From assembly GCA_902598305.1 (NCBI GenBank), contig CACKBL010000003.1, forward strand, positions 124,001-188,000: 64,000 nucleotides of DNA, read 5' to 3'. The stretch comes from an uncultured Bacteroidota bacterium (GTDB taxonomy: Bacteria > Bacteroidota > Bacteroidia > Flavobacteriales > Flavobacteriaceae). The stretch's first letter is position 1. Every line of letters begins with the position of its first letter. The notes below the pieces were generated by a model that searched no databases, was not told the DNA's origin, and saw nothing but the letters and a program-made list of their open reading frames with translations. A program made the position numbers and the translations under genes. Of this stretch, positions 1-64,000 are shown in pieces.

Positions 1-1325
1 ATAACTTCAAAATTCCAAAAGATGCACTGTATTATATAATGAATGAGTTACTTAAAACTAAGAAACTTGACTTTAAAGGAGATAAAATGAATGGTATTCA
101 AATTATGGGGATTTTACAGACTAGAGCACTTGACTTTGAAAATGTAATAGTCACTCATGTAAATGAGGGTACTTTTCCACAGAGTAAACGTGATGAGAGT
201 TTTTTGCCATTTAATTTAAGAAAAGCTTATGGAATTCCAACTTTTCTAGAGAAAGATTCGGTAAACTCCTATCATTTTTTTAGAATTCTTCAGAGAGCTA
301 AAAATATTTTTCTCCTAAATAATGGATCTGCAGGAGTCGGATTTTTACGTGAAAAAAGCAGATATATAAGACAAATTTCATTCTCAAAAATTCCATCTCA
401 TAATTTTCAAGAAGTAATTATAAGTCAAAATATTAAAAAATCAGTTATCAAAGAACCAAGTATTAATAAAACAAGTGAAATAATTAAAAAATTAAAATAT
501 ATTTCAAAAAATGGATTTTCAGCTACTTCACTTCGAAAATACCTAAGCAATCCAATTGATTTCTATAGTAGGTATATTCTAGAAATTCCCGATTATATTC
601 CCCAAACAAATACTTTAAATGATATGGAAAGAGGAATAATTATTCATAAGACTTTAGAAGAACTCTATACCCCATATCTAAAAAAGCAAATGAAAATTCC
701 ATATTATGATAAAATTTTAAAAAAAATTAAATTCACCCTACATTATTATTTTAAAAAGTATTATGGCAATAAATATGACTTAACTGGCGAGAATTTTTTG
801 ATTATTTCTGCATATGAGAGAGCTATTAGACTATTTATAAACAAAGAAAAAAAACTAGTTATAGATAATAATCGAATTTTCATCTTAGATATTGAAAAGG
901 ACTTTAAAGTAAATCTAAATTCAAAAAATGAGGTGTTTTTAAAGGGGAAAATCGATAGGTTAGATAAATTTAATGATGTATATAGGGTAATAGATTATAA
1001 AACCGGATATATGAACCCTGATTACTTAAAATACACAAGCGATTTTCAGCGTTTTAAAGGAGATTATAAATTACATAATCAATTTCAACTCTTAATATAT
1101 TTGTTAGCGTTAAAAATTGATGGGGAAAAAGTTGAAAACTTTCAAGCCGGAGTAATTTCATTACATTCACCTTTAACAACGATCATCCCATTAAAGAATA
1201 AATCAGCCCCAAAAAATAAAGGAGATAATTCGTTAGACCCATATATATTGGATGAATTTCATGAATTTTTAAAGTCAGTTATTTTAGAAATATTTGACAA
1301 AAAAAAGTCTTTTGTATCTTTGTAA
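1..1325 (+). CDS. AddB-like helicase/PD-(D/E)XK nuclease, C-terminal part (5' truncated)
   Basis: The reading frame is open to the left edge (first full codon at position 3), so this is the 3' part of a larger gene. The ATG at 39 is probably internal. The first ~100 residues resemble the last helicase block of RecB/AddB-type proteins (TRALDFENVIV, then NEGTFP). The C-terminal part carries the RecB-family nuclease signature: GKIDRLD, then VIDYKTG about ten residues later, then a QFQLLIYLLAL helix of the QxxxY type. Such proteins resect double-strand DNA ends with an AddA-type partner, which would lie to the left of the window. The final codons overlap a promoter-like sequence for the next gene. 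Family is clear; the exact AddB label is inferred. Confidence 0.82.
   Translation, partial: NFKIPKDALYYIMNELLKTKKLDFKGDKMNGIQIMGILQTRALDFENVIVTHVNEGTFPQSKRDESFLPFNLRKAYGIPTFLEKDSVNSYHFFRILQRAKNIFLLNNGSAGVGFLREKSRYIRQISFSKIPSHNFQEVIISQNIKKSVIKEPSINKTSEIIKKLKYISKNGFSATSLRKYLSNPIDFYSRYILEIPDYIPQTNTLNDMERGIIIHKTLEELYTPYLKKQMKIPYYDKILKKIKFTLHYYFKKYYGNKYDLTGENFLIISAYERAIRLFINKEKKLVIDNNRIFILDIEKDFKVNLNSKNEVFLKGKIDRLDKFNDVYRVIDYKTGYMNPDYLKYTSDFQRFKGDYKLHNQFQLLIYLLALKIDGEKVENFQAGVISLHSPLTTIIPLKNKSAPKNKGDNSLDPYILDEFHEFLKSVILEIFDKKKSFVSL
1293..1322 (+). promoter_or_regulatory. Bacteroidetes-type promoter for the 1353 gene
   Basis: TTTG at 1293-1296 and TATCTTTG at 1315-1322 match the Bacteroidetes -33 (TTTG) and -7 (TAnnTTTG) elements with an 18-base spacer. 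It lies in the last codons of the upstream nuclease gene. Predicted transcription would begin about 25 bases before the ATG at 1353. Confidence 0.5.
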
Positions 1326-1352
1326 ATACTTAAAATCAATTAACATAAATAA

Positions 1353-2225
1353 ATGTCCAACAAAGAAAAAGGAGTAAAAAAGGAAAAGGTAAATTGGTTT
1401 CTCCAACTAATTACCCTAGGAGACCGGTTTTCCTGGCGCGATTTTTATGATAGATTAAAAAAAGGTATTGTAGATTTTTCAATCGTTTTTTTTGGTGTTT
1501 TGCTTTCATTTGGTGTTGAACAAAAAGGTATGAGAGATGATGAAAGAGATGATGGAATTGAGAATTTGTACAAGTTGAGAGATGAAATAGAGGAAATGAT
1601 TCAATACACTGATATTTATGCTGATGAATTAAAGTGGGTTTCAGAAATTTTTAGAAAACAATTTTATAGATGGGAAAAAGATTCTGACTCAGCTTTCATT
1701 GATTGGTATGAAGAGCCAGAGGATGAAAATGGAGGATTTTATTTTACTCCAATGGCAAATTACAACCAAAGAAACCCTTTTGACCCACCAAGAACAACTT
1801 TTGAAGCCATAAAACTTGATGGAACTTTTAGGCTTTTACCTGACATAGTTGGAAGAAGAATGACAGATGCATACGAGGGACAAGATGTTAGGTATTTGAT
1901 AGAAAATACCGGTAAAAATGGCATAGAGGAAAGATATGTAAATCAATTTATTGATAGGGTAGCTACTAAATGGGTTTATGACCTTCCTCCATTTGATTTA
2001 AATGAAATAGAATTTTGGATTGAACACAGAAAATATATCCAAGCCGACAAATTTTTAAGATATAATTTATTTAAAAGAGTTGAAATGTGGGATTATGATG
2101 TAAGATTACAGGTTGATAAGTATAAGGAATTTCTTGAAGGCAGTTATAGAATGTTAGATTCTGTTATTGCGGCTAGAGAAAGAGAATATAAAATTATTTA
2201 TTGGGTAATAAATCCACAAACATAA
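1353..2225 (+). CDS. Single-pass membrane protein, DUF6090-like architecture, unknown function
   Basis: A 290-residue protein with a charged N-terminus, one hydrophobic segment at about residues 41-56 (IVDFSIVFFGVLLSF) and a long acidic, tryptophan-rich soluble domain. The layout, including a stretch of the type RTTFEAIKLDGTFRLLPD, recalls the DUF6090 family common in Flavobacteria, which have one membrane helix followed by a helical domain. The match is by pattern only. It has its own promoter-like element at 1293-1322 and ends three bases before the convergent crtI gene. No catalytic motif is visible and no function can be assigned. Confidence 0.7.
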   Translation: MSNKEKGVKKEKVNWFLQLITLGDRFSWRDFYDRLKKGIVDFSIVFFGVLLSFGVEQKGMRDDERDDGIENLYKLRDEIEEMIQYTDIYADELKWVSEIFRKQFYRWEKDSDSAFIDWYEEPEDENGGFYFTPMANYNQRNPFDPPRTTFEAIKLDGTFRLLPDIVGRRMTDAYEGQDVRYLIENTGKNGIEERYVNQFIDRVATKWVYDLPPFDLNEIEFWIEHRKYIQADKFLRYNLFKRVEMWDYDVRLQVDKYKEFLEGSYRMLDSVIAAREREYKIIYWVINPQT

Positions 2226-2228
2226 ATT

Positions 2229-3674
2229 TTAAATTAAATCTGATACAATTTTACCAGATATTATCGAGGGAGGTACACCAGGGCCAGGTACCGTAAGTTG
2301 CCCTGTGAAATAAAGATTTTTAACCTTTTTACTTATCATTTTTGGACGAAGAAAAGCTGTTTGTTTTAATGTATTTGCTAGACCATACGCATTTCCTTTG
2401 TATGAGTTGTATTCTTTTTCAAAATCTTTGACACAGAAAGATTTTTTAAAAAGAACATGGTCTCTTATAGATTGATTTGTCAGTTTTTCAAGTCTGTTAA
2501 TTATAATCTCAAAATATTTTTCTCTTGTCTTGTCAGAGTCAACAATTCCCGGCGCTATAGGGATTAAAAAAAAACACGCTTCCTTACCATTTGGTGCCAT
2601 TGAAGAATCAGTAATCGATGGAAAATTCCCGTAAAAAAGTGGTTTTGATGGCCATTTTGGATTGTCATATATTTCAGTTGCATGAAGATCGAAGTCAACA
2701 TCAAAAAAAAGTGTATGATGGGATACTCTCTGTATTTTTTTATTTAACCCGACAAAAAATAACAAACTTGACGGAGCAAATGTTTTTCTTTCCCAGTAAC
2801 TATCTTTGTAAGATCTAAACTTTTCTTCTAAGAGACTTTCGGTATGATGATAATCAGCACCACTAATTATGACATCACAATACTTTTCTTCACCGTTAAC
2901 AACTATTCCAGTAGCACAATTTCCATTTACTATAATTTTTTCCACATTTTGATTTGTTTCAAATGAAACCCCAAACTCTTCTGCTAATTTTTTCATTCCT
3001 TCAATCACACTGTACATTCCCTTCTCTGGATGCCATGTACCAAGTCCAAAATCTGCATGATTCATGAAATTATAAAAGGCAGGTGTATTAGAGGGCTTTG
3101 CTCCTAAAAAAAGGACTGGAAATTGTAAAATTTGAGAGAGTTTCTCATTTTTAAAATACTTTTCTACTTCTTTTTTTATATTTGTCAAAAAGTACTTTAA
3201 TCTTACAATGGTTTTTTTATTAACTAACTCTAGGGGGGAAATTCCTGGTTTATAAACCATATCTTTTACGGCTATTTCGTAGTGTTTTTCCGCTTTTTCC
3301 ATAAAAGATTTTAAAACAACTCCACTACCTGGTTCAATCCTATCAAATTCTTTACATATCTTTTCTAATGAATTACCAATTTTTACAGAATCAAGCGTGT
3401 TGAAATAAACCTCGTAAGCTGGATTTAATTTTTCCAACTTATAATAGTCGCTTACTTTTTTACCAAAGTCGTTGAAGTAGCTTTCAAAGACATCTGGCAT
3501 CCAGTACCAAGATGGACCAATATCAAAAATGAAACCATCCTTTTTAAATTGTCTAGCTCTGCCTCCAATAGTTGAGTTTTTTTCAAAAACCATAACATTA
3601 TAACCTTTCTTGGCGAGATAAGTTGAAGCGGAAATAGAAGAAAATCCCGAACCAATTATAAATACTTTTTTCAT
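2229..3674 (-). CDS. crtI: Phytoene desaturase CrtI
   Basis: A 481-residue FAD-dependent carotenoid desaturase. The N-terminus has the dinucleotide-binding fold (IIGSGFSSISAS, then VFEKNSTIGGRA) followed by FDIGPSWYWMPD, as in CrtI enzymes. The C-terminus has the family signature LYFTGQLTVPGPGVPPSI. Length matches bacterial CrtI (about 480-500). It would desaturate phytoene to lycopene at the membrane. It lies 17 bases behind the K+-channel gene on the same strand, so the two are probably co-transcribed, and it is divergent from the other carotenoid genes at 4804-7549. It is distinct from CrtD at 5475, so the locus has two desaturase paralogues. Assignment as the multi-step desaturase rather than another CrtI-type oxidoreductase is by motif. 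Confidence 0.88.
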   Translation of the reverse strand: MKKVFIIGSGFSSISASTYLAKKGYNVMVFEKNSTIGGRARQFKKDGFIFDIGPSWYWMPDVFESYFNDFGKKVSDYYKLEKLNPAYEVYFNTLDSVKIGNSLEKICKEFDRIEPGSGVVLKSFMEKAEKHYEIAVKDMVYKPGISPLELVNKKTIVRLKYFLTNIKKEVEKYFKNEKLSQILQFPVLFLGAKPSNTPAFYNFMNHADFGLGTWHPEKGMYSVIEGMKKLAEEFGVSFETNQNVEKIIVNGNCATGIVVNGEEKYCDVIISGADYHHTESLLEEKFRSYKDSYWERKTFAPSSLLFFVGLNKKIQRVSHHTLFFDVDFDLHATEIYDNPKWPSKPLFYGNFPSITDSSMAPNGKEACFFLIPIAPGIVDSDKTREKYFEIIINRLEKLTNQSIRDHVLFKKSFCVKDFEKEYNSYKGNAYGLANTLKQTAFLRPKMISKKVKNLYFTGQLTVPGPGVPPSIISGKIVSDLI

Positions 3675-3691
3675 AAAAAAATAAAATAGAA

Positions 3692-4405
3692 TTATTGATC
3701 CTCTTTTCTTTTGAGTCTTTCTTTGTAAATCTCTTCAACGAAAGACGCGCTAATTACTCCAGTAGGTATAGCAACTACACCAATTCCTACAAGAGAAATT
3801 ATAGTTGCAAAAATTTTGCCTCCCACAGTTATAGGATATACATCACCATAACCAACAGTTGCAAGTGATATTGTTGCCCACCAAACAGACTCAGTAATAC
3901 TTGAAAATTTATCTGGTTGAGCTTCATTTTCTAAATAATAAATCGCAGAGGCTGAAAAAAGAATTGTAAGAGCAGATAAAAACAAAGTAAATAATAGTTG
4001 TTCCTTTACAGAAATTAAAGCTTTAGTAAATAGTTTTAATGAATTGCTGTCTCTTCCAAATTTAAAAATCCTTGTTAATCTAAAAAGTCTGAGTATTCTT
4101 AAAAATCTTCCGTCTAGATTAATAAATTGATTTAAATAAAAAGGTAAAATAGAAATTAAATCAATTAATCCAAAAAAACTAAAAATATAGCTTATCACTC
4201 CTTTTGAACCATTATTGGCAAAAGAGTACAATATTCTATATAGATATTCAAAAGAAAAAATTACAATTGATATAAGTTCAAAAAAATTAAAAAAATAACC
4301 GTATGACTTTCTCACACTTTCGTGGGATTCAAAAATCATGGCAGTTACATTTAAGAAAATTAAAATATATATAAACCTATCAATAAAAAGGTGGACTTTT
4401 TTCAC
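3692..4405 (-). CDS. Voltage-gated potassium channel (Kv-like, six TM)
   Basis: A 237-residue ion channel with about six hydrophobic segments. An S4-type voltage sensor shows regularly spaced arginines (RFLRILRLFRLTRIF, about residues 80-94), and the pore carries the K+ selectivity filter TVGYGD (about residues 185-190). The start is GTG at 4405; the codons that follow give MKKVHLFIDRF. The C-terminus is short and charged, with no RCK/TrkA domain. It follows a 27-codon micro-ORF after three bases and precedes crtI by 17 bases, suggesting one transcript. The channel call is firm; the biological reason for its linkage to a carotenoid gene is unknown. Confidence 0.9.
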   Translation of the reverse strand: MKKVHLFIDRFIYILIFLNVTAMIFESHESVRKSYGYFFNFFELISIVIFSFEYLYRILYSFANNGSKGVISYIFSFFGLIDLISILPFYLNQFINLDGRFLRILRLFRLTRIFKFGRDSNSLKLFTKALISVKEQLLFTLFLSALTILFSASAIYYLENEAQPDKFSSITESVWWATISLATVGYGDVYPITVGGKIFATIISLVGIGVVAIPTGVISASFVEEIYKERLKRKEDQ

Positions 4406-4408
4406 GTG

Positions 4409-4492
4409 TTATTTGATCATGTCTTTAATGATAAAAAAGCAAACCACAATCGTTGTAAATAAAACAAAATATGCAACAAATCCTGGTGTCAT
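4409..4492 (-). CDS. Candidate 27-residue single-TM microprotein upstream of K+ channel
   Basis: ATG at 4492 to TAA at 4409 encodes 27 residues: a short N-terminus, about 18 mostly hydrophobic residues (GFVAYFVLFTTIVVCFFI) and a KDMIK tail, so a single membrane helix. It ends three bases before the GTG start of the channel gene, a spacing typical of translational coupling. A TAGATTTG box (4516-4523, minus strand) lies 24 bases upstream, suiting a short leader. No homologue is recognised. The alternative is that it is only an untranslated leader; the hydrophobic composition and spacing favour a real gene. Confidence 0.45.
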   Translation of the reverse strand: MTPGFVAYFVLFTTIVVCFFIIKDMIK

Positions 4493-4515
4493 AGAAGAAT
4501 TTTCATAAAAATAAT

Positions 4516-4523
4516 CAAATCTA
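4516..4523 (-). promoter_or_regulatory. -7-like box for micro-ORF / K+ channel / crtI transcript
   Basis: TAGATTTG on the minus strand matches TAnnTTTG. It lies 24 bases before the micro-ORF ATG. No convincing -33 TTTG is seen upstream, so support is partial. Confidence 0.35.
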
Positions 4524-4652
4524 TTGAATATGTAAATAATAAGGGATAGACTATTATAAATTTATATATAAGTTTTTAAAATAATCAAATTACAAAAACC
4601 AATTTTGTTTAATTTTTTTTTAATATATTTAAACAATTTAATTCAATTTGAT

Positions 4653-4715
4653 TTTAAACACCTCTGTTTTCTTCAAAAGTCAAATTCTAAAATCCTAATA
4701 GCAGAGGTGTTTAAA
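4653..4715. repeat. 14-bp perfect inverted repeat with 35-base spacer
   Basis: Left arm TTTAAACACCTCTG (4653-4666) is the exact reverse complement of right arm CAGAGGTGTTTAAA (4702-4715). The arms contain the most GC-rich bases in an otherwise AT-dominated spacer. No T-run follows on either strand, so it does not look like an intrinsic terminator. It sits between the -7-like boxes of the two divergent carotenoid transcripts, so a shared operator or a structured leader are the natural readings. Confidence 0.7.
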
Positions 4716-4786
4716 TTTATAGTTTTTACACTTTCAATCATAATTTTAACTTATCGCTAACTTCATAGCTTTTTCTCTTTTTAATT

Positions 4787-4794
4787 TATGTTTG
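4787..4794 (+). promoter_or_regulatory. -7-like box for crtA-like / crtD / cruF operon
   Basis: TATGTTTG matches TAnnTTTG. Transcription would start near 4800, leaving almost no leader before ATG 4804. This argues against the in-frame TTG at 4792, which lies inside the box, as the start. A -33 TTTG is not evident. Confidence 0.4.
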
Positions 4795-4803
4795 GATTTT
4801 TAT

Positions 4804-5478
4804 ATGGGCAACGTAGTTAACTTTTATATTTTTAAATTTCAAAAAAATAAATTTTGGGCTTTCTCCAAAATGGGAACTTACAGGCAATACTTAAAGAATG
4901 TAAAAGGACTTAAGTTTTACAGATTACTTGGAACAGGTGGAAGCAGCGGGTTTGGTTTATACCCGGATTTTAAAACTTATTGTTTTTTATCGGTTTGGGA
5001 AAATAATAATGATGCAAATTATTTTATTAGAAAAAATGAATTTCTCTTAAAATATTTAAAAAAAGCAGATGAAATTCGCCTATTATCTTTAACTCCTTTT
5101 CAATCCAGAGGAAAATGGGCTGGTATAAATCCTTTCTCGAATAATCTTGATGTTCCAAAAAAAAAAAATCTTAAAATAGCCATATTAACTAGAGCTAGGA
5201 TTTCTCCAATTAAACTATTTAGATTTTGGAGAAGTATTCCAAAAGCAAGCCGTGAAATATCTAACGCTAAAGGTGTATTTTTTTACAAGGGCATTGGTGA
5301 AATTCCCTTTCTAGAACAAGCTACTATAAGTTTATGGCATAGCATCGAGGATGTTAAAGAATTTGCATATAAAAGCGATGTTCACAAAAACATCATTAGA
5401 AAAACAAAAAGTGAAAGTTGGTATTTAGAAGAACTGTTTTGCCGTTTTTATGTTGACAAAGATTATTGTTTAAAATGA
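4804..5478 (+). CDS. Spheroidene monooxygenase (CrtA)-like carotenoid oxygenase
   Basis: A 224-residue protein from ATG 4804. The CrtA family pattern is visible in order: a GTGGSSGFGLYPD segment, FLSVWEN, SRGKWAGINPF, ILTRARISP, GIGEIPFLEQATISLWHS, and a closing FAYKSDVH...ESWYLEELFCRF. In purple bacteria CrtA adds a 2-keto group to acyclic carotenoids such as spheroidene, probably as a haem enzyme. The stop overlaps the crtD start (ATGA), so it is the first gene of a crtA-crtD-cruF operon. Family membership is well supported by motif; substrate and regiochemistry here are inferred. Confidence 0.8.
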   Translation: MGNVVNFYIFKFQKNKFWAFSKMGTYRQYLKNVKGLKFYRLLGTGGSSGFGLYPDFKTYCFLSVWENNNDANYFIRKNEFLLKYLKKADEIRLLSLTPFQSRGKWAGINPFSNNLDVPKKKNLKIAILTRARISPIKLFRFWRSIPKASREISNAKGVFFYKGIGEIPFLEQATISLWHSIEDVKEFAYKSDVHKNIIRKTKSESWYLEELFCRFYVDKDYCLK

Positions 5479-6947
5479 TAAAAAAAAAGGTAGGTATAAT
5501 AGGCTCTGGCGTTTCAGGTCTGTCAGCATCGATTCGCTTATCAAGTATGGGATATGAAGTTCATGTATTTGAATCAAATGAATACCCAGGGGGAAAATTA
5601 ACATCTTTTAAACTTGGGAATTATCGTTTCGATGCAGGCCCACCACTGTTTACTATGCCTGAGTACGTTGATGAATTATTTCATTTGTTTAACGAAAATC
5701 CTAGAGATTTTTTTAACTACAAAAAAAAAGAAATTATTTGTAAATATTTTTGGCAAGATGGTAAAAAACTTGTTGCTTACGCAGATAAAGATAAATTCTT
5801 TGATGAAGTAAACTCAGAATTTGGTGTAAGCAATAAAATCCTAAAAAAATACTTAGATAAAGCAAAAAAAAAATATGATTTAACCTCAGATTTATTTTTA
5901 AAAAAATCGCTCCATAAACTAGATACTTTTTTGACGGTAAAAACAATAAAGGCCTTGTCAAAGTTATCAATTTTTGAAATTGGAAAAACTTTATCTGAGG
6001 TAAATGAAAAGTCTCTCAAAGAACCCCATTTAATTCAATTTTATAATAGATACGCTACTTATAATGGTTCATCTCCTTACTCTACACCAGGAATAATGAC
6101 TGTTATTCAACACTTGGAATCTCATTATGGGACATACATTCCTGACGGAGGAATGCACAGTATAACAAAAAGTTTGTATGAACTAGCTAAGAGACAAGGT
6201 GTCATTTTTAACTTTAATAAGTTTGTAAGTGAAATAATTTTAAAAGAAAATAGAGCTATAGGATTGGTTGTGGATGGTAGAAACTTATTTTTTGATAGGG
6301 TAATATCAAATATGGATGTCTACCCCACCTATGAAAAATTGCTTCCAAAAAGAAAACTTCCGAGAAACATAAAATATCAGGAAAGGTCGAGCTCAGCTAT
6401 TATATTCTATTGGGGGATATCCAAAAGATTTGATAATTTGGATTTACATAACGTTTTTTTCTCAAACGATTATCGTAAAGAATTTGATTCAATTTTTAAC
6501 CAAAAAAGTGTTTATGTTGACCCTACAATATATGTCAACATAACTTCTAAAGAAATTCCGACAGACTCTCCTGAAAACTCTGAAAATTGGTTTGTTATGG
6601 TCAATACTTGTGAAGATAACGGGCAAAATTGGAATTTAGAAGCTAAGAAGTTAAAAAAAATAGTTCTCGAAAGACTTGAGAGTATTTTAGGTGAGTCAAT
6701 AGCCCCTTTCATTGAAGAAGAAAAAATATTTACACCAAAGACTATAGAAGAGAGGACAAAATCCCACAAAGGATCATTATATGGTACATCAAGCAATGGT
6801 CTTTTTTCAGCTTTTTTGAGACATCCAAATTTCTCAAGAAAAATTAAAAATCTCTATTTTTGTGGAGGAAGTGTTCACCCTGGTGGAGGTATTCCACTTT
6901 GTTTACTATCCGCTAAAATAACGACTGAGCTAATTAATAAAAATTGA
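5475..6947 (+). CDS. crtD: CrtD-type 1-hydroxycarotenoid 3,4-desaturase
   Basis: A 490-residue CrtI-superfamily flavoenzyme starting at ATG 5475, which overlaps the preceding stop as ATGA. The N-terminus has the FAD-binding motif GIIGSGVSGLSASIRL and FDAGPPLFTMPEY; the C-terminus has LYFCGGSVHPGGGIPLCLLS, the form with GGS/HPGGG typical of CrtD rather than CrtI (which has GQLTVPGPGVPPS here). CrtD introduces a 3,4 double bond into 1-hydroxylated carotenoids. Position directly before CruF, the hydratase that makes its substrate, supports the assignment. It is clearly paralogous to CrtI at 2229. Confidence 0.82.
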   Translation: MIKKKVGIIGSGVSGLSASIRLSSMGYEVHVFESNEYPGGKLTSFKLGNYRFDAGPPLFTMPEYVDELFHLFNENPRDFFNYKKKEIICKYFWQDGKKLVAYADKDKFFDEVNSEFGVSNKILKKYLDKAKKKYDLTSDLFLKKSLHKLDTFLTVKTIKALSKLSIFEIGKTLSEVNEKSLKEPHLIQFYNRYATYNGSSPYSTPGIMTVIQHLESHYGTYIPDGGMHSITKSLYELAKRQGVIFNFNKFVSEIILKENRAIGLVVDGRNLFFDRVISNMDVYPTYEKLLPKRKLPRNIKYQERSSSAIIFYWGISKRFDNLDLHNVFFSNDYRKEFDSIFNQKSVYVDPTIYVNITSKEIPTDSPENSENWFVMVNTCEDNGQNWNLEAKKLKKIVLERLESILGESIAPFIEEEKIFTPKTIEERTKSHKGSLYGTSSNGLFSAFLRHPNFSRKIKNLYFCGGSVHPGGGIPLCLLSAKITTELINKN

Positions 6948-7549
6948 ATCTAAAAAAACACAAAATATCAAGTAATTTAATTTGCATTCTTATTATTTGG
7001 GTTTTTCATCTGTCTGGTATCATCGGAATTTTATATGGAGATTCTGAGAGGTTTATATCTCTAACCCCTCTCAATTTATCTGTTTCATTTTTTCTTCTAG
7101 TTTATATTAATAAAAGTCATTTTAAAACAATAGTATTTATATTTTCCTGCTTTTTCACTGGCATGATTTGTGAAATCTTGGGAGTAAATCTTGGAATTAT
7201 TTTTGGAGATTATGAATATGGAGGAGCATTGGGCTACAAGGTTTTTGATGTGCCATTACTAATTGGAGCTAATTGGGCAATATTAACTGTTTCATGCTCA
7301 GCTTTATCTGCAACTTTATTTGATTCAGTAATCAATAAAATAATAATGGGTGTTTTTCTTATGGTAATGCTAGATTCTGTTATTGAGCCTATCGCTCCCA
7401 TATTAGATTTTTGGGAATTTGATGGGGGTAAGGCTCCTTTGAAAAATTATTTAGGATGGGTTTTAGTAGCCTTTCCATTAAATTGCATGTATCACATTTT
7501 TAAATATAAAAGTAAATGGGACTTTTACACATCACCTAATTATTCTTAA
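6944..7549 (+). CDS. cruF: CruF-like carotenoid 1,2-hydratase (DUF422 family)
   Basis: A 201-residue multi-pass membrane protein with about six or seven hydrophobic segments. The start is a TTG at 6944 overlapping the crtD stop (TTGA); no ATG occurs before the first membrane helix. Family features include GMICEILGVNLGIIFGDYEYGGALG, broken here by a conserved acidic/aromatic motif (GDYEYG), a GANWA segment, and a late DSVIEPIAPILDFWEF stretch. CruF enzymes hydrate the psi end of carotenoids to give the 1-hydroxy group used by CrtD, as in myxol-, saproxanthin- and flexixanthin-type routes. Exact product is not deducible because no cyclase is in view. Confidence 0.78.
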   Translation: MNLKKHKISSNLICILIIWVFHLSGIIGILYGDSERFISLTPLNLSVSFFLLVYINKSHFKTIVFIFSCFFTGMICEILGVNLGIIFGDYEYGGALGYKVFDVPLLIGANWAILTVSCSALSATLFDSVINKIIMGVFLMVMLDSVIEPIAPILDFWEFDGGKAPLKNYLGWVLVAFPLNCMYHIFKYKSKWDFYTSPNYS

Positions 7550-7612
7550 TATTTTATTTTTTTCGATACTTTTACTTCAATTAAATACGCTTAAAAATTT
7601 AATATAATCAGT

Positions 7613-8077
7613 TTGAAATATCTTTATTCATTTTCTTTATTGATTTTTTTCTCTTGTCACAGTCCAAATGATTTGAAAAAGAAAAAAAATATTTCTGAAG
7701 TTCAAGAAATTTCTTTGGACAATAATTTTCAAATTTACATTCCTAAAAAAAACTCCTTTGTAGATTCAATAGTCAAGTCTGTTTCTGAATTGAGAGATTT
7801 AAAAATTTCAATTGAAGATTTAACAAAACTAAATCCAAATGGCATTGAATCATTTTTAGATGAAACATTGAATAAGTGTGACAATTTATTAAACCTAAAA
7901 AATAATAAATTTGTCTCTAGACCAGAAATTAGAGGTAGATTAAAAGTTTTGAAAACAAATATTTTAAAGTGTAAATTTAATAATCATCAAAATGATATTG
8001 CCAACTTAAACGAAAGTCTTAGAAAATTATTTATAAGTTATAATATTCTATTCGAAAGGTTGGATGGTTTAAGGTAG
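7613..8077 (+). CDS. Small predicted lipoprotein, unknown function
   Basis: A 154-residue protein from TTG 7613. The N-terminus is a short lipoprotein signal (LYSFSLLIFFSC), so mature Cys is at about residue 15. The mature part is lysine- and asparagine-rich and mostly helical by eye, with two further cysteines (near residues 88 and 119). It converges with the orphan at 8079 with only one base between stops. No family is recognised. The non-ATG start and low complexity lower confidence, but the lipobox and long open frame favour a real gene. Confidence 0.6.
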   Translation: MKYLYSFSLLIFFSCHSPNDLKKKKNISEVQEISLDNNFQIYIPKKNSFVDSIVKSVSELRDLKISIEDLTKLNPNGIESFLDETLNKCDNLLNLKNNKFVSRPEIRGRLKVLKTNILKCKFNNHQNDIANLNESLRKLFISYNILFERLDGLR

Positions 8078-8078
8078 A

Positions 8079-8540
8079 TTAGAATTTATCATTTATAAAC
8101 ATTTTTTGTTTTACTTCAACACTATATGATTTGTTTGCTTTGATACTTTCAGAAATTTTTTTTAAATGTTTTTTGTATAGTTCTATTCTATTTTTTTTAT
8201 TGTCAATTTTAACAAGCTTTAATAGTATTTCTTTTAATTCGATATCTTTTTTTAAATTTTTGTAGAATAAATCTTCTTTTTCTCTTTCAATTTTTGTTGA
8301 CATAAATTGTTTTATATCAGGTCTTTTAAGAATTACATCTTCCACTTCAACTCCAATTTCTGATAATATATTTGAAATATTAAAAAACATATTATTACGT
8401 ATAATTGCCTGACGATTAAAAAAGCGATTAAATGAGGGTTGATAGTGACTGTCTGCAGAATTCAAATATGATATTTTATTTTCTCTATAGCTGTTTAGAA
8501 GACTTTCGAGTAAAAACCGAATATTTTTATCTATACCCAT
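8079..8540 (-). CDS. Helical protein of unknown function, weakly DUF2383-like
   Basis: About 153 residues from ATG 8540; the frame stays open to a TTG at 8549. Strongly helical, charged, with no signal peptide or membrane segment. The first 80 residues (FLLESLLNSYRENKISYLNSA, then FFNRQA and ILSEIGVEVEDV) have the rhythm of the DUF2383/ferritin-like four-helix family, in which LNELLE...GY...A...F...RA..R...I..LG is usual. This likeness is weak, and metal ligands are not obvious. It shares an upstream gap with the HDAC-like gene, which is on the same strand and ends at 8642 with its coding region to the right. Confidence 0.55.
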   Translation of the reverse strand: MGIDKNIRFLLESLLNSYRENKISYLNSADSHYQPSFNRFFNRQAIIRNNMFFNISNILSEIGVEVEDVILKRPDIKQFMSTKIEREKEDLFYKNLKKDIELKEILLKLVKIDNKKNRIELYKKHLKKISESIKANKSYSVEVKQKMFINDKF

Positions 8541-8641
8541 ATTCACCAATATACATTTTATAACAAAGTATTTGGAGTTGATACAAAAATTTATTTCAAC
8601 AAGTTTTTAACTTTTTAAATTTATGGTTATGAGCTTATAGT

Positions 8642-9541
8642 TTAAAATATTTTAGATGCAATTCTAAAAGTATTTGAATGAGCTTCTAAAATGATCTTTA
8701 ATTCTTCTGAATACCCCCCGCCCATACTACATTGGACAGGTATTTTCCTTTCGAAACATTTATTAAGAACAATTTCGTCTCTTAACTTACATCCTTTTAT
8801 TGTCATATTTAGTCTCCCAAGTTTATCTGTTTTTAAAATGTCAACACCTGCTAAATAAAAGATGAATTCTGGTTTTATTTTATTAAATATCATATTCAAT
8901 TTTTCATTGAGAATATCTAAATACTGTTGATCTTCAGTTCCATCTAAAAGTTCAACATCTAAATCACTTTTTCTTTTTTGAAAAGGGTAATTTTTTTTTC
9001 CATGCATAGAAAAAGTAAAAACTTTTTTATTTTTTTTAAAAATTTCAGCCGTTCCGTTACCCTGATGTACATCTAAGTCAATTATTAATATTTTCTTTAA
9101 ATTATACTCATTTAATAAGTATTGAGCTGCGATTGCCTGGTCATTTAATAAACAAAATGCTTCTCCTTTATCGCTAAATGCATGATGGGTACCCCCAGCT
9201 ATATTTAACGATATACCATTTTGAATCGCCTTTATACAACATTCAAGAGTTCCACCAGCAATCGTCATTTCTCTATCTATTAATTTTTTATTGAAAGGAA
9301 ACCCAATTTTTCTAACTTCACTATTATTTAAATTGAGATTTAGTAATTTTTGCACATAATTCTTATCGTGAACTTTTTCAATAATCTTTCTATCTATTTT
9401 TTTCGGTTTAAAAAAGTTTTCATTAGAAAATGAGCCTTCGTAAATAAGTTGATCCCTAAGCATGGGATATTTATCCATTGGGAAACGATGGCCCAAAGGT
9501 AGTTCTAGTTTATAACAAGGGTGATATGAAATAAAAATCAT
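8642..9541 (-). CDS. Histone-deacetylase-family amidohydrolase
   Basis: A 299-residue member of the arginase/deacetylase fold. The zinc site and catalytic residues can be read: tandem histidines H119-H120 in GGTHHAF, metal ligands D157 and H159 in IDLDVHQGNGTA, D234 in LAGVDIL, and Y277 in MGGGYSEE at the position of the catalytic tyrosine. Bacterial members deacetylate acetylpolyamines, acetylated proteins (AcuC type) or other acetyl-amides. The short length and cytosolic nature resemble the small bacterial class. It lies 38 bases after metG on the same strand and may share its transcript. Substrate is unknown. Confidence 0.88.
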   Translation of the reverse strand: MIFISYHPCYKLELPLGHRFPMDKYPMLRDQLIYEGSFSNENFFKPKKIDRKIIEKVHDKNYVQKLLNLNLNNSEVRKIGFPFNKKLIDREMTIAGGTLECCIKAIQNGISLNIAGGTHHAFSDKGEAFCLLNDQAIAAQYLLNEYNLKKILIIDLDVHQGNGTAEIFKKNKKVFTFSMHGKKNYPFQKRKSDLDVELLDGTEDQQYLDILNEKLNMIFNKIKPEFIFYLAGVDILKTDKLGRLNMTIKGCKLRDEIVLNKCFERKIPVQCSMGGGYSEELKIILEAHSNTFRIASKIF

Positions 9542-9579
9542 TTTCAGTTACTAAAAAATCACATAAATAAAGGAAATTT

Positions 9580-11259
9580 TTATTTTTTAGTTTTTTCTAA
9601 TTTTTGATATTGACTATGAATTTCTCCATCTTCAATCTTTTCAAAGAGGAAAGATCCTCCATTTATTTGATGTCCTGATTTAATAATATTGTTATTAAGT
9701 ATTTCATTCCATTTAATTTGTTTATTAATTCTAAGAATCCCTTTAAGTTTTAATGAAGTAAAGGGAAGGAAAGGCTCACTTAAATAAGCAAGAGCAGAAA
9801 CAATTTGAATTGATACAAATAGTATTGTTTTAGTTCTTTCAGGTTCATTTTTAATTTTTTTCCAGGGTTCGTTGTCAGCAAGATATTTGTTTCCAATTCT
9901 TGCAATATTTATCATCTCAGAATTTGATTCCCTAAATCTAAATTTTTCTATTGTTAAACCAATCTTGTCCCTGGCAAGTTTGATAGATTTTATTGTTTTT
10001 TCGTCTTCCTTTGTTAGTATTTCTGGGGTTGGGACTTCACCCATATAATATTTATTTATAAGCACAATTACCCTGTTTACATAATTACCGTAAATAGCAA
10101 CAAGCTCATTATTATTTTTAGCTTGAAAATCTTTCCAAGTAAAGTCACTATCCTTAGTTTCAGGCATATTAGCAACTAAAACATACCTCATTACATCCTC
10201 CTTGTCAGGAAAATCCTCTAAATATTCATGAATCCAAACTGCCCAATTTTTAGATGTTGAGATTTTTTCTCCTTCAAGATTTAGGAATTCATTAGCAGGA
10301 ACATTTTTTGGTAGAATATATCCTCCATGAGCTCTAAGCATAGATGGAAAAATAATACAATGAAAAACAATATTATCTTTTCCGATAAAGTGCACTAGTT
10401 CAGTTTCATCATTTTTCCAATAATCTTCCCAATTTTTTTTATTTTCTAGTGCCCACTCTTTAGTTGACGAAATATAACCAATTGGAGCATCAAACCATAC
10501 ATACAAAACTTTCCCCTTTGCTTCTTTAATTGGCACTGGGATGCCCCAATTCAAATCTCTTGTAACAGCTCTTGGTTTTAGACCCTCCTCAATCCAAGAT
10601 TTTACCTGACCGTAAACATTTGTCTTCCAGTCTTCTTTGTGTTTATCTAGTATCCAACCTCTTATAAAATCTTCATACTTGTTTAGGGGTAAGTACCAAT
10701 GTTTAGTTTTTTTTAAAATTGGTTTCTCACCAGATAAAGTTGATTTAGGATTGCCTAAATCAATTGCGTTCAATGAACTACCACATTTTTCACATTGATC
10801 CCCATAAGCATCTTTATAAGAACATATTGGGCAAGTTCCTGTAACAAATCTGTCTGCAAGAAATTTTTTAGAAGTATCATCAAAAAGTTGATCAGAAGTC
10901 ATTTCAATAAATTTTTTACTTGAATTTAATTTTTGGAAAAATTCTGAAGCTGTGTCATAATGAATTTGTCTCGATGTTCTAGAGTAATTATCAAAGGAGA
11001 TTCCAAAACTTTCGAAAGATTTTCTAATAATTTTATCGTATTTATCTATAATAGATTTTGGAGTTGTTGTTTCCTTGGATGCTTTAATTGAAATAGCAAC
11101 ACCATGTTCGTCACTTCCACAAATAAAAATAACTTCTCTACCACACAGCCTTAAGTATCTTGCGTAAATATCGGCAGGTATATAAACTCCTGATAGATGA
11201 CCAATGTGAATAGGTCCATTAGTGTAAGGTAAAGCTGCCGTTATTGTGTAGCGCTTCAT
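9580..11259 (-). CDS. metG: Methionyl-tRNA synthetase, short form without C-terminal tRNA-binding domain
   Basis: A 559-residue class I synthetase that charges tRNA-Met. The HIGH motif is at 18-21, the zinc-knuckle cysteines at 143, 146, 156 and 159, and the KMSKS-like KISTS at 332-336. The anticodon-binding helical domain follows and the protein ends at about residue 559 in a lysine tail. Flavobacterial MetRS proteins are commonly near 690 residues with a Trbp111-like domain at the end (recalled, not searched); it is absent here, and the downstream gene is unrelated. A TATTTTTG box lies 18 bases before the ATG. Confidence 0.95.
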
Positions 11260-11276
11260 TTAAGATAGGATTTATA

Positions 11277-11284
11277 CAAAAATA
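11277..11284 (-). promoter_or_regulatory. -7-like box for metG
   Basis: TATTTTTG on the minus strand matches TAnnTTTG and lies 18 bases upstream of the metG ATG. A TTTG (plus-strand CAAA at 11308-11311) lies 23 bases further, a slightly long spacing. Confidence 0.4.
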
Positions 11285-11339
11285 AGATTTATATACCCAA
11301 TTTTCTTCAAATATTAAGTATTAATTAATTTAAGAAAAT

Positions 11340-11353
11340 GTTATATTTATAAC
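11340..11353. repeat. 6-2-6 perfect palindrome upstream of ACT-domain gene
   Basis: GTTATATTTATAAC is a perfect dyad (6-base arms, 2-base centre), followed directly by CACAGTGTG, itself nearly palindromic. It lies 17 bases before the ATG at 11370, so it could be an operator; AT-richness makes chance occurrence quite possible. Confidence 0.3.
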
Positions 11354-11369
11354 ACAGTGTGAAAAAAAT

Positions 11370-12029
11370 ATGAAAACTATTTCTTCTGTAGTAGAAAACT
11401 ACATTAAAAATAAACCATTTCTGTCAACTGCTTTGTCTGAAGGAATTATTAATCTAACTTCTTTATCAAGAAGGATAAAACCCGAAATCGAGTTAGTGCT
11501 TAAAAAGCAAATAAGAAGTGGGGCAATTGTAATGGCTTTAAAGAGAATTTCAAATAGTTTAGAATTTGTTTCAACTCACAAAATTTTAAAAGTATTAAAA
11601 AATATCGGCGACATTACGGTGAGGTCCAATTTGATAGATTATAGTTTTAAAGTTTCAGATTCCTTATTGTCTTGTCAAGCAAAATTTTTGTCTGAAATTG
11701 ATAATCCTCAATTAATTTTTTACACCTCATCCAGAGGAGTTACTGAGTCAAATATCATTATTAGTAGCGAAATGAAAGAAAAGATGGAGGCTTATTTTGA
11801 AAAAGAAATTTTAATTAAAAAAACAGATAACTTATCCTCAATTTCAATTAAGTTGCCAGTCGAGAACGTTTCGATACCAGGAATATATTATTTCATATTT
11901 CAAAAAATGTCATGGGAGGGTATAAATATCATTGAAGTAATATCAACATCAAACGAATTTACAATCGTTTTAGATGACAAAAATGTGAATGATGCATTTA
12001 AAATAATTAAGAATTTGAAAAGTTTATAA
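11370..12029 (+). CDS. ACT-domain protein (aspartate-kinase-like regulatory region)
   Basis: A 219-residue cytosolic protein. The N-terminal ~75 residues look like a small helical DNA-binding-type domain (SEGIINLTSLSRRIKPEIE, then VMALKRIS). The C-terminal half (about 150-219) has ACT-type features: SSISIKLPVENVSIPGIYYFI, then WEGINIIEVISTSNEFTIVL, as in the regulatory end of aspartate kinases. The kinase domain is absent. Such proteins are frequent in Flavobacteria and are often annotated only as hypothetical or aspartate kinase. An amino-acid-responsive regulator is a reasonable inference. Its 3' end overlaps the convergent mfd gene by 23 bases. Confidence 0.72.
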   Translation: MKTISSVVENYIKNKPFLSTALSEGIINLTSLSRRIKPEIELVLKKQIRSGAIVMALKRISNSLEFVSTHKILKVLKNIGDITVRSNLIDYSFKVSDSLLSCQAKFLSEIDNPQLIFYTSSRGVTESNIIISSEMKEKMEAYFEKEILIKKTDNLSSISIKLPVENVSIPGIYYFIFQKMSWEGINIIEVISTSNEFTIVLDDKNVNDAFKIIKNLKSL

Positions 12030-15000
12030 GGTTTAAAATATCTAGAGCTTTCGAAATTGAGGATATATTATTGAAAATAATCTGAAGTTTTAATCCAGTA
12101 GGAGTTTTTTTCTCTTTAATATTAACCTTTTCTGGATTAGAAAGAGTCCAATTTAAAATAGAAGAAAAAATATTTTTTTTAAAAAAAGAATTTGATTCAT
12201 CGCCAATAAAAACTCCTATCATAACTCCTTTTTTAATAATCAATTTTTCAATACTTAATTTTTTGGCTATCCATTTGATTTGAATGAGCTCAAAAAGATT
12301 TTTTACCTCATCAGGAATTTTACCAAATCTGTCTTTTATTTCTCTTTTAAATTTTTTTAATTCTACTCCATTTTTTATGAGATTAATTCTTTTGTAGAGA
12401 TTCATTCTTTCAGAAATTATATTTACGTAATCGTCTGGAATCATAGCTGAGAAGTCAGTCTCAATGTTTACATCATTTAAATTATCAAGCAAAGAATTAG
12501 ACTCAATTTCTAAATTTTCAAATTCTTTATTTGATAGTTCACTTATAGCTTCTTTTAGAATTTTCTGATATGTTTCAAATCCAATATTGTTTATAAAGCC
12601 ACTTTGTTCAGCTCCAAGTAAATTACCCGCACCTCTAATTTCCAAATCTTTCATTGCAATTTTAATGCCCGAACCTAATTCAGAATATTCTTCTATAGCT
12701 TTTATTCTCTTTCTTGAGTCATCCGATATTGATGTTAAAGGTGGAGTAATAAAGTAACAAAATGCTTTTTTATTACTTCTACCAACTCGACCTCTCATTT
12801 GGTGTAAATCACTAAGACCAAAATTTTGTGCATTGTAAATAAAGATTGTATTTGCATTTGGGATGTCAAGTCCATTTTCTACAATTGTGGTTGCCAGGAG
12901 AAGATCATATTTTCCTTCCATAAAATCAAGGAGGTTTTTTTCGAATTTTTTTCCGTCCATTCTTCCGTGCCCCACTCTAATTTTAATATTTGGCAATAAA
13001 CGCTGTAATTTACTTTCAAACTCATGGATATTATCTATTCGATTATGTATAAAATAAATCTGCCCTCCTCTTTGAACTTCAAAAGCTATAGCTTCTCTTA
13101 TAAAATTTTCGTCAAACCTAATAACCTCCGTTTGAATTGGAAATCTATTTGGAGGAGGAGTAGATATAACTGACATATCCCTAGCAGACATTAGACTAAA
13201 TTGTAGTGTTCTTGGAATAGGTGTTGCGGTAAGAGCAAGTACATCAACGTTGGTTTTAAATGCTCTAAGATTTTCTTTGATTGAAACTCCAAATTTTTGT
13301 TCTTCGTCAACTATTAGAAGTCCTAAATTTTTAAAATTTATTTTTCTATTAACAACTTGATGAGTACCAATCAAAATATCAATTTCGCCTTCTTCAGTTT
13401 GTTTAAAAATTTTTGTTCTATCTTTTTGAGTTCTAAATCTATTTATATATTCAATTTTTAAGGGGAAATCCTTTAGTCTCTTTTCTAAGTTTTTAAAGTG
13501 TTGAAAAGCTAAAATTGTTGTTGGTACAAGAAATACAACTTGAAGGCCGTTGTCTACCGCTTTAAAGGCAGCTCTGATTGCAATTTCAGTTTTTCCAAAT
13601 CCAACATCCCCACATATAAGTCTATCCATGGGAATATCACTTTCCATATCTTTTTTTACAGCTTTAGTGGCTTCAACTTGATCTTTTGTGTCTTCAAAAA
13701 AGAAAGATGCTTCCAACTCACTTTGTAAACTACTATCCTGATTACAAGAAAAGCCAATTTTTTTTCTTCTTTTTGCATATAATGAAATAAGGTCAAAAGC
13801 TATTTCTTTCAATCTTTTTTTTGTTTTATCCTTCAATATTTTCCAGCTTCTTGAACCTAATTTGTGAAGTTTAGGATTGACGTCATCTTTTGATTTAAAT
13901 TTTGAAATTTTGTGCAGTGAATGGATGCTCACGTATAAAATATCTTTATCTGCATATGATAATTTTATTACTTCTTGAATTATTCCATCATTATTAATTT
14001 TTTGCAATCCAGAAAAAATTCCAATTCCGTAGTCAATATGAGTTATAAAGTCACCTTTTTTTAAATCAGAAATTTCCCCTAATGTGAGAGCTTCATTCTT
14101 TTTAAATTTTGACCTACTTCTATATTTGAAGTATCTATCAAAAATCTGATGGTCGGTTAAAATTGCAATTTTAAGTTTTTGATCTTCGAAGCCTTGATAA
14201 ATTGGATAATAAATAATATCATAACTTAATTTTTGTTTGTATTGCTCAAAAACATTTTCTAAGCGCTTACCCTGTTCCTCTGTTGACGCGCATATGATAT
14301 TTTTAATATTATTTTTAGAATTTACCTTTAGATAATTGATAATTAAATCAAATTTTTTATTAAACGACGGTTGAGGACTTTGTTGAATCTTTAGATTGAA
14401 ATTGGTCTTTAGGAAATCATTGTTTGATAAACTGATAAAAGATTTAGTATTAAAATCTTCAATAATTTCATTTTTAGAAACAAAAACATTTTTTGTTTTG
14501 TTATCAAGTTCTTTGATTTTAAAATTAGTATGACTTTTTTCTATTAGGTGGATTAAGGCGTCAAGGTTTTCAATTACGCAAATATTGTCACTTGGAAGTG
14601 ATTTAATTAAACTATCTGAATGATAATTATTGAAAAATAATTTGCCGATATTTGGAGATACATAAATTGTATTATAGTTCTTAATTGATAGTTGGCTTTC
14701 AACATTAAATGTTCTCAAACTCTCAATGATCTCGTCATAAAATTCTATCCTGTAAGGATACTGATTTGAAAATGAGAAAACATCAATTATCCCCCCTCGA
14801 ACTGAAAATTCTCCCGGCCTTGCTACGTAATCAACTCTTTCAAACTCATATTCGAACAAAATCTCATTTATAAATTCAATAGATAATTTGTCTCCTATGC
14901 TAATTTTTTGAGTTTTATTTTCAATGATTTTCTTTGAAATTATTTTTTCTGAAACTGCTTCAGGATATGTTATTATTATCTTTTTTTTATCTTTTTTCTT

Positions 15001-15324
15001 TGAAAGAACTTCATTTCTAATAAGTAAGTTGTCATTATTAATGTCTTCAACGTTTTTAATAGAATTGAAACTGGACGGAAAAAAATAAATGTTATTTTCA
15101 GGGATAAAGGTTTCAAGATCATTTAAATAGAATTGAGCCAATTCTATACTTTCAGCAATAAACAGAATATTCCTAGGATTTGAATTATATGACCATGCTA
15201 ATCTAAATGTTAAACCAGAACCAACAAGCCCTTTAATATTAATGGAACTTTTTACTTCATTAAAAAAGTTATTAATAATTTTTTGTGAATCGTCTATCTT
15301 AAGACTTTTGAAAATATCTTTCAA
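12007..15324 (-). CDS. mfd: Transcription-repair coupling factor Mfd
   Basis: A 1105-residue superfamily 2 translocase that removes RNA polymerase stalled at lesions and recruits the UvrABC system. Order seen: UvrB-like N-terminal part including PGEFSVRGGIIDVF, an RNA-polymerase-interacting segment starting near residue 428 (FITHIDYGIGIFSG), Walker A GDVGFGKTE at about 573, the DEEQ box near 672, ALTATPIPRT, and a RecG-like MRGRVGRS motif VI, then the C-terminal TRCF domain. Length is typical for Bacteroidetes. The 3' end overlaps the convergent ACT-domain gene, and dnaE is divergent with 112 bases between. Confidence 0.97.
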   Translation of the reverse strand: MKDIFKSLKIDDSQKIINNFFNEVKSSINIKGLVGSGLTFRLAWSYNSNPRNILFIAESIELAQFYLNDLETFIPENNIYFFPSSFNSIKNVEDINNDNLLIRNEVLSKKKDKKKIIITYPEAVSEKIISKKIIENKTQKISIGDKLSIEFINEILFEYEFERVDYVARPGEFSVRGGIIDVFSFSNQYPYRIEFYDEIIESLRTFNVESQLSIKNYNTIYVSPNIGKLFFNNYHSDSLIKSLPSDNICVIENLDALIHLIEKSHTNFKIKELDNKTKNVFVSKNEIIEDFNTKSFISLSNNDFLKTNFNLKIQQSPQPSFNKKFDLIINYLKVNSKNNIKNIICASTEEQGKRLENVFEQYKQKLSYDIIYYPIYQGFEDQKLKIAILTDHQIFDRYFKYRSRSKFKKNEALTLGEISDLKKGDFITHIDYGIGIFSGLQKINNDGIIQEVIKLSYADKDILYVSIHSLHKISKFKSKDDVNPKLHKLGSRSWKILKDKTKKRLKEIAFDLISLYAKRRKKIGFSCNQDSSLQSELEASFFFEDTKDQVEATKAVKKDMESDIPMDRLICGDVGFGKTEIAIRAAFKAVDNGLQVVFLVPTTILAFQHFKNLEKRLKDFPLKIEYINRFRTQKDRTKIFKQTEEGEIDILIGTHQVVNRKINFKNLGLLIVDEEQKFGVSIKENLRAFKTNVDVLALTATPIPRTLQFSLMSARDMSVISTPPPNRFPIQTEVIRFDENFIREAIAFEVQRGGQIYFIHNRIDNIHEFESKLQRLLPNIKIRVGHGRMDGKKFEKNLLDFMEGKYDLLLATTIVENGLDIPNANTIFIYNAQNFGLSDLHQMRGRVGRSNKKAFCYFITPPLTSISDDSRKRIKAIEEYSELGSGIKIAMKDLEIRGAGNLLGAEQSGFINNIGFETYQKILKEAISELSNKEFENLEIESNSLLDNLNDVNIETDFSAMIPDDYVNIISERMNLYKRINLIKNGVELKKFKREIKDRFGKIPDEVKNLFELIQIKWIAKKLSIEKLIIKKGVMIGVFIGDESNSFFKKNIFSSILNWTLSNPEKVNIKEKKTPTGLKLQIIFNNISSISKALDILNLINFSNS

Positions 15325-15436
15325 CTTATTCGTGTAGTAGTTTATTTTTATGAAACACTAAAAAAAATAATTCAAGTTAATAACTTGGAACAAAAATAAT
15401 GTATATCAAATTAAGCATTTATTTATTTTTGACAAT

Positions 15437-18400
15437 ATGTACTTAATTTTCGATACAGAAACTACTGGATTACCAAAAAAGTGGAATGCTCCTTTAACAG
15501 ATAGTGATAATTGGCCAAGATGCGTGCAAATTTCATGGCAGATTCATGACCAAGGTGGAGGATTAATTTCGAATAGGGACTATTTAATAAAACCAGATGG
15601 ATTTAAAATTCCGTATGATTCTGAAAAAATACATGGTATTTCTACTGAACTTGCCACTCAACAAGGTGAAGAGATAAATAATGTTTTGAATTTTTTTCAG
15701 GACGATTTAAATAAAGTTCAATATATAATAGGGCACAATGTTAATTTCGATAGAAATATTTTAGGAGCTGAATTTTTAAGGAAAGGCCTAGATGATCCCT
15801 TCCCATCTTTGAAAATTATTGACACTTGTACAGAAGAGACTGCAAATGTGTGCCAAATAAAAGGTGGTCCACGAGGGAGATTTAAACTTCCTACCCTTAC
15901 TGAATTATACTTCTTTCTTTTTAATGACAAATTCCAAGAGGCTCATAATGCAACCGCAGATGTTGAAGCTACAGCAAGAGTATTTTTTGAATTGATAAGG
16001 AGAAAATTAATTAAACCAAATGTTTTTGATAATCAAAATTTCCAAGCCAACCAAATTACGGATATCCAAAATACTATTGCACTTTATGGGATTAAGCACA
16101 AAAACTTAAGATTAGAATCCCAAAAATTAAAAAGTCCGTCTACAGATAAAAAACCACCAATTTCAAAGCAATTAAATTCACTTAAAGATTATTCATATGT
16201 TCACCTGCACAATCACACTCAATTTTCCGTTTTACAATCTACTACAAGAATTAGTCAATTGGTCGATGCTACTATCAGACATAATATGACGGCAGTTGCT
16301 ATAACTGATCATGCAAACCTAATGGGAGCATTTCATTTTATAAACTATACTGAAAGAAGAAATAAAGATTTAAATGAAACTCAGAAAATTAAACCAATAA
16401 TTGGATGCGAATTCTACGTATGTGAAGACCTCAACGATAAAAGCCATAGAGACGATGGATATCAAATAGTTTTTCTTGCTAAGAATAAAAAGGGTTATCA
16501 CAATTTGGCAAAAATGAGTTCAATAGCACATACTGAGGGGTTTTATTATGTTCCTAGAATTGATAAAAAAACTATAGAAAATCATAAAGATGATTTAATT
16601 GTTCTATCTGGAAATACTTATGGAGAAATACCATCAAAAATTTTAAAGATTGGAGAGGATAAAGCTGAAGAGGCACTAAAGTGGTGGATAAATACTTTTA
16701 ATGAGGATTTTTATATTGAGCTAATGAGACATGGTGAGGAGCGAGAAAATATAGTTAATGAAGTGTTATTAAACTTTTCAACAAAACACCAAATAAAAAC
16801 GATTGCGACAAACAATACTTATTATGTAAATCCAGAAGAGGCCAATGCACATGATATTCTTTTATGTTTAAAAGATGGAGAAAAACAAAGTACCCCTATT
16901 GGTAAGGGAAGAGGATTTAGATATGGACTCAACAACAAGGATTATTATTTTAAGTCAAGTGATGAGATGAAGACACTGTTTAGCGATTGTCCTGATGCAA
17001 TAACAAATATTAAACAATTGGTTGATAAAATTGAAATCTATACTTTGTCTAATGAAATTCAGTTACCAAGATTTGAAATTCCGCAAGAGTTCATGGTTTT
17101 GAATTCAGATGATTCTAAAATAGGTGAAAATAAATACTTGAGATATTTGACCTTAGAAGGAGCAAAAAAAAGATATAAAAAATTAGACCAGGAGACAAAT
17201 GAAAGAATTGACTTCGAATTAAAAGTTATTGCTAACACAGGTTATCCAGGCTACTTTTTAATTGTTCAAGACTTTATAAACAGTGCAAAAAAAATGGGAG
17301 TGTCCGTAGGGCCTGGGAGAGGTTCTGCAGCAGGTTCAGTTGTTGCCTATTGTTTAGGGATTACAAATATTGATCCAATTAAATATGATCTTCTATTTGA
17401 GCGTTTTCTGAACCCTGAAAGAATATCTATGCCAGATATAGATATAGATTTTGACGATGAAGGTAGGTCTAAGGTAATTGAATACGTAATTCAGAAATAT
17501 GGTTCTAAACAAGTAGCTCAAATCATAACTTATGGGACAATGGCCGCTAAATCTTCAATTAGAGATACTGCTCGTGTTTTAGATTTGCCCCTAGCTGATG
17601 CAGATAGAATTGCTAAACTAGTACCTAACATTAAATTAAGTCAAATTTTTTCTCTAACTGACCAAGAGATTAATAATAATTTTAGAACTGACGAAATAGT
17701 CAGAATTAATGAAATTAAAAAATTATCAAATGAAAATTCATTAACTGGACAAACAATTAATCAAGCAAAAGTTTTGGAAGGTTCTTTAAGAAACGTTGGA
17801 ACTCATGCATGTGGAGTAATCATTACTCCCGATGATATAACTCAGTTTGTTCCAATCTCTACTGCTAAAGACAGTGACTTATACGTAACTCAATTTGATA
17901 ATTCAGTTGTTGAAAGCGCAGGTTTATTAAAAATGGATTTTCTTGGATTAAAAACTTTGTCATTAATAAAAGATACTGTGAATCTTGTAAAGAAAAGGTA
18001 TAATAAAGATTTAAATCCAGAAGATTTTCCACTTGATGACATAAAAACATATGAATTATTTCAAAGAGGTGAAACCGTAGGTATTTTTCAATATGAGTCT
18101 TTAGGAATGCAAAAATATCTTAAGGATCTTAAACCTACTGTTTTTGCTGACTTAATTGCAATGAACGCACTATATAGACCAGGCCCATTAGAATATATTC
18201 CGAGCTTTGTGAAACGTAAAAATGGTCAAGAATCGATATCCTATGACCTTCCAGAAATGAAGTTATATTTAGAAGAAACATACGGAATAACAGTTTATCA
18301 GGAGCAAGTGATGCAGCTATCACAGGTGCTTTCAAATTTTAGTAAAGGTGAAGCAGATATTTTGAGGAAAGCTATGGGGAAAAAAGATTTTTCATTACTT

Positions 18401-19750
18401 CAAAAATTGAAACCTCAATTTATAAATGGTGGAAAGTCAAATGGACACAATGAAGAAATTTTAGAAAAAATTTGGAAAGATTGGGAGGCTTTTGCTGCTT
18501 ACGCTTTTAATAAATCACACTCAACTTGTTATGCATTAATTGGATTTCAAACTGCGTATTTAAAAACTCACTATCCGGAAGAATATATGGCTGCAGTTCT
18601 ATCAAATAATATGAATGATATTAAGCAAGTAAGTTTTTTTATGGAAGAGTGTAGGAGGATGGGTTTGATGGTTTTAGGACCTTGTGTAAATGAATCTGAT
18701 TTTAAATTTACGGTCAACGAAAAAAAACAAATCCGTTTTGGGATGGGTGCTATAAAGGGTGTTGGGCAAGGTGCCGTAGAGACTATTATTGAAAATAGAC
18801 AAGAGTCAAATTATGTATCAATTTTTGATTTAACACAAAAAATTGATCTAAGACTTGCAAATAAAAAGGCACTTGAAAATCTGGCTTTGGCTGGAGGATT
18901 AGATTCATTAGGGCAATCTCACAGAGCACAATTTTTTAATCCCGACGGGGATGGAATTATTTTTTTAGAAAAAGCAATACGTCGAGGTGGAAAATATCAA
19001 GATTCATTAAAATCATCACAAATTAATTTATTTGAGGACCAAAAAGATATTCTTTCAGATGAAATTAAAATTCCTGATTGTGAAGAGTGGAGAAATCTTG
19101 AAAAGCTAAAAAAAGAAAAAGAGGTTGTGGGTATATATCTCTCGGGACACCCATTAGACGATTTTTCGAGAGAAATGAAATTATTTTCTCCAAATTCATT
19201 AAAACTATTGTCTGAATTGGAGACTATTGTAAATAAAGAACTAAGCTTTTGTGGTATTGTAAGTACAGTAGAACACAGAGTATCTAGAACCGGCAAAGGT
19301 TGGGCAACATTTCAATTAGAGGATTTCAAGGACGTATTTGAGTTTAAAATTTTTGGAGAAGAATATTTGAGATTTAGACACTTTATTGTAACAGATCAAT
19401 TTATTAGACTGAAAATTAAAATTCAACAAGGATGGATTAATAGGGAATCAGGAAGATTGACTGAACCAAGAATAAAATTCATCAATTTTGAAAGTCTTCA
19501 TGATGTAATAAAAAACAATTCTAAAAAGTTACAAATACAGTTGGACTTAAACACTTTAGACGAACATAGAGTATCAGAAATATCAGAAATTGTAAACAAA
19601 CATAAAGGAGAAAAAACTCTAACTATTCAAGTCTTTCATGAAAAAGAAAAAGTTAATTTGCCCTTAGTAAGTAGAAAATATAAAATTGATGTTTCAAAAG
19701 ATTTATTAAATAAGTTAGATTCCGTAGATTTGCCATATTTAATAAACTAA
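15437..19750 (+). CDS. dnaE: DNA polymerase III alpha subunit with N-terminal proofreading exonuclease domain
   Basis: A 1437-residue replicative polymerase. Residues 1-190 form a DEDDh exonuclease: FDTETTG at 6-12, GHNVNFDR, and HNATADVEAT as motif III. A PHP domain follows from about 255 (YVHLHNHTQFSVLQ, ITDHANLMG), then the C-family polymerase core with GPGRGSAAGS and the catalytic PDIDIDF motif near residue 664, HhH region, and an OB fold from about 1266. The exonuclease-DnaE fusion is a recognised Bacteroidetes form. The ATG at 15437 is the first start in frame and gives the family's usual N-terminus MYLIFDTETTG. Thioredoxin follows after 65 bases on the same strand. Confidence 0.97.
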   Translation: MYLIFDTETTGLPKKWNAPLTDSDNWPRCVQISWQIHDQGGGLISNRDYLIKPDGFKIPYDSEKIHGISTELATQQGEEINNVLNFFQDDLNKVQYIIGHNVNFDRNILGAEFLRKGLDDPFPSLKIIDTCTEETANVCQIKGGPRGRFKLPTLTELYFFLFNDKFQEAHNATADVEATARVFFELIRRKLIKPNVFDNQNFQANQITDIQNTIALYGIKHKNLRLESQKLKSPSTDKKPPISKQLNSLKDYSYVHLHNHTQFSVLQSTTRISQLVDATIRHNMTAVAITDHANLMGAFHFINYTERRNKDLNETQKIKPIIGCEFYVCEDLNDKSHRDDGYQIVFLAKNKKGYHNLAKMSSIAHTEGFYYVPRIDKKTIENHKDDLIVLSGNTYGEIPSKILKIGEDKAEEALKWWINTFNEDFYIELMRHGEERENIVNEVLLNFSTKHQIKTIATNNTYYVNPEEANAHDILLCLKDGEKQSTPIGKGRGFRYGLNNKDYYFKSSDEMKTLFSDCPDAITNIKQLVDKIEIYTLSNEIQLPRFEIPQEFMVLNSDDSKIGENKYLRYLTLEGAKKRYKKLDQETNERIDFELKVIANTGYPGYFLIVQDFINSAKKMGVSVGPGRGSAAGSVVAYCLGITNIDPIKYDLLFERFLNPERISMPDIDIDFDDEGRSKVIEYVIQKYGSKQVAQIITYGTMAAKSSIRDTARVLDLPLADADRIAKLVPNIKLSQIFSLTDQEINNNFRTDEIVRINEIKKLSNENSLTGQTINQAKVLEGSLRNVGTHACGVIITPDDITQFVPISTAKDSDLYVTQFDNSVVESAGLLKMDFLGLKTLSLIKDTVNLVKKRYNKDLNPEDFPLDDIKTYELFQRGETVGIFQYESLGMQKYLKDLKPTVFADLIAMNALYRPGPLEYIPSFVKRKNGQESISYDLPEMKLYLEETYGITVYQEQVMQLSQVLSNFSKGEADILRKAMGKKDFSLLQKLKPQFINGGKSNGHNEEILEKIWKDWEAFAAYAFNKSHSTCYALIGFQTAYLKTHYPEEYMAAVLSNNMNDIKQVSFFMEECRRMGLMVLGPCVNESDFKFTVNEKKQIRFGMGAIKGVGQGAVETIIENRQESNYVSIFDLTQKIDLRLANKKALENLALAGGLDSLGQSHRAQFFNPDGDGIIFLEKAIRRGGKYQDSLKSSQINLFEDQKDILSDEIKIPDCEEWRNLEKLKKEKEVVGIYLSGHPLDDFSREMKLFSPNSLKLLSELETIVNKELSFCGIVSTVEHRVSRTGKGWATFQLEDFKDVFEFKIFGEEYLRFRHFIVTDQFIRLKIKIQQGWINRESGRLTEPRIKFINFESLHDVIKNNSKKLQIQLDLNTLDEHRVSEISEIVNKHKGEKTLTIQVFHEKEKVNLPLVSRKYKIDVSKDLLNKLDSVDLPYLIN

Positions 19751-19815
19751 ATCTATTGATGTTTATTATTCGTGTTAACAATATTAATTTATGAACTTAA
19801 TTAAAATTTTATAAA

Positions 19816-20133
19816 ATGGCTTTAGAAATAACAGATAAAAGTTTTGAGGATGTTGTTTTAAAATCAGATAAACCCGTTATGGTGGACTTTTGGGCTGCAT
19901 GGTGTGGTCCTTGCAGAATGGTTGGTCCAATTATAGAGGAACTTAGTGCTGATTTTGAAGGACGAGCTGTCGTAGGAAAATTAGATGTTGACGCGAATCA
20001 AGAGTTTGCAGCAAAGTATGGTGTTCGAAATATACCTACTGTTCTTGTATTTAAGAATGGTGAAGTTGTTGGTAAACAAGTTGGAGTTGCTCCCAAATCT
20101 ACTTACACTCAAGCTCTAGAACAACATATTTAG
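19816..20133 (+). CDS. trxA: Thioredoxin TrxA
   Basis: A 105-residue cytosolic thioredoxin with the redox motif WCGPC (C30 and C33), the conserved DFWAAW entry, the cis-proline motif NIPTV and the C-terminal FKNGEVVG strand-turn. It keeps cytosolic dithiols reduced through thioredoxin reductase. Length is standard. It follows dnaE by 65 bases and is followed by a hairpin at 20155-20175, so it likely ends a transcript. The dnaE-trxA pairing is frequent in Flavobacteria. Confidence 0.96.
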   Translation: MALEITDKSFEDVVLKSDKPVMVDFWAAWCGPCRMVGPIIEELSADFEGRAVVGKLDVDANQEFAAKYGVRNIPTVLVFKNGEVVGKQVGVAPKSTYTQALEQHI

Positions 20134-20154
20134 ATTACAATTAAAAATATCGAA

Positions 20155-20175
20155 AACATAAAGTTTATTTATGTT
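20155..20175 (+). terminator. Hairpin after trxA
   Basis: AACATAAA (20155-20162), loop of five, TTTATGTT (20168-20175), a perfect 8-bp stem 21 bases past the trxA stop, followed by GTTTATT. The stem is AT-rich and the T-tract poor, so a weak terminator. Confidence 0.4.
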
Positions 20176-20182
20176 GTTTATT

Positions 20183-20256
20183 GGTCTGGTAGTTCAGTTG
20201 GTTAGAATACATGCCTGTCACGCATGGGGTCGCGGGTTCGAGTCCCGTCCAGACCG
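20183..20256 (+). tRNA. tRNA-Asp (GTC)
   Basis: The acceptor arms GGTCTGG and CCAGACC pair over seven bases; the T-arm has GGTTCGAGTCC; the anticodon stem-loop CATGC-CTGTCAC-GCATG gives anticodon GTC at 20217-20219. Discriminator base is G at 20256. CCA is not encoded. Confidence 0.96.
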
Positions 20257-20270
20257 CAAAAGAGTACTTA

Positions 20271-20305
20271 AACCCCTAAGGTTAAACGCTTTAGGGGTTT
20301 TTTAA
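20271..20305 (+). terminator. Intrinsic terminator after tRNA-Asp
   Basis: AACCCCTAA pairs with TTAGGGGTT across a short loop, followed by a run of T. It lies 15 bases after the tRNA and has the best GC-rich stem plus T-run in this area. Confidence 0.75.
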
Positions 20306-20319
20306 TACCAAATAGGGAT

Positions 20320-20359
20320 GATTTTAGGGATGTCCATTATTGATATAATCCCAAAAATC
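20320..20359. repeat. Imperfect inverted repeat at the 3' end of the 20358 gene
   Basis: GATTTTAGGGA (20320-20330) and TCCCAAAAATC (20349-20359) pair at 10 of 11 positions with an 18-base loop; the right arm covers the stop codon of the minus-strand gene. No T-run follows on the minus strand, so a role in termination is uncertain. Confidence 0.35.
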
Positions 20360-20987
20360 AACCTCCACCGTCTCCCCCACCTGCATCTCCACCTCCAGCA
20401 TCTCCACCTCCCATGTCGCCTGCAATAAAAGCTGAATCCCCTGAAGAACTTGACGAAAAAGTATTAATATTTATTTGAAACTCGTCTACCATTGCAGATA
20501 TAGATTTATTATCTAGACCTTTGGGGAGTTGTGTTTCACTTTGTGCTCCATTACTCATGTTAATTTTAAAAGCTTTTCTTTTAGAAAATGCATAAATATT
20601 TTTATCAATCAATGCGATTTTAGGAGGTGTGCTATCCCAAGACCAGAGACCTGTTGATGCGACTTTATATATTTTTGTTTTTTTGACTATGGAGTAGCAT
20701 CCAATTTCCTTATCCTTATTTATAAAATATAACTTATCGTCGTAAATAAGAAGTGATAAAATATTTTCCTCAATATCCAAAACCACCTCACCAGACGAAA
20801 AATTAATAAATTTAGAAAACACTTTACCCCACCAATTATAAGATGAAATCAAGACTAAATCATCAAACCTAGCGATGCCACCAATTTTATGTTTGATTTC
20901 TATAGACCATTCTTTTCTCAATAATTTAGTGTCATATAGAAAAACTTCTTTCTTCTGAGAAACTATTATTTTATTTTTAGATTTCAT
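20358..20987 (-). CDS. Beta-rich protein with Gly/Asp repeat tail, unknown function
   Basis: A 209-residue protein without a signal peptide. Residues 1-150 consist of short strands with a repeated turn rhythm (NKIIVSQKKEVFLYDTKLLRKEW, here broken at NKI/VFLYD), resembling half of a PQQ/WD-type beta-propeller. The tail is strikingly simple: SSSSSGDS, then GDMGGGDAGGGDAGGGDGGG at the very end. The ATG overlaps the stop of the upstream LRR lipoprotein gene (ATGA), so the two are translationally coupled. No family is recognised; cytosolic location is inferred from the missing signal. Confidence 0.6.
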   Translation of the reverse strand: MKSKNKIIVSQKKEVFLYDTKLLRKEWSIEIKHKIGGIARFDDLVLISSYNWWGKVFSKFINFSSGEVVLDIEENILSLLIYDDKLYFINKDKEIGCYSIVKKTKIYKVASTGLWSWDSTPPKIALIDKNIYAFSKRKAFKINMSNGAQSETQLPKGLDNKSISAMVDEFQININTFSSSSSGDSAFIAGDMGGGDAGGGDAGGGDGGG

Positions 20988-22402
20988 TTACAATCTATAT
21001 TGTATTCTGCAGTGCTATCTTTAATCCAAGTTGTTGGAATACTTGATAATTGGTTTTGATTAACTACAACACAGTCCAAATTGGAATTTCCAATAATGTT
21101 AAGAGATTCTAAAATTATGAATTCTGACACATCAAGTGATTGAAGTTGGTTAAAGCTCAAATCTAGTAACATTATATTATCAAGATTATTGTAATCAGAG
21201 GTTTCTAAACTAATTATTTCACTGTGAGTAATTTTTAAGCTTGTTAATTTTGAATTCAAAGAAAAATCAAGGCTTGAAATTTTAGCTGTGATTTGAGGGA
21301 TTTCGGCTATAAATTCTCCTTGATCATTAATTAGTCTTGTTCCTGCGCTTCCCCCGATAGATAAAACTTCAAGGTTTAAATTTTTTGAAATATCTATGGT
21401 TCTAGTTTGTATTGGATTTCCCAGAATGTTTAAACTTTTCAGGTTTTCATTTTTCGAAATATCAATGCTCTTTATATCATTATAATAGATAGAAATGGTT
21501 TCAAGATTTAAATTTTTAGAAAAATCGACAGAATCAATTAAATTTAAATCAGCCGAAAATTCTTTTAAACTTCTAAAATCATCTAGTCCAATTAGATTCT
21601 TAATTCCTTTGTTAAACAACTTTATTTCACTTTCGCTTGTTCCTAGTCTTACGATTCCTGATATGTTTTGAGTAAGAACATAATCATCTAGTTTGTCATC
21701 AAATCCAGCATCAATTATTGATTGTTCGAAATTGTCATCAGGTATATAGCTTAATGCTTCTGGATCTGATAGAGGGTCATAATCTTTCACTCTGTCTGCA
21801 TCTAAATCCAAATTGCAACTGTCATTAAGTTCTGATGAAAAACTAATGTAGTTCTCTGTTAATATCACATCTCTCATTACCCCGTATGGATTATCAGATT
21901 TCACAAGATTGATATTACCCTCAGAATCAATGCTATATTGTCCAGTAACTTTGGAGTCACTCCTAGTGAATGTAAAAGAAGAATTACTTCTAAAAATTAT
22001 TTCATATATCTCACAGTCAACAAATTTTCCAGAGTTTTCTCTGTTACCCCCTTTAGGACGTCTAATTTTCCATTTCCCAACTCCTATAAAAATGTTATTT
22101 TCATCAACAAGATTGAAAAGCTGTTTTTCAAAAACGGCTGTAAGATACTTACCGCTATTCATTGTTATTTCAACTTCACTAAACGTAGATGTTGAAGAGC
22201 CGGTCCATCCTATAAAAACGTAACCATCATTTGCAAAAGCACTTACAGATACTAAGCTTCCTTCTTCGTATTCACCACCTGTACTGCTTACATAACCTCC
22301 CTCAGAAGCATCAACAATTAGAGAAAATATAGTTTTTGTTTCTCCATCATTCTTGGAACACGCAAATAAAACTAGAAGTAAAAGCGGAAGAAGTTTTTTC
22401 AT
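20984..22402 (-). CDS. Leucine-rich-repeat surface lipoprotein with InlB B-repeat-like domain
   Basis: A 472-residue lipoprotein; the signal LLPLLLLVLFAC places the lipidated Cys at about residue 15. Residues ~27-95 match a divergent InlB B-repeat (GGYVSSTGGEYEEGSLVSV, GYVFIGWTG, LTAVFE). Residues ~100-190 are a lipocalin-like module (GKWKIRR, then CEIYEIIFRSNSSFTF). From about 215 there is the flavobacterial IPDDNFEQSIIDAGFDD lead-in followed by LRR units with the pattern NLExLxIxxNxIxSIDISKN to the C-terminus. Likely an outer-surface binding protein. Its ATG faces the divergent lipoprotein gene at 22537, with which it shares the lipocalin-like module. Confidence 0.8.
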   Translation of the reverse strand: MKKLLPLLLLVLFACSKNDGETKTIFSLIVDASEGGYVSSTGGEYEEGSLVSVSAFANDGYVFIGWTGSSTSTFSEVEITMNSGKYLTAVFEKQLFNLVDENNIFIGVGKWKIRRPKGGNRENSGKFVDCEIYEIIFRSNSSFTFTRSDSKVTGQYSIDSEGNINLVKSDNPYGVMRDVILTENYISFSSELNDSCNLDLDADRVKDYDPLSDPEALSYIPDDNFEQSIIDAGFDDKLDDYVLTQNISGIVRLGTSESEIKLFNKGIKNLIGLDDFRSLKEFSADLNLIDSVDFSKNLNLETISIYYNDIKSIDISKNENLKSLNILGNPIQTRTIDISKNLNLEVLSIGGSAGTRLINDQGEFIAEIPQITAKISSLDFSLNSKLTSLKITHSEIISLETSDYNNLDNIMLLDLSFNQLQSLDVSEFIILESLNIIGNSNLDCVVVNQNQLSSIPTTWIKDSTAEYNIDCK

Positions 22403-22536
22403 ATTTCAAATTTAATAGAAATAAAATAATTTCACTTAGTTGTTAATTTTTAAAGAAATCGTTTATTTAAAATATATGTAAAATACTGTTTGTTAATATT
22501 TTAATTAATTAACTTTATTAAATAAGAAAATAAAAA

Positions 22537-23538
22537 ATGAAAAAAATATTATACTTAATAAGTTTTTTCCTCGTTATTTCATGTTCTAAGGACAAGGATG
22601 AAAATGAAGAAATAGTTGCTGATGAGAGGATGGCCGATTCAGCAATGACAAATATTTATGCCTCTGGAAAAGTTTCCGAGCAAACTGCAGCCGAGGCAAA
22701 ACAAACAATTTTCGGAAAGTGGGATGTTGGTGGGTCCTCTTCTAAAAATATTTCTGGTTCAAAGAGTTTATCTGAATGTACATTCAATTTTATTGAGTTT
22801 ACAGATAAATCTTATATAATGAGTTTAAGTATAACTGGACCAGACGGACCTGAAAGTGGAAGTATTTTTGGGAATTATGCATTAATCGAAGCGGATGGCC
22901 TTGTAACAGAAGTTCGCCTTTATTTCTCAGTTTCGGGAGATGATATACACATTGCAACGCTATCTAATATTGAAGTTGTAGAAAAAGCTTCCGGTGGTTT
23001 TGATGCCACTTTTGATATCAATTTTGAGATTGATCTTGGTGATATTGACATAGTATGTGCTGATTTAGGAGGTTCTTATTCTGCCGACAAAGAACCTGCA
23101 ATGGAAGAAACTCTTTCTGCTGGTGTAGACTCTAATCATTATAAAGTGGTAAGAAATTGGCAGATGACCTCATACGCAGATTCAGATGGACTTGTACTAT
23201 CTGACATATTACTAGATTATTGCCTTCGTAATCAATATGATCCTGTGATGGGCGAGTATACGGAAGTTTTAGATCCTGACTGCATAGTACCATCAACATT
23301 TCAAGTAAATTTATCAACCTTCGGAACCTACGTTACTATGACTTTAGACGAAAGTGGTTCACCCCTTGAGATTCAAACCGGTACTTGGACCTGGGCAAAT
23401 GACGAACAAACTCAATTTTATGTTGATGACGATTGGACAGGAAATATTTCAGAACTGTCAACTACAAATTGGCAATTTTATGAGGTTCACGACACCACAG
23501 ATTTTAGAGCTGATTACATCTTTGATGCAGTTCCTTAA
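22537..23538 (+). CDS. Lipoprotein with two lipocalin-like modules
   Basis: A 333-residue lipoprotein with signal MKKILYLISFFLVISC and lipidated Cys at 16. Residues ~65-180 and ~200-333 each begin with a short helix, then a W-containing strand (GKWDVGG and VRNWQMTSYA), then a FIEFTDKSY or FGTYVTMTL strand, the layout of lipocalin-like domains common in Flavobacteria lipoproteins. The acidic composition fits surface exposure in seawater. It is divergent from the LRR lipoprotein and converges with the 23574 gene. A hairpin at 23560-23602 probably ends transcription. No ligand can be predicted. Confidence 0.7.
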   Translation: MKKILYLISFFLVISCSKDKDENEEIVADERMADSAMTNIYASGKVSEQTAAEAKQTIFGKWDVGGSSSKNISGSKSLSECTFNFIEFTDKSYIMSLSITGPDGPESGSIFGNYALIEADGLVTEVRLYFSVSGDDIHIATLSNIEVVEKASGGFDATFDINFEIDLGDIDIVCADLGGSYSADKEPAMEETLSAGVDSNHYKVVRNWQMTSYADSDGLVLSDILLDYCLRNQYDPVMGEYTEVLDPDCIVPSTFQVNLSTFGTYVTMTLDESGSPLEIQTGTWTWANDEQTQFYVDDDWTGNISELSTTNWQFYEVHDTTDFRADYIFDAVP

Positions 23539-23559
23539 AATAAAAAATAGTTGAAATCA

Positions 23560-23602
23560 AGAAGATCAAACTATCAATTAATAATTGTTATTTTGATCTT
23601 CT
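23560..23602. terminator. 11-bp inverted repeat between convergent lipoprotein genes
   Basis: AGAAGATCAAA (23560-23570) and TTTGATCTTCT (23592-23602) are exact reverse complements with a 21-base loop. The right arm lies within the last codons of the minus-strand gene. Pyrimidine-rich sequence follows on the plus strand, so it may end the 22537 transcript. Confidence 0.45.
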
Positions 23603-24032
23603 TTCCTTTTAAAACCTCAGCCATAGGCCGCACATCTGTTTTTGACTGCATAGATATTCGAACTATCCCCTCACCGTAACTGAAATATGTAAAAGAAGGA
23701 GCTTGATCTTCATCGTTACATGCTAAACAATATTGTGGGAATTGACTCCATCTCTGAGGGTTATTTTCCCCAGCTGGTCTTTCAAGATAGGCAATAAGTG
23801 TTCCATTAGCAGAGATATCTTTTGTGATTTCATTTACTTCAAAAACAAAATTTCCGTACAAATTGTCTTCTGATATAAATGAAGGCTTATCAATTTCCAA
23901 AAATAGAGTTTTGTTTTGAGACTCTTCTTGATTCAAATCATTGTTATTAGACCCAATGCCAACACATGAAATTAAAGTGGTGTTTATCATGCACACTGAA
24001 AAAAGAAAGAGTAGGGTATAAGAGTTTTTCAT
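23574..24032 (-). CDS. Small lipoprotein, unknown function
   Basis: About 152 residues from ATG 24032; the frame is open to an ATG at 24056. The later start gives the normal signal sequence MKNSYTLLFLFSVCMINTT, then the lipobox LISC. The mature part has an Asn/Glu-rich linker and a beta-rich domain with a CLAC pair and a closing strand KGKKIKITIIN. A periplasmic or outer-membrane lipoprotein is the safe call. It lies behind the TSUP transporter gene on the same strand with 35 bases or fewer between, but a functional link is not evident. Confidence 0.62.
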   Translation of the reverse strand: MKNSYTLLFLFSVCMINTTLISCVGIGSNNNDLNQEESQNKTLFLEIDKPSFISEDNLYGNFVFEVNEITKDISANGTLIAYLERPAGENNPQRWSQFPQYCLACNDEDQAPSFTYFSYGEGIVRISMQSKTDVRPMAEVLKGKKIKITIIN

Positions 24033-24067
24033 TTGAGTTAAATTAAATTTATTCAATATATAAAATT

Positions 24068-24844
24068 TTATAAAATACCAATTAGTAGGGATATACCGAG
24101 AAGAATAAGAAGTAAAGCAACTATTTTTTTTATTTGCTGAATTGTAACTTTTTTTAACAACTTGTTTCCAATAAAAGAACCTGCAACTGCAGAGACGACA
24201 GAGAACAACCCTAACTGATAGAAATCTGAATAATTGAGATTCAAAAAGTTTGTGCTGTAAACGCTCAATCGAGTTATGTCAACAAGTGAAGAAATAGCCA
24301 CAGTTGTCGCCACAAAAACGCTTTTTTCTAGTCCGTGCTTAACCAAAAAAGCACTTCTTAGTGCTCCTTGGTTTCCAGAAAGCCCTCCAAAAAATCCACT
24401 TAAAAAACCACCAACAGGAAGATATTTTTTGTCAAAATGTAGATCCTTTATCTGGGGGATTAAATCAATAATTGCAAAAATTATCAGCAAAATAGAAATC
24501 AAAAATTTAACTAGTATTACATCTATTTTTTTATCAAAAAAATAATATGAGAAAATAACAATATTGTCGTCAATTAACACTAAAAGGTAAGACCCAATTA
24601 ATGCCGCTATAACTGATGGGAGTCCAAATCGAATTAATACCTTTTTATCGATATTTTTTCCCACTAAGAAAAACTTAAAAATATTATTGGAAAAATGGAC
24701 GAGCCCTGTAAATGCAATTGCTATTTCGGTTGGAAAAAAAATCATCATAACAGGAGTTAAAATAGTCCCCAGACCAAAACCCGAGAAGAAGGTAAGTATT
24801 GCAGCTGAAAAAGTTACAATCGATACTACAAAAATCTCAAACAT
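24068..24844 (-). CDS. TauE/SafE (TSUP) family membrane transporter
   Basis: A 258-residue protein with about seven or eight hydrophobic segments in two halves. The N-terminus has the TSUP motif FGLGTILTPVM with preceding FFSG; the second half repeats it as GFLSGFFGGLSGNQGALRSAFLV. Family members export sulfite, sulfoacetate or related organosulfur anions, or act as permeases for them. The substrate cannot be read from sequence. It stands between the PorP/SprF-like gene (26 bases upstream) and a lipoprotein gene, all on the minus strand. Confidence 0.88.
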   Translation of the reverse strand: MFEIFVVSIVTFSAAILTFFSGFGLGTILTPVMMIFFPTEIAIAFTGLVHFSNNIFKFFLVGKNIDKKVLIRFGLPSVIAALIGSYLLVLIDDNIVIFSYYFFDKKIDVILVKFLISILLIIFAIIDLIPQIKDLHFDKKYLPVGGFLSGFFGGLSGNQGALRSAFLVKHGLEKSVFVATTVAISSLVDITRLSVYSTNFLNLNYSDFYQLGLFSVVSAVAGSFIGNKLLKKVTIQQIKKIVALLLILLGISLLIGIL

Positions 24845-24870
24845 AAAAAAAATGGATTACCATCTAAGTC

Positions 24871-25821
24871 TTAGTTGTCTTTGTCATCTTCTTCGCTGGA
24901 GCTCTCATCGTTTGACTTTTTAAGCGCTTTAGATGTTCTAAACTTAATAAAAATCTCATGTGACTTACTATTAGCTGATGCATTCCAACTTCCCAATTGC
25001 GATGTAAATGAGTATCCCAACATTAGAGATGGAAGTAACTTGAACCCAGTTATAAAACTTAGATTCCCACCATTCTTACTTGGGGATGTAAAACTTTTAT
25101 TTGTTGACCCATAATTAATCCCGAACCAAAATGAATCTTCGTAGAAAAGCATAGTTGAAAAATCCAAACTAGAAGGAGCATTGGAAACTTTCTTGATTAA
25201 AAAATTTGGATTAATTGTTAATTTTTCACTGATTCCTTTTTTAAAACCCCCTGAAAAATAAAAATGTCTTTTTTTGTTGATGATACTTGGCTCAAAAAAA
25301 TACGGGATTGAAAACCCTAGGTAAAATTTTTCCGAGTAGTAATACAAACCAAACCCAATGTTGGTAACGAAATAACTGTCTTTTGAACCTGCATTTGGAT
25401 CCGATAGATTATCAAACTCTAAGCTACTTAAACTTATGTTATGGTCGTTACCACTTAGTTTAAGACCAAGAGAAAGTTTTTTGGAATTGTTCAATTCTAG
25501 GTGGTAAGCGGCATCAATTGCTATAAAATTACTGTTTAATGGTCCAATCTTGTCACTTAAAAGTTGCATGCCAATTCCTAAATTATTTTTTAAATTACCA
25601 TCTAATAAAATCGAATTGGTGGTTGGATTTCCGTCAAACCCAATCCATTGTAAGTTATTAATTGAACTTATTGTTAAGTTATCCTCTAAACCCACAAAAG
25701 CAGGATTAAATAATTGTGAATTAAACATATAGTGGTTAAATGATAATTCTTGTTGACCCTGAACTTTAAATAATTTCAAGAACAACAAAAATAAAATTAA
25801 TATGACTCTATATTTATTCAT
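24871..25821 (-). CDS. PorP/SprF family outer-membrane protein (T9SS partner)
   Basis: A 316-residue beta-barrel protein with a signal peptide ending near VQGQQ. The N-terminal mature sequence (QQELSFNHYMFNSQLFNPAFVG) begins as in PorP/SprF proteins: an aromatic-rich strand then NPAFAG. Repeated alternating strands, YYYSEKFYLGFSIPYFF, fill the middle and an acidic tail SSSEEDDKDN ends the protein. Such proteins sit next to large T9SS substrates and help secrete or anchor them, as SprF does for SprB. Its start overlaps the stop of the 3051-residue gene by 8 bases, strong evidence for a dedicated pair. Confidence 0.9.
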   Translation of the reverse strand: MNKYRVILILFLLFLKLFKVQGQQELSFNHYMFNSQLFNPAFVGLEDNLTISSINNLQWIGFDGNPTTNSILLDGNLKNNLGIGMQLLSDKIGPLNSNFIAIDAAYHLELNNSKKLSLGLKLSGNDHNISLSSLEFDNLSDPNAGSKDSYFVTNIGFGLYYYSEKFYLGFSIPYFFEPSIINKKRHFYFSGGFKKGISEKLTINPNFLIKKVSNAPSSLDFSTMLFYEDSFWFGINYGSTNKSFTSPSKNGGNLSFITGFKLLPSLMLGYSFTSQLGSWNASANSKSHEIFIKFRTSKALKKSNDESSSEEDDKDN

Positions 25822-28800
25822 CGTTCATTCTTGTTAAATAGATGTAGCCCTTTTTGATTCTTGATCCATCCCCATTTAAATCTAACACATAAAAATATGT
25901 ACCTACAGGCAAGTTGGTATTGCTTCCACCGTTTAAGTTTCCGTTGTAACTTCCATCCCAATCGTTATTGTATCCAGTTGATTCAAAAACTTTAATCCCC
26001 CATCTGTTAAATATCACAAGTTTATTATTGGGGTAGTTTTCATTTAATCCTCCTCGTATCGTCCATTTATCGTTAATTCCATCTCCATCGGGTGAGAAGG
26101 CATTGGGTATAAATAAATTTGTAACAACCAATTCGCTAGAATCTGAAAATGTTTCACCTCCACATATGTAGCAAGGAGAAAAAGCCATTACCCTGTAACT
26201 CCAACCCTCCATACTATACAATGGATTTGAAATTGTTAATTTATTTGTTTGTGTACCATTGTACATATTATCATCAACAAGATCAATCCAATTATTTGAC
26301 TTAGAAGAAACAGACATTGAATTTTTATTCACCTGCCATTGATAAAATATTGTAGACTCAGCAGTAGCTAAAACTGAAATTTCAATTTTTGAATCCCTAA
26401 CTATAAGTTTAGTTTTAACAGGTTGTTCGTATATTTCTACCGCAGATCCAACTTCCAAAAAGTCGAATGTCCCATTTTCATCGTTGTCTGCAATTTCTAA
26501 GTAACCACCACTTGATAAAACTCTACCCTTGGGACCTACTTCGGTATCTCCAAACCCAAGTATTCCGTCGTTATCGTCATCACTAAAACCAGCCTCAATA
26601 GCATCATAACAGCCATCATCATCTGAATCAGGGTCAACCGAGTTAGGTAGACCATCTCCGTCAATATCTTCATCCCCTTCCAAAATATCTAAAATACCAT
26701 CGTTATCGTCGTCCAAATCCATATTGTTTCCAACTTTATCACCATCAGAGTCAAACCATTCTAATTTGTTGTCAGGAAATACATCTATTGAATTTTTGTA
26801 GGTGTCTCCATCGCAGTCTAAATCCTCCCATTCTTTTGTAACAGGAAAGTCTCTAAATTCGATTTTAAAGTCACACCTGTCTTGAGGGTCGGTTTTACTA
26901 TTTACAATCTCTTGGAAGTTGGTAAGACCATCTCCGTCGCAATCAAAACCTTCTTTAGGTTTAACGGTAATGCTTTCAAATTCATAATTACATCTATCAA
27001 AAACATCCGTTCCATCTTTTATCTCATTTCCGTTTAGGACCCCATCTCCGTCACAATCACGTGCTTTCCAAGCATCACTTGTTTCTGTACTAACACTACT
27101 GAATATAAAACTACAGCCATCAAGGGGGTCCGTTTTATCTAGGGCCTCTTTCGCATTTGTAACACCGTCTCCATCGCAATCTTCTTCAGATGTAACCGTT
27201 ATTGTTATACTATCTACATTTAAGGAACAACTGTTTGATGGGTTCGTATTGTCAGCCAAAATTTCGTCAGAACCCAGAACTCCATCTCCATCGCAATCTC
27301 TTCCAATGACTGAAATGCTTACAGTTATGCTTTCCTGTTTGTAACTACATGCGTTTCTTGCATCTGTGTTGTCATCTAATTCATCTCCATTTAATACTCC
27401 ATCTCCGTCGCAATCTAGCTTTTTCCATTCTGGAGATATGTTTCCAAAAATGACACTTGGGAAAAAATAATCGCAAGGGTCAGTACATAATGTACCGTAT
27501 AGTATCTCGTTAGCACAACAAACCCCGTCACCGTCTAAATCACAAGAGGGTGTACAGTCATCTTTAAGAATTATTGTTGAAGAAGCAGTTGAGTTCCCAC
27601 AAAGAGAGGGAATTTCATACAAAATTTGATAAGTCCCACCACTTGATCTTGTAAAATCAATTCTTCCAGTTGTAGGATTTATATCCAAGCCAGCGGGTGA
27701 GCTATAAAATGTACCAGACACTGTTCCAGTTATAGAGGGTCTAATATCTGTATCATCAGGACAAAATTCAGTGCCCTGTGGGTAACCATAGTCAAAAGTT
27801 CCAGTATTGAGGGAAGATATAGTTACAGGAATAGTTGTACTACTAACACAGCCAAGGGTTACAGCTGGGGCAGGTAAAGTTGCCGGAGCTGCGGACTCAC
27901 TTGCAAATAATGCAAGAACCTCGGCATCGGTCAGGGCATCGTTCCACAACTTTAGATCGTCCGCTTCACCTTCAAATAGGGATGTCCCTAGAGATTGATT
28001 TCTATACCCTCCTCCTCCAATAGAAAGACCGTGGTCTCTTATGTTAAAGATGTTACCAGTCCCAAGAAGATTATAAAAAGGAATAACCACACCATCTACA
28101 AACACTCTTCTACCTATGTTTCTATTGTAGACAAAAACCATATGATGCCAATTATTATCTGAAAAATTACCATCTAAAAAACCTTGCCTGCTACATCCGT
28201 TAAACTGACTTTGTCTATTATCTCCAAGTCTTATAATCACACCCCTTGTGGAGTTAGAACAGCCATAATTTCCAATTGATAAAAAATCTCTTCTTGAGGT
28301 ATCATATCTAACCCATAAACTAATTGAAAACGAATCTCTATTATCAGGAAATTCTTGAGCTTGTGCGTCACCAAAGTATATAACTGTATTTCCATTAAAT
28401 TGATATGCTGAATTTGGATTACCAAATCTGTCTGCTACTAAAACAGGTTCTGATGTTGTTGGTAAAACCGTACCATGGTGATTTAGCCCTGAAACATCCC
28501 CGTAGTTTCCATCAAAGGGATAATGACCAACAATATTTGATACTCTAGGTGGTGGAGAGGATAAATTCATAGCAGATGGGGTTGTATAGGTAATATCGTA
28601 AACCCCAATATTAGATAATGATGGATTAATAATTCCTGTTACTCTATCGATTGACAGGCCAGTTGGGCTAGATGTGAAGGTTCCACCTGTGGTGAAAATA
28701 GTAGGTGAAAAAACATTAGTGTTTTTGATACAGAAAAGATCAGAGGAGTAACTAAAATTGGAACTATCTACAGCTTTTATTTCAATTGTTGATGAAGAGG

Positions 28801-31800
28801 TGTCTTGGCAATCACCTGCTGTAGTATATTCAATAGTATAGCTTCCAACAGTTGACAAACTAGGATTTATTATTCCAGTAGATAAATTTATACTAAGACC
28901 TGCTGGATTTGAAACAAAAGTCCCTCCAGGTGTTACAATAGTTGGGGTAACAGTAGATATATCGTTTACACAGTATGTTTTTGCTGGATATTTAAATTTG
29001 GGATCATTTTTAAAATCGTTAATTGTCAAGGTAAACGATGCTGTTCCAGGGCAAATTCCAGAAGAGGTATACTCAATAGTATAGGTGGCAACAGCAGAAA
29101 GATTTGTATCTATTTCACCGCTACTAGAGTCAATACTGAGCCCGGAAGGACTAGAGGTAAAGGTTCCTCCAATAATGGAAAGGGTGGGTGTAACAAGTCC
29201 TATGGTCCCTTGACAATAAATATTTTTTGGGTAACTCAATGTAGGGTTATCACTAGGTTTAATACTTAGTGTAAAGGTAGATGTTGCAGAACACGCACCA
29301 GAGGTAGTGTACTCAATTGTATAGGTTCCAACACTTGAGCTTGTCGGAGATACATTTCCTGTAGATGAATTTATATCCAATCCTGTAGGACTAGAGGTAA
29401 AGGTTCCTCCAATATGATTTGCAGTAGGTGATACAATACCAGAGGTGGATTCACAATAAAAGCTTTCAGGATAAGAAAATGATGCATCATCCACCTCAAT
29501 AATTATTATAGAGGCTGATGAAGTTGTTGAACACACACCAGGAGTTGTATACTCAATTGTATAAGTTCCAACTGATGAACCTAATGGCGTTATTTTACCG
29601 GTTGCTAAATTAATATTCAATCCTGTTGGACTTGATGTAAAAGTACCTCCGGGTGTTCCTAATGCTGATGGAAAAAACCCAATAGATTCACTTTCACAAT
29701 GGGTTATTTTAGAGAAGCTAACTGAGGAATCTTCTGCTTGCAAAATCTCTATACTTGTAGAAGAGGTTGAAGAACAGTCCCCAGCTGTAGAATATTCCAC
29801 TACATAATTTCCTGGAGTTGAACTCGAGGGAAGAATTTCTCCATTTGAAGAATTAATTGAAAGGCCACTTGGACTAGAGGTAAAACTACCACCAGGTGTA
29901 TTTATGGTTGGACTTACTGAACCAATAATTAATTCACAAAACGAACTATCGGAGTAACTAAAAGACGAATCGGTTGTGAAATCAGTTATTGAGAGGGTGA
30001 AAGATGAAGTTGTTGAACAGTCTCCACTTAATGTGTATTCAATTGTATAGGTCCCTACTGAAGAGGTAGAAGGGGTAACCACACCCGTTGAAGCGGCAAT
30101 GCTTAATCCGATAGGTGAAACGGTAAAAGTACCTCCTGAGGCTCCAGTTATTGTTGGAGAGACAACCGAAAGAAGGCCTTTGCAGTAACTATTTGAATCG
30201 TAATTAAAACTTGAATCCGATTCTTCCACTACAATTGAGCATGTTGCAGTATGAACGGTATTTCCTAAAGTTTCAGACCAAGTTACCGTAACAAGATATG
30301 TTCCTGGATTGGAATTATCTACATCAATTATTCCATCGTTTGCTCCAATTGAAAGACCCGAAGGAGATGAAGTGTATGAGTCAGCAAGATAACGTGGAGC
30401 GAAAGAATCGAAATCGTATTGGACCTGGCTTGGAGAAATGGGATCATTATAGATTTTAATTGGACCAAATTGACCTATAAATGCTCTGTCATCGTCTGCA
30501 TTATTTACACCTACTTGTTTTCTTCCAAAATGAATATCACCTCTATCGTCTAATGTCCTGTTGTCGGTTCCAGTTTCTGTATGCTTTAATTCTCCGTTTA
30601 CATAAAATTTTAAAATCGCCAGTCCATCAGGGCCGTTTGTTTGTCTTGTTATAACAAAATTATACCACTGATTGTTGTTAGGAAGAAAATCACCCATTTG
30701 ATAACGGCTATTGTGAATTCTTATCTTTGGAACACTACTTTCATAATAAAATTCTACTTGCCCATTATTCATATCACCATTAGCCCAACTAAATATTTGA
30801 GTATCATTGGTCCAATCAGTCTCATTTACCCATACAGACACTGAAAAAACAGTTCTTGGAAAAAATTTTCTTAAGTTACCACCACCAGAGTTGTTTATTG
30901 AATTTCCTTCATCATTAGTGTTGATTTTCCATGAGTATCCAGGGATATGCTCCACATCACCAGGATTGGCTAAAAGTCGAAAATCGGGGTGATCGTTTGA
31001 ATTGTTTGTAGGATTTCCACTCCAATGACTATAGGCACTGTTTGTAGTCATATTTGTAATTGGAGATCCATTTGAAGCGTTGCCTACATCAGCATAGCTA
31101 TTTATATTTCCAGGGTCCAAATAAATTCTTGGAACTACACTATGAGTTGTTGCTGGAATAAGTGTTGGTCTCAAAGTTCCCCCATCAGAAAGACAAACAG
31201 TGGTGGGTGAGTAGGTCAACGTATGATCAATATCATTTACAGATCTTATGGTTATAGACATAGTAGAGCTGTCACAGCCTATGGTATGAGTAACATTATA
31301 AGTTCCAGCTAACGACGTAGATGGTGATATAGTTCCTGTTAACGAATTAAAATCTAAATAATAATCCCCCGAGGCATAATTCCACTGGAGGGGATCTTGT
31401 ATTGTTATGTAGGTTGGAGTAAAGGTAAAAGATCCTCCAGATTGATTTATTGTAGGATTAACCGAGCTAACGGATTGACTTAATATTGAAGACCCAGAAT
31501 AACCAATTGAGGTGTCATAAACTCCAGTGTTATTAACTATTGAAATTTTAAAAGGATCTCTAGTATTATCTGAATCAAGTTCATATATCCTTATCCTTCC
31601 CCTATCGGTTCCCCCAGTTGTATTATTATTTGGAGCTCCTATAGCAATAATATTTCCTTCAGCATTAATATCTACTGACCATCCAAAACGACCTTTGTTA
31701 TCATTACCTACAATATCGGACCCTATTTTTGTCCATGTTGGTTCTTGCACACCACCAACATTTTTACTTATTTGTCTCCAAACATTGACCCTGCCTATTT

Positions 31801-34800
31801 TGTTTACATTATAAGTGTCGGGGGAGCCGATAACAGCTGTGTTTCCAGAAGCATTTAGAGCTACAGACCAACCGGCTTTTCGTCCATTAACAGTCTCACA
31901 CAGTACACAATCGTAAGCCCAATACTTCCATTTGTCGTCGCTCTCATTATATAAATACGCGTTAGTTCTACCCTTATTTGAAGAATAATGGGGTTGACCT
32001 ACAAGTATCATATTTCCTTCAGCATTTATGGAAACGTCATGACCAAATAAAACAGGATTATTTCCATTTTTCGTATTTCCTTTTTGGGTCCAGTTTGGAG
32101 CGTTATATTCATAAACTATAATCATACCTTTGTTATCGTGCTCATTAGCTCCAATTACAATTGTATTTCCTGAAGAATCTAAATCAACACTTGTTCCCCA
32201 GTTTGGTGTCGAATCTCCAAGGTCTGGAGGATTAATTTTACCTGTACCACCTTTAGGAATCCAGTTTGTTCCGTTGTATTCATAAACATGCACCATTCCT
32301 TTATTTGCTCCAGCTGTATCATTATCAAGGTCCCCAATTGCAAGTACGTTTCCAGCAGAATTTAAGGCGATCGAACGACCAAAATTTTTAGAATTAACTG
32401 TAGTTCCAAAAATTTCATTCCCTAATTGACTCCATACACCATTTCTTCTTTTAAAAACAACCACTCGACCACAATTAGCGCAAGAAGGTAAATCGTGCTG
32501 TAGGTGAGACATTGCTATGATATCACCACTGTCGTTTACTGCTATATGAGAGGAACTAGTTTGATGCCAGTCATTTCCTCCTTGTGCTCCTTTACCTCCA
32601 ATATAGTGACCAATGGCCTCCCAAGAGCCGTTATTATTATAAAAAGCTCTCATTTGTCCTGCTTTAGATCCATTATTATTGTTACCAGGAGCCAGGGTTG
32701 TTAAAACATTTCCAGCAGCATTTAATCTAACAGATATTCCCAACCTATTTTTATTTTGAATATTTCCACTTGTTCCTATTTGTGCATCTATCTCACCTAT
32801 TTGATTCCAGGAACCTATGGATGGATTTCTGGAATAATAAATATCATAATCACCAACAGTGGAAGAAGCGGTATTGATTACACCAGTGTCATTATCCATA
32901 TCCAATCCTGGCGGATCAGAATAATAAATTCCACCTGCTGGGCCAGTTAGAGTAGGCGTTACATTACCATCTGTGATGCAATATGCATTTTGAGGGAAAT
33001 AAAAATCTAATGTATTGGTAGCTTGTATGCTTATTGTTCTTGAAGAGGAACTAGAACATGAACCTGGGATTGAGTAATTGATAGTATAGGTTCCCTGGGT
33101 TGAAGCGGAAAGATTTATTTCACCAGTTGAAACATTTAAAACAATTCCAGCAGAGGAATTAAAATTCCCTCCAGCCGATCCAATGATGGTAGGAGTAGGA
33201 TTTTTTTCAGCTTTGCTATAGATACTCTTTCCGTATACAAAGTTTGTCAACTTAATGTTATTTGAAGTAGCTACAGTCCCAACAGCCCCGTTTTTCTCAT
33301 ACCAAGCAATAGTGTCATCAAGATAACTAGCAGATACAATATCCATATCCCCATCCCCGTCCATGTCAGCCGCATAGACAGAAATTGCACCATCTGCACT
33401 TGTTGCTATATCAGAAGCCGTCCATGTAGGATCTGCAGCCCCGTTATTCTCATACCAAGCAATAGTGTCATCAAATTTTGAAGCTGAAACAATATCCATA
33501 TCCCCATCTCCGTCCATATCTGCTACATATACATCCCTTGCTCCATCTGCACTTGTTGCTATATAGGCAGCGGTCCAAGTAGGATCTGCAGCGCCGTTAT
33601 TCTCATACCATGCAATGGTGTCATCCACTGTAGAGGCAGATACTATATCCATATCCCCATCTCCGTCCATATCTGCTGCATATACAGAGCATGCACCATC
33701 AGCACTTGTTGCTATATCAGCAGCTGTCCAAGTAGGATCTGCAGCTCCATTATTCTCATACCAAGCTATAGTATCATCATCATAAGAGGCCGATATAATA
33801 TCCATATCCCCATCTCCGTCCATGTCTGCCGCAAAGACAGAATATGCATTATTTGCACTTGTTGCTATATCAGCAGCCGTCCAAGTAGGATCGGCAGCCC
33901 CGTTATTCTCATACCAAGCAATGGTGTCGTCATTAGCAGAAGCCGATACGATATCCATATCCCCATCTCCGTCCATATCAGCCGCATAGACATCCCATGC
34001 ACCAGCTGCACTTGTTGCTATATCAGCAGCAGTCCATGTAGGATCTGCAGCTCCGTTATTCTCATACCAAGCTATAGTATTATCCTCCTTAGAAGCCGAT
34101 ACAATATCCATATCCCCATCTCCGTCCATATCTGCTGCAAATACAGAGTATGCACCATCAGCACTTGTTGCTATATCAGCAGCGGTCCACGTGTTATTAA
34201 GGGTTCCATTGTAGGTGTTACCGTAGGAAGAATTATTTATTAAAATTGTTGAGGTGACCGTCTCCATATCATAATAAGCTATTAAAGATGCGTCTAGGGT
34301 TGGAGCGTTGTGCATATCATTTTGAATTTGAGCAAAAGTTCTTTTTGAATTCCAAATTCTTAATTCATCAATTTCTCCTTTAAAAAACTGGGTGCCACTA
34401 TTGTTTTTTCCTAAGTAAAAAACCCCGTCGTTATTAGAAGCAACACCATCTGCAATAAGGCTACTAGTAACGCCGTCTGCTTTGAGTTTATTTTGTTGAA
34501 TCCCATTAAAATACCAATAAAATGTTCCTTCATCAACGCCATCATTTTCATCTGTATCGTGAACTAGGGCAATATGTGTCCATTTAGATATTTGTGTTCC
34601 CTGTAACATCCTTTTCTCTGCTCCAGTTAGATTTGTTTCGAAAAAAATTTCCCTAGGTGCTGCACCTCCTTGACCTCCAATACCTATTATAGATCTACCT
34701 GTCTCACCTGGTAAATTTCCATCAGCTTGAGATAGAATTATATCCTTCGAACCGGTTCCGTGTACTTCTTTTTTATACCAAAAACTAATTGTAAAATCTT

Positions 34801-34969
34801 GATTTGGATCAAATATAAATGGTAGCTCTACGAAATCGTCAACCCCATCAAAAGACAGAGAACGATTGCTTTCATCTACCGACGGTGGGCACCATTGAGA
34901 GAACAATAGACCTGCACAAAAAAAGGTCAAAAGAAAGACAAATTTTCTTAAGTGATTAAAAACAAACAT
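25814..34969 (-). CDS. Giant T9SS-secreted adhesin (SprB-like, 3051 aa)
   Basis: Signal peptide, then LamG 1 (~40-255), six 51-residue FG-GAP/VCBS-type repeats (260-565) with Ca-binding DMDGDGDMDI, two Ig-like repeats, an integrin-like propeller region (~720-1140), LamG 2 (~1280-1525), seven ~80-residue repeats (1584-~2132) with GGTFTSSPTGL-like cores and paired Cys, LamG 3 (~2145-2358), one more such repeat, thrombospondin type 3 calcium repeats with CDGDGV (~2473-2810), and a CHU_C/type-B T9SS C-terminal domain (2952-3051: NAFSPDGDGIND, FNRWG, GTYFYVLDLNG). It would be secreted by T9SS and displayed for adhesion, prey or polysaccharide binding, or gliding. The overlapping PorP/SprF gene is its likely partner. 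A promoter-like site lies 17 bases upstream. Confidence 0.93.
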   Translation of the reverse strand: MFVFNHLRKFVFLLTFFCAGLLFSQWCPPSVDESNRSLSFDGVDDFVELPFIFDPNQDFTISFWYKKEVHGTGSKDIILSQADGNLPGETGRSIIGIGGQGGAAPREIFFETNLTGAEKRMLQGTQISKWTHIALVHDTDENDGVDEGTFYWYFNGIQQNKLKADGVTSSLIADGVASNNDGVFYLGKNNSGTQFFKGEIDELRIWNSKRTFAQIQNDMHNAPTLDASLIAYYDMETVTSTILINNSSYGNTYNGTLNNTWTAADIATSADGAYSVFAADMDGDGDMDIVSASKEDNTIAWYENNGAADPTWTAADIATSAAGAWDVYAADMDGDGDMDIVSASANDDTIAWYENNGAADPTWTAADIATSANNAYSVFAADMDGDGDMDIISASYDDDTIAWYENNGAADPTWTAADIATSADGACSVYAADMDGDGDMDIVSASTVDDTIAWYENNGAADPTWTAAYIATSADGARDVYVADMDGDGDMDIVSASKFDDTIAWYENNGAADPTWTASDIATSADGAISVYAADMDGDGDMDIVSASYLDDTIAWYEKNGAVGTVATSNNIKLTNFVYGKSIYSKAEKNPTPTIIGSAGGNFNSSAGIVLNVSTGEINLSASTQGTYTINYSIPGSCSSSSSRTISIQATNTLDFYFPQNAYCITDGNVTPTLTGPAGGIYYSDPPGLDMDNDTGVINTASSTVGDYDIYYSRNPSIGSWNQIGEIDAQIGTSGNIQNKNRLGISVRLNAAGNVLTTLAPGNNNNGSKAGQMRAFYNNNGSWEAIGHYIGGKGAQGGNDWHQTSSSHIAVNDSGDIIAMSHLQHDLPSCANCGRVVVFKRRNGVWSQLGNEIFGTTVNSKNFGRSIALNSAGNVLAIGDLDNDTAGANKGMVHVYEYNGTNWIPKGGTGKINPPDLGDSTPNWGTSVDLDSSGNTIVIGANEHDNKGMIIVYEYNAPNWTQKGNTKNGNNPVLFGHDVSINAEGNMILVGQPHYSSNKGRTNAYLYNESDDKWKYWAYDCVLCETVNGRKAGWSVALNASGNTAVIGSPDTYNVNKIGRVNVWRQISKNVGGVQEPTWTKIGSDIVGNDNKGRFGWSVDINAEGNIIAIGAPNNNTTGGTDRGRIRIYELDSDNTRDPFKISIVNNTGVYDTSIGYSGSSILSQSVSSVNPTINQSGGSFTFTPTYITIQDPLQWNYASGDYYLDFNSLTGTISPSTSLAGTYNVTHTIGCDSSTMSITIRSVNDIDHTLTYSPTTVCLSDGGTLRPTLIPATTHSVVPRIYLDPGNINSYADVGNASNGSPITNMTTNSAYSHWSGNPTNNSNDHPDFRLLANPGDVEHIPGYSWKINTNDEGNSINNSGGGNLRKFFPRTVFSVSVWVNETDWTNDTQIFSWANGDMNNGQVEFYYESSVPKIRIHNSRYQMGDFLPNNNQWYNFVITRQTNGPDGLAILKFYVNGELKHTETGTDNRTLDDRGDIHFGRKQVGVNNADDDRAFIGQFGPIKIYNDPISPSQVQYDFDSFAPRYLADSYTSSPSGLSIGANDGIIDVDNSNPGTYLVTVTWSETLGNTVHTATCSIVVEESDSSFNYDSNSYCKGLLSVVSPTITGASGGTFTVSPIGLSIAASTGVVTPSTSSVGTYTIEYTLSGDCSTTSSFTLSITDFTTDSSFSYSDSSFCELIIGSVSPTINTPGGSFTSSPSGLSINSSNGEILPSSSTPGNYVVEYSTAGDCSSTSSTSIEILQAEDSSVSFSKITHCESESIGFFPSALGTPGGTFTSSPTGLNINLATGKITPLGSSVGTYTIEYTTPGVCSTTSSASIIIIEVDDASFSYPESFYCESTSGIVSPTANHIGGTFTSSPTGLDINSSTGNVSPTSSSVGTYTIEYTTSGACSATSTFTLSIKPSDNPTLSYPKNIYCQGTIGLVTPTLSIIGGTFTSSPSGLSIDSSSGEIDTNLSAVATYTIEYTSSGICPGTASFTLTINDFKNDPKFKYPAKTYCVNDISTVTPTIVTPGGTFVSNPAGLSINLSTGIINPSLSTVGSYTIEYTTAGDCQDTSSSTIEIKAVDSSNFSYSSDLFCIKNTNVFSPTIFTTGGTFTSSPTGLSIDRVTGIINPSLSNIGVYDITYTTPSAMNLSSPPPRVSNIVGHYPFDGNYGDVSGLNHHGTVLPTTSEPVLVADRFGNPNSAYQFNGNTVIYFGDAQAQEFPDNRDSFSISLWVRYDTSRRDFLSIGNYGCSNSTRGVIIRLGDNRQSQFNGCSRQGFLDGNFSDNNWHHMVFVYNRNIGRRVFVDGVVIPFYNLLGTGNIFNIRDHGLSIGGGGYRNQSLGTSLFEGEADDLKLWNDALTDAEVLALFASESAAPATLPAPAVTLGCVSSTTIPVTISSLNTGTFDYGYPQGTEFCPDDTDIRPSITGTVSGTFYSSPAGLDINPTTGRIDFTRSSGGTYQILYEIPSLCGNSTASSTIILKDDCTPSCDLDGDGVCCANEILYGTLCTDPCDYFFPSVIFGNISPEWKKLDCDGDGVLNGDELDDNTDARNACSYKQESITVSISVIGRDCDGDGVLGSDEILADNTNPSNSCSLNVDSITITVTSEEDCDGDGVTNAKEALDKTDPLDGCSFIFSSVSTETSDAWKARDCDGDGVLNGNEIKDGTDVFDRCNYEFESITVKPKEGFDCDGDGLTNFQEIVNSKTDPQDRCDFKIEFRDFPVTKEWEDLDCDGDTYKNSIDVFPDNKLEWFDSDGDKVGNNMDLDDDNDGILDILEGDEDIDGDGLPNSVDPDSDDDGCYDAIEAGFSDDDNDGILGFGDTEVGPKGRVLSSGGYLEIADNDENGTFDFLEVGSAVEIYEQPVKTKLIVRDSKIEISVLATAESTIFYQWQVNKNSMSVSSKSNNWIDLVDDNMYNGTQTNKLTISNPLYSMEGWSYRVMAFSPCYICGGETFSDSSELVVTNLFIPNAFSPDGDGINDKWTIRGGLNENYPNNKLVIFNRWGIKVFESTGYNNDWDGSYNGNLNGGSNTNLPVGTYFYVLDLNGDGSRIKKGYIYLTRMNDE
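33275..34192 (-). repeat. Six tandem 153-bp repeats within the giant adhesin gene
   Basis: Six consecutive copies of a 51-codon unit, each reading TWTAADIATSADGAYSVFAA-type sequence then DMDGDGDMDIVSAS and WYENNGAADP. Copies differ mainly at positions 13-17 and 35-38 and are nearly identical elsewhere, including at the DNA level (e.g. repeated CCATATCCCCATCTCCGTCC). Confidence 0.95.
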
Positions 34970-34985
34970 ATTAGCTAACCGATTG

Positions 34986-35019
34986 CAAATTTAAGGCATT
35001 TTTTAATATATGAATCAAA
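34986..35019 (-). promoter_or_regulatory. Promoter for the giant adhesin operon
   Basis: On the minus strand, TTTG (35016-35019) and TAAATTTG (34986-34993) match the Bacteroidetes -33 and -7 elements, spacing 22 bases. The -7 box is 17 bases before the ATG. Confidence 0.5.
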
Positions 35020-35020
35020 A

Positions 35021-35422
35021 CTAAAATCGTATCTCCAGTTGTAAGTTTTTTTGAGTAAACCCTAATTTTTTATAAAAAGGTATTGTTTTAGAATCTGTGT
35101 TTAAAATGGTTTTATAACAACCTTCTTTTTTAGAAATAGAAATCAATTGACTAACCAGGGTTGAAGCAACTGATTTGCCTCTATATTTTTTAAATACAAC
35201 TACATCTTCAATTAGGCCAACTTTGCGATTGATTTTTTCGATGATGTGAAGAGAAGAAGACCCCATTATTTGACCTTTTTCACTTTCAGCTACTAGACAA
35301 AAAATATTCTTATTTGAGAAAAAACTTTGAGAGAAACCATTATTATCTTCCCATCCAAACCCCTCTTTCATTAACAAATACAAACTTTCAGCGTCTTTTT
35401 TATTTACTCCTCTAATTAGCAT
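35021..35422 (-). CDS. GNAT-family N-acetyltransferase
   Basis: A 133-residue acetyl-CoA-dependent transferase. The fold's strand-helix order is visible: GVNKKDAESLYLLMKEGF, the central strand GLIEDVVVFKKYRGKSVAS containing the R/Q-x-x-G-x-G/A acetyl-CoA loop (KYRGKSVAS), and FYKKLGF near the end, typical of GNAT motif B. Length is in the usual range. The start abuts the stop of the GH97 gene, so they may share a transcript. The substrate amine is unknown. Confidence 0.85.
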   Translation of the reverse strand: MLIRGVNKKDAESLYLLMKEGFGWEDNNGFSQSFFSNKNIFCLVAESEKGQIMGSSSLHIIEKINRKVGLIEDVVVFKKYRGKSVASTLVSQLISISKKEGCYKTILNTDSKTIPFYKKLGFTQKNLQLEIRF

Positions 35423-37522
35423 TTATTTTTTAAAAATTGCTGAAAAGCCACCACCTCTTGACATTGAAATATTTATTTTGGATTTATTATTTAATATCAT
35501 TTTTTCAAATTTATAATCCATTGCGTTTCTATCGGTGTTGACTCCATCTTTATAGACTTGAACGTTATAATTTACATTATTATCTAAGAATGAAAGATCA
35601 ACTTCAAAGTTCCTAGCTGTCCAATCTGTCATGGCAGCTAAATACCAGTTCTCACCTTTTCTTCTGGCAATTACAATATAGTCGGAAAGTTTTGCTTTAA
35701 TAACAACGGTCTCATCCCAAGTAGTTGGAATTTGAGTAATAAAATCTACTGTTTCTTGTTCCTTTTTATAGATTGTAGGAGATTCGCACATCATTTGCAG
35801 TGGTGACTCAAAAACAGTATACATTGCTACTTGATGAGCACGAGAACCTGGAACCATAGGTCTAGTAAAAATTGCACTAATATTATTTGATTTTTTTAGT
35901 GGATTTCCTGATCTGTCAAAACCATAAGGACTTTTATCAGATGGATCCCATTTGTAATCATAAAGATTTACGTTGGTCATCCCACCTGGAGTGTAATCTA
36001 ATGGGCCAGCTGCCATTCTTATAAATGGAATCGTAAGGTTATGCTCTGGGTCGACTGCTTGTGGATCGTTGGAATAAGGAAAATTTCTAATATTCCACTT
36101 ATTCTGTTCGTTTCCCATAACACCTTCATAAGTAAGTAGATTAGGCCAAACTCTTTCAATCCCAGCTGGTTTAAAGGCACCGTGATAGTCTACTAAAAAT
36201 TTATATTTGGCTGCAATTTCCGCTATCTCCTCATAGGACTGAACCATGTATTGGTCGTTTCGTTGCATAAAATCTACTTTAACCCCAACGGCTCCCCAGC
36301 TAGAATATAGTTTTATAAGCCCTTCTGTATCCTCATTTAGAGGTTTCCAAAGCACCCATAATAGTACACCAACATTTTTTGATTTAGCATAACTTATAAG
36401 TTCTTTTATTTGGATATTTGGATTGGCTTCATAAATTTCCGTTGTCGACTTTGTCCACCCCTCATCTAAAAGTATGTATTCAATACCATTTTCTGAAGCA
36501 AAATCTATATAGTATTTATATGTTTCTTGATTTATACCTGCTTTAAAATCTACTCCATAAATATTGTTTGAATTCCACCAGTCCCAGGCAACTTTCCCTG
36601 GTTTTATCCATGAGGTATCTTCAATTTTTGATTTTTCTGAAAGTATGGTTACTAAATTACTTTCAACAAATGTTCTATCATCATCAGATACAATAAATAC
36701 TCTCCACGGAAGATTTCTGCTACCACTTAATTTTGCTATGAAATTTGCTTCTTCAACGATATCCTGAGTTCGGTCAGACCCTTCACCATTTTCCGTGTCA
36801 TAGCTTCCAGCCGGAACGGCCTTTAACACATAATTTGGAAATTTTGATATTAGATTACTGTTTTGTTTTTTTTCTAAAAACATACCGGGGTAGTTGTGTA
36901 AAGATGATTCTGTAAACACAACTTTTCCGTTATCCGTTTCAATTAAAACTGGTAGACTGCAAAAATCTGCGTCATTTAATTTCGAAATTTTTATGTGGTT
37001 GTAAAGTCTTTCATTATGTGAATACATTGACTCCTCCCACGGGAAATATGAGGAGGCATCAGCTGGAAAATTAAGAGTCATTTTCTCATAAATCACATTT
37101 TTTGGTTTATTCCTTTTGTCATATATTCTATAGGCAACACCATCATTGTATGCTCTAAAAATTACATCGAAGTTGCTAGTCAATGAAATTGTTATCTGGT
37201 TATATGTAGTTTCTATTTTTCTGTCTTTATTTGGAATGGGAACATTTACGATTTGATTAAAAGTTTCTCGCTTGATATTTCTGACCTTTGATTTGGGTCC
37301 AATTGATCTCCCGTCACTCATTTCGATTCCAATAGCTACATTTTCAATAATTACATTATTTTTTAAACTTACTTGAAATTTTAATTGATTTAAGGTTTGA
37401 ATTTTGATTTCAATCAGCTTATTAGGAGATGATAATTTTAAATTTTGGCTTTGTATACTTTTTGAGATCGAAAAGAAAAATATTAAAACAAATAATTTTA
37501 GACAAAGTTGTTTTTTATTCAT
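35423..37522 (-). CDS. Glycoside hydrolase family 97 enzyme (alpha-glucosidase/alpha-galactosidase type)
   Basis: About 699 residues from ATG 37522; the frame is open to 37618 but the ATG at 37522 gives a normal signal peptide (LFVLIFFFSISKSIQSQN). The N-terminal beta-sandwich (LSSPNKLIEIKI) is followed by the TIM barrel with YILLDEGW, VGVKVDFMQRNDQ, VDYHGAFKPAG, TYEGVMGNE and a C-terminal beta domain. This layout is GH97 (SusB-like). An Asp in the KVDF segment is of the kind used by the retaining branch, so alpha-galactosidase activity is as likely as alpha-glucosidase. It should act in the periplasm on oligosaccharides. It is divergent from the PSD1 gene. Confidence 0.92.
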   Translation of the reverse strand: MNKKQLCLKLFVLIFFFSISKSIQSQNLKLSSPNKLIEIKIQTLNQLKFQVSLKNNVIIENVAIGIEMSDGRSIGPKSKVRNIKRETFNQIVNVPIPNKDRKIETTYNQITISLTSNFDVIFRAYNDGVAYRIYDKRNKPKNVIYEKMTLNFPADASSYFPWEESMYSHNERLYNHIKISKLNDADFCSLPVLIETDNGKVVFTESSLHNYPGMFLEKKQNSNLISKFPNYVLKAVPAGSYDTENGEGSDRTQDIVEEANFIAKLSGSRNLPWRVFIVSDDDRTFVESNLVTILSEKSKIEDTSWIKPGKVAWDWWNSNNIYGVDFKAGINQETYKYYIDFASENGIEYILLDEGWTKSTTEIYEANPNIQIKELISYAKSKNVGVLLWVLWKPLNEDTEGLIKLYSSWGAVGVKVDFMQRNDQYMVQSYEEIAEIAAKYKFLVDYHGAFKPAGIERVWPNLLTYEGVMGNEQNKWNIRNFPYSNDPQAVDPEHNLTIPFIRMAAGPLDYTPGGMTNVNLYDYKWDPSDKSPYGFDRSGNPLKKSNNISAIFTRPMVPGSRAHQVAMYTVFESPLQMMCESPTIYKKEQETVDFITQIPTTWDETVVIKAKLSDYIVIARRKGENWYLAAMTDWTARNFEVDLSFLDNNVNYNVQVYKDGVNTDRNAMDYKFEKMILNNKSKINISMSRGGGFSAIFKK

Positions 37523-37628
37523 TGGTTTTTTTTTAAAATAAATGTGGTTTATACAAATATTAGCTTTTATAATAGTTAAGAATTTTAAAAGTATGAAAAA
37601 ACACCTATTTTTATCCAAAATTTAAGCT

Positions 37629-40397
37629 TTGTTTTTTTTAAAAAAATATAAAAAACTATTACTAGTTGCATCAATTATTTTTTTTATTTCATTGATTTTT
37701 AATTCACTCAGACCTAAAAAAATAATAAGTTACACTGCCGATGTCAAGCCAATACTAAATAGTAAGTGCATCTCATGTCATGGAGGAGTAAAAAAAAATG
37801 CAGGGTTAAGCTTTCTTTTCCGGGATGAAGCTATAGCAGTTACACAATCTGGAAAGCCGTCTATCATTCCTGGGAGTGCCAAAAAAAGTGAACTTATTAA
37901 AAGACTTCACGAGACCGATTTAGAGGAAAGAATGCCCTACAGAAAGCCCAAGTTATCAGACAAAGAGATTGAGATTTTAACCAAATGGATAGATCAAGGC
38001 GCAAAATGGGGTACTCATTGGGCATATATTGCTCCTGAAAAGCAGAATATACCTAAGCCGGGGAAAAGTTTTGAGGAATTAAATTTCCTATATAATCCAA
38101 TAGATCACTTTGTGGCTGCGAGAATGGAAGATGTGTCACTGTTTCCAAATAAACCTGCCCCTAAAAATCTTGTTGCCAGAAGAGCGGCTTTTGACGTAAC
38201 AGGACTACCTCCAGAAAAAAATATTTATAATAATTTTTTGGAAAATAAAATAAGTTATGAGCAGTTCATAGACAAGCTATTTGACAATCTTGGATATGGA
38301 GAAAACTGGGCAAGTTGGTGGCTTGATTTTGCTCGATATGCCGACACCAATGGTTTTGAAGCAGACAGAACAAGGAGTATCTGGAGGTACAGGGATTGGG
38401 TTATTAATGCTTTAAATCAAGATAAACCATTTGATGAATTTACCATAGAACAATTGGCAGGCGATTTACTACCAAATCCTTCCGTAGACCAGTTTATTGC
38501 TACAGCTTTTCATAGAAATACAATGACAAATCAAGAGGGAGGAACTGATGACGAGGAATATAGAGTAGCCGCAATTATTGATAGAGTTAATACCACATTT
38601 GATGCACTTCAAAGTACAACCATGAGTTGTGTTCAATGTCACAGTCACCCATATGATCCAATTCGTCACAAGGAATATTATGAGGTGATGGCTTTTTTTA
38701 ACAACACCGTTGATTCAGACCACAATCATAATGAACCAAGACTTAGAATTTTAGATGGACAATTAATTAATAAAAGTGATAAGATTTTAAAATGGATTTC
38801 GAAATACGGAAATAAAGAAGAAAAAAAAATATTTGAACGTTTTATCACATTCATCGATCCTGTTTATTATGCTAATCAATTTGAGGTAAAAGATAAAGAA
38901 ACTGCATTTTTCTTGAGTTCTTTCCTAGGTTTTAGAAATGGGGGTGAAGTTTTGCTTAAAAATGCTAACTCACTTGAAAATAGAGTTTTATACTTTAGTA
39001 ATTTTGTTTATCAAAATGGGGTTACAATCACTTTTAGAAAAAATTCTTCCAATGGAAGGATTATCGGAAAAGTAAAATTGGATAAAGATAAAAATCCCGA
39101 TATATGGACAGAAGGGTACGACGATCAAAAAGTTACAGCCATCAAGATACCGAAAATTGAAGGTTCCTTTGATTTGTATATATCAGCTAAGACATCAGAA
39201 AAAATAAAAAAATCTGACGTCTTGTTAGATTTGGAGTGGATTTCATTCCTTCCTGAAATCCCAGGTAAAAACAAACCTGGTTATCCAAGGATTAAAAAAC
39301 AATTCATTGAACTATTAAGTGGTACTAAATTTTCTGATCTCCATCCCGTTACTCTTGAAAATCCCGAGCATATGAGTAGAAAAACTTTTATGTTTGATAG
39401 AGGAAATTGGATGACCCCAAAGGAAGAGGTAAAGCCAAATGTTCCGTCTAATTTAAACGGGTGGGATAATAAATGGGAAAAAAATAGGCTAGGCTTTGCA
39501 AAATGGATAACAAGTAAAAAAAACCCTCTTACAGCTAGGACAATTGTAAATAGAATTTGGTATCAAATTTTTGGGAGGGGAATTGTAAATACAATAGAAG
39601 ACATGGGTACTCAGTCTGAACCACCTTCGCATCCCGCACTTCTTGATTGGCTCTCGTATGAATTTATGAATTCGATGAATTGGAGTTTAAAAAAATTAAT
39701 TAAAACTATACTTTTATCTTCAACATACAGGCAGAGTTCAATTATTTCAAAAGAAAAAAGTATTAAAGATCCCGACAATGTTTTTTATGCAAGAGGACCA
39801 AGATTAAGACTTACCGCTGAGCAAATAAGAGATCAAGCCCTTTTTGTATCAGGTCTTTTAAGTAAAAAAATGTTTGGTCCGGGTGTTATGCCACCACAAC
39901 CTGATGGAATTTGGGAGAGTCCTTATAATGGTGACCAATGGGTTGAAAGTAAAGGTGAAGATAAATATAGAAGAGGACTTTACACTTTTGTAAAACGAAC
40001 AAGTCCGTATCCTTCTATGACAACTTTTGATGTAAATATGAGAGAAGTATGTTATGTGAAAAGAATTCCGACCAATACACCACTTCAAGCACTAGTTACT
40101 ATGAATGACCCTGTGTACCTTGAAGCAGCTCTCGCGTTTGCAAACCTTCATTCAAATAAACCTTATGAAGATGCTATAAAAGATATGTTCGAATTTGCAA
40201 CGTATAGGGAATTAAGTGAAGACAAATTAAATTCTTTGATAAATTTATATAATGAGTCAAGTGATTTTTACACTAAAAGCCCAGATGGACTAAATGATTT
40301 TTATTTAGAGAATAAAAAAGTATCTAAAAAAGTTGCATCTTTAGCGATAGTGGCAAGTGCTATTATGAATCTTGATGAATTTTTAACGCATGGATAA
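37629..40397 (+). CDS. Planctomycete-type cytochrome c / DUF1549 / DUF1553 protein (PSD1)
   Basis: A 922-residue protein starting at TTG 37629, the only start between the upstream in-frame stop at 37623 and the first helix (about residues 9-27). An N-terminal PSCyt1 module has the haem site CISCHG (near residue 46), followed by MPYRKPKLSDKEIEIL. DUF1549 follows with DRLFD/NLGYGENWASWWLDFARYAD-type sequence and a CVQCHSHPYDPI site (about 334). DUF1553 (about 600-880) contains RTIVNRIWYQIFGRG and a late TPLQALVTMNDP. Function of this family is not established; it recurs with DUF1501 proteins in polysaccharide-associated loci. It overlaps the next gene by 8 bases. Confidence 0.9.
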   Translation: MFFLKKYKKLLLVASIIFFISLIFNSLRPKKIISYTADVKPILNSKCISCHGGVKKNAGLSFLFRDEAIAVTQSGKPSIIPGSAKKSELIKRLHETDLEERMPYRKPKLSDKEIEILTKWIDQGAKWGTHWAYIAPEKQNIPKPGKSFEELNFLYNPIDHFVAARMEDVSLFPNKPAPKNLVARRAAFDVTGLPPEKNIYNNFLENKISYEQFIDKLFDNLGYGENWASWWLDFARYADTNGFEADRTRSIWRYRDWVINALNQDKPFDEFTIEQLAGDLLPNPSVDQFIATAFHRNTMTNQEGGTDDEEYRVAAIIDRVNTTFDALQSTTMSCVQCHSHPYDPIRHKEYYEVMAFFNNTVDSDHNHNEPRLRILDGQLINKSDKILKWISKYGNKEEKKIFERFITFIDPVYYANQFEVKDKETAFFLSSFLGFRNGGEVLLKNANSLENRVLYFSNFVYQNGVTITFRKNSSNGRIIGKVKLDKDKNPDIWTEGYDDQKVTAIKIPKIEGSFDLYISAKTSEKIKKSDVLLDLEWISFLPEIPGKNKPGYPRIKKQFIELLSGTKFSDLHPVTLENPEHMSRKTFMFDRGNWMTPKEEVKPNVPSNLNGWDNKWEKNRLGFAKWITSKKNPLTARTIVNRIWYQIFGRGIVNTIEDMGTQSEPPSHPALLDWLSYEFMNSMNWSLKKLIKTILLSSTYRQSSIISKEKSIKDPDNVFYARGPRLRLTAEQIRDQALFVSGLLSKKMFGPGVMPPQPDGIWESPYNGDQWVESKGEDKYRRGLYTFVKRTSPYPSMTTFDVNMREVCYVKRIPTNTPLQALVTMNDPVYLEAALAFANLHSNKPYEDAIKDMFEFATYRELSEDKLNSLINLYNESSDFYTKSPDGLNDFYLENKKVSKKVASLAIVASAIMNLDEFLTHG

Positions 40398-41889
40398 GAT
40401 AAAAAAACTACTTGAAGAGAAAAACATTGCAAATGCAAAACTCAATTCGAGAAGACATTTTTTAAAAGATTGTACCCTAGGCTTAGGTGGTATGGCTCTT
40501 GGTTCTTTACTCGGGTCATGTTTTTCTGGAAAAGAGAGTTTAGGTGTATCAGGTGTTGAAAGATTACTCAACCCTTTGTCACCCTCTGCGCCTCCTTTTT
40601 TGCCAAAGGTAAAAAGTGTAATTTATCTACATATGGTTGGAGCCCCGTCCCAATTGGAACTTTTTGACTACAAGCCTGAATTAGTTAAATTGAATAACAA
40701 ACCATGTCCGGAATCTCTTTTAAAAGGAAAAAAGTTTGCTTTTATCAGAGGAGTCCCGAAAATGTTAGGTCCCCAGGCTAAATTTTCTAAGGAAGGTAAG
40801 TCTGGCAACTGGGTATCAAATAATTTACCTCACTTTAAAAAAATCATTGATGAAGTTGCATTTTTAAAAGCAGTTCATACAGACCAATTTAATCATGGAC
40901 CTGCGCAGACCTTTATGTTTACTGGAAGTGCAAGATTGGGAAGGCCCAGCCTTGGTTCATGGGTAACATACGGCTTAGGTTCAGAAAACGCCAATCTTCC
41001 TGGATTTGTAGTTTTGACATCAGGTGGTGCTGCTCCAGATGCAGGAAAAAGTGTATGGGGTAATGGTTTTTTACCATCCGTTTACCAAGGTGTTCATTGT
41101 AGATCAAAAGGAGACCCTGTTCTTTATTTGTCAGATCCAAAAGGTGTAAATAGAGACTTAAAACAAAAACTTATAAAATCGATAAACGATATAAATCTTA
41201 AAGAACACGAAAAGTTTAATGATCCTGAGGTACTAACTAGGATTAATCAGTACGAAATGGCATATAAAATGCAGGTTTCAGTCCCTGATGTTATGGATAT
41301 TAATAACGAACCAGAATATATAAAGGAAATGTATGGCGTCAAACCTGGGGAAGAATCATTCGCTAACAATTGTCTTTTAGCGAGAAAGATGGTCGAGAAA
41401 GGAGTAAGGTTCGTCCAACTTTATGATTATGGTTGGGATGCACACGGAGATCTAGAAGCGACTAGTTTGACAGCTGGGTTCTTGAAAAAATGTCAGATGA
41501 TGGATAGACCTGTCACCGCATTAATTTTAGATTTAAAACAAAGAGGGTTACTCGATGACACACTTGTTATCTGGGGGGGCGAATTTGGGAGAACACCTAT
41601 GCAAGAAAACCGTATTGGAGTTGGAAATCTATTTGTAGGTAGGGATCATCAAGGGGATGCATTTACTATGTGGATGGCTGGTGGAGGCATTAAAAAAGGA
41701 GCTGTTCATGGTAAGACGGACGAGTTAGGCTACACCGGAGTTGAAGGTAGAGTTTCAGTACACGACATTCACGCAACAATACTTCATTTACTTGGTTTTG
41801 ACCATGAAGAATTTACCTATCAATTTCAAGGAAGACCCTTTAGATTGACTGATGTTGAAGGAAGAGTTATTAATGAAATTTTATCTTAA
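40390..41889 (+). CDS. DUF1501 family protein with Tat-type signal
   Basis: A 499-residue member of the DUF1501/alkaline-phosphatase-like group. The N-terminus carries a twin-arginine motif (SRRHFLKD, Arg 21-22) before a hydrophobic segment GLGGMALGSLLGSC, suggesting export in folded form. Later motifs include MVGAPSQLELFDYKP, FNHGPAQTFMFTGSARLGRPS, QLYDYGWDAH and GEFGRTPMQ with VGRDHQGDAFTMWMAGGG, as in the family. It starts within the end of the PSD1 gene (8-base overlap) and is followed by a cytochrome membrane protein after five bases, a recurrent PSD1-DUF1501 pairing. A catalytic role is suspected but unproven. Confidence 0.9.
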   Translation: MDKIKKLLEEKNIANAKLNSRRHFLKDCTLGLGGMALGSLLGSCFSGKESLGVSGVERLLNPLSPSAPPFLPKVKSVIYLHMVGAPSQLELFDYKPELVKLNNKPCPESLLKGKKFAFIRGVPKMLGPQAKFSKEGKSGNWVSNNLPHFKKIIDEVAFLKAVHTDQFNHGPAQTFMFTGSARLGRPSLGSWVTYGLGSENANLPGFVVLTSGGAAPDAGKSVWGNGFLPSVYQGVHCRSKGDPVLYLSDPKGVNRDLKQKLIKSINDINLKEHEKFNDPEVLTRINQYEMAYKMQVSVPDVMDINNEPEYIKEMYGVKPGEESFANNCLLARKMVEKGVRFVQLYDYGWDAHGDLEATSLTAGFLKKCQMMDRPVTALILDLKQRGLLDDTLVIWGGEFGRTPMQENRIGVGNLFVGRDHQGDAFTMWMAGGGIKKGAVHGKTDELGYTGVEGRVSVHDIHATILHLLGFDHEEFTYQFQGRPFRLTDVEGRVINEILS

Positions 41890-41894
41890 TAAAG

Positions 41895-43298
41895 ATGGGT
41901 TTTATCTACGATCTAATAGGTAGATTCCATCCACTATTTGTCCATTTACCTATTGGTTTTATAATAATTGGATTGATGCTGGTTATATTTTTTAGAAATA
42001 AAAAAGAACATTTACCCGTCTTAAGCTTTATTTTTTTGTGGGCTTTTATCACATCAATTTTTTCAATTATTACGGGTTATTTACAATATGACAGAGAAGG
42101 TTATGCCTGGGAAAGCGTTCAATGGCATCTTATAATGGGAATTTTCACAATGGTTTTTTGCTTTCTGTTTTACTTAAAACTTAAATACGAAACTTTTAAG
42201 AGTTTACCTAAAAATTTCCTATTCGCTGGTCTATCAATTTCTCTCGTAGTAACAGGGCATTTGGGTGGAAATATAACCCATGGTAGTGATCATTTAATTG
42301 AACCTTTACCGCCAGAGATTAAAGGTTTATTTGGGTTAGAGTATCAAAATAATGTCATTGAACTTGATCCTAAAAATTATAAGAATGCTGTATTTTATAC
42401 CGATATTATTCAACCAATTATTACCCAGAGGTGCGTTTCATGCCATAATGACAAAAAAACAAAAGGTGGACTTAAGATGAATAGCTACAATGCCATTATG
42501 AAAGGGGGGAAAAATGGTTCAGTTTTAATGATTAACAATTCAATGGAAAGTAAGATACATAAACGAATGAATCTCCCGATCGAAGATCGTTATCATATGC
42601 CACCAAAATCTAGAACTCAACCCAGTAAGGAAGAAATTGAATTGATTAAAATTTGGATTGATAATTCCGCATCCAAAAATGCTTTGGTTGGTGATTTACC
42701 TATACCTAAGAAAATGTTAGCTTCTTTTTTTCCAGACAAACCTAATGGTATTTATCCAGAAAAAGACGAAGAAGTGGTAAATAATATCCAGTTGTCTAAT
42801 TTAAGAGATAAAGGGTTTTTAGTTGTAAATATTTTTGAATCATCACCTTTTTTAAAGGTCTCGTGCATTAATATTAGTGATTTTAGGGATAAATCAGTTC
42901 AACAGCTCATAGATATTAAAGACAATATTGTCGAATTAGATCTTAGTAATACTGAGGTTACAGATGATGTTTTTGAATATATTAAAGATTTTAAAAACTT
43001 AACTATTTTAAAATTAGACAACACTAACATTAGCGGTGAAAAAGCGAATATTTTATCAAATTTGACCCATTTAAAAAAAATAAGTCTAGTAAATACCCTA
43101 TTTGATTTAAAGTATATTTCTAACTTTTATAAATATCCAAATTTGATTAACGTTAATTTATTTAAAGCAGGCGAACAAAATATTCAGAAAATTTTAATAC
43201 CAGATAGTTTAAAACAGATTTTTAACTTGGGTGATTTGAAACTAGAAAAAATAAGCTCCGATGATATTGTCTACCCTTTCAAAGTGTATGGAGAGTAA
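41895..43298 (+). CDS. Membrane cytochrome c protein: DUF2231 + PSCyt1 + LRR-like C-terminus
   Basis: A 467-residue protein in three parts. Residues 1-150 have four membrane segments with the FHPLFVHLPIGFIIIGL opening and a GHLGGNITHG motif, as in DUF2231. Residues ~165-260 are a planctomycete-type cytochrome c with CVSCHN (near 180) and YHMPPKSRTQPSKEEIELI. The remainder (~320-467) has leucine-rich-repeat-like strands (IVELDLSNTEVTDDVFEYI, then LTILKLDNTNISGEKANIL). It would tie a periplasmic haem domain to the inner membrane. It is the third gene of the PSD1-DUF1501 operon and converges with the NagB-LmbE gene two bases away. Confidence 0.85.
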   Translation: MGFIYDLIGRFHPLFVHLPIGFIIIGLMLVIFFRNKKEHLPVLSFIFLWAFITSIFSIITGYLQYDREGYAWESVQWHLIMGIFTMVFCFLFYLKLKYETFKSLPKNFLFAGLSISLVVTGHLGGNITHGSDHLIEPLPPEIKGLFGLEYQNNVIELDPKNYKNAVFYTDIIQPIITQRCVSCHNDKKTKGGLKMNSYNAIMKGGKNGSVLMINNSMESKIHKRMNLPIEDRYHMPPKSRTQPSKEEIELIKIWIDNSASKNALVGDLPIPKKMLASFFPDKPNGIYPEKDEEVVNNIQLSNLRDKGFLVVNIFESSPFLKVSCINISDFRDKSVQQLIDIKDNIVELDLSNTEVTDDVFEYIKDFKNLTILKLDNTNISGEKANILSNLTHLKKISLVNTLFDLKYISNFYKYPNLINVNLFKAGEQNIQKILIPDSLKQIFNLGDLKLEKISSDDIVYPFKVYGE

Positions 43299-43300
43299 AT

Positions 43301-45208
43301 TTAGAAGGTATGTCTTTTAAATGCTTCTATTGCCTGGTATTCAGTTAATCCTAATTTATTGAATGTTATTGCAGTATTTCGATTTCGCTCCTCTGCTCTT
43401 AGCCAAAAGTCACGCTTGTCCTGTCCTTGGTACATTACTTTATCTTTCTGAGATTGATGAGATAATATGGAATTTCTTTTTTGAATCACTTGTTCTGGAC
43501 TCATTGGGACTGCCATATCAATTTCGTTAATATCCCACTCTTGCCAAGCACCTCTGTAAAGCCATAGCCAGCAATCTTTCATGAAAGATTTATTTTTTAA
43601 TTCAGAAATTGCTTCGAATAGAATATCCAAACAAATTTTATGAGTCCCGTGGGGATCTGCTAAATCTCCAGCGGCAAAAATTTGATGAGGTTTTAATTCC
43701 TCAATTAGTCCTTTAACAATATTTATATCTTTTTGAGATGGATCTTTCTTCTCAACTTTACGGGTTTGATAAAAAGGCAAATTAAGAAAATGTAAACGAT
43801 TTTCTTCTAAATTTAAAACTCTAGCTGACGCAAAACATTCACTTTTTCGAATATCTCCCTTTAATTTGTTTAACTCATTACTATCAATAGTACCCTCTTT
43901 TTTGTTGGTTAACTCTAATTTAAGACTATTCATTTTTTTTGAATCTCCACTAGTTGCAATAGATACATCAACATACCTTCTAGCGTCTTCATCAGAAACC
44001 GCAATATTCCCAGAGGTTTGGTAAGCAACATAGACCTCATGATTCTGATTAATCAACCTAGCCAAAGTACCTCCCATTGAAATTACATCATCATCTGGAT
44101 GTGGACTAAAAACAAGAACCCTTTTCTTTGTAGGCAATGCTCTTTCGGGTCTATTTTCATCAGAATGATTTGGTTTTCCTCCTGGCCATCCGGTAATTGA
44201 TCTTTGAAGTTGATTAAACATCCAAATATTCAATTCATAACCTGAACCCTCAGTTTCCAAAAGATCTGACAATCCGTTTTCATTGTAATCTCTTTGAGTC
44301 AACTTTAATATGGGTTTTTGTAATTTATTGCATAGCCAAGCGATAGCTTTTTTTCTTAAATTATCGTTCCATTTGCAATCCTTAACTAGCCATGGAGTTT
44401 TATATCTAGTAAGTTCTGAACTTGCTTCTTCGTCAAGTATAATAGAGGTGTTACTATGGGCCTGAAGAAAAGAAGCAGGAACCATACTTGAAATAGGACC
44501 TTCTATAGATTTTGCAACTTTCTCCGATTTTTTATGACCCCATGCGAGTAAAACAATTCTTTTTGCTTTCATTATAGTATCCACCCCCATGGTAATGGCT
44601 TTGTCAGGGACATTGTCTATTCCGTTAAAGTCTCCTGCTGCATCCTCTTTCGTAATAAAGTCTAACGAAACTAATCTAGTCACAGAGTTTTTATTAGATC
44701 CTGGTTCGTTAAATCCAATGTGACCTGTTCTTCCAATCCCAAGTAGCTGGAAATCTAAACCGCCAAGATCATTTATTTTTTTCTCATACTCATTGCAATA
44801 ACTGTAAATATTTTTTGAAGAAATATTTCCTTTAGGAATGTTGATGTTTTCCTTAGGAATATCGATATGATCAAAGAGATGGTAATTCATAAAGTGGTTA
44901 TAGCTAAGCAGGTCATTTTTTTCAATGGGAAAGTATTCATCTAAATTAAAAGTGACAACATTTTTAAAACTTAATCCTTCTTTTTTATGAAGAGAAACCA
45001 GTTCTTTATATACTCCTATCGGAGATGAACCTGTGGCAAGACCTAAAATATAGGGCTTTTTTATACTTGAACGAATCCCGGTGGCAATCTCTTCAGCGAC
45101 TAACTTTGACGCTTCAGCTGCGGAAGGAAAAGTAACATTATGGATTCTTTCAAATCTAGTATCTTGAAATTTGCCTGGAGCATCATAAAAAATATTTTTG
45201 CTTCCCAT
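43301..45208 (-). CDS. nagB: Glucosamine-6-phosphate deaminase fused to LmbE/PIG-L deacetylase
   Basis: A 635-residue fusion. Residues ~25-285 are NagB-like: GLATGSSPIG (56-65), FNLDEYFP (87-94) and GIGRTGHIGFNEPGS (157-171). Residues ~360-635 are a PIG-L/LmbE zinc deacetylase with HPDDD at 370-374 and a later DPHGTH motif. NagB normally turns GlcN-6-P into Fru-6-P plus ammonia; LmbE proteins remove N-acetyl groups from sugars. A fused enzyme could deacetylate GlcNAc-6-P and deaminate the product. The Asp of the E. coli GxDGH signature (D141, recalled) is Thr161 here. Last gene of the sugar operon, 40 bases after the GGT gene. Confidence 0.9.
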   Translation of the reverse strand: MGSKNIFYDAPGKFQDTRFERIHNVTFPSAAEASKLVAEEIATGIRSSIKKPYILGLATGSSPIGVYKELVSLHKKEGLSFKNVVTFNLDEYFPIEKNDLLSYNHFMNYHLFDHIDIPKENINIPKGNISSKNIYSYCNEYEKKINDLGGLDFQLLGIGRTGHIGFNEPGSNKNSVTRLVSLDFITKEDAAGDFNGIDNVPDKAITMGVDTIMKAKRIVLLAWGHKKSEKVAKSIEGPISSMVPASFLQAHSNTSIILDEEASSELTRYKTPWLVKDCKWNDNLRKKAIAWLCNKLQKPILKLTQRDYNENGLSDLLETEGSGYELNIWMFNQLQRSITGWPGGKPNHSDENRPERALPTKKRVLVFSPHPDDDVISMGGTLARLINQNHEVYVAYQTSGNIAVSDEDARRYVDVSIATSGDSKKMNSLKLELTNKKEGTIDSNELNKLKGDIRKSECFASARVLNLEENRLHFLNLPFYQTRKVEKKDPSQKDINIVKGLIEELKPHQIFAAGDLADPHGTHKICLDILFEAISELKNKSFMKDCWLWLYRGAWQEWDINEIDMAVPMSPEQVIQKRNSILSHQSQKDKVMYQGQDKRDFWLRAEERNRNTAITFNKLGLTEYQAIEAFKRHTF

Positions 45209-45248
45209 AGATTAAAGACTGAGATACAAAGATAGTAAATATAAATAT

Positions 45249-46946
45249 CTAGTAGCCTGCTGCGTTTCCATCCTTTCTTGATTCAGACGCTCCATAGAAA
45301 ACTTTATTTTTTTTATCTACTTGAATTGCTTGATATCCTCCGAATGAGCCAAGATCAAAACCGACTTCGTGACCAAATTTCATTAACTTTCTTATCGATT
45401 CATAATTAAAACCACTTTCTAAAAAAACTTTACCCCCATCTAACATTTTTCCACCTGTAGGCTGCTCATCTGAAGAATGACGAATTCTTGGAGCGTCACC
45501 AGCCTCTTGGAGATTCATTTTAAAATCTATTAAATTCATTACAATTTGTGCGTGACCTTGTGGCTGCATAGCACCCCCCATTAAACCAAAGCTTACCCAT
45601 GGACTACCATCTTTTGTTATAAAGGCAGGTATAATAGTATGAAAAGGTCTCTTTCTAGGCTCGTAAACATTAAAATGTCCTTCTTCCAAAGAAAAAAGCT
45701 CACCTCGGTCTTGGAGCATAAAACCAAGTCCGGGAGGAACCATACCTGAACCCATACCTCTATAATTACTCTGAATTAAAGAAACCATGTTACCTTCTTG
45801 ATCCGAGGTGGTAAGATAAATTGTATCTCCATTTTCTAACTTTCCTGGGGTTACACTTTTTGAGGATTTTAGAGTGTCTATTTCTTTCCTTCTTTTTTCC
45901 GCATATTTCTTAGATATCAAGTATTTAGTTGGAATTTTGTTAAAGTCAGGATCTGCGTAATATTTAGCCCTATCAGCATAAGCTATTTTTTTAGCTTCTA
46001 CAAAATGATGTATATGTTCTGCAGAACCAAAACCCATTTTTTGAATATCAAATCCCTCCAAAATATTTAAAATTTGAAGTGCAGCTATCCCTTGGCCATT
46101 AGGAGGTAATTCCCAAACATCATAACCTCTATAGTTGGTTGAGACTGGACTAACCCATTCTGATTTGTGATTTTGTAAATCTTCTTGGTCAAGAAAACCT
46201 CCTTGATCCTTTAAAAATTTAGAAATTGTTTTAGCCACAATACCTTTGTAAAACCCATTTCTGCCCTCTTTACCAATTATTTTTAAAGTATTCGCAAGGT
46301 CTGAATTTTTAAAAATTTGTCCTTTAACAGGAGTTTTTCCATTAATCATATAAGTGTCTTCAAAATTTGGATAATTTTTAAATCTTTTTGAGGCGGATAA
46401 CATATAATATGCAACAAGTTCAGTAACAGGGAATCCATTTTCTGCGTATTCAATAGTAGGCATCAAAATTTCAATCATTGGTTTGGTTCCAAACTTTTTA
46501 TGTAGTGAAAACCAACCATCGACACAGCCAGGAACTGATACAGGGAGTGGTCCATAGGATGGTATTGATGCCAACTTTCTACTTTTAAAATAATCAAGCG
46601 TAAGATTTTTCGGTGATCTCCCGCTTGCATTTAATCCATAAAGTTTTTTTTCTTTTTCAATCCAAACAATTGCGAATAAATCTCCACCTATACCGTTACC
46701 GGTTGGCTCCATCAATCCCAAAGCTGCATTGGCAGCAATAGCGGCGTCTATCGCGTTACCTCCAGTTTTTAAAATATCCAAGCCAATTTGCGTTGCTAGA
46801 GGGTGGCTTGTGGCAACCATACCATTTTGGCTAATCACCTCTGATCTGGTAGAAAAAATTTTCCCGGTTATTCTATCTTGACCGTAATTATAATTGAAAG
46901 ATAACTTAACAACAATAATTAAAAAGTATAAAATATAACCTCTCAT
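45249..46946 (-). CDS. ggt: Gamma-glutamyltransferase
   Basis: A 565-residue Ntn-hydrolase with a signal peptide (LYFLIIVVKLSFNYNYGQ). The front subunit has SQNGMVATSHPLATQIG and GGNAIDAAIAANAALGL. The autocleavage and nucleophile region is GDTIYLTTSDQEGN, with the Thr of DTIYL the likely nucleophile, followed by RGMGSGM and PPNGQGIAAL upstream in the large chain. It would cleave gamma-glutamyl peptides such as glutathione in the periplasm. It lies adjacent to galE and is an odd member of a sugar operon; polycistronic placement may be incidental. Subunit boundary is inferred. Confidence 0.92.
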   Translation of the reverse strand: MRGYILYFLIIVVKLSFNYNYGQDRITGKIFSTRSEVISQNGMVATSHPLATQIGLDILKTGGNAIDAAIAANAALGLMEPTGNGIGGDLFAIVWIEKEKKLYGLNASGRSPKNLTLDYFKSRKLASIPSYGPLPVSVPGCVDGWFSLHKKFGTKPMIEILMPTIEYAENGFPVTELVAYYMLSASKRFKNYPNFEDTYMINGKTPVKGQIFKNSDLANTLKIIGKEGRNGFYKGIVAKTISKFLKDQGGFLDQEDLQNHKSEWVSPVSTNYRGYDVWELPPNGQGIAALQILNILEGFDIQKMGFGSAEHIHHFVEAKKIAYADRAKYYADPDFNKIPTKYLISKKYAEKRRKEIDTLKSSKSVTPGKLENGDTIYLTTSDQEGNMVSLIQSNYRGMGSGMVPPGLGFMLQDRGELFSLEEGHFNVYEPRKRPFHTIIPAFITKDGSPWVSFGLMGGAMQPQGHAQIVMNLIDFKMNLQEAGDAPRIRHSSDEQPTGGKMLDGGKVFLESGFNYESIRKLMKFGHEVGFDLGSFGGYQAIQVDKKNKVFYGASESRKDGNAAGY

Positions 46947-47960
46947 CTACTTATTTTGTTCCCACTTCCAAGCCGAAAGAATTGCATCTTCAAAACTCAT
47001 CTTGGATGACCAATTTAATACTTTTTTAGCTTTTGAAGTATCGGCAAAAGCTGAAATAACATCACCTTTTCTCCTAGAACTAATTTCATATTCAATTTTT
47101 TTACCAGAAACTTTATTGAAAGAGTCAATAACTTCTTTGACTGTTTTGCCCTCACCTGTGCCAATGTTAAACACATCATAAATATTATCTTTCTTATTTG
47201 AAAAAAGATACTCCAAAGCAGATATATGGGCATCTGCAAGGTCCATTATATGAATATAGTCTCTAATACAAGTTCCATCTTTGGTTGGATAATCATCTCC
47301 GTAAATAGTTAATTTTTTTAATCTACCAATAGCAAACTGAGTGATTATAGGGACAAGATTTTGTGGAATATTTCTAGGATCCTCTCCAATTAAACTTGAG
47401 TGGTGAGCACCAATTGGATTAAAGTATCTTAAAACAACAGTGCCAAATTGAGTTTCTATTTTTGTTTTATCTTCTAAAATATTTTCACAAATTTTTTTTG
47501 TGTTACCATAAGGCGACTCAGGTTTTTTTAAGGGTGTTTTTTCAGTAATGGGTAACTTTTCTGCCTGTCCGTAAACAGTGCATGATGAACTGAAAATAAA
47601 TTTGATATTCGTATTTATATGATTTAGAAGATTTATTAAACTTTGTATGTTATTATGATAATAATCCAGCGGTTTTCTTACACTTTCATCTACAGACTTT
47701 TTTGCGGCAAAGTGAATAATCCCGTCAAAGCTATTATTTTTCTTTAAAAATTTTTTTACCCTCGAAGAATCGGTTAAATCAAATTCAAAAAAATCTGGTG
47801 AAATATTTGTTATTTTTTTAATTTTTTTTAGCACATCTATAGATGAATTAGATAAGTCATCTACAATAGAAACTTTATATCCTTTCTCAATTAGCGCAAC
47901 TGCTGTGTGTGATCCAATGTATCCAAGCCCTCCTGTAACAAGAATAGATTTCTTATTCAT
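46947..47960 (-). CDS. galE: UDP-glucose 4-epimerase GalE
   Basis: A 337-residue extended short-chain dehydrogenase. The N-terminus has the NAD site VTGGLGYIGSHTAVAL; the catalytic pair is seen in SSSCTVYG (Ser/Thr) and SPYGNTK (YxxxK). Further family pieces are HFAAKKSVDESVRKPLDYY and RDYIHIMDLADAH, and FNIGTGEG near the end. It interconverts UDP-Glc and UDP-Gal (possibly the GlcNAc forms). Its start overlaps the nucleotidyltransferase stop by 8 bases, so the two are co-translated. The operon order kinase, nucleotidyltransferase, epimerase resembles a Leloir-type pathway. Confidence 0.96.
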   Translation of the reverse strand: MNKKSILVTGGLGYIGSHTAVALIEKGYKVSIVDDLSNSSIDVLKKIKKITNISPDFFEFDLTDSSRVKKFLKKNNSFDGIIHFAAKKSVDESVRKPLDYYHNNIQSLINLLNHINTNIKFIFSSSCTVYGQAEKLPITEKTPLKKPESPYGNTKKICENILEDKTKIETQFGTVVLRYFNPIGAHHSSLIGEDPRNIPQNLVPIITQFAIGRLKKLTIYGDDYPTKDGTCIRDYIHIMDLADAHISALEYLFSNKKDNIYDVFNIGTGEGKTVKEVIDSFNKVSGKKIEYEISSRRKGDVISAFADTSKAKKVLNWSSKMSFEDAILSAWKWEQNK

Positions 47961-48822
47961 TAGAATTTGGGATACTTTTTATAATGGTTAATATATCTTT
48001 TGCTGAGGTAAGATCAGGTATGTGTTCATAGAAGGGTAGCGCATAAAAACTATTTGGAAAATCTTTAATGTAATTCCTAACAGCCTCGGGAATTTCTTTT
48101 TCTTTTCTTTCAGGATGTAGAGGGCAATTTTTTATGAATGGATAAATGGTTGGACCAAAAAATTTAAAAATATTCATACTAACCCTAATTTTATTTAGTT
48201 TGTCTCTAAAATTATCAACCTCTTCGATAGGTGGTTTTTCAATAATGTTTACAAGGTGATTATCTTCATTAACGTTAATCAATGCAAATTTTGTTAAGCG
48301 TTCATGCGGAAAATTAAGAGCATCCCTATCATAACTAATTAAAGCGTGTTGTTCTTGATCTAATTCAAAAAGCGAATTTAAAGATTTTACGGAATATAAA
48401 TTATCCCCATTAATAATGACAAAACTTTTGCTTTTCAATACTTCGTGTTGATCCATGGCTTGCATTAATGCATCTGATGTTCCTAAGGGTTTTTCTCTAT
48501 CATCAGGTTTGTATTGAACTGCAAAATTCATATTTATATCTGAAAAATTGGATTTAAAAACTTCTGATTCAATAAAATCTTTAAAAGCAGAATTCTCTGG
48601 AGATGTAATTAAAAAAACATCTCTTACTCCTGCAATTAGTGCATTTTGAAGGATAAAGTAAAGAAGTGGTCTTTTATCATCTCCGAGCGGAATCAGTGTT
48701 TTGTGAGTTCGTTTAGCTATATCGAAAATATTTTGATCCAAATTAACATCGTTAAGAGATTTTTTTAGTCTCGAAGATGCTCCCCCGGCTAAAATTATAA
48801 GAATTCTTTCTTTACTTTTCAT
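47953..48822 (-). CDS. Sugar-1-phosphate nucleotidyltransferase
   Basis: A 289-residue nucleotidyltransferase. The N-terminal signature ILAGGASSRLKKSL, followed by KTLIPLGDDKRPLLYF, corresponds to the GxGxR...K nucleotide-binding motif of sugar-nucleotide pyrophosphorylases; the later FVIINGDNLYSV is the metal-binding NGD/DNL stretch. It would activate a sugar-1-phosphate with UTP or another NTP. The upstream GHMP kinase (1 base away) would supply the sugar-1-phosphate and GalE would use the product. Sugar and nucleotide specificity cannot be read from sequence. Confidence 0.85.
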   Translation of the reverse strand: MKSKERILIILAGGASSRLKKSLNDVNLDQNIFDIAKRTHKTLIPLGDDKRPLLYFILQNALIAGVRDVFLITSPENSAFKDFIESEVFKSNFSDINMNFAVQYKPDDREKPLGTSDALMQAMDQHEVLKSKSFVIINGDNLYSVKSLNSLFELDQEQHALISYDRDALNFPHERLTKFALINVNEDNHLVNIIEKPPIEEVDNFRDKLNKIRVSMNIFKFFGPTIYPFIKNCPLHPERKEKEIPEAVRNYIKDFPNSFYALPFYEHIPDLTSAKDILTIIKSIPNSNE

Positions 48823-48823
48823 A

Positions 48824-49879
48824 CTAAATTAAGTTGACAGAAAATGCACTTCTAGCACCTGCACCGATTATTGAATCTATAACTTTTTGCTCACTTTCCA
48901 AGTCAGTCATAGCAAAAAAACAGCCTCCCCCTCCAGAACCTACAATTTTAACAGCTGATGCACCTGCGTTTTCAGCAGCCTTCATCATAAAAATCATTTC
49001 TTGTGGAGTATTGTTTAGCTTTTTGTCAAGAATTTCTTGGTGAGCATTTACAAGGTTAGCAATTTTTGTTATATCTGGAGTTGGGTTTTCAAGTTCTAAT
49101 ATTGCATTTTGAGTAATATCGTAATTAAAAATGGCAGCATAAAAGTATGGATGAAGTTCAAAAGGCAGATTTTTTCTTAAATCATAATAATCTTGCTTTT
49201 TTGCATTATGAATAGTAAAACTAGGATTGTCCCTTTTAACAATATCTATGGCTTTAAGGGCATTGTTTTTTAATCTTGATAAGATATCTTGAGTGTTCTT
49301 TTCGACGCCTGAGTCTCCAATAATTATAGTTCCTAGGGAAGTTCCTAATCGTTTATAACTTGCATTACTAGTATTGATGTAAAGCATACCACCAATTGAG
49401 ATTGTATATTGATCCATTAAACCTCCAGCTTCATTGAATTCTAACACTTCACTTTCATATGCCCACTTAGCAAATTGCTCATCATCAAATTTATTATTAC
49501 TAGCAGCTTTTACCAAAAATCTTAACCATGCTACTGTGAGAGCTGACGAACTTGATAAACCTGCTTTTATTGGAATGTCTCCTTTTATTTCAATGTCATA
49601 TCCTTTATTGATATCAATCCCATTTTTTTTTAAAACCCTTATGGATGATCTTAAGTAATCGCCTTTTTCAAGATTTTCCATTGATTCATTTAAATCTATA
49701 TTGATCTGAGAATCAAAGTCAATTAACTTAATTTTTAGATGTTCGTTTCCATTTGGTTTACCCTCAATATTTATAAATCTGTCGATTGTTCCTGCAATAA
49801 CTGGAAGACTTAAATAATCTTGATGATCCCCAAAAAAACATACCCGACCAGGTGCTTTTGTCTTTATTATTTCTGACAT
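48824..49879 (-). CDS. GHMP-family sugar kinase (galactokinase-like)
   Basis: A 351-residue kinase. The N-terminal KAPGRVCFFGDHQDYLSL has the G-D/E-H-x-D-Y arrangement of galactokinase-type enzymes, the ATP loop is IKAGLSSSSALTVA, and the C-terminal motif KIVGSGGGGCFFAM is the third GHMP motif. It would phosphorylate a hexose at C1 using ATP. As the first gene of a tight operon with a nucleotidyltransferase and GalE, it probably feeds a nucleotide sugar from salvaged hexose; galactose, an arabinose or a hexosamine are all possible. Nearest alternatives are fuco- or arabinokinases of the same superfamily. Confidence 0.85.
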   Translation of the reverse strand: MSEIIKTKAPGRVCFFGDHQDYLSLPVIAGTIDRFINIEGKPNGNEHLKIKLIDFDSQINIDLNESMENLEKGDYLRSSIRVLKKNGIDINKGYDIEIKGDIPIKAGLSSSSALTVAWLRFLVKAASNNKFDDEQFAKWAYESEVLEFNEAGGLMDQYTISIGGMLYINTSNASYKRLGTSLGTIIIGDSGVEKNTQDILSRLKNNALKAIDIVKRDNPSFTIHNAKKQDYYDLRKNLPFELHPYFYAAIFNYDITQNAILELENPTPDITKIANLVNAHQEILDKKLNNTPQEMIFMMKAAENAGASAVKIVGSGGGGCFFAMTDLESEQKVIDSIIGAGARSAFSVNLI

Positions 49880-49998
49880 AAGTAAGACTTTAAATTTACA
49901 AAACTTTCTATCGTCTGCAATAATTATTTTAACTAAACTAAAAAATTTGAAACTAGGATATCATCAAATTAAATCTTTGTCTTTAATTTGTAGTTAAT

Positions 49999-50466
49999 AT
50001 GCCTAATGATAAAAAAAAATTAAAAGAAGTTGCTGGGTCTTTTCCTACTGGAGTCACAGTAGTTTCTATTAATAAACCTTCAGGTGATACACACGGCATG
50101 ACTGCAAGTTCGTTTCTTTCATTATCACTAGATCCTCCAATGATTCTATTTGCAGTCAAAAAGGAAAATGAAATTGTGACATATTTAAAGGAAGGTAAAA
50201 AGATGGGAATCAGCATTCTTTCGGAGGATATGTTAGATGAAAGTAATCATTTTGCCAACATTCGGCTAATGAAAGTGCCTCCAGTATTTTTTGAAGAAGA
50301 TGAAGTTAAAATTTTAAAAGGCTCAATTGCTTGGTATTCAGTGTCAATAACTAAAATTTATAATCAAGGTGACCATAAAATTATTATTTGTAAAATTGTC
50401 AACCTTGATATTAGTTCCTATAAAAACCCTCTTTTATATTACAGAGGCTACAGAAAAATATGTTGA
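49999..50466 (+). CDS. Flavin reductase family protein
   Basis: A 155-residue FMN-binding split-barrel protein. Core motifs are FPTGVTVVSINKP, then HGMTASSFLSLSLDPPMILFAV, typical for the flavin reductase component of two-component monooxygenases, and GDHKIIICKIVNL near the end. It would reduce FMN with NAD(P)H or serve as a flavin-dependent oxidoreductase. The ATG at 49999 is well placed and no membrane segment is seen. A partner oxygenase is not adjacent; the gene is divergent from the sugar operon and is followed by the candidate small RNA. Confidence 0.88.
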   Translation: MPNDKKKLKEVAGSFPTGVTVVSINKPSGDTHGMTASSFLSLSLDPPMILFAVKKENEIVTYLKEGKKMGISILSEDMLDESNHFANIRLMKVPPVFFEEDEVKILKGSIAWYSVSITKIYNQGDHKIIICKIVNLDISSYKNPLLYYRGYRKIC

Positions 50467-50511
50467 GGATAAGAATTTGTTTTAAATAAATTTTACTCTT
50501 AGAAAAAATAC

Positions 50512-50613
50512 TACTTTTGTAATTCACTTTTGTGAATGTTGTTTTACATTGTTATTATACAATGTGTCGTAGAGACCAATGAAGAGCTTTCCATGTTTTG
50601 GGGGGCTTTTTTT
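50512..50613 (+). ncRNA. Candidate small RNA with own promoter box and terminator
   Basis: A TAnnTTTG-type box TACTTTTG (50512-50519) lies 45 bases after the flavin-reductase stop. A perfect 6-bp hairpin ATTCAC-TTTT-GTGAAT (50522-50537) and a perfect 7-bp hairpin ACATTGT-TATTAT-ACAATGT (50546-50565) follow. At 50583-50613 a longer, G-U-tolerant stem (AAGAGCTTTCC with GGGGGGCTTTT) ends in seven T. Predicted RNA begins near 50525, so the first hairpin may instead be an operator over the start site. The alternative is that the whole is a structured 3' UTR of the flavin reductase. No known RNA family is recognised. Confidence 0.45.
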
Positions 50614-50614
50614 G

Positions 50615-53600
50615 TTAATCCTCTATTATTAAAGGACCGCCACTAGTTTTAATTTTATTCTCTAAAGTATTAACTGCTTTCCTTATTAAAACATCAAAAT
50701 CGGATTTTAACTCTTGATATATTAGCCTCGCCATATCTAAACTTTCTAGGTGTAATTTCGTTGGCCCGTAGGATGAAGAAAGACCTTGACCAGCTACTCT
50801 AATTCTATTAATTAGGGAAGGAGGATTTTTTTCTCCAATTTCCATTTTAGATTCATTCCCCAAAACTTTTATCTTCATTGATAAAAATGAATTTTTTAAA
50901 TTATAAAAATCCAAAACCAACTCTTTAGCTTTCCTTGGAGTATTATCAATTGCAATTTTTAAAGACTTTATTTTTTCTTCAACAGTTTTGAAATCGTATT
51001 CCAGGGATTCTATATCACTGTAGACTTTAAAGTAGTCGTCCATGTATTTATTATATTCTTCAAAAGATGTTCCTTTCAAGGTACTTTCATAAATTGGGTT
51101 TACATTAAAACTTTTCTTTTCACTTAACTTTGTTGTCAAGCCTTTTTCTACCAAATACAATGTGGCACTATACTTTCCAGGTTTAACAATTGGGCCTCTC
51201 AAACTATATTGATTATTTAAATCAATTAAAGATCCCTTATACATATGTCTAAGATCCCAAGTTATTCTGTGCATACCCTTACTTGCCCTTTCTTCTATAT
51301 GCCTTATAATATTTCCCTTTTCGTCTTCAATTGAAATTTTAATATATGCAGGGATTTCATTTTTTTCATCATCAAGACTATTATACCCTGGAAACGGGAC
51401 ATCCAACATCTTTTGATTTAATAGCTTTTCTCTTTTTTTTCTTTTCTCGGTTTTAGTTTCATAACTATCACTAAGGTGATATGTCATAGTAACACCATAT
51501 TTTGGATTTTCGGCAATGTAATAGTCTGCACCAGTATTACCCAAATTACTTCTCTGTATAAACCACTTACCATCTTTTATTGGGAATAAATGACCTTTTC
51601 TTTTTAAATTTTCATTACTGAAGTTTCTAAATGGACTGTAGTCATCTAATATGTAAAACCCCCTTCCAAATGAGGCGGCCACTAGATCATTTTCTCTTTT
51701 TTGAATTACTAAGTCTCTAAAGCCCATATTGGGTGTCCCATTTAGTTTTTGCCAATTCTTACATCCATTAAGTGAAGTATAAATTCCGAATTCTGTTGCA
51801 AGAAAAAATAACTCTTTATTGATATGATCTTGAACAATTCGCCATAGCAATGTTCTTTCAGGAAGATCATTAGAAATAGGTATCCAAGTATTCCCTTGAT
51901 CATTACTTTTAAATAGGTAAGGGTTAAAATCACCTTCTTTATGATTATCTAAAACTACATATACTATATTTTCGTCATAAATATCTGCTTTTATATCATT
52001 CACGAAACTTCTCTTAGGGAGACCTAAAGCAGTTACTGGAATTTTTTTCCAATTTTCCCCACCATCTTTAGTAATCTGTATAAAACCATCGTCTGTTCCA
52101 ACATATATTAAACCTTTTGTAATTGGAGATTCACTTAAAGAGGTAATTGTATTATAATTAGACATAGCACCAACGTCCCAGGAATTATCCCAAGACTGCT
52201 TTCTACCCATAATAGGAAGTTCAATTCTATTTTCATTTCTAGTCAGGTCTTTAGATATAGGAATCCAACTATCTCCTCTATTTTCAGATTTCCAAACTCT
52301 GTAGGACGCGAAATATATTGTGGATGGGTCGTGAGGAGATACTAAAATCGGAGCATCCCAATTAAATCTTTCATGTGGGTCATTAATACCAGCTTGAGGT
52401 TGAACAAATGTTTGTTCACCAGTGACTAAGTCAATTCTATGAAGACCACCTTGCTGTGTCTCAGCATAAATCAGGTTATTAAATTCAGGGTCAGTTGCAG
52501 ATTGATGACCATCTGCAAAAAGAGTTTTATACCAATGTTTATTGCTAATACCCTCGATTTCGTCTGTTGCGGATGGGCCTCCAGCAGACCCATTGTCTTG
52601 AGTACCTCCAAAAATGTGGTAAAATGGTTCGGCATTATTAACTGCCACTTTGTAGAATTGAGTTAGAGGTAAATTTTTAATGTACCTCCAATTTTCAGCT
52701 AAATCAAAACTTTCATAAATACCTGCATCTGTTCCAATTAATAAATAATCAGGGTCATTTTTTTTAAAGGCTATAACATGGTTGTCAGAATGTTTCTTAT
52801 TCTCTTTTAGTTGTTCAAATGTTTTTCCACCATCCTCAGATGTTAGAACTCTTACATTCATTAAATATAATCTATCGAATTTGTGAGGACTAGCGTAAAG
52901 TTCCTGATAGTAGTGAGGTCCTGTGGCACCAGAAACTGCATTAGACATTTTTTTCCAAGATTCTCCTCTGTCCTCTGATTTATAAACCCCACCGGTTGTT
53001 CTTTCTAATTCAATAGCTGCATACAATATATCGGGATTTTGTGGGGATATAGCCATACCAATTTTTCCCATATTGACGGTTGGAAGATCATCATTATCAA
53101 TTTTACCGTCTCCATTTGAATCTTGATCATTTGGTAGACCTTTGTATAATTTTTTCCATGTTTCTCCACCATCAACAGATTTATGGATTCCAGAACCTGG
53201 ACCTCCACCCATTAAAGAAGCGACTGTTCTGTGTCTATCCCATGTTGCGGCATATAAAATATCCGAATTTCTAGGATCAATTAAAATATCTGTTGCTCCT
53301 GTCCATTGATTATTTCCTAAAACCTTTTTCCAATTTTTCCCCCCATTTATTGTTTTATACACACCCCTTTCATCACCTTTTTTCCATAACGGACCCTGGG
53401 CAGCTACCCAAACAATATTTGAATTTTCAGGATGAACAATGATTTTTGAAATATGTTCAGTTCTTTTTAAACCCATATTTTTCCAACTTTTCCCTCCATT
53501 ATCTGATTTGTAAACTCCATCACCATAGGCAACGTGTCTTCCCCCGACATTTTCTCCGGTTCCAACCCAAATAGTAGCAGAATTATTTGGATCAATTGTA

Positions 53601-53914
53601 ACACAACCTATTGAATATGAATTTTCGTCATCAAATAAAGGAGACCATGTTGTGCCTGAATTTAGTGTTTTCCATACACCACCTGAACCAACTGCCACAT
53701 ACCAGATATTTTCGTTGTTTGGGTCTATTGCGATATCTGCAATCCTTCCTGAGAGAAAAGCAGGACCGATATTTCTAAAATTGAAATCGTTAAGGGAAAC
53801 ATTCTTATATTTTTTTGAATTTGACTTCCTTTTGTTTTGTGGAAACAAATTAAAAGCCAGCAATAAAAAAAATGAAAAGAATAAGCTTAGGGGTATGTTA
53901 TTTCGATAAATCAT
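50615..53914 (-). CDS. Secreted BNR/sortilin-like beta-propeller protein
   Basis: A 1099-residue exported protein with signal LSLFFSFFLLLAFNLFPQN. It contains at least nine Asp-box (SxDxGxxW) units, for example SDNGGKSW, TINGGKNW, SVDGGETW, SEDRGESW, SEDGGKTF, SENRGDSW, TKDGGENW and SNDQGNTW, in the rhythm of the VPS10/sortilin-type or BNR family. An N-terminal FRNIGPAFLSGRIADIAIDP piece is typical. The C-terminus (about 780-1099) is non-propeller, with a MTYHLSDSYETK domain and helical end. Such proteins are often annotated as glycosyl hydrolases on poor evidence; peptide or glycan binding is possible. No C-terminal T9SS signal was recognised. Confidence 0.85.
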   Translation of the reverse strand: MIYRNNIPLSLFFSFFLLLAFNLFPQNKRKSNSKKYKNVSLNDFNFRNIGPAFLSGRIADIAIDPNNENIWYVAVGSGGVWKTLNSGTTWSPLFDDENSYSIGCVTIDPNNSATIWVGTGENVGGRHVAYGDGVYKSDNGGKSWKNMGLKRTEHISKIIVHPENSNIVWVAAQGPLWKKGDERGVYKTINGGKNWKKVLGNNQWTGATDILIDPRNSDILYAATWDRHRTVASLMGGGPGSGIHKSVDGGETWKKLYKGLPNDQDSNGDGKIDNDDLPTVNMGKIGMAISPQNPDILYAAIELERTTGGVYKSEDRGESWKKMSNAVSGATGPHYYQELYASPHKFDRLYLMNVRVLTSEDGGKTFEQLKENKKHSDNHVIAFKKNDPDYLLIGTDAGIYESFDLAENWRYIKNLPLTQFYKVAVNNAEPFYHIFGGTQDNGSAGGPSATDEIEGISNKHWYKTLFADGHQSATDPEFNNLIYAETQQGGLHRIDLVTGEQTFVQPQAGINDPHERFNWDAPILVSPHDPSTIYFASYRVWKSENRGDSWIPISKDLTRNENRIELPIMGRKQSWDNSWDVGAMSNYNTITSLSESPITKGLIYVGTDDGFIQITKDGGENWKKIPVTALGLPKRSFVNDIKADIYDENIVYVVLDNHKEGDFNPYLFKSNDQGNTWIPISNDLPERTLLWRIVQDHINKELFFLATEFGIYTSLNGCKNWQKLNGTPNMGFRDLVIQKRENDLVAASFGRGFYILDDYSPFRNFSNENLKRKGHLFPIKDGKWFIQRSNLGNTGADYYIAENPKYGVTMTYHLSDSYETKTEKRKKREKLLNQKMLDVPFPGYNSLDDEKNEIPAYIKISIEDEKGNIIRHIEERASKGMHRITWDLRHMYKGSLIDLNNQYSLRGPIVKPGKYSATLYLVEKGLTTKLSEKKSFNVNPIYESTLKGTSFEEYNKYMDDYFKVYSDIESLEYDFKTVEEKIKSLKIAIDNTPRKAKELVLDFYNLKNSFLSMKIKVLGNESKMEIGEKNPPSLINRIRVAGQGLSSSYGPTKLHLESLDMARLIYQELKSDFDVLIRKAVNTLENKIKTSGGPLIIED

Positions 53915-53989
53915 ATTTTTTTTTAAATAAATTTATCTAAATAAATTTAAAAACACTAAAATATAAAGAAGGATGATTCAATTTTATAA

Positions 53990-54970
53990 TTACGTAGTTA
54001 TGCAAATTATTTCTCCACAACCTTTCATATTTATCAAATTTATAATGGCCGGTATTAAAAGTGTTTTTCCTTTTTTAAGTGAGTATTTTTTATTTTCATA
54101 ATGTATAGAAGGTAAACCTTCTAAACAAACTAAAATCCAAAATGAACTATTCATAGAAATTTTCTGGGTTTGCTTACCATTAATTTTTAGATAGTAAACT
54201 TTAAAAAAATTATTTTCAATTACTGGATTAAGCTTATTTACAGAAGAATTATATTTTATTTTTTCATTTTTATTATCTGTAAAATTTATTGATTTAATAG
54301 CCGATTTTCTGTGTAGTTCTCTTTTTCTACCTGTTAGTGGATCTAAACGTTCATAGTCGTAAATTCTATAGGTAATATCGGAACTTTGTTGCACTTCAAG
54401 AAGTAACATTTTTCCCTTTAGAGCATGAACTGTCCCTGCTGGCACATAAAAAGCATCTTTTGGGTTCACTTTAAAAGAGTTTAATACTTTATCGATAGTC
54501 TTGTCTTTTAAATTTTCAGAAAATATTTTCTTGTCTATTTTTTCACTAAAACCAAGGGAAAGTTTGGCGTTTTTTTCGGTTTCAATTATGAACCACATTT
54601 CGCTTTTTCCAGATGAATTATGTCGAAGTTTTGCTGTTTTGTCATCAGGATGGACTTGTATTGATAGGGGTTTATTTACGTCAATAAATTTTATCAAAAT
54701 CGGAAAGTTTAACCCATATTTGTCATAAACCTTTCCCCCTAAAATTTCAACAGGATATTTTTCAATCAACCTATCTAGTCTAGTATTTTTAAAAACTCCT
54801 TTTTTCACAACCGACTCAAAGCCTTTTATGACTGAAATCTCCCATGATTCGCCATAGTTTTTCTTCAAATTTTCATATGAAAAAAAATATTCAAGATTTT
54901 TACCACCCCAAATTTTTGGTATTAATTTCTTTTTAAATGACATAGGGTAAAAAGAGACAGACTTCATCAC
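53990..54970 (-). CDS. manA: Mannose-6-phosphate isomerase, class I
   Basis: A 326-residue cupin-fold isomerase. The first half has KLIPKIWGGKNLEYFF, then IDVNKPLSIQVHPDD and SGKSEMWFIIE, giving the zinc ligands His and Glu of the metal site. A later GTVHAL is the third ligand region, followed by EVQQSSDITYRIYDY. It interconverts Fru-6-P and Man-6-P, supplying mannose for polysaccharide and LPS precursors. It is the last gene of a PhzF-hydroxyacid dehydrogenase-ManA set (10 bases after the previous gene). Confidence 0.93.
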   Translation of the reverse strand: MMKSVSFYPMSFKKKLIPKIWGGKNLEYFFSYENLKKNYGESWEISVIKGFESVVKKGVFKNTRLDRLIEKYPVEILGGKVYDKYGLNFPILIKFIDVNKPLSIQVHPDDKTAKLRHNSSGKSEMWFIIETEKNAKLSLGFSEKIDKKIFSENLKDKTIDKVLNSFKVNPKDAFYVPAGTVHALKGKMLLLEVQQSSDITYRIYDYERLDPLTGRKRELHRKSAIKSINFTDNKNEKIKYNSSVNKLNPVIENNFFKVYYLKINGKQTQKISMNSSFWILVCLEGLPSIHYENKKYSLKKGKTLLIPAIINLINMKGCGEIICITT

Positions 54971-54980
54971 TGCGAAAAAA

Positions 54981-56132
54981 TTATTGTGATATGAAACTTG
55001 GTAAATCTTCTATTTTTTCACAGCAGAGTTGATCCATTATTTGTTGAAACTGTTTTTTCAAAATCGAAATAGTATGATTACCACCCTTTGAACCAAGTGC
55101 TGCTGTTCCATACATAAATGGCCTACCCATAAAAACAAATTTTGCTCCCGATGCAAGAGCTCTTGCAATGTCAGGACCGCTTCTAAAACCACTATCTATC
55201 ATTATTTCTGTTTTATTTTTATCTATATGTTTTAGTATTTTAACTAGCGATTTAATTGATGAATTTCCAGCATCAAGTTGTCTACCTCCATGGTTTGATA
55301 CAATAATACCGTCGAAACCAATCTTTACTGCATCCTTTGCATCGCTAACCGATGATACTCCTTTTAAAACTAAATTCCCTTTCCATAGTTCCCTTATGGG
55401 ATTAACTATTTCTGGGTTTATTCTACCAGAAAATGTTTCATCCATAAATTTACCCAATTGACGCATTGACATATTTTTTTTTATGTAGGGGGAAAGATTT
55501 TTAAATCTAGGTTGCCCGTAAATGAGTGTATTAAGGGCCCAATTTGGCTTTCCAAGGATTTGAATTATATTTTTTAAAGTCAGCTTGGGAGGCATTGATA
55601 GCCCTGAAATAATTTCTTTGGCTCTGTAACCAAATGTTGGGACATCTGCTAATAAAACTAAGGTTTTACAACCAGAATCATAAGCTCTTCTTAATATATC
55701 TTTTCTTAGATTTTCATCTTTTGGATTATACAGTTGAAACCAAAAATCACCGTTGGTCAATCTTGCAGTTTTCTCTATATCCATAGTTGTAACTGAACTT
55801 AAGATAAAAGGGATATTATGTTTCAGTGCAGATTTTGCTAAAATTTCAGAAGAGTTAGGCCATATGAGTCCTTGAAGTCCCACTGGGGAAATCCCAAAAG
55901 GTACGTCATATTCAACTCCAAAAAGACTTGTTTTTGTTGAACTAGATTTATAACTCCTCAAATATCTAGGTTCTAAAATAATTTCTTTTAAGTCCTGAAG
56001 GTTTCGATTTAAATTTTCCTCGTTATTGCAACCTCCATCTAAATAGTCGAAAGCAAATTCAGGAATGTTTTGTTTCGCCTTAAGTCTTAATGACTCAACT
56101 GTTGGGTAGTCTCTAATTATATCATTACGCAT
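54981..56132 (-). CDS. FMN-dependent alpha-hydroxy-acid dehydrogenase (LldD-like)
   Basis: A 383-residue TIM-barrel flavoprotein. Family motifs are seen: FAFDYLDGGCNNEENLNRN near the start, PFGISPVGLQGLIWP, WFQLYNPKD, and IIVSNHGGRQLDAGNSS carrying the catalytic His with neighbouring Arg, then IMIDSGFRSGPDIARALASGAKFVFMGRPF. It oxidises L-lactate or another 2-hydroxy acid and passes electrons from FMN to quinone or oxygen. L-lactate dehydrogenase is the commonest flavobacterial identity; glycolate oxidase or mandelate dehydrogenase activity is not excluded. It lies in an apparent operon between PhzF and ManA. Confidence 0.92.
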   Translation of the reverse strand: MRNDIIRDYPTVESLRLKAKQNIPEFAFDYLDGGCNNEENLNRNLQDLKEIILEPRYLRSYKSSSTKTSLFGVEYDVPFGISPVGLQGLIWPNSSEILAKSALKHNIPFILSSVTTMDIEKTARLTNGDFWFQLYNPKDENLRKDILRRAYDSGCKTLVLLADVPTFGYRAKEIISGLSMPPKLTLKNIIQILGKPNWALNTLIYGQPRFKNLSPYIKKNMSMRQLGKFMDETFSGRINPEIVNPIRELWKGNLVLKGVSSVSDAKDAVKIGFDGIIVSNHGGRQLDAGNSSIKSLVKILKHIDKNKTEIMIDSGFRSGPDIARALASGAKFVFMGRPFMYGTAALGSKGGNHTISILKKQFQQIMDQLCCEKIEDLPSFISQ

Positions 56133-56164
56133 TATAATCTTCTTTACAATTGCTTTTAAACATT

Positions 56165-56950
56165 TTATATAAAAATCTTTCCTTTAAGATAGGTTTTTGC
56201 TTTTCCTGAAATTAGAATATGATTTTTGTGTGCTTCACACTCTAATATACCAGTTCTCTCTGAAAGCTGAATACTTTTAAGTTTTTTTTTATTTAATTTT
56301 CTGCTCCAATATGGAATAAGCGAACAGTGTGATGAACCGGTAACTGAATCTTCAAAAATTGATGATTGAGGTGTAAAAAATCTAGAAACAAAATCGCAAT
56401 ATTTACCTGGAGATGTAAATGCAACTCCTCCTGGGTCAATGTTAATTTTATCAAACTCGAACCTGTTAATCTTAATATTTTCAATTTTTAATTGATTATC
56501 ATAAACTAAAATAAAATCTCTGGCTCTCAAAACTTCAATTGGTTTATAGTTGACAGCATTAGCTAAATTTGGAGGAATTATTGTTTTTTTCGGTTCTCTG
56601 AGTGGCAATTCTAGCTGTATACTTCCATTAATAAATTTAGATTTTAAAATTCCGCTTTTGGTATGAAATGAAATTTCGTCATTTGGATGGTTTTGATGCT
56701 GTTTTAAATAGTGTGCTGTTGCCAAAGTTGCATGTCCGCATAAATCCATCTCAACATTTGGAGTAAACCATCTTAGACAAAAATCATTATTTTTTTTTAT
56801 CAAAAAAGCTGTTTCTGATACATTATTCTCCTTAGCAATTTTTATCATAATTTCATCATTTAGCCATTTACTGAGGGGAACAACACATGCAGGATTTCCT
56901 CTAAAAACCTCAGAAGTAAAAGCATCGATTTGATAAATTTCTAGTTCCAA
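56165..56950 (-). CDS. PhzF family isomerase
   Basis: A 261-residue protein of the PhzF/diaminopimelate-epimerase fold. The N-terminal piece QIDAFTSEVFRGNPACVVPL and the conserved NNVSETAFLIKKNN contain the catalytic Glu of the family; DLCGHATLATAHYL is the matching loop of the first domain, and a CDFVSRFFTPQ region with VTGSSHC is the second-domain counterpart. PhzF itself isomerises dihydro-3-hydroxyanthranilate, but most homologues are of unknown substrate. Phenazine genes are not present, so the name describes fold only. First gene of the operon on the minus strand. Confidence 0.9.
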   Translation of the reverse strand: MELEIYQIDAFTSEVFRGNPACVVPLSKWLNDEIMIKIAKENNVSETAFLIKKNNDFCLRWFTPNVEMDLCGHATLATAHYLKQHQNHPNDEISFHTKSGILKSKFINGSIQLELPLREPKKTIIPPNLANAVNYKPIEVLRARDFILVYDNQLKIENIKINRFEFDKINIDPGGVAFTSPGKYCDFVSRFFTPQSSIFEDSVTGSSHCSLIPYWSRKLNKKKLKSIQLSERTGILECEAHKNHILISGKAKTYLKGKIFI

Positions 56951-57000
56951 AAAATAATTTATAAATAAATAAAAAAAATAGTAGTTATATTTTTTTTTAA

Positions 57001-57032
57001 TTGCATAAGTGATTTCAAAATCTTTATTTTTG
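57001..57032 (+). promoter_or_regulatory. Promoter for the 57043 gene
   Basis: TTG at 57001-57003 and TATTTTTG at 57025-57032, spacing 21, fit the Bacteroidetes pattern. The predicted start leaves only a few bases before the ATG at 57043. Confidence 0.45.
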
Positions 57033-57042
57033 TAAAAAAAAT

Positions 57043-57384
57043 ATGAACGCTACAACAGCAAATTTAATAAATTCTATTTCTTTAATAACGGTTGGGCTTT
57101 GGGGATACTTTGACGTTTTGTCTCCTACAGCACTTATTCCTGTTTTGATAGGAGTTTTTTTAATAGCATGCTATAATGGAGTTAAAAATCAAAATAAAAT
57201 TATCTCTCATATTGCCGTACTACTTACTCTTTTAATATTAGTTTCATTGGTTGGGATGAGATTGCCTAAATCAATAAATAAGGGTGGTATTGGTTTGGTA
57301 AGGGTAATAATTATGATTTTGACTTCTTCTTTGTCAATGATTTTTTTCATAAGAAGTTTCATAGCCGCTAGAAAAAGTAAATAA
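57043..57384 (+). CDS. Small multi-pass membrane protein, unknown function
   Basis: A 113-residue protein with about four hydrophobic helices (roughly 10-25, 28-44, 55-71, 84-105) and a basic C-terminus (AARKSK). Asparagine/threonine-rich N-terminus with no signal cleavage site. The helix layout resembles small TMEM14-like bacterial membrane proteins, but this is a resemblance of size and topology only. A promoter-like site lies just upstream and a strong hairpin just downstream, so it appears to be a single-gene transcript. Confidence 0.72.
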   Translation: MNATTANLINSISLITVGLWGYFDVLSPTALIPVLIGVFLIACYNGVKNQNKIISHIAVLLTLLILVSLVGMRLPKSINKGGIGLVRVIIMILTSSLSMIFFIRSFIAARKSK

Positions 57385-57394
57385 AAACTTAAAG

Positions 57395-57417
57395 TCCCGC
57401 ATTAAATTAATGCGGGA
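57395..57417. terminator. Bidirectional terminator hairpin between 57384 gene and tRNA-Phe
   Basis: TCCCGCATTA (57395-57404), loop AAT, TAATGCGGGA (57408-57417). On the minus strand the hairpin follows tRNA-Phe and is succeeded by a T-rich stretch ending in a run of five T, as for an intrinsic terminator; on the plus strand it closes the small membrane-protein gene. Confidence 0.7.
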
Positions 57418-57423
57418 TGAGAG

Positions 57424-57496
57424 TGGTACCTCCAGGAATCGAACCAGGGACACAAGGATTTTCAGTCCTTTGCTCTACCAACTGAGCTAAGGTACC
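57424..57496 (-). tRNA. tRNA-Phe (GAA)
   Basis: On the minus strand, acceptor GGTACCT pairs with AGGTACC, the D-arm is AGCTCAGTTGGTAGAGC, the anticodon loop CTGAAAA gives anticodon GAA (57461-57463 complemented) and the T-arm has GGTTCGATTCC. Discriminator A. CCA is not encoded. Confidence 0.96.
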
Positions 57497-57583
57497 GTTG
57501 TGTTGCAAATATATAATCTCTTTTTTTCTTAGCAAATGTTTTTAAATTTTTAAACTTAAGTGAATTTTAATTTATTTTTAGAT

Positions 57584-58303
57584 ATGAATTTGATTATAGA
57601 TTGTGGAAATACGAACTTAAAATACTTTGTTTTCAAAGACAATATATTATTATTCAAAAATCGTTTTAGATGGGAAGACGAATGGGAATCAATGATCAAA
57701 AAGAATTTTCCCGATATAAAAAATATTCTATTGTCTGATGTTACTGGAAATTATAATAAAGTTGATTTAGAAAAAAACTTCTCAGATAAAAATATTTATG
57801 AAGTAAAAGCTCTTAATTTACCATTTGAGTCAAATTATAATTATAAAGATCTTGGAGATGACAGAATTGGTCTCATAGCAGCAGCAATTGATAAATATCC
57901 TGAAGACGATTGTCTTATAATTGACGCTGGAAGCTGCTTAACATTTGATTTGGTATCATCAAAATCAGTCCACGAAGGCGGACTAATTTCTCCTGGACTT
58001 TTGATTAGATACAAAAGTTTGAATAAATACACTAGTTCACTTCCACTAATTGATTTTGAAGATAAAAAAATGGGGATTGGCAAGGATACCAAAAACTCAA
58101 TACAAAACGGAATTCTCGAAGGATTTATTTTTGAAATAAACGGACAAATAGAAAAGTTTAAAAGAAAAAGACCCAATTTGAAAGTTATTTTAACCGGTGG
58201 GGACTCTAAATACTTGTATAAAAGAATTAAAAATGGCATCTTTGCCGAGCAAGAATTTTTAGCATCAGGGTTAAATAACTTATTGAAATGCAACAATCTA
58301 TAA
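57584..58303 (+). CDS. coaX: Type III pantothenate kinase CoaX
   Basis: About 239 residues from ATG 57584; the frame is open to GTG 57560, but the later start gives the usual MNLIIDCGNTNLKYFVF opening, with the ASKHA phosphate-1 motif. DDRIGLIAAAI and LIIDAGSCLTFDLV follow as phosphate-2 and adenosine regions, then a GGLISPGL turn and LTGGDSKYL. It phosphorylates pantothenate, the first step of coenzyme A synthesis, without feedback by CoA. It overlaps the next gene by 16 bases and leads the envelope operon. Confidence 0.93.
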   Translation: MNLIIDCGNTNLKYFVFKDNILLFKNRFRWEDEWESMIKKNFPDIKNILLSDVTGNYNKVDLEKNFSDKNIYEVKALNLPFESNYNYKDLGDDRIGLIAAAIDKYPEDDCLIIDAGSCLTFDLVSSKSVHEGGLISPGLLIRYKSLNKYTSSLPLIDFEDKKMGIGKDTKNSIQNGILEGFIFEINGQIEKFKRKRPNLKVILTGGDSKYLYKRIKNGIFAEQEFLASGLNNLLKCNNL

Positions 58304-59589
58304 TTTTAATTCGTTTAAAATTAATTATATTTTTATTTTTTTTAAAGTTTACACTAGCGCAAAATAGTACGGCTTCTCCATATTCTCTAGGGGGATTAGG
58401 AGATGTAACTTTCAAGGGAAATGTTATAAACAGAATGATGGGAGGTGTTAGTGTTTTTTCAGATTCAATACATGCTAATCTAAATAATCCTGCAAGTTTA
58501 GCAGAATTAAAACTGACTACCTTTTCGGTGGGCATTCATTATAAAAATACTCAAATAGCTTCGAGTGATTCAAGGGACAATTCTAGAACAGGATCCCTTG
58601 ATTATATTGCTGTTTCAATTCCAACGAAGTTTTTTTCATTTAGTTTTGGAATTATCCCATATTCATCAGTTGGATATCGATTACAAGCCAATGATTTATC
58701 GAATCAAGATGAACTTATAATTTCTCGATACGAAGGAAGAGGAGGTACAAATAAATCATTTTTCACCGTAGGATTTAAACTATTAAAATTTATAAGTTTA
58801 GGTGGAACTATAAATTACAATTTTGGAAAAATTACAACCCAGGCTTCAAATCAAAATGAAAATGTAGATTTTGGTACTTTTTTAACTAGTGAGTCTTCCT
58901 TGTCTGGACTTGATTATGAAATAGGAACTCATCTTAAATTCAATGTGTCAAAAAAAATTATCCTTGAAAGCTTTTTGACATATAAACCTGAAAATAAACT
59001 CAATTCAAGAAACAAAAGAGTCTATTTTACTCGTTCATTACAGAGTCAAAACATTGGTGATTTCAAGGAAGTTGACTTGGCCTCAACTGACTTAGATTTG
59101 ATAAAATTGAGAATTGGACAAAGTTACAAGTACGGTCTCAGTGTTAGTAAAGACAAAAAATGGTTTCTAGGGACTCAATATTCCTTTGCTCAATCTGAAA
59201 ACTTCAAAAATGAGTTTTTTAATCAAGGAAATATATCTTACGAAAATGCAAATTCAGTTTCATTTGGAGGATTTTTAATTCCTGACTATAGTTCAATAAC
59301 TGACTATTGGAAAAGAATAGTTTACCGAATAGGATTTAGAAGTGAAAATACTGGTATAAAAATTGATAATAGTCTTTTAAAAGAAAAAGTTTATTCGATT
59401 GGAGCGAGCTTTCCTTTGGGAGGATTTTATAGTGCGAATAATGTATCAGGATTTTCAAACTTGAATGTGGGTTTTGAATTTGGTTCAAGGGGTATAAATT
59501 CAGAAAGTCTTGTGAAGGAAAGTTTTTGGGCTTTAAGAATTGGATTATCTTTGAACGATTTATGGTTTATTAAAAGAAAGTATAATTAG
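58288..59589 (+). CDS. Outer-membrane beta-barrel protein, FadL/OmpP1-like layout
   Basis: A 433-residue barrel protein. After a short N-terminus, the signal LKLIIFLFFLKFTLAQN is followed by SPYSLGGLGDV and LNNPASLAEL, features of Bacteroidetes barrel proteins near the start of the mature chain. Many alternating strands end in a C-terminal LWFIKRKYN-type strand. It follows coaX with a 16-base overlap and precedes a TPR protein. A role in envelope biogenesis is implied by the LptC neighbourhood; a substrate is not known. Confidence 0.78.
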   Translation: MQQSIILIRLKLIIFLFFLKFTLAQNSTASPYSLGGLGDVTFKGNVINRMMGGVSVFSDSIHANLNNPASLAELKLTTFSVGIHYKNTQIASSDSRDNSRTGSLDYIAVSIPTKFFSFSFGIIPYSSVGYRLQANDLSNQDELIISRYEGRGGTNKSFFTVGFKLLKFISLGGTINYNFGKITTQASNQNENVDFGTFLTSESSLSGLDYEIGTHLKFNVSKKIILESFLTYKPENKLNSRNKRVYFTRSLQSQNIGDFKEVDLASTDLDLIKLRIGQSYKYGLSVSKDKKWFLGTQYSFAQSENFKNEFFNQGNISYENANSVSFGGFLIPDYSSITDYWKRIVYRIGFRSENTGIKIDNSLLKEKVYSIGASFPLGGFYSANNVSGFSNLNVGFEFGSRGINSESLVKESFWALRIGLSLNDLWFIKRKYN

Positions 59590-59591
59590 AA

Positions 59592-60980
59592 ATGAAAAGA
59601 AGAACATATTTTATTTTTTTGTTGTCCCTGATTTTAGGGGGTAACTTAATTGCACAAAATAGCGATGAATGTGCACAGAATCTGTCAATTTTTGCAGAAA
59701 ATGCGAAAGTAAAAAATTATGAAGCGGCGTATGACCCATGGAGCTCTGTGAGAAAGGAGTGCCCTGATTTAAACATTGCTATATACGCTTATGGAGAAAG
59801 GATACTTAAAGACAGACTAAAAAAAAGTCAAGAATCCGAAAAAACAGAGCGTGAAAGAGATTTACTTAATCTGTATGACGATTGGGTCAAGTATTTTCCG
59901 ACTAAAAAAGGCAGAAATGATATTGGGAATATATTGTCAGCAAAAGCTCAAACTATGATTGATTTTAAAATTGGTAATAACACTGAAATATATTCAATTT
60001 TTGATGACGCATTCAAAAAAGATATTCAAAGTTTTTCGAATCCAAAACGACTATACAGCTATTTTAAATCATTTTATGAAATTTATAAATCTGAAAATTT
60101 GAATATATCTACTGAACAATTATTTGATAAGTATGAAGAGGTGTCAGAAAAGTTTGAAGTTGAAGGTGTAAAGATTTCAAAAAATTTGGATAAAATCTTA
60201 AAAAAAGAGTCTGCGGGGGAGGCCCTGACGACACGAGATTTAAAGCTCAGAAAAGTTTATGATTCATATTCTAATGCTATTGCTGTATCATTAAAAAGTT
60301 TGGACGCTATAATGAGCAAAGAATCAAGTTGCGACAACTTAATTTTACTGTATGAAAGAAATTTCAATGAAAATAAAGGCAACCTCGTTTGGTTAAAAAG
60401 GGCAACTGCTAGAATGTATGCTAAGGATTGTTCAAGCAGTCAGCTTTTTGTTCAATTAGTTGAAGCAATGTACGGTATCGAACCCTCGGCTGACTCGGCA
60501 TATTACTTAGGGTCACTCAATGACAAAAATGGGAAAGATGAACAAGCTGTAGCGTATTGGGAAGAGTCTCTTGAGTTAGAAACTGACCCTTATAAAAAAG
60601 CAAAAATATTGTACAAAATCGCATTAAAATTTAAAGAAAAGGGAAGGAAGTTAACAGCACGAAATTATGCTAGAAAAGCATTAAATTTTCAACCATCTTT
60701 AGGTAAGGCATATCTTATGATTGCTAATCTATATGCAAATAGTGCTAATAATTGCGGTAAAACACAGTTTGACAAAAGAGCAGTATATTGGCTTGCTGCA
60801 AATACGGCTAAAAAAGCTGCAAGGGTAGATGCTTCGATTAAAAAAGCTGCACTTAAAACAGCTGCAAGTTATAATGGAAGGGCCCCTTCTAAAACCGATA
60901 TTTTTACAGAAGGAATGGAAGGAAAGGTGATTCAGTTTTCATGTTGGATTAACGATAAAGTTAAGGTACCTAAATTATAA
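59592..60980 (+). CDS. TPR-repeat periplasmic protein
   Basis: A 462-residue protein with signal FIFLLSLILGGNLIAQN. The mature part is helical, with TPR-like stretches: NEAAYDPWSSVRKECPD-type opening (here KNYEAAYDPWSSV), SAYYLGSLNDKNGKDEQAVAYWEESLEL and KAKILYKIALKFKEKGRKL, then NYARKALNFQPSLGKAYLMIANLYA. A late Cys pair (NNCGKT, FSCW) may form a disulfide. It is in the envelope operon two bases after the barrel gene and before lptC. Related proteins are common in Flavobacteria beside lptC; role unknown. Confidence 0.82.
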   Translation: MKRRTYFIFLLSLILGGNLIAQNSDECAQNLSIFAENAKVKNYEAAYDPWSSVRKECPDLNIAIYAYGERILKDRLKKSQESEKTERERDLLNLYDDWVKYFPTKKGRNDIGNILSAKAQTMIDFKIGNNTEIYSIFDDAFKKDIQSFSNPKRLYSYFKSFYEIYKSENLNISTEQLFDKYEEVSEKFEVEGVKISKNLDKILKKESAGEALTTRDLKLRKVYDSYSNAIAVSLKSLDAIMSKESSCDNLILLYERNFNENKGNLVWLKRATARMYAKDCSSSQLFVQLVEAMYGIEPSADSAYYLGSLNDKNGKDEQAVAYWEESLELETDPYKKAKILYKIALKFKEKGRKLTARNYARKALNFQPSLGKAYLMIANLYANSANNCGKTQFDKRAVYWLAANTAKKAARVDASIKKAALKTAASYNGRAPSKTDIFTEGMEGKVIQFSCWINDKVKVPKL

Positions 60981-61532
60981 GTGAAAGTTTATAACTTTAA
61001 ATATCAATTCTTATATCTCGCATTGATTATAAATTTTGCATACTCATGTTCAAACTGGGAAAAGCCTGAATTAAAAAGGAGTTCCGTTATTGATCCATTA
61101 GCGACATCTTTTCAAATAAGAATGGTTTACACAGATTCATTAAAAATTAATTCTATTTTGACAGCACCCAAACACGAAGATTATAAAAATCTATTTTTTA
61201 AATATTCAATTTTTCCTGATGGTTTAAAACTTGTTTTTTATGATAGTTTTGGTTGTCCCAGTACAGTTGAAGCTGACTACGGAACAATATATAAAGATAC
61301 CTCAATTTTAGATTTAGTCGGAAATGTTAAAATTTTATCCAGCGAGGGGGATTATCTTGAAACTAGTCAATTATATTGGGATGCCGAATCAGATTGGTTT
61401 TTTACTAATAAAAATTTTAAATTTTGGAATTCCGATTATGATGTGTCTGCGAAGAGACTAGACGCAAACAAACAGTTTACAAAGTTTAACACAGGAAGAT
61501 TAACAGGCACAGTGAGTGTTCAGGAAAAATAA
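60981..61532 (+). CDS. lptC: LptC-like LPS export periplasmic protein
   Basis: A 183-residue protein that starts at GTG 60981, directly after the upstream stop. The N-terminus is a lipoprotein-like signal (LALIINFAYSC). The body has the OstA-type beta-jellyroll rhythm: VEADYGTIYKDTSILDLVGNVKILS, YLETSQLYWDAESDWFFTN and SAKRLDANKQFTKF. LptC links the inner-membrane LptBFG ABC exporter to LptA during lipopolysaccharide transport. Context with other envelope genes agrees. Length is normal for Bacteroidetes. Confidence 0.88.
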   Translation: MKVYNFKYQFLYLALIINFAYSCSNWEKPELKRSSVIDPLATSFQIRMVYTDSLKINSILTAPKHEDYKNLFFKYSIFPDGLKLVFYDSFGCPSTVEADYGTIYKDTSILDLVGNVKILSSEGDYLETSQLYWDAESDWFFTNKNFKFWNSDYDVSAKRLDANKQFTKFNTGRLTGTVSVQEK

Positions 61533-61534
61533 AC

Positions 61535-61720
61535 ATGATTAAATATCGAATATCAGAATTAATTTATTTAGTTATATCCATAATATCTCTAAGAGAAACA
61601 TATATATTGTGGAGTTTGAATCCCAAAAAATCTTACTTATTTCTTGGTTTTTTTATTGTTTCTATATTTATGTTTTTTTTTAGAAGATCGATTAGAAAAA
61701 AAATAAATAATGATTCTTAG
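61535..61720 (+). CDS. Small two-helix membrane protein in lptC operon
   Basis: A 61-residue protein with two hydrophobic helices (about 8-27 and 33-51) and a basic tail RRSIRKKINNDS. It lies two bases after lptC and abuts the ATG of the CNNM gene, so it is tightly embedded in the operon. The family is unnamed; similar short proteins between lptC and hemolysin-type genes are familiar from Flavobacteria. Role unknown. Confidence 0.72.
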   Translation: MIKYRISELIYLVISIISLRETYILWSLNPKKSYLFLGFFIVSIFMFFFRRSIRKKINNDS

Positions 61721-62989
61721 ATGAGTATAGATGACGCTGTAATCATAGTTTGTTTAATTATGTCTGCTTTTTTCTCGGGGATGGAAATAGCATTCATTTC
61801 ATGTAATAGAGTTTTTTTAGAAATTGAAAAAAATAAAAAAGGAATAATAGGCAAGGTTTTAAAATACCTAACGTCTAGGCCTTCAAAATTTATAACTGCT
61901 ATGTTAGTTGGTAATAATTTTTGTCTTGTTATTTACGGAATTTTTATGGGAGACAAAATTGTAGAAATCTTATTTTCTGATTTGAAAACTGGACCTTTAC
62001 CTCTAAACATATTATTCATTCAAACTCTTATTTCAACTTTTATAATATTAATTACTGCTGAATTCCTTCCAAAGGTTTTCTTTCAATTATATGCTAATCA
62101 AATGGTGAAGTTTTTTGCTCTTCCCAGCTCTTTTTTTTACACATTATTTATGCCAATTTCTTTCCTAATTTTGAGGATTACGGACAACTTTTTGAAATTT
62201 TTTTCAAATTCCAAATCCGAGAAAATTCAATTAACATTTTCAAAAAATGAGTTAGGCGAATATATTGAAGAACAAGTTGAAGCCGTAGAAAATAAAGATC
62301 AACTTGACTCAGAAATAGAATTTTTCCAAAATGCTCTAGAATTTTCTGAAACAAAAGTAAGAGAGGTTATGATTCCTAGGGCTGAAATAATTGGTATTAA
62401 CAAATCTGAAAGAATTATAGAACTATCTTCCCTTTTTAAGTCTACCGGATACTCAAAAATTCCTGTATATGACGAAAATATTGATGACATAATTGGTTTC
62501 GTTCATGCTTTTGAAATGCTTAAAAAACCAAATTCAATTTCTGAAATTTTACTTCCAATTGAATATGTTCATGAACCAAATTTAATAACAGACGTATTAA
62601 AAAAATTAACGAGAAAAAGAAAGACCATTGCAGTAGTTTTAGATGAATATGGTGGGACTGCTGGATTACTAACAGTTGAGGACATAGTTGAAGAATTGTT
62701 TGGAGAAATTGAGGATGAATACGACATCATAGAGCACTACGAAAAAAAGATTAATGATAATTCCTTTGAACTTTCAGCAAGACTAGAAATTGATTATTTA
62801 ATTAGAAAATATAAATTGGATTTACCTCAAGACGAAAATTATGAAACTCTTGGCGGATTAATTTTCCATATGACTGGAGAAATTCCCAAAAAGGATACAA
62901 CTTTATCAATAAATAATTTGGAAATAAAGGTTGTTAGTGTTTTATCAAATAAAATTGAAAAAGTTGCTATTAAAAAAGTAACTTTTTGA
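61721..62989 (+). CDS. CNNM/CorC-HlyC family membrane protein (hemolysin family)
   Basis: A 422-residue protein with an N-terminal DUF21 membrane domain (about 1-190; AFFSGMEIAFISCNR motif, then FITAMLVGNN and EFLPKVFFQLYA), paired CBS domains (about 210-340: VREVMIPRAEIIGI, GYSKIPVYDENIDDIIGFVHA, VVLDEYGGTAGLLTVEDIVEELFGEI) and a C-terminal CorC_HlyC domain. Family members are linked to Mg2+/Co2+ transport or efflux. It is co-transcribed with lptC and a small protein, directly upstream of ppiD. Confidence 0.93.
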   Translation: MSIDDAVIIVCLIMSAFFSGMEIAFISCNRVFLEIEKNKKGIIGKVLKYLTSRPSKFITAMLVGNNFCLVIYGIFMGDKIVEILFSDLKTGPLPLNILFIQTLISTFIILITAEFLPKVFFQLYANQMVKFFALPSSFFYTLFMPISFLILRITDNFLKFFSNSKSEKIQLTFSKNELGEYIEEQVEAVENKDQLDSEIEFFQNALEFSETKVREVMIPRAEIIGINKSERIIELSSLFKSTGYSKIPVYDENIDDIIGFVHAFEMLKKPNSISEILLPIEYVHEPNLITDVLKKLTRKRKTIAVVLDEYGGTAGLLTVEDIVEELFGEIEDEYDIIEHYEKKINDNSFELSARLEIDYLIRKYKLDLPQDENYETLGGLIFHMTGEIPKKDTTLSINNLEIKVVSVLSNKIEKVAIKKVTF

Positions 62990-63062
62990 TTTTCAAACAA
63001 AATAGGTTTCACATTTTATATTTAGTTAAGAAATTGTAAATTCGTGACGTTAAATTTAAAGA

Positions 63063-64000
63063 GTGGCTTTATTAGGTAAAATAAGGGAAAAGTCGATTTT
63101 CCTCATAATTGTAATAGGATTAGCATTGTTTGCATTTGTGATTTCTGGTGCACTTGGGACAGGGAACTCAGACAGCACTTCGAATGAACCTATAGGTGTA
63201 ATTAATGGAAAAGAAATCCCATTGGAGAATTTTAGGTTTATGGTTGAGCAAACTGAAAGAAATTTTGGTTTAACAACAATGCAGGCAGTAGACAATGTTT
63301 GGAAGCAATATGTAAGAAATTTTGTGTTTGAAAATCAGTTTGAAATGTTGGGAATTGATGCCGGAAGAGATCAAATAGAACAAGTCGTTTCCTCAACTGA
63401 GTCAATAATTAATGACGAAAGGTTTACTAATGAAGCAGGTTTTTTTGATTTCGGTTTGTTCACAGATTTTATTGTCCAAATGAAAAATTCTAATCCTCAA
63501 GCCTACGAATCATGGAAACAACAAGAGTTATCTATAATATCCTCAGCTAAGGAAAATATATATTTTGATCTTATTAAATCCAGTATTGCTGTCACTCCAA
63601 AAGATGCAGAAATTTTTTACCACCTTGAAAATGATAATATTGATTTTGAATATGTAAAATATCCATACTCTCAAATATCAGATACAATTTTTAGATTTTC
63701 CGATCAAGAAATTAAAAATTATATTAATAAAAATCAAGATAAATATAAGAGAGATGAATCCAGGTCTTTAGATTACGTTGCTTTTTTTGAGAATGCAACA
63801 GAAAATGACATTAAGGATATAAGGGAATCATTAATAAAACTGACAGAGGACAGATTAGAATATAATGATGTTTCTAAGCTTACTGACACAATTGTTGGAT
63901 TTTACAACACAGAATATTTGAATGATTTTATCAATAGATATTCCGATGAGGAGTTTGATTCAATCTATTTAGCCAAAGGTAAATTACCTTCTGATTATGC
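63063..64000 (+). CDS. ppiD: PpiD-like peptidyl-prolyl isomerase, N-terminal part (cut by window end)
   Basis: The frame from GTG 63063 runs to the right edge without a stop, giving about 312 residues. It starts MALLGKIREKS, a single membrane helix follows (IFLIIVIGLALFAFVISGAL), then GVINGKEIPLENFRFMVEQ, the SurA_N/PpiD chaperone region. The parvulin domain should lie further to the right. It would be an inner-membrane-anchored folding factor for outer-membrane proteins. Start choice rests on the matching N-terminus of flavobacterial PpiD; no ATG lies before the helix. 73 bases separate it from the CNNM gene. Confidence 0.85.
   Translation, partial: MALLGKIREKSIFLIIVIGLALFAFVISGALGTGNSDSTSNEPIGVINGKEIPLENFRFMVEQTERNFGLTTMQAVDNVWKQYVRNFVFENQFEMLGIDAGRDQIEQVVSSTESIINDERFTNEAGFFDFGLFTDFIVQMKNSNPQAYESWKQQELSIISSAKENIYFDLIKSSIAVTPKDAEIFYHLENDNIDFEYVKYPYSQISDTIFRFSDQEIKNYINKNQDKYKRDESRSLDYVAFFENATENDIKDIRESLIKLTEDRLEYNDVSKLTDTIVGFYNTEYLNDFINRYSDEEFDSIYLAKGKLPSDY

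Follow-up and report, generated by a model that had tools for sequence, protein, structure and literature searches.

The divergent carotenoid locus at positions 2229–7549 of the window (the whole stretch of 64,000 nt analysed here) very likely encodes the part of a myxol pathway that acts on the psi end, the other half being encoded elsewhere in the genome, and myxol is its likeliest product. The gene set equals the published myxol set; the pathway is already known, and it is the gene order that is rearranged here. The CrtA-family oxygenase of the locus is most likely CrtA-OH, the hydroxylase already known from this pathway. With these results, all genes of the myxol set are placed in a marine flavobacterium of 1.8 Mb that carries proteorhodopsin.

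Profile searches recovered all four genes named in the initial annotation (crtI, the crtA-family gene, crtD and cruF), and their matches bore these names out. On the minus strand, crtI (2229–3674; phytoene desaturase) scored 724.9 bits against NF058655, the NCBIfam family of bifunctional phytoene desaturase/3,4-desaturase (CrtID), exceeding the curated cut-off of 640; CrtI from the Nonlabens-type cluster of genome G053 was also above this cut-off (735.6). It is joined on the same strand by kch (3692–4405), a gene for a voltage-gated-type ion (potassium) channel (PF00520, 112 bits; PF07885, 58.6 bits) that the initial annotation did not mention and that separates crtI from the divergent promoter region. 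The intergenic region between the two divergent units, kch-crtI and crtA-crtD-cruF, spans 4406–4803 and was examined in the sequence and in an alignment of five loci. The plus strand carries the CrtA-family oxygenase, most likely a carotenoid psi-end 2-hydroxylase (4804–5478; NF045923, E 2.8e-55), crtD (5475–6947; 1-hydroxycarotenoid 3,4-desaturase; NF042421, 637.2 bits, above the curated cut-off of 500) and cruF (6944–7549; carotenoid 1,2-hydratase; PF04240, 89.6 bits, cut-off 25). The start of crtA at ATG 4804 agrees with that in the related locus L011, and TTG at 4792 is also possible. The crtD frame as listed begins at TTG 5466; its ATG at 5475 shares bases with the stop codon of crtA (5476–5478) in the sequence ATGA, and the crtD stop is in turn overlapped by the start of cruF. 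The arrangement is more than chance, because the order crtI-kch followed divergently by crtA-crtD-cruF recurs in the kin loci L008–L011 and in G413 and G524, which belong to other genera of the same family.

We located the remaining pathway genes in the 1.80-Mb assembly (26 contigs, 88% complete). The only crtB in the genome (SQS_PSY) lies on contig C9 (98155–98883) and is followed by crtZ, encoding a 148-aa FA_hydroxylase. The only lycopene cyclase gene, crtY, was found on contig C3 (67283–68368), convergent with a polyprenyl-diphosphate synthase gene; the latter is a putative crtE, assigned as a polyprenyl/GGPP-type synthase with scores under the curated NCBIfam cut-offs. Compared with the genes in the corresponding slots of G053, the identities were 63% for crtB, 59% for crtZ and 38% for crtY. 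The two larger FA_hydroxylase matches on C1 and C6 (frames of 413 and 291 aa) were set aside as CrtZ candidates in favour of the 148-aa neighbour of crtB. The observation that the window itself holds no crtB, cyclase or crtZ was thus correct, since the single crtB and cyclase matches and the crtB-adjacent crtZ are all outside it; the final product, previously regarded as open, can be narrowed down by the presence of crtB, crtZ, crtY and the prenyl-diphosphate synthase elsewhere in the genome. The proposed genome-wide check for crtB, crtY, crtZ and crtW succeeded for the first three, and a search with PF00487 yielded no CrtW 4-ketolase in the 88%-complete assembly. Of the two PF00487 matches, one is a fusion protein of 750 aa and the other resembles AlkB (343 aa); judged by length and sequence, neither is CrtW, and flexixanthin or another 4-keto product was rejected on the basis of the matches in this assembly.

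Family matches from the profile searches cover all steps of the following route. The C3 prenyl-diphosphate synthase would provide GGPP, from which CrtB would form phytoene and CrtI lycopene. Closing of one lycopene end by CrtY would give gamma-carotene, CruF would then hydrate C1' to yield 1'-hydroxy-gamma-carotene, and CrtD would desaturate C3',4' to 1'-hydroxytorulene. The CrtA-family enzyme would add one hydroxyl group to C2' of this intermediate, leading to deoxymyxol, and hydroxylation of the beta ring by CrtZ would complete myxol. If CrtY acted at both ends, beta-carotene would result, which Blh could cleave to retinal for proteorhodopsin. That the CrtA-family enzyme stops at one hydroxylation and that myxol is the final product is what we infer from the observed genes and families. 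The steps from lycopene on have each been demonstrated by others for homologues. According to the cited part of a study on Nonlabens spongiae, crtA-OH of this species converted 1'-hydroxytorulene to deoxymyxol in Escherichia coli, and crtZ then led to myxol (PMC11855829). The same source cites the enzyme of Flavobacterium P99-3, for which this function had been shown earlier, as CrtA-OH, a carotenoid 2-hydroxylase. For Schleiferia thermophila, crtBDEIYZA plus cruF and a myxol-like pigment detected by HPLC are described in the passages cited (PMC4148732).

These precedents bear on several expectations of the initial annotation. The 1-hydroxy, 3,4-desaturated end group it had deduced from CrtI, CrtD and CruF is supported. 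It had also considered the CrtA-family enzyme to be 2-keto-forming; the tested members in Bacteroidota add a 2-hydroxyl group instead, as far as the cited parts of three publications go (PMC11855829, PMC10604819, PMC2889829), and one of these, a comparative study, states that CrtA acts as a hydroxylase in Bacteroidetes (PMC2889829). Contrary to what had been supposed, CrtA beside CrtD and CruF is not unusual in this phylum, since CrtA-OH belongs to the myxol pathway. Nor does a product outside the saproxanthin/myxol/flexixanthin set have to be assumed: CrtI, CrtD, CruF and CrtA together with crtB, crtY and crtZ make up the published myxol set, and crtD, cruF, crtB, crtI, crtY and crtZ all co-occur with the CrtA relative in this Bacteroidota genome. 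A likely misannotation is corrected in this way, as Bacteroidota CrtA relatives have been named spheroidene monooxygenase by similarity, whereas the tested ones are myxol-pathway 2-hydroxylases. The genome report for Sediminicola sp. YIK13, in the part consulted, lists its crtA under that name.

The myxol cluster of Nonlabens resembles the genes found here in that the same enzyme families serve each step, a MerR-type regulator is placed beside crt genes, and crtE stands apart. However, Nonlabens has the genes in one cluster, as do G053, G355 and G403, whereas here they are found at no fewer than three separate sites: crtI/crtA-crtD-cruF, merR-crtB-crtZ and crtE/crtY. A further difference from the Nonlabens cluster is the potassium-channel gene that adjoins crtI.

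The CrtA-family protein matched a single NCBIfam family, spheroidene monooxygenase (NF045923), with 187.1 bits under a curated cut-off of 300, and so falls short of membership in this 2-ketolase family by that cut-off. CrtA of G053, which has the published Nonlabens gene order, scored 189, and three CrtAs from plasmid-borne photosynthesis clusters reached 350–370. The window protein is 97% identical to CrtA of L011, 35% and 38% identical to the CrtAs of G355 and G053, respectively, and about 31–35% identical to the plasmid-borne photosynthesis-cluster copies. We calculated a CrtA tree of 53 rows, in which Nonlabens-type rows with the published gene order stand in for the proven enzymes of P99-3 and N. 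spongiae. The tree was built without the two copies of the window gene itself (L001, L030), without 12 weak loci (L042, L044, L060–L069; E 1.5e-9 to 7.6e-4) short of the tblastn threshold of E 1e-8, and without three of the ten plasmid matches (H5–H7); the Deinococcus and Nonomuraea plasmid matches were used for the tree alone. The window row grouped with L011, L008, L009, L010 and G456 (100/100), and this group was nested in a 13-row clade of Flavobacteriaceae (89/64), outside the Nonlabens-type rows, which formed a 9-row clade of their own (99/94). The plasmid photosynthesis-cluster CrtAs constituted a 5-row clade (100/100) that did not include the window row. The initial annotation had named a place outside the family in the CrtA tree as its refutation; the outcome was intermediate, with the window row within the superfamily but not in the photosynthetic CrtA clade. 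The deeper branching is not ordered: the best tree joined Nonlabens-type and photosynthesis-type rows at 53/93, and neither a grouping of the window row with the Nonlabens type (AU p 0.151) nor one with the photosynthesis-cluster type (AU p 0.162) was rejected. Because of these two values the CrtA tree alone does not separate hydroxylase from ketolase.

Gene neighbourhoods and relatives of the window protein were evaluated as well. In all 13 rows of its clade crtD is directly 3' of crtA, cruF comes next in 12 of them (it was not found in G526), and crtI adjoins in nine. The window enzyme has the same partners, CrtD and CruF, as the CrtA-OH of P99-3 and N. spongiae and belongs to the same family, whereas the plasmid photosynthesis-cluster CrtAs stand beside bchI and crtI-crtB. 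Among 395 sampled Bacteroidota genomes, 27 had a match to the CrtA model (E <= 1e-3), and in 26, the genome studied here included, the match was strong (E 1e-41 or better); within the same family, matches occurred in 26 of 149 genomes, 16 of them strong (again including this one). Strong CrtA matches occurred in 41 genomes in all, this one included, and for 28 of these the wider neighbourhoods were read. There, crtD was near or next to crtA in 19 cases, and the queries used detected no other crt gene in the other nine. Searching PDB chains with the CrtA sequence gave zero matches at E up to 1, and an AlphaFold model based on a three-row alignment had a mean pLDDT of 43.6.

Could the window enzyme nevertheless act as a ketolase, hydroxylating C2' twice with subsequent loss of water, so that a 2'-keto, 1'-hydroxy monocyclic carotenoid arises? 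It shares its superfamily with the purple-bacterial spheroidene monooxygenase, its grouping with the photosynthesis-cluster CrtAs was not rejected, and such a change is possible, since the ketolase of purple bacteria evolved from crtA-OH by acquiring a second hydroxylation according to the cited part of a review (PMC10604819). We consider this unlikely. The photosynthesis-cluster enzymes surpass the curated cut-off, and the window protein scores far under it. At the 20 alignment columns separating the nine Nonlabens-type from the five photosynthesis-cluster rows, it has the Nonlabens-type residue ten times, the photosynthesis-type residue five times and neither one five times, a count that signals relatedness rather than testing function. 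The gene set of the genome, moreover, is that for myxol. By the sub-cut-off score, the residue columns and the myxol gene set, a keto carotenoid was rejected as the default product. We rate it as quite improbable that the clade of the window enzyme, made up of crtA-crtD-cruF operons from small-genome marine Flavobacteriaceae and distinct from the clade of the Nonlabens-type genomes, is a lineage of its own apart from known CrtA-OH that makes a 2'-keto myxol-type pigment or represents an intermediate between hydroxylase and ketolase; if true, this clade would show where the ketolase of purple bacteria originated.

Another explanation starts from cruF. In a DNA alignment with L011 and L008, the window cruF has one extra T near position 7497, which alters the last residues of CruF and reduces its length from 220 to 201 aa. 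Were this mutation real, it would lower 1'-hydroxylation, and with a CrtA that is inactive or uses another substrate the pigments would end at a saproxanthin-type carotenoid or at zeaxanthin, the latter being permitted by crtZ and crtY. However, the extra base is part of a T homopolymer and may stem from the assembly, the shortened CruF still has its Caroten_synth match (residues 57–185), and CrtA retains all residues that are invariant in a 30-row alignment, including His194. We therefore hold this explanation to be very unlikely and adhere to CrtA-OH and myxol as the preferred interpretation.

Upstream of crtB-crtZ on contig C9, the minus strand encodes a MerR-type regulator that contains a B12-binding domain (10976–11899 of locus L003). 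It resembles CarH, scoring 66.5 bits under the cut-off of 400. By eye we recognized the motif W-x9-EH, which we take to be the light-sensing motif of CarH; judged from this motif, crtB-crtZ may be under light control through B12.

In the genus of the window genome the channel gene kch lies between crtI and the promoter of crtA, and so it does in G413 and G524, with 68–72% identity; as these two belong to other genera, the pairing of crtI and kch is old. Reading of the neighbourhoods placed kch beside crtI/crtA in eight of the 13 members of the window CrtA clade. The literature matches listed contained nothing pertinent on a potassium channel beside crt genes. Ending just before kch, we noticed an ORF of 27 codons on the minus strand (4492–4409), which has 28 codons in five other genomes. 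The encoded protein carries a single hydrophobic, membrane-like stretch, MTPGFVAYFVLFTTIVVCFFIIKDMIK, and is conserved in all six genomes, in contrast to the frame preceding the ATG. Possibly, this ORF encodes a small membrane protein working with the channel. The genes flanking the locus, 1353–2225 (+) for a 290-aa protein and 7613–8077 (+) for a small lipoprotein-like protein, are conserved in position in L008, L011 and G413; their products had zero Pfam or NCBIfam matches.

Proteorhodopsin and a divergent blh are located on contig C13. In an alignment, this proteorhodopsin (L015, 1489–2220, minus strand) has Gly in helix 5 where green proteorhodopsin has Phe. The position presumably corresponds to Gly156 of xanthorhodopsin, the glycine opening the carotenoid site. 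With this residue, a zeaxanthin- or myxol-type antenna on the C13 proteorhodopsin appears possible. The cited passages of a study use the glycine as a criterion and report that 3-hydroxylated carotenoids can serve some rhodopsins as light antennas (PMC12308411).
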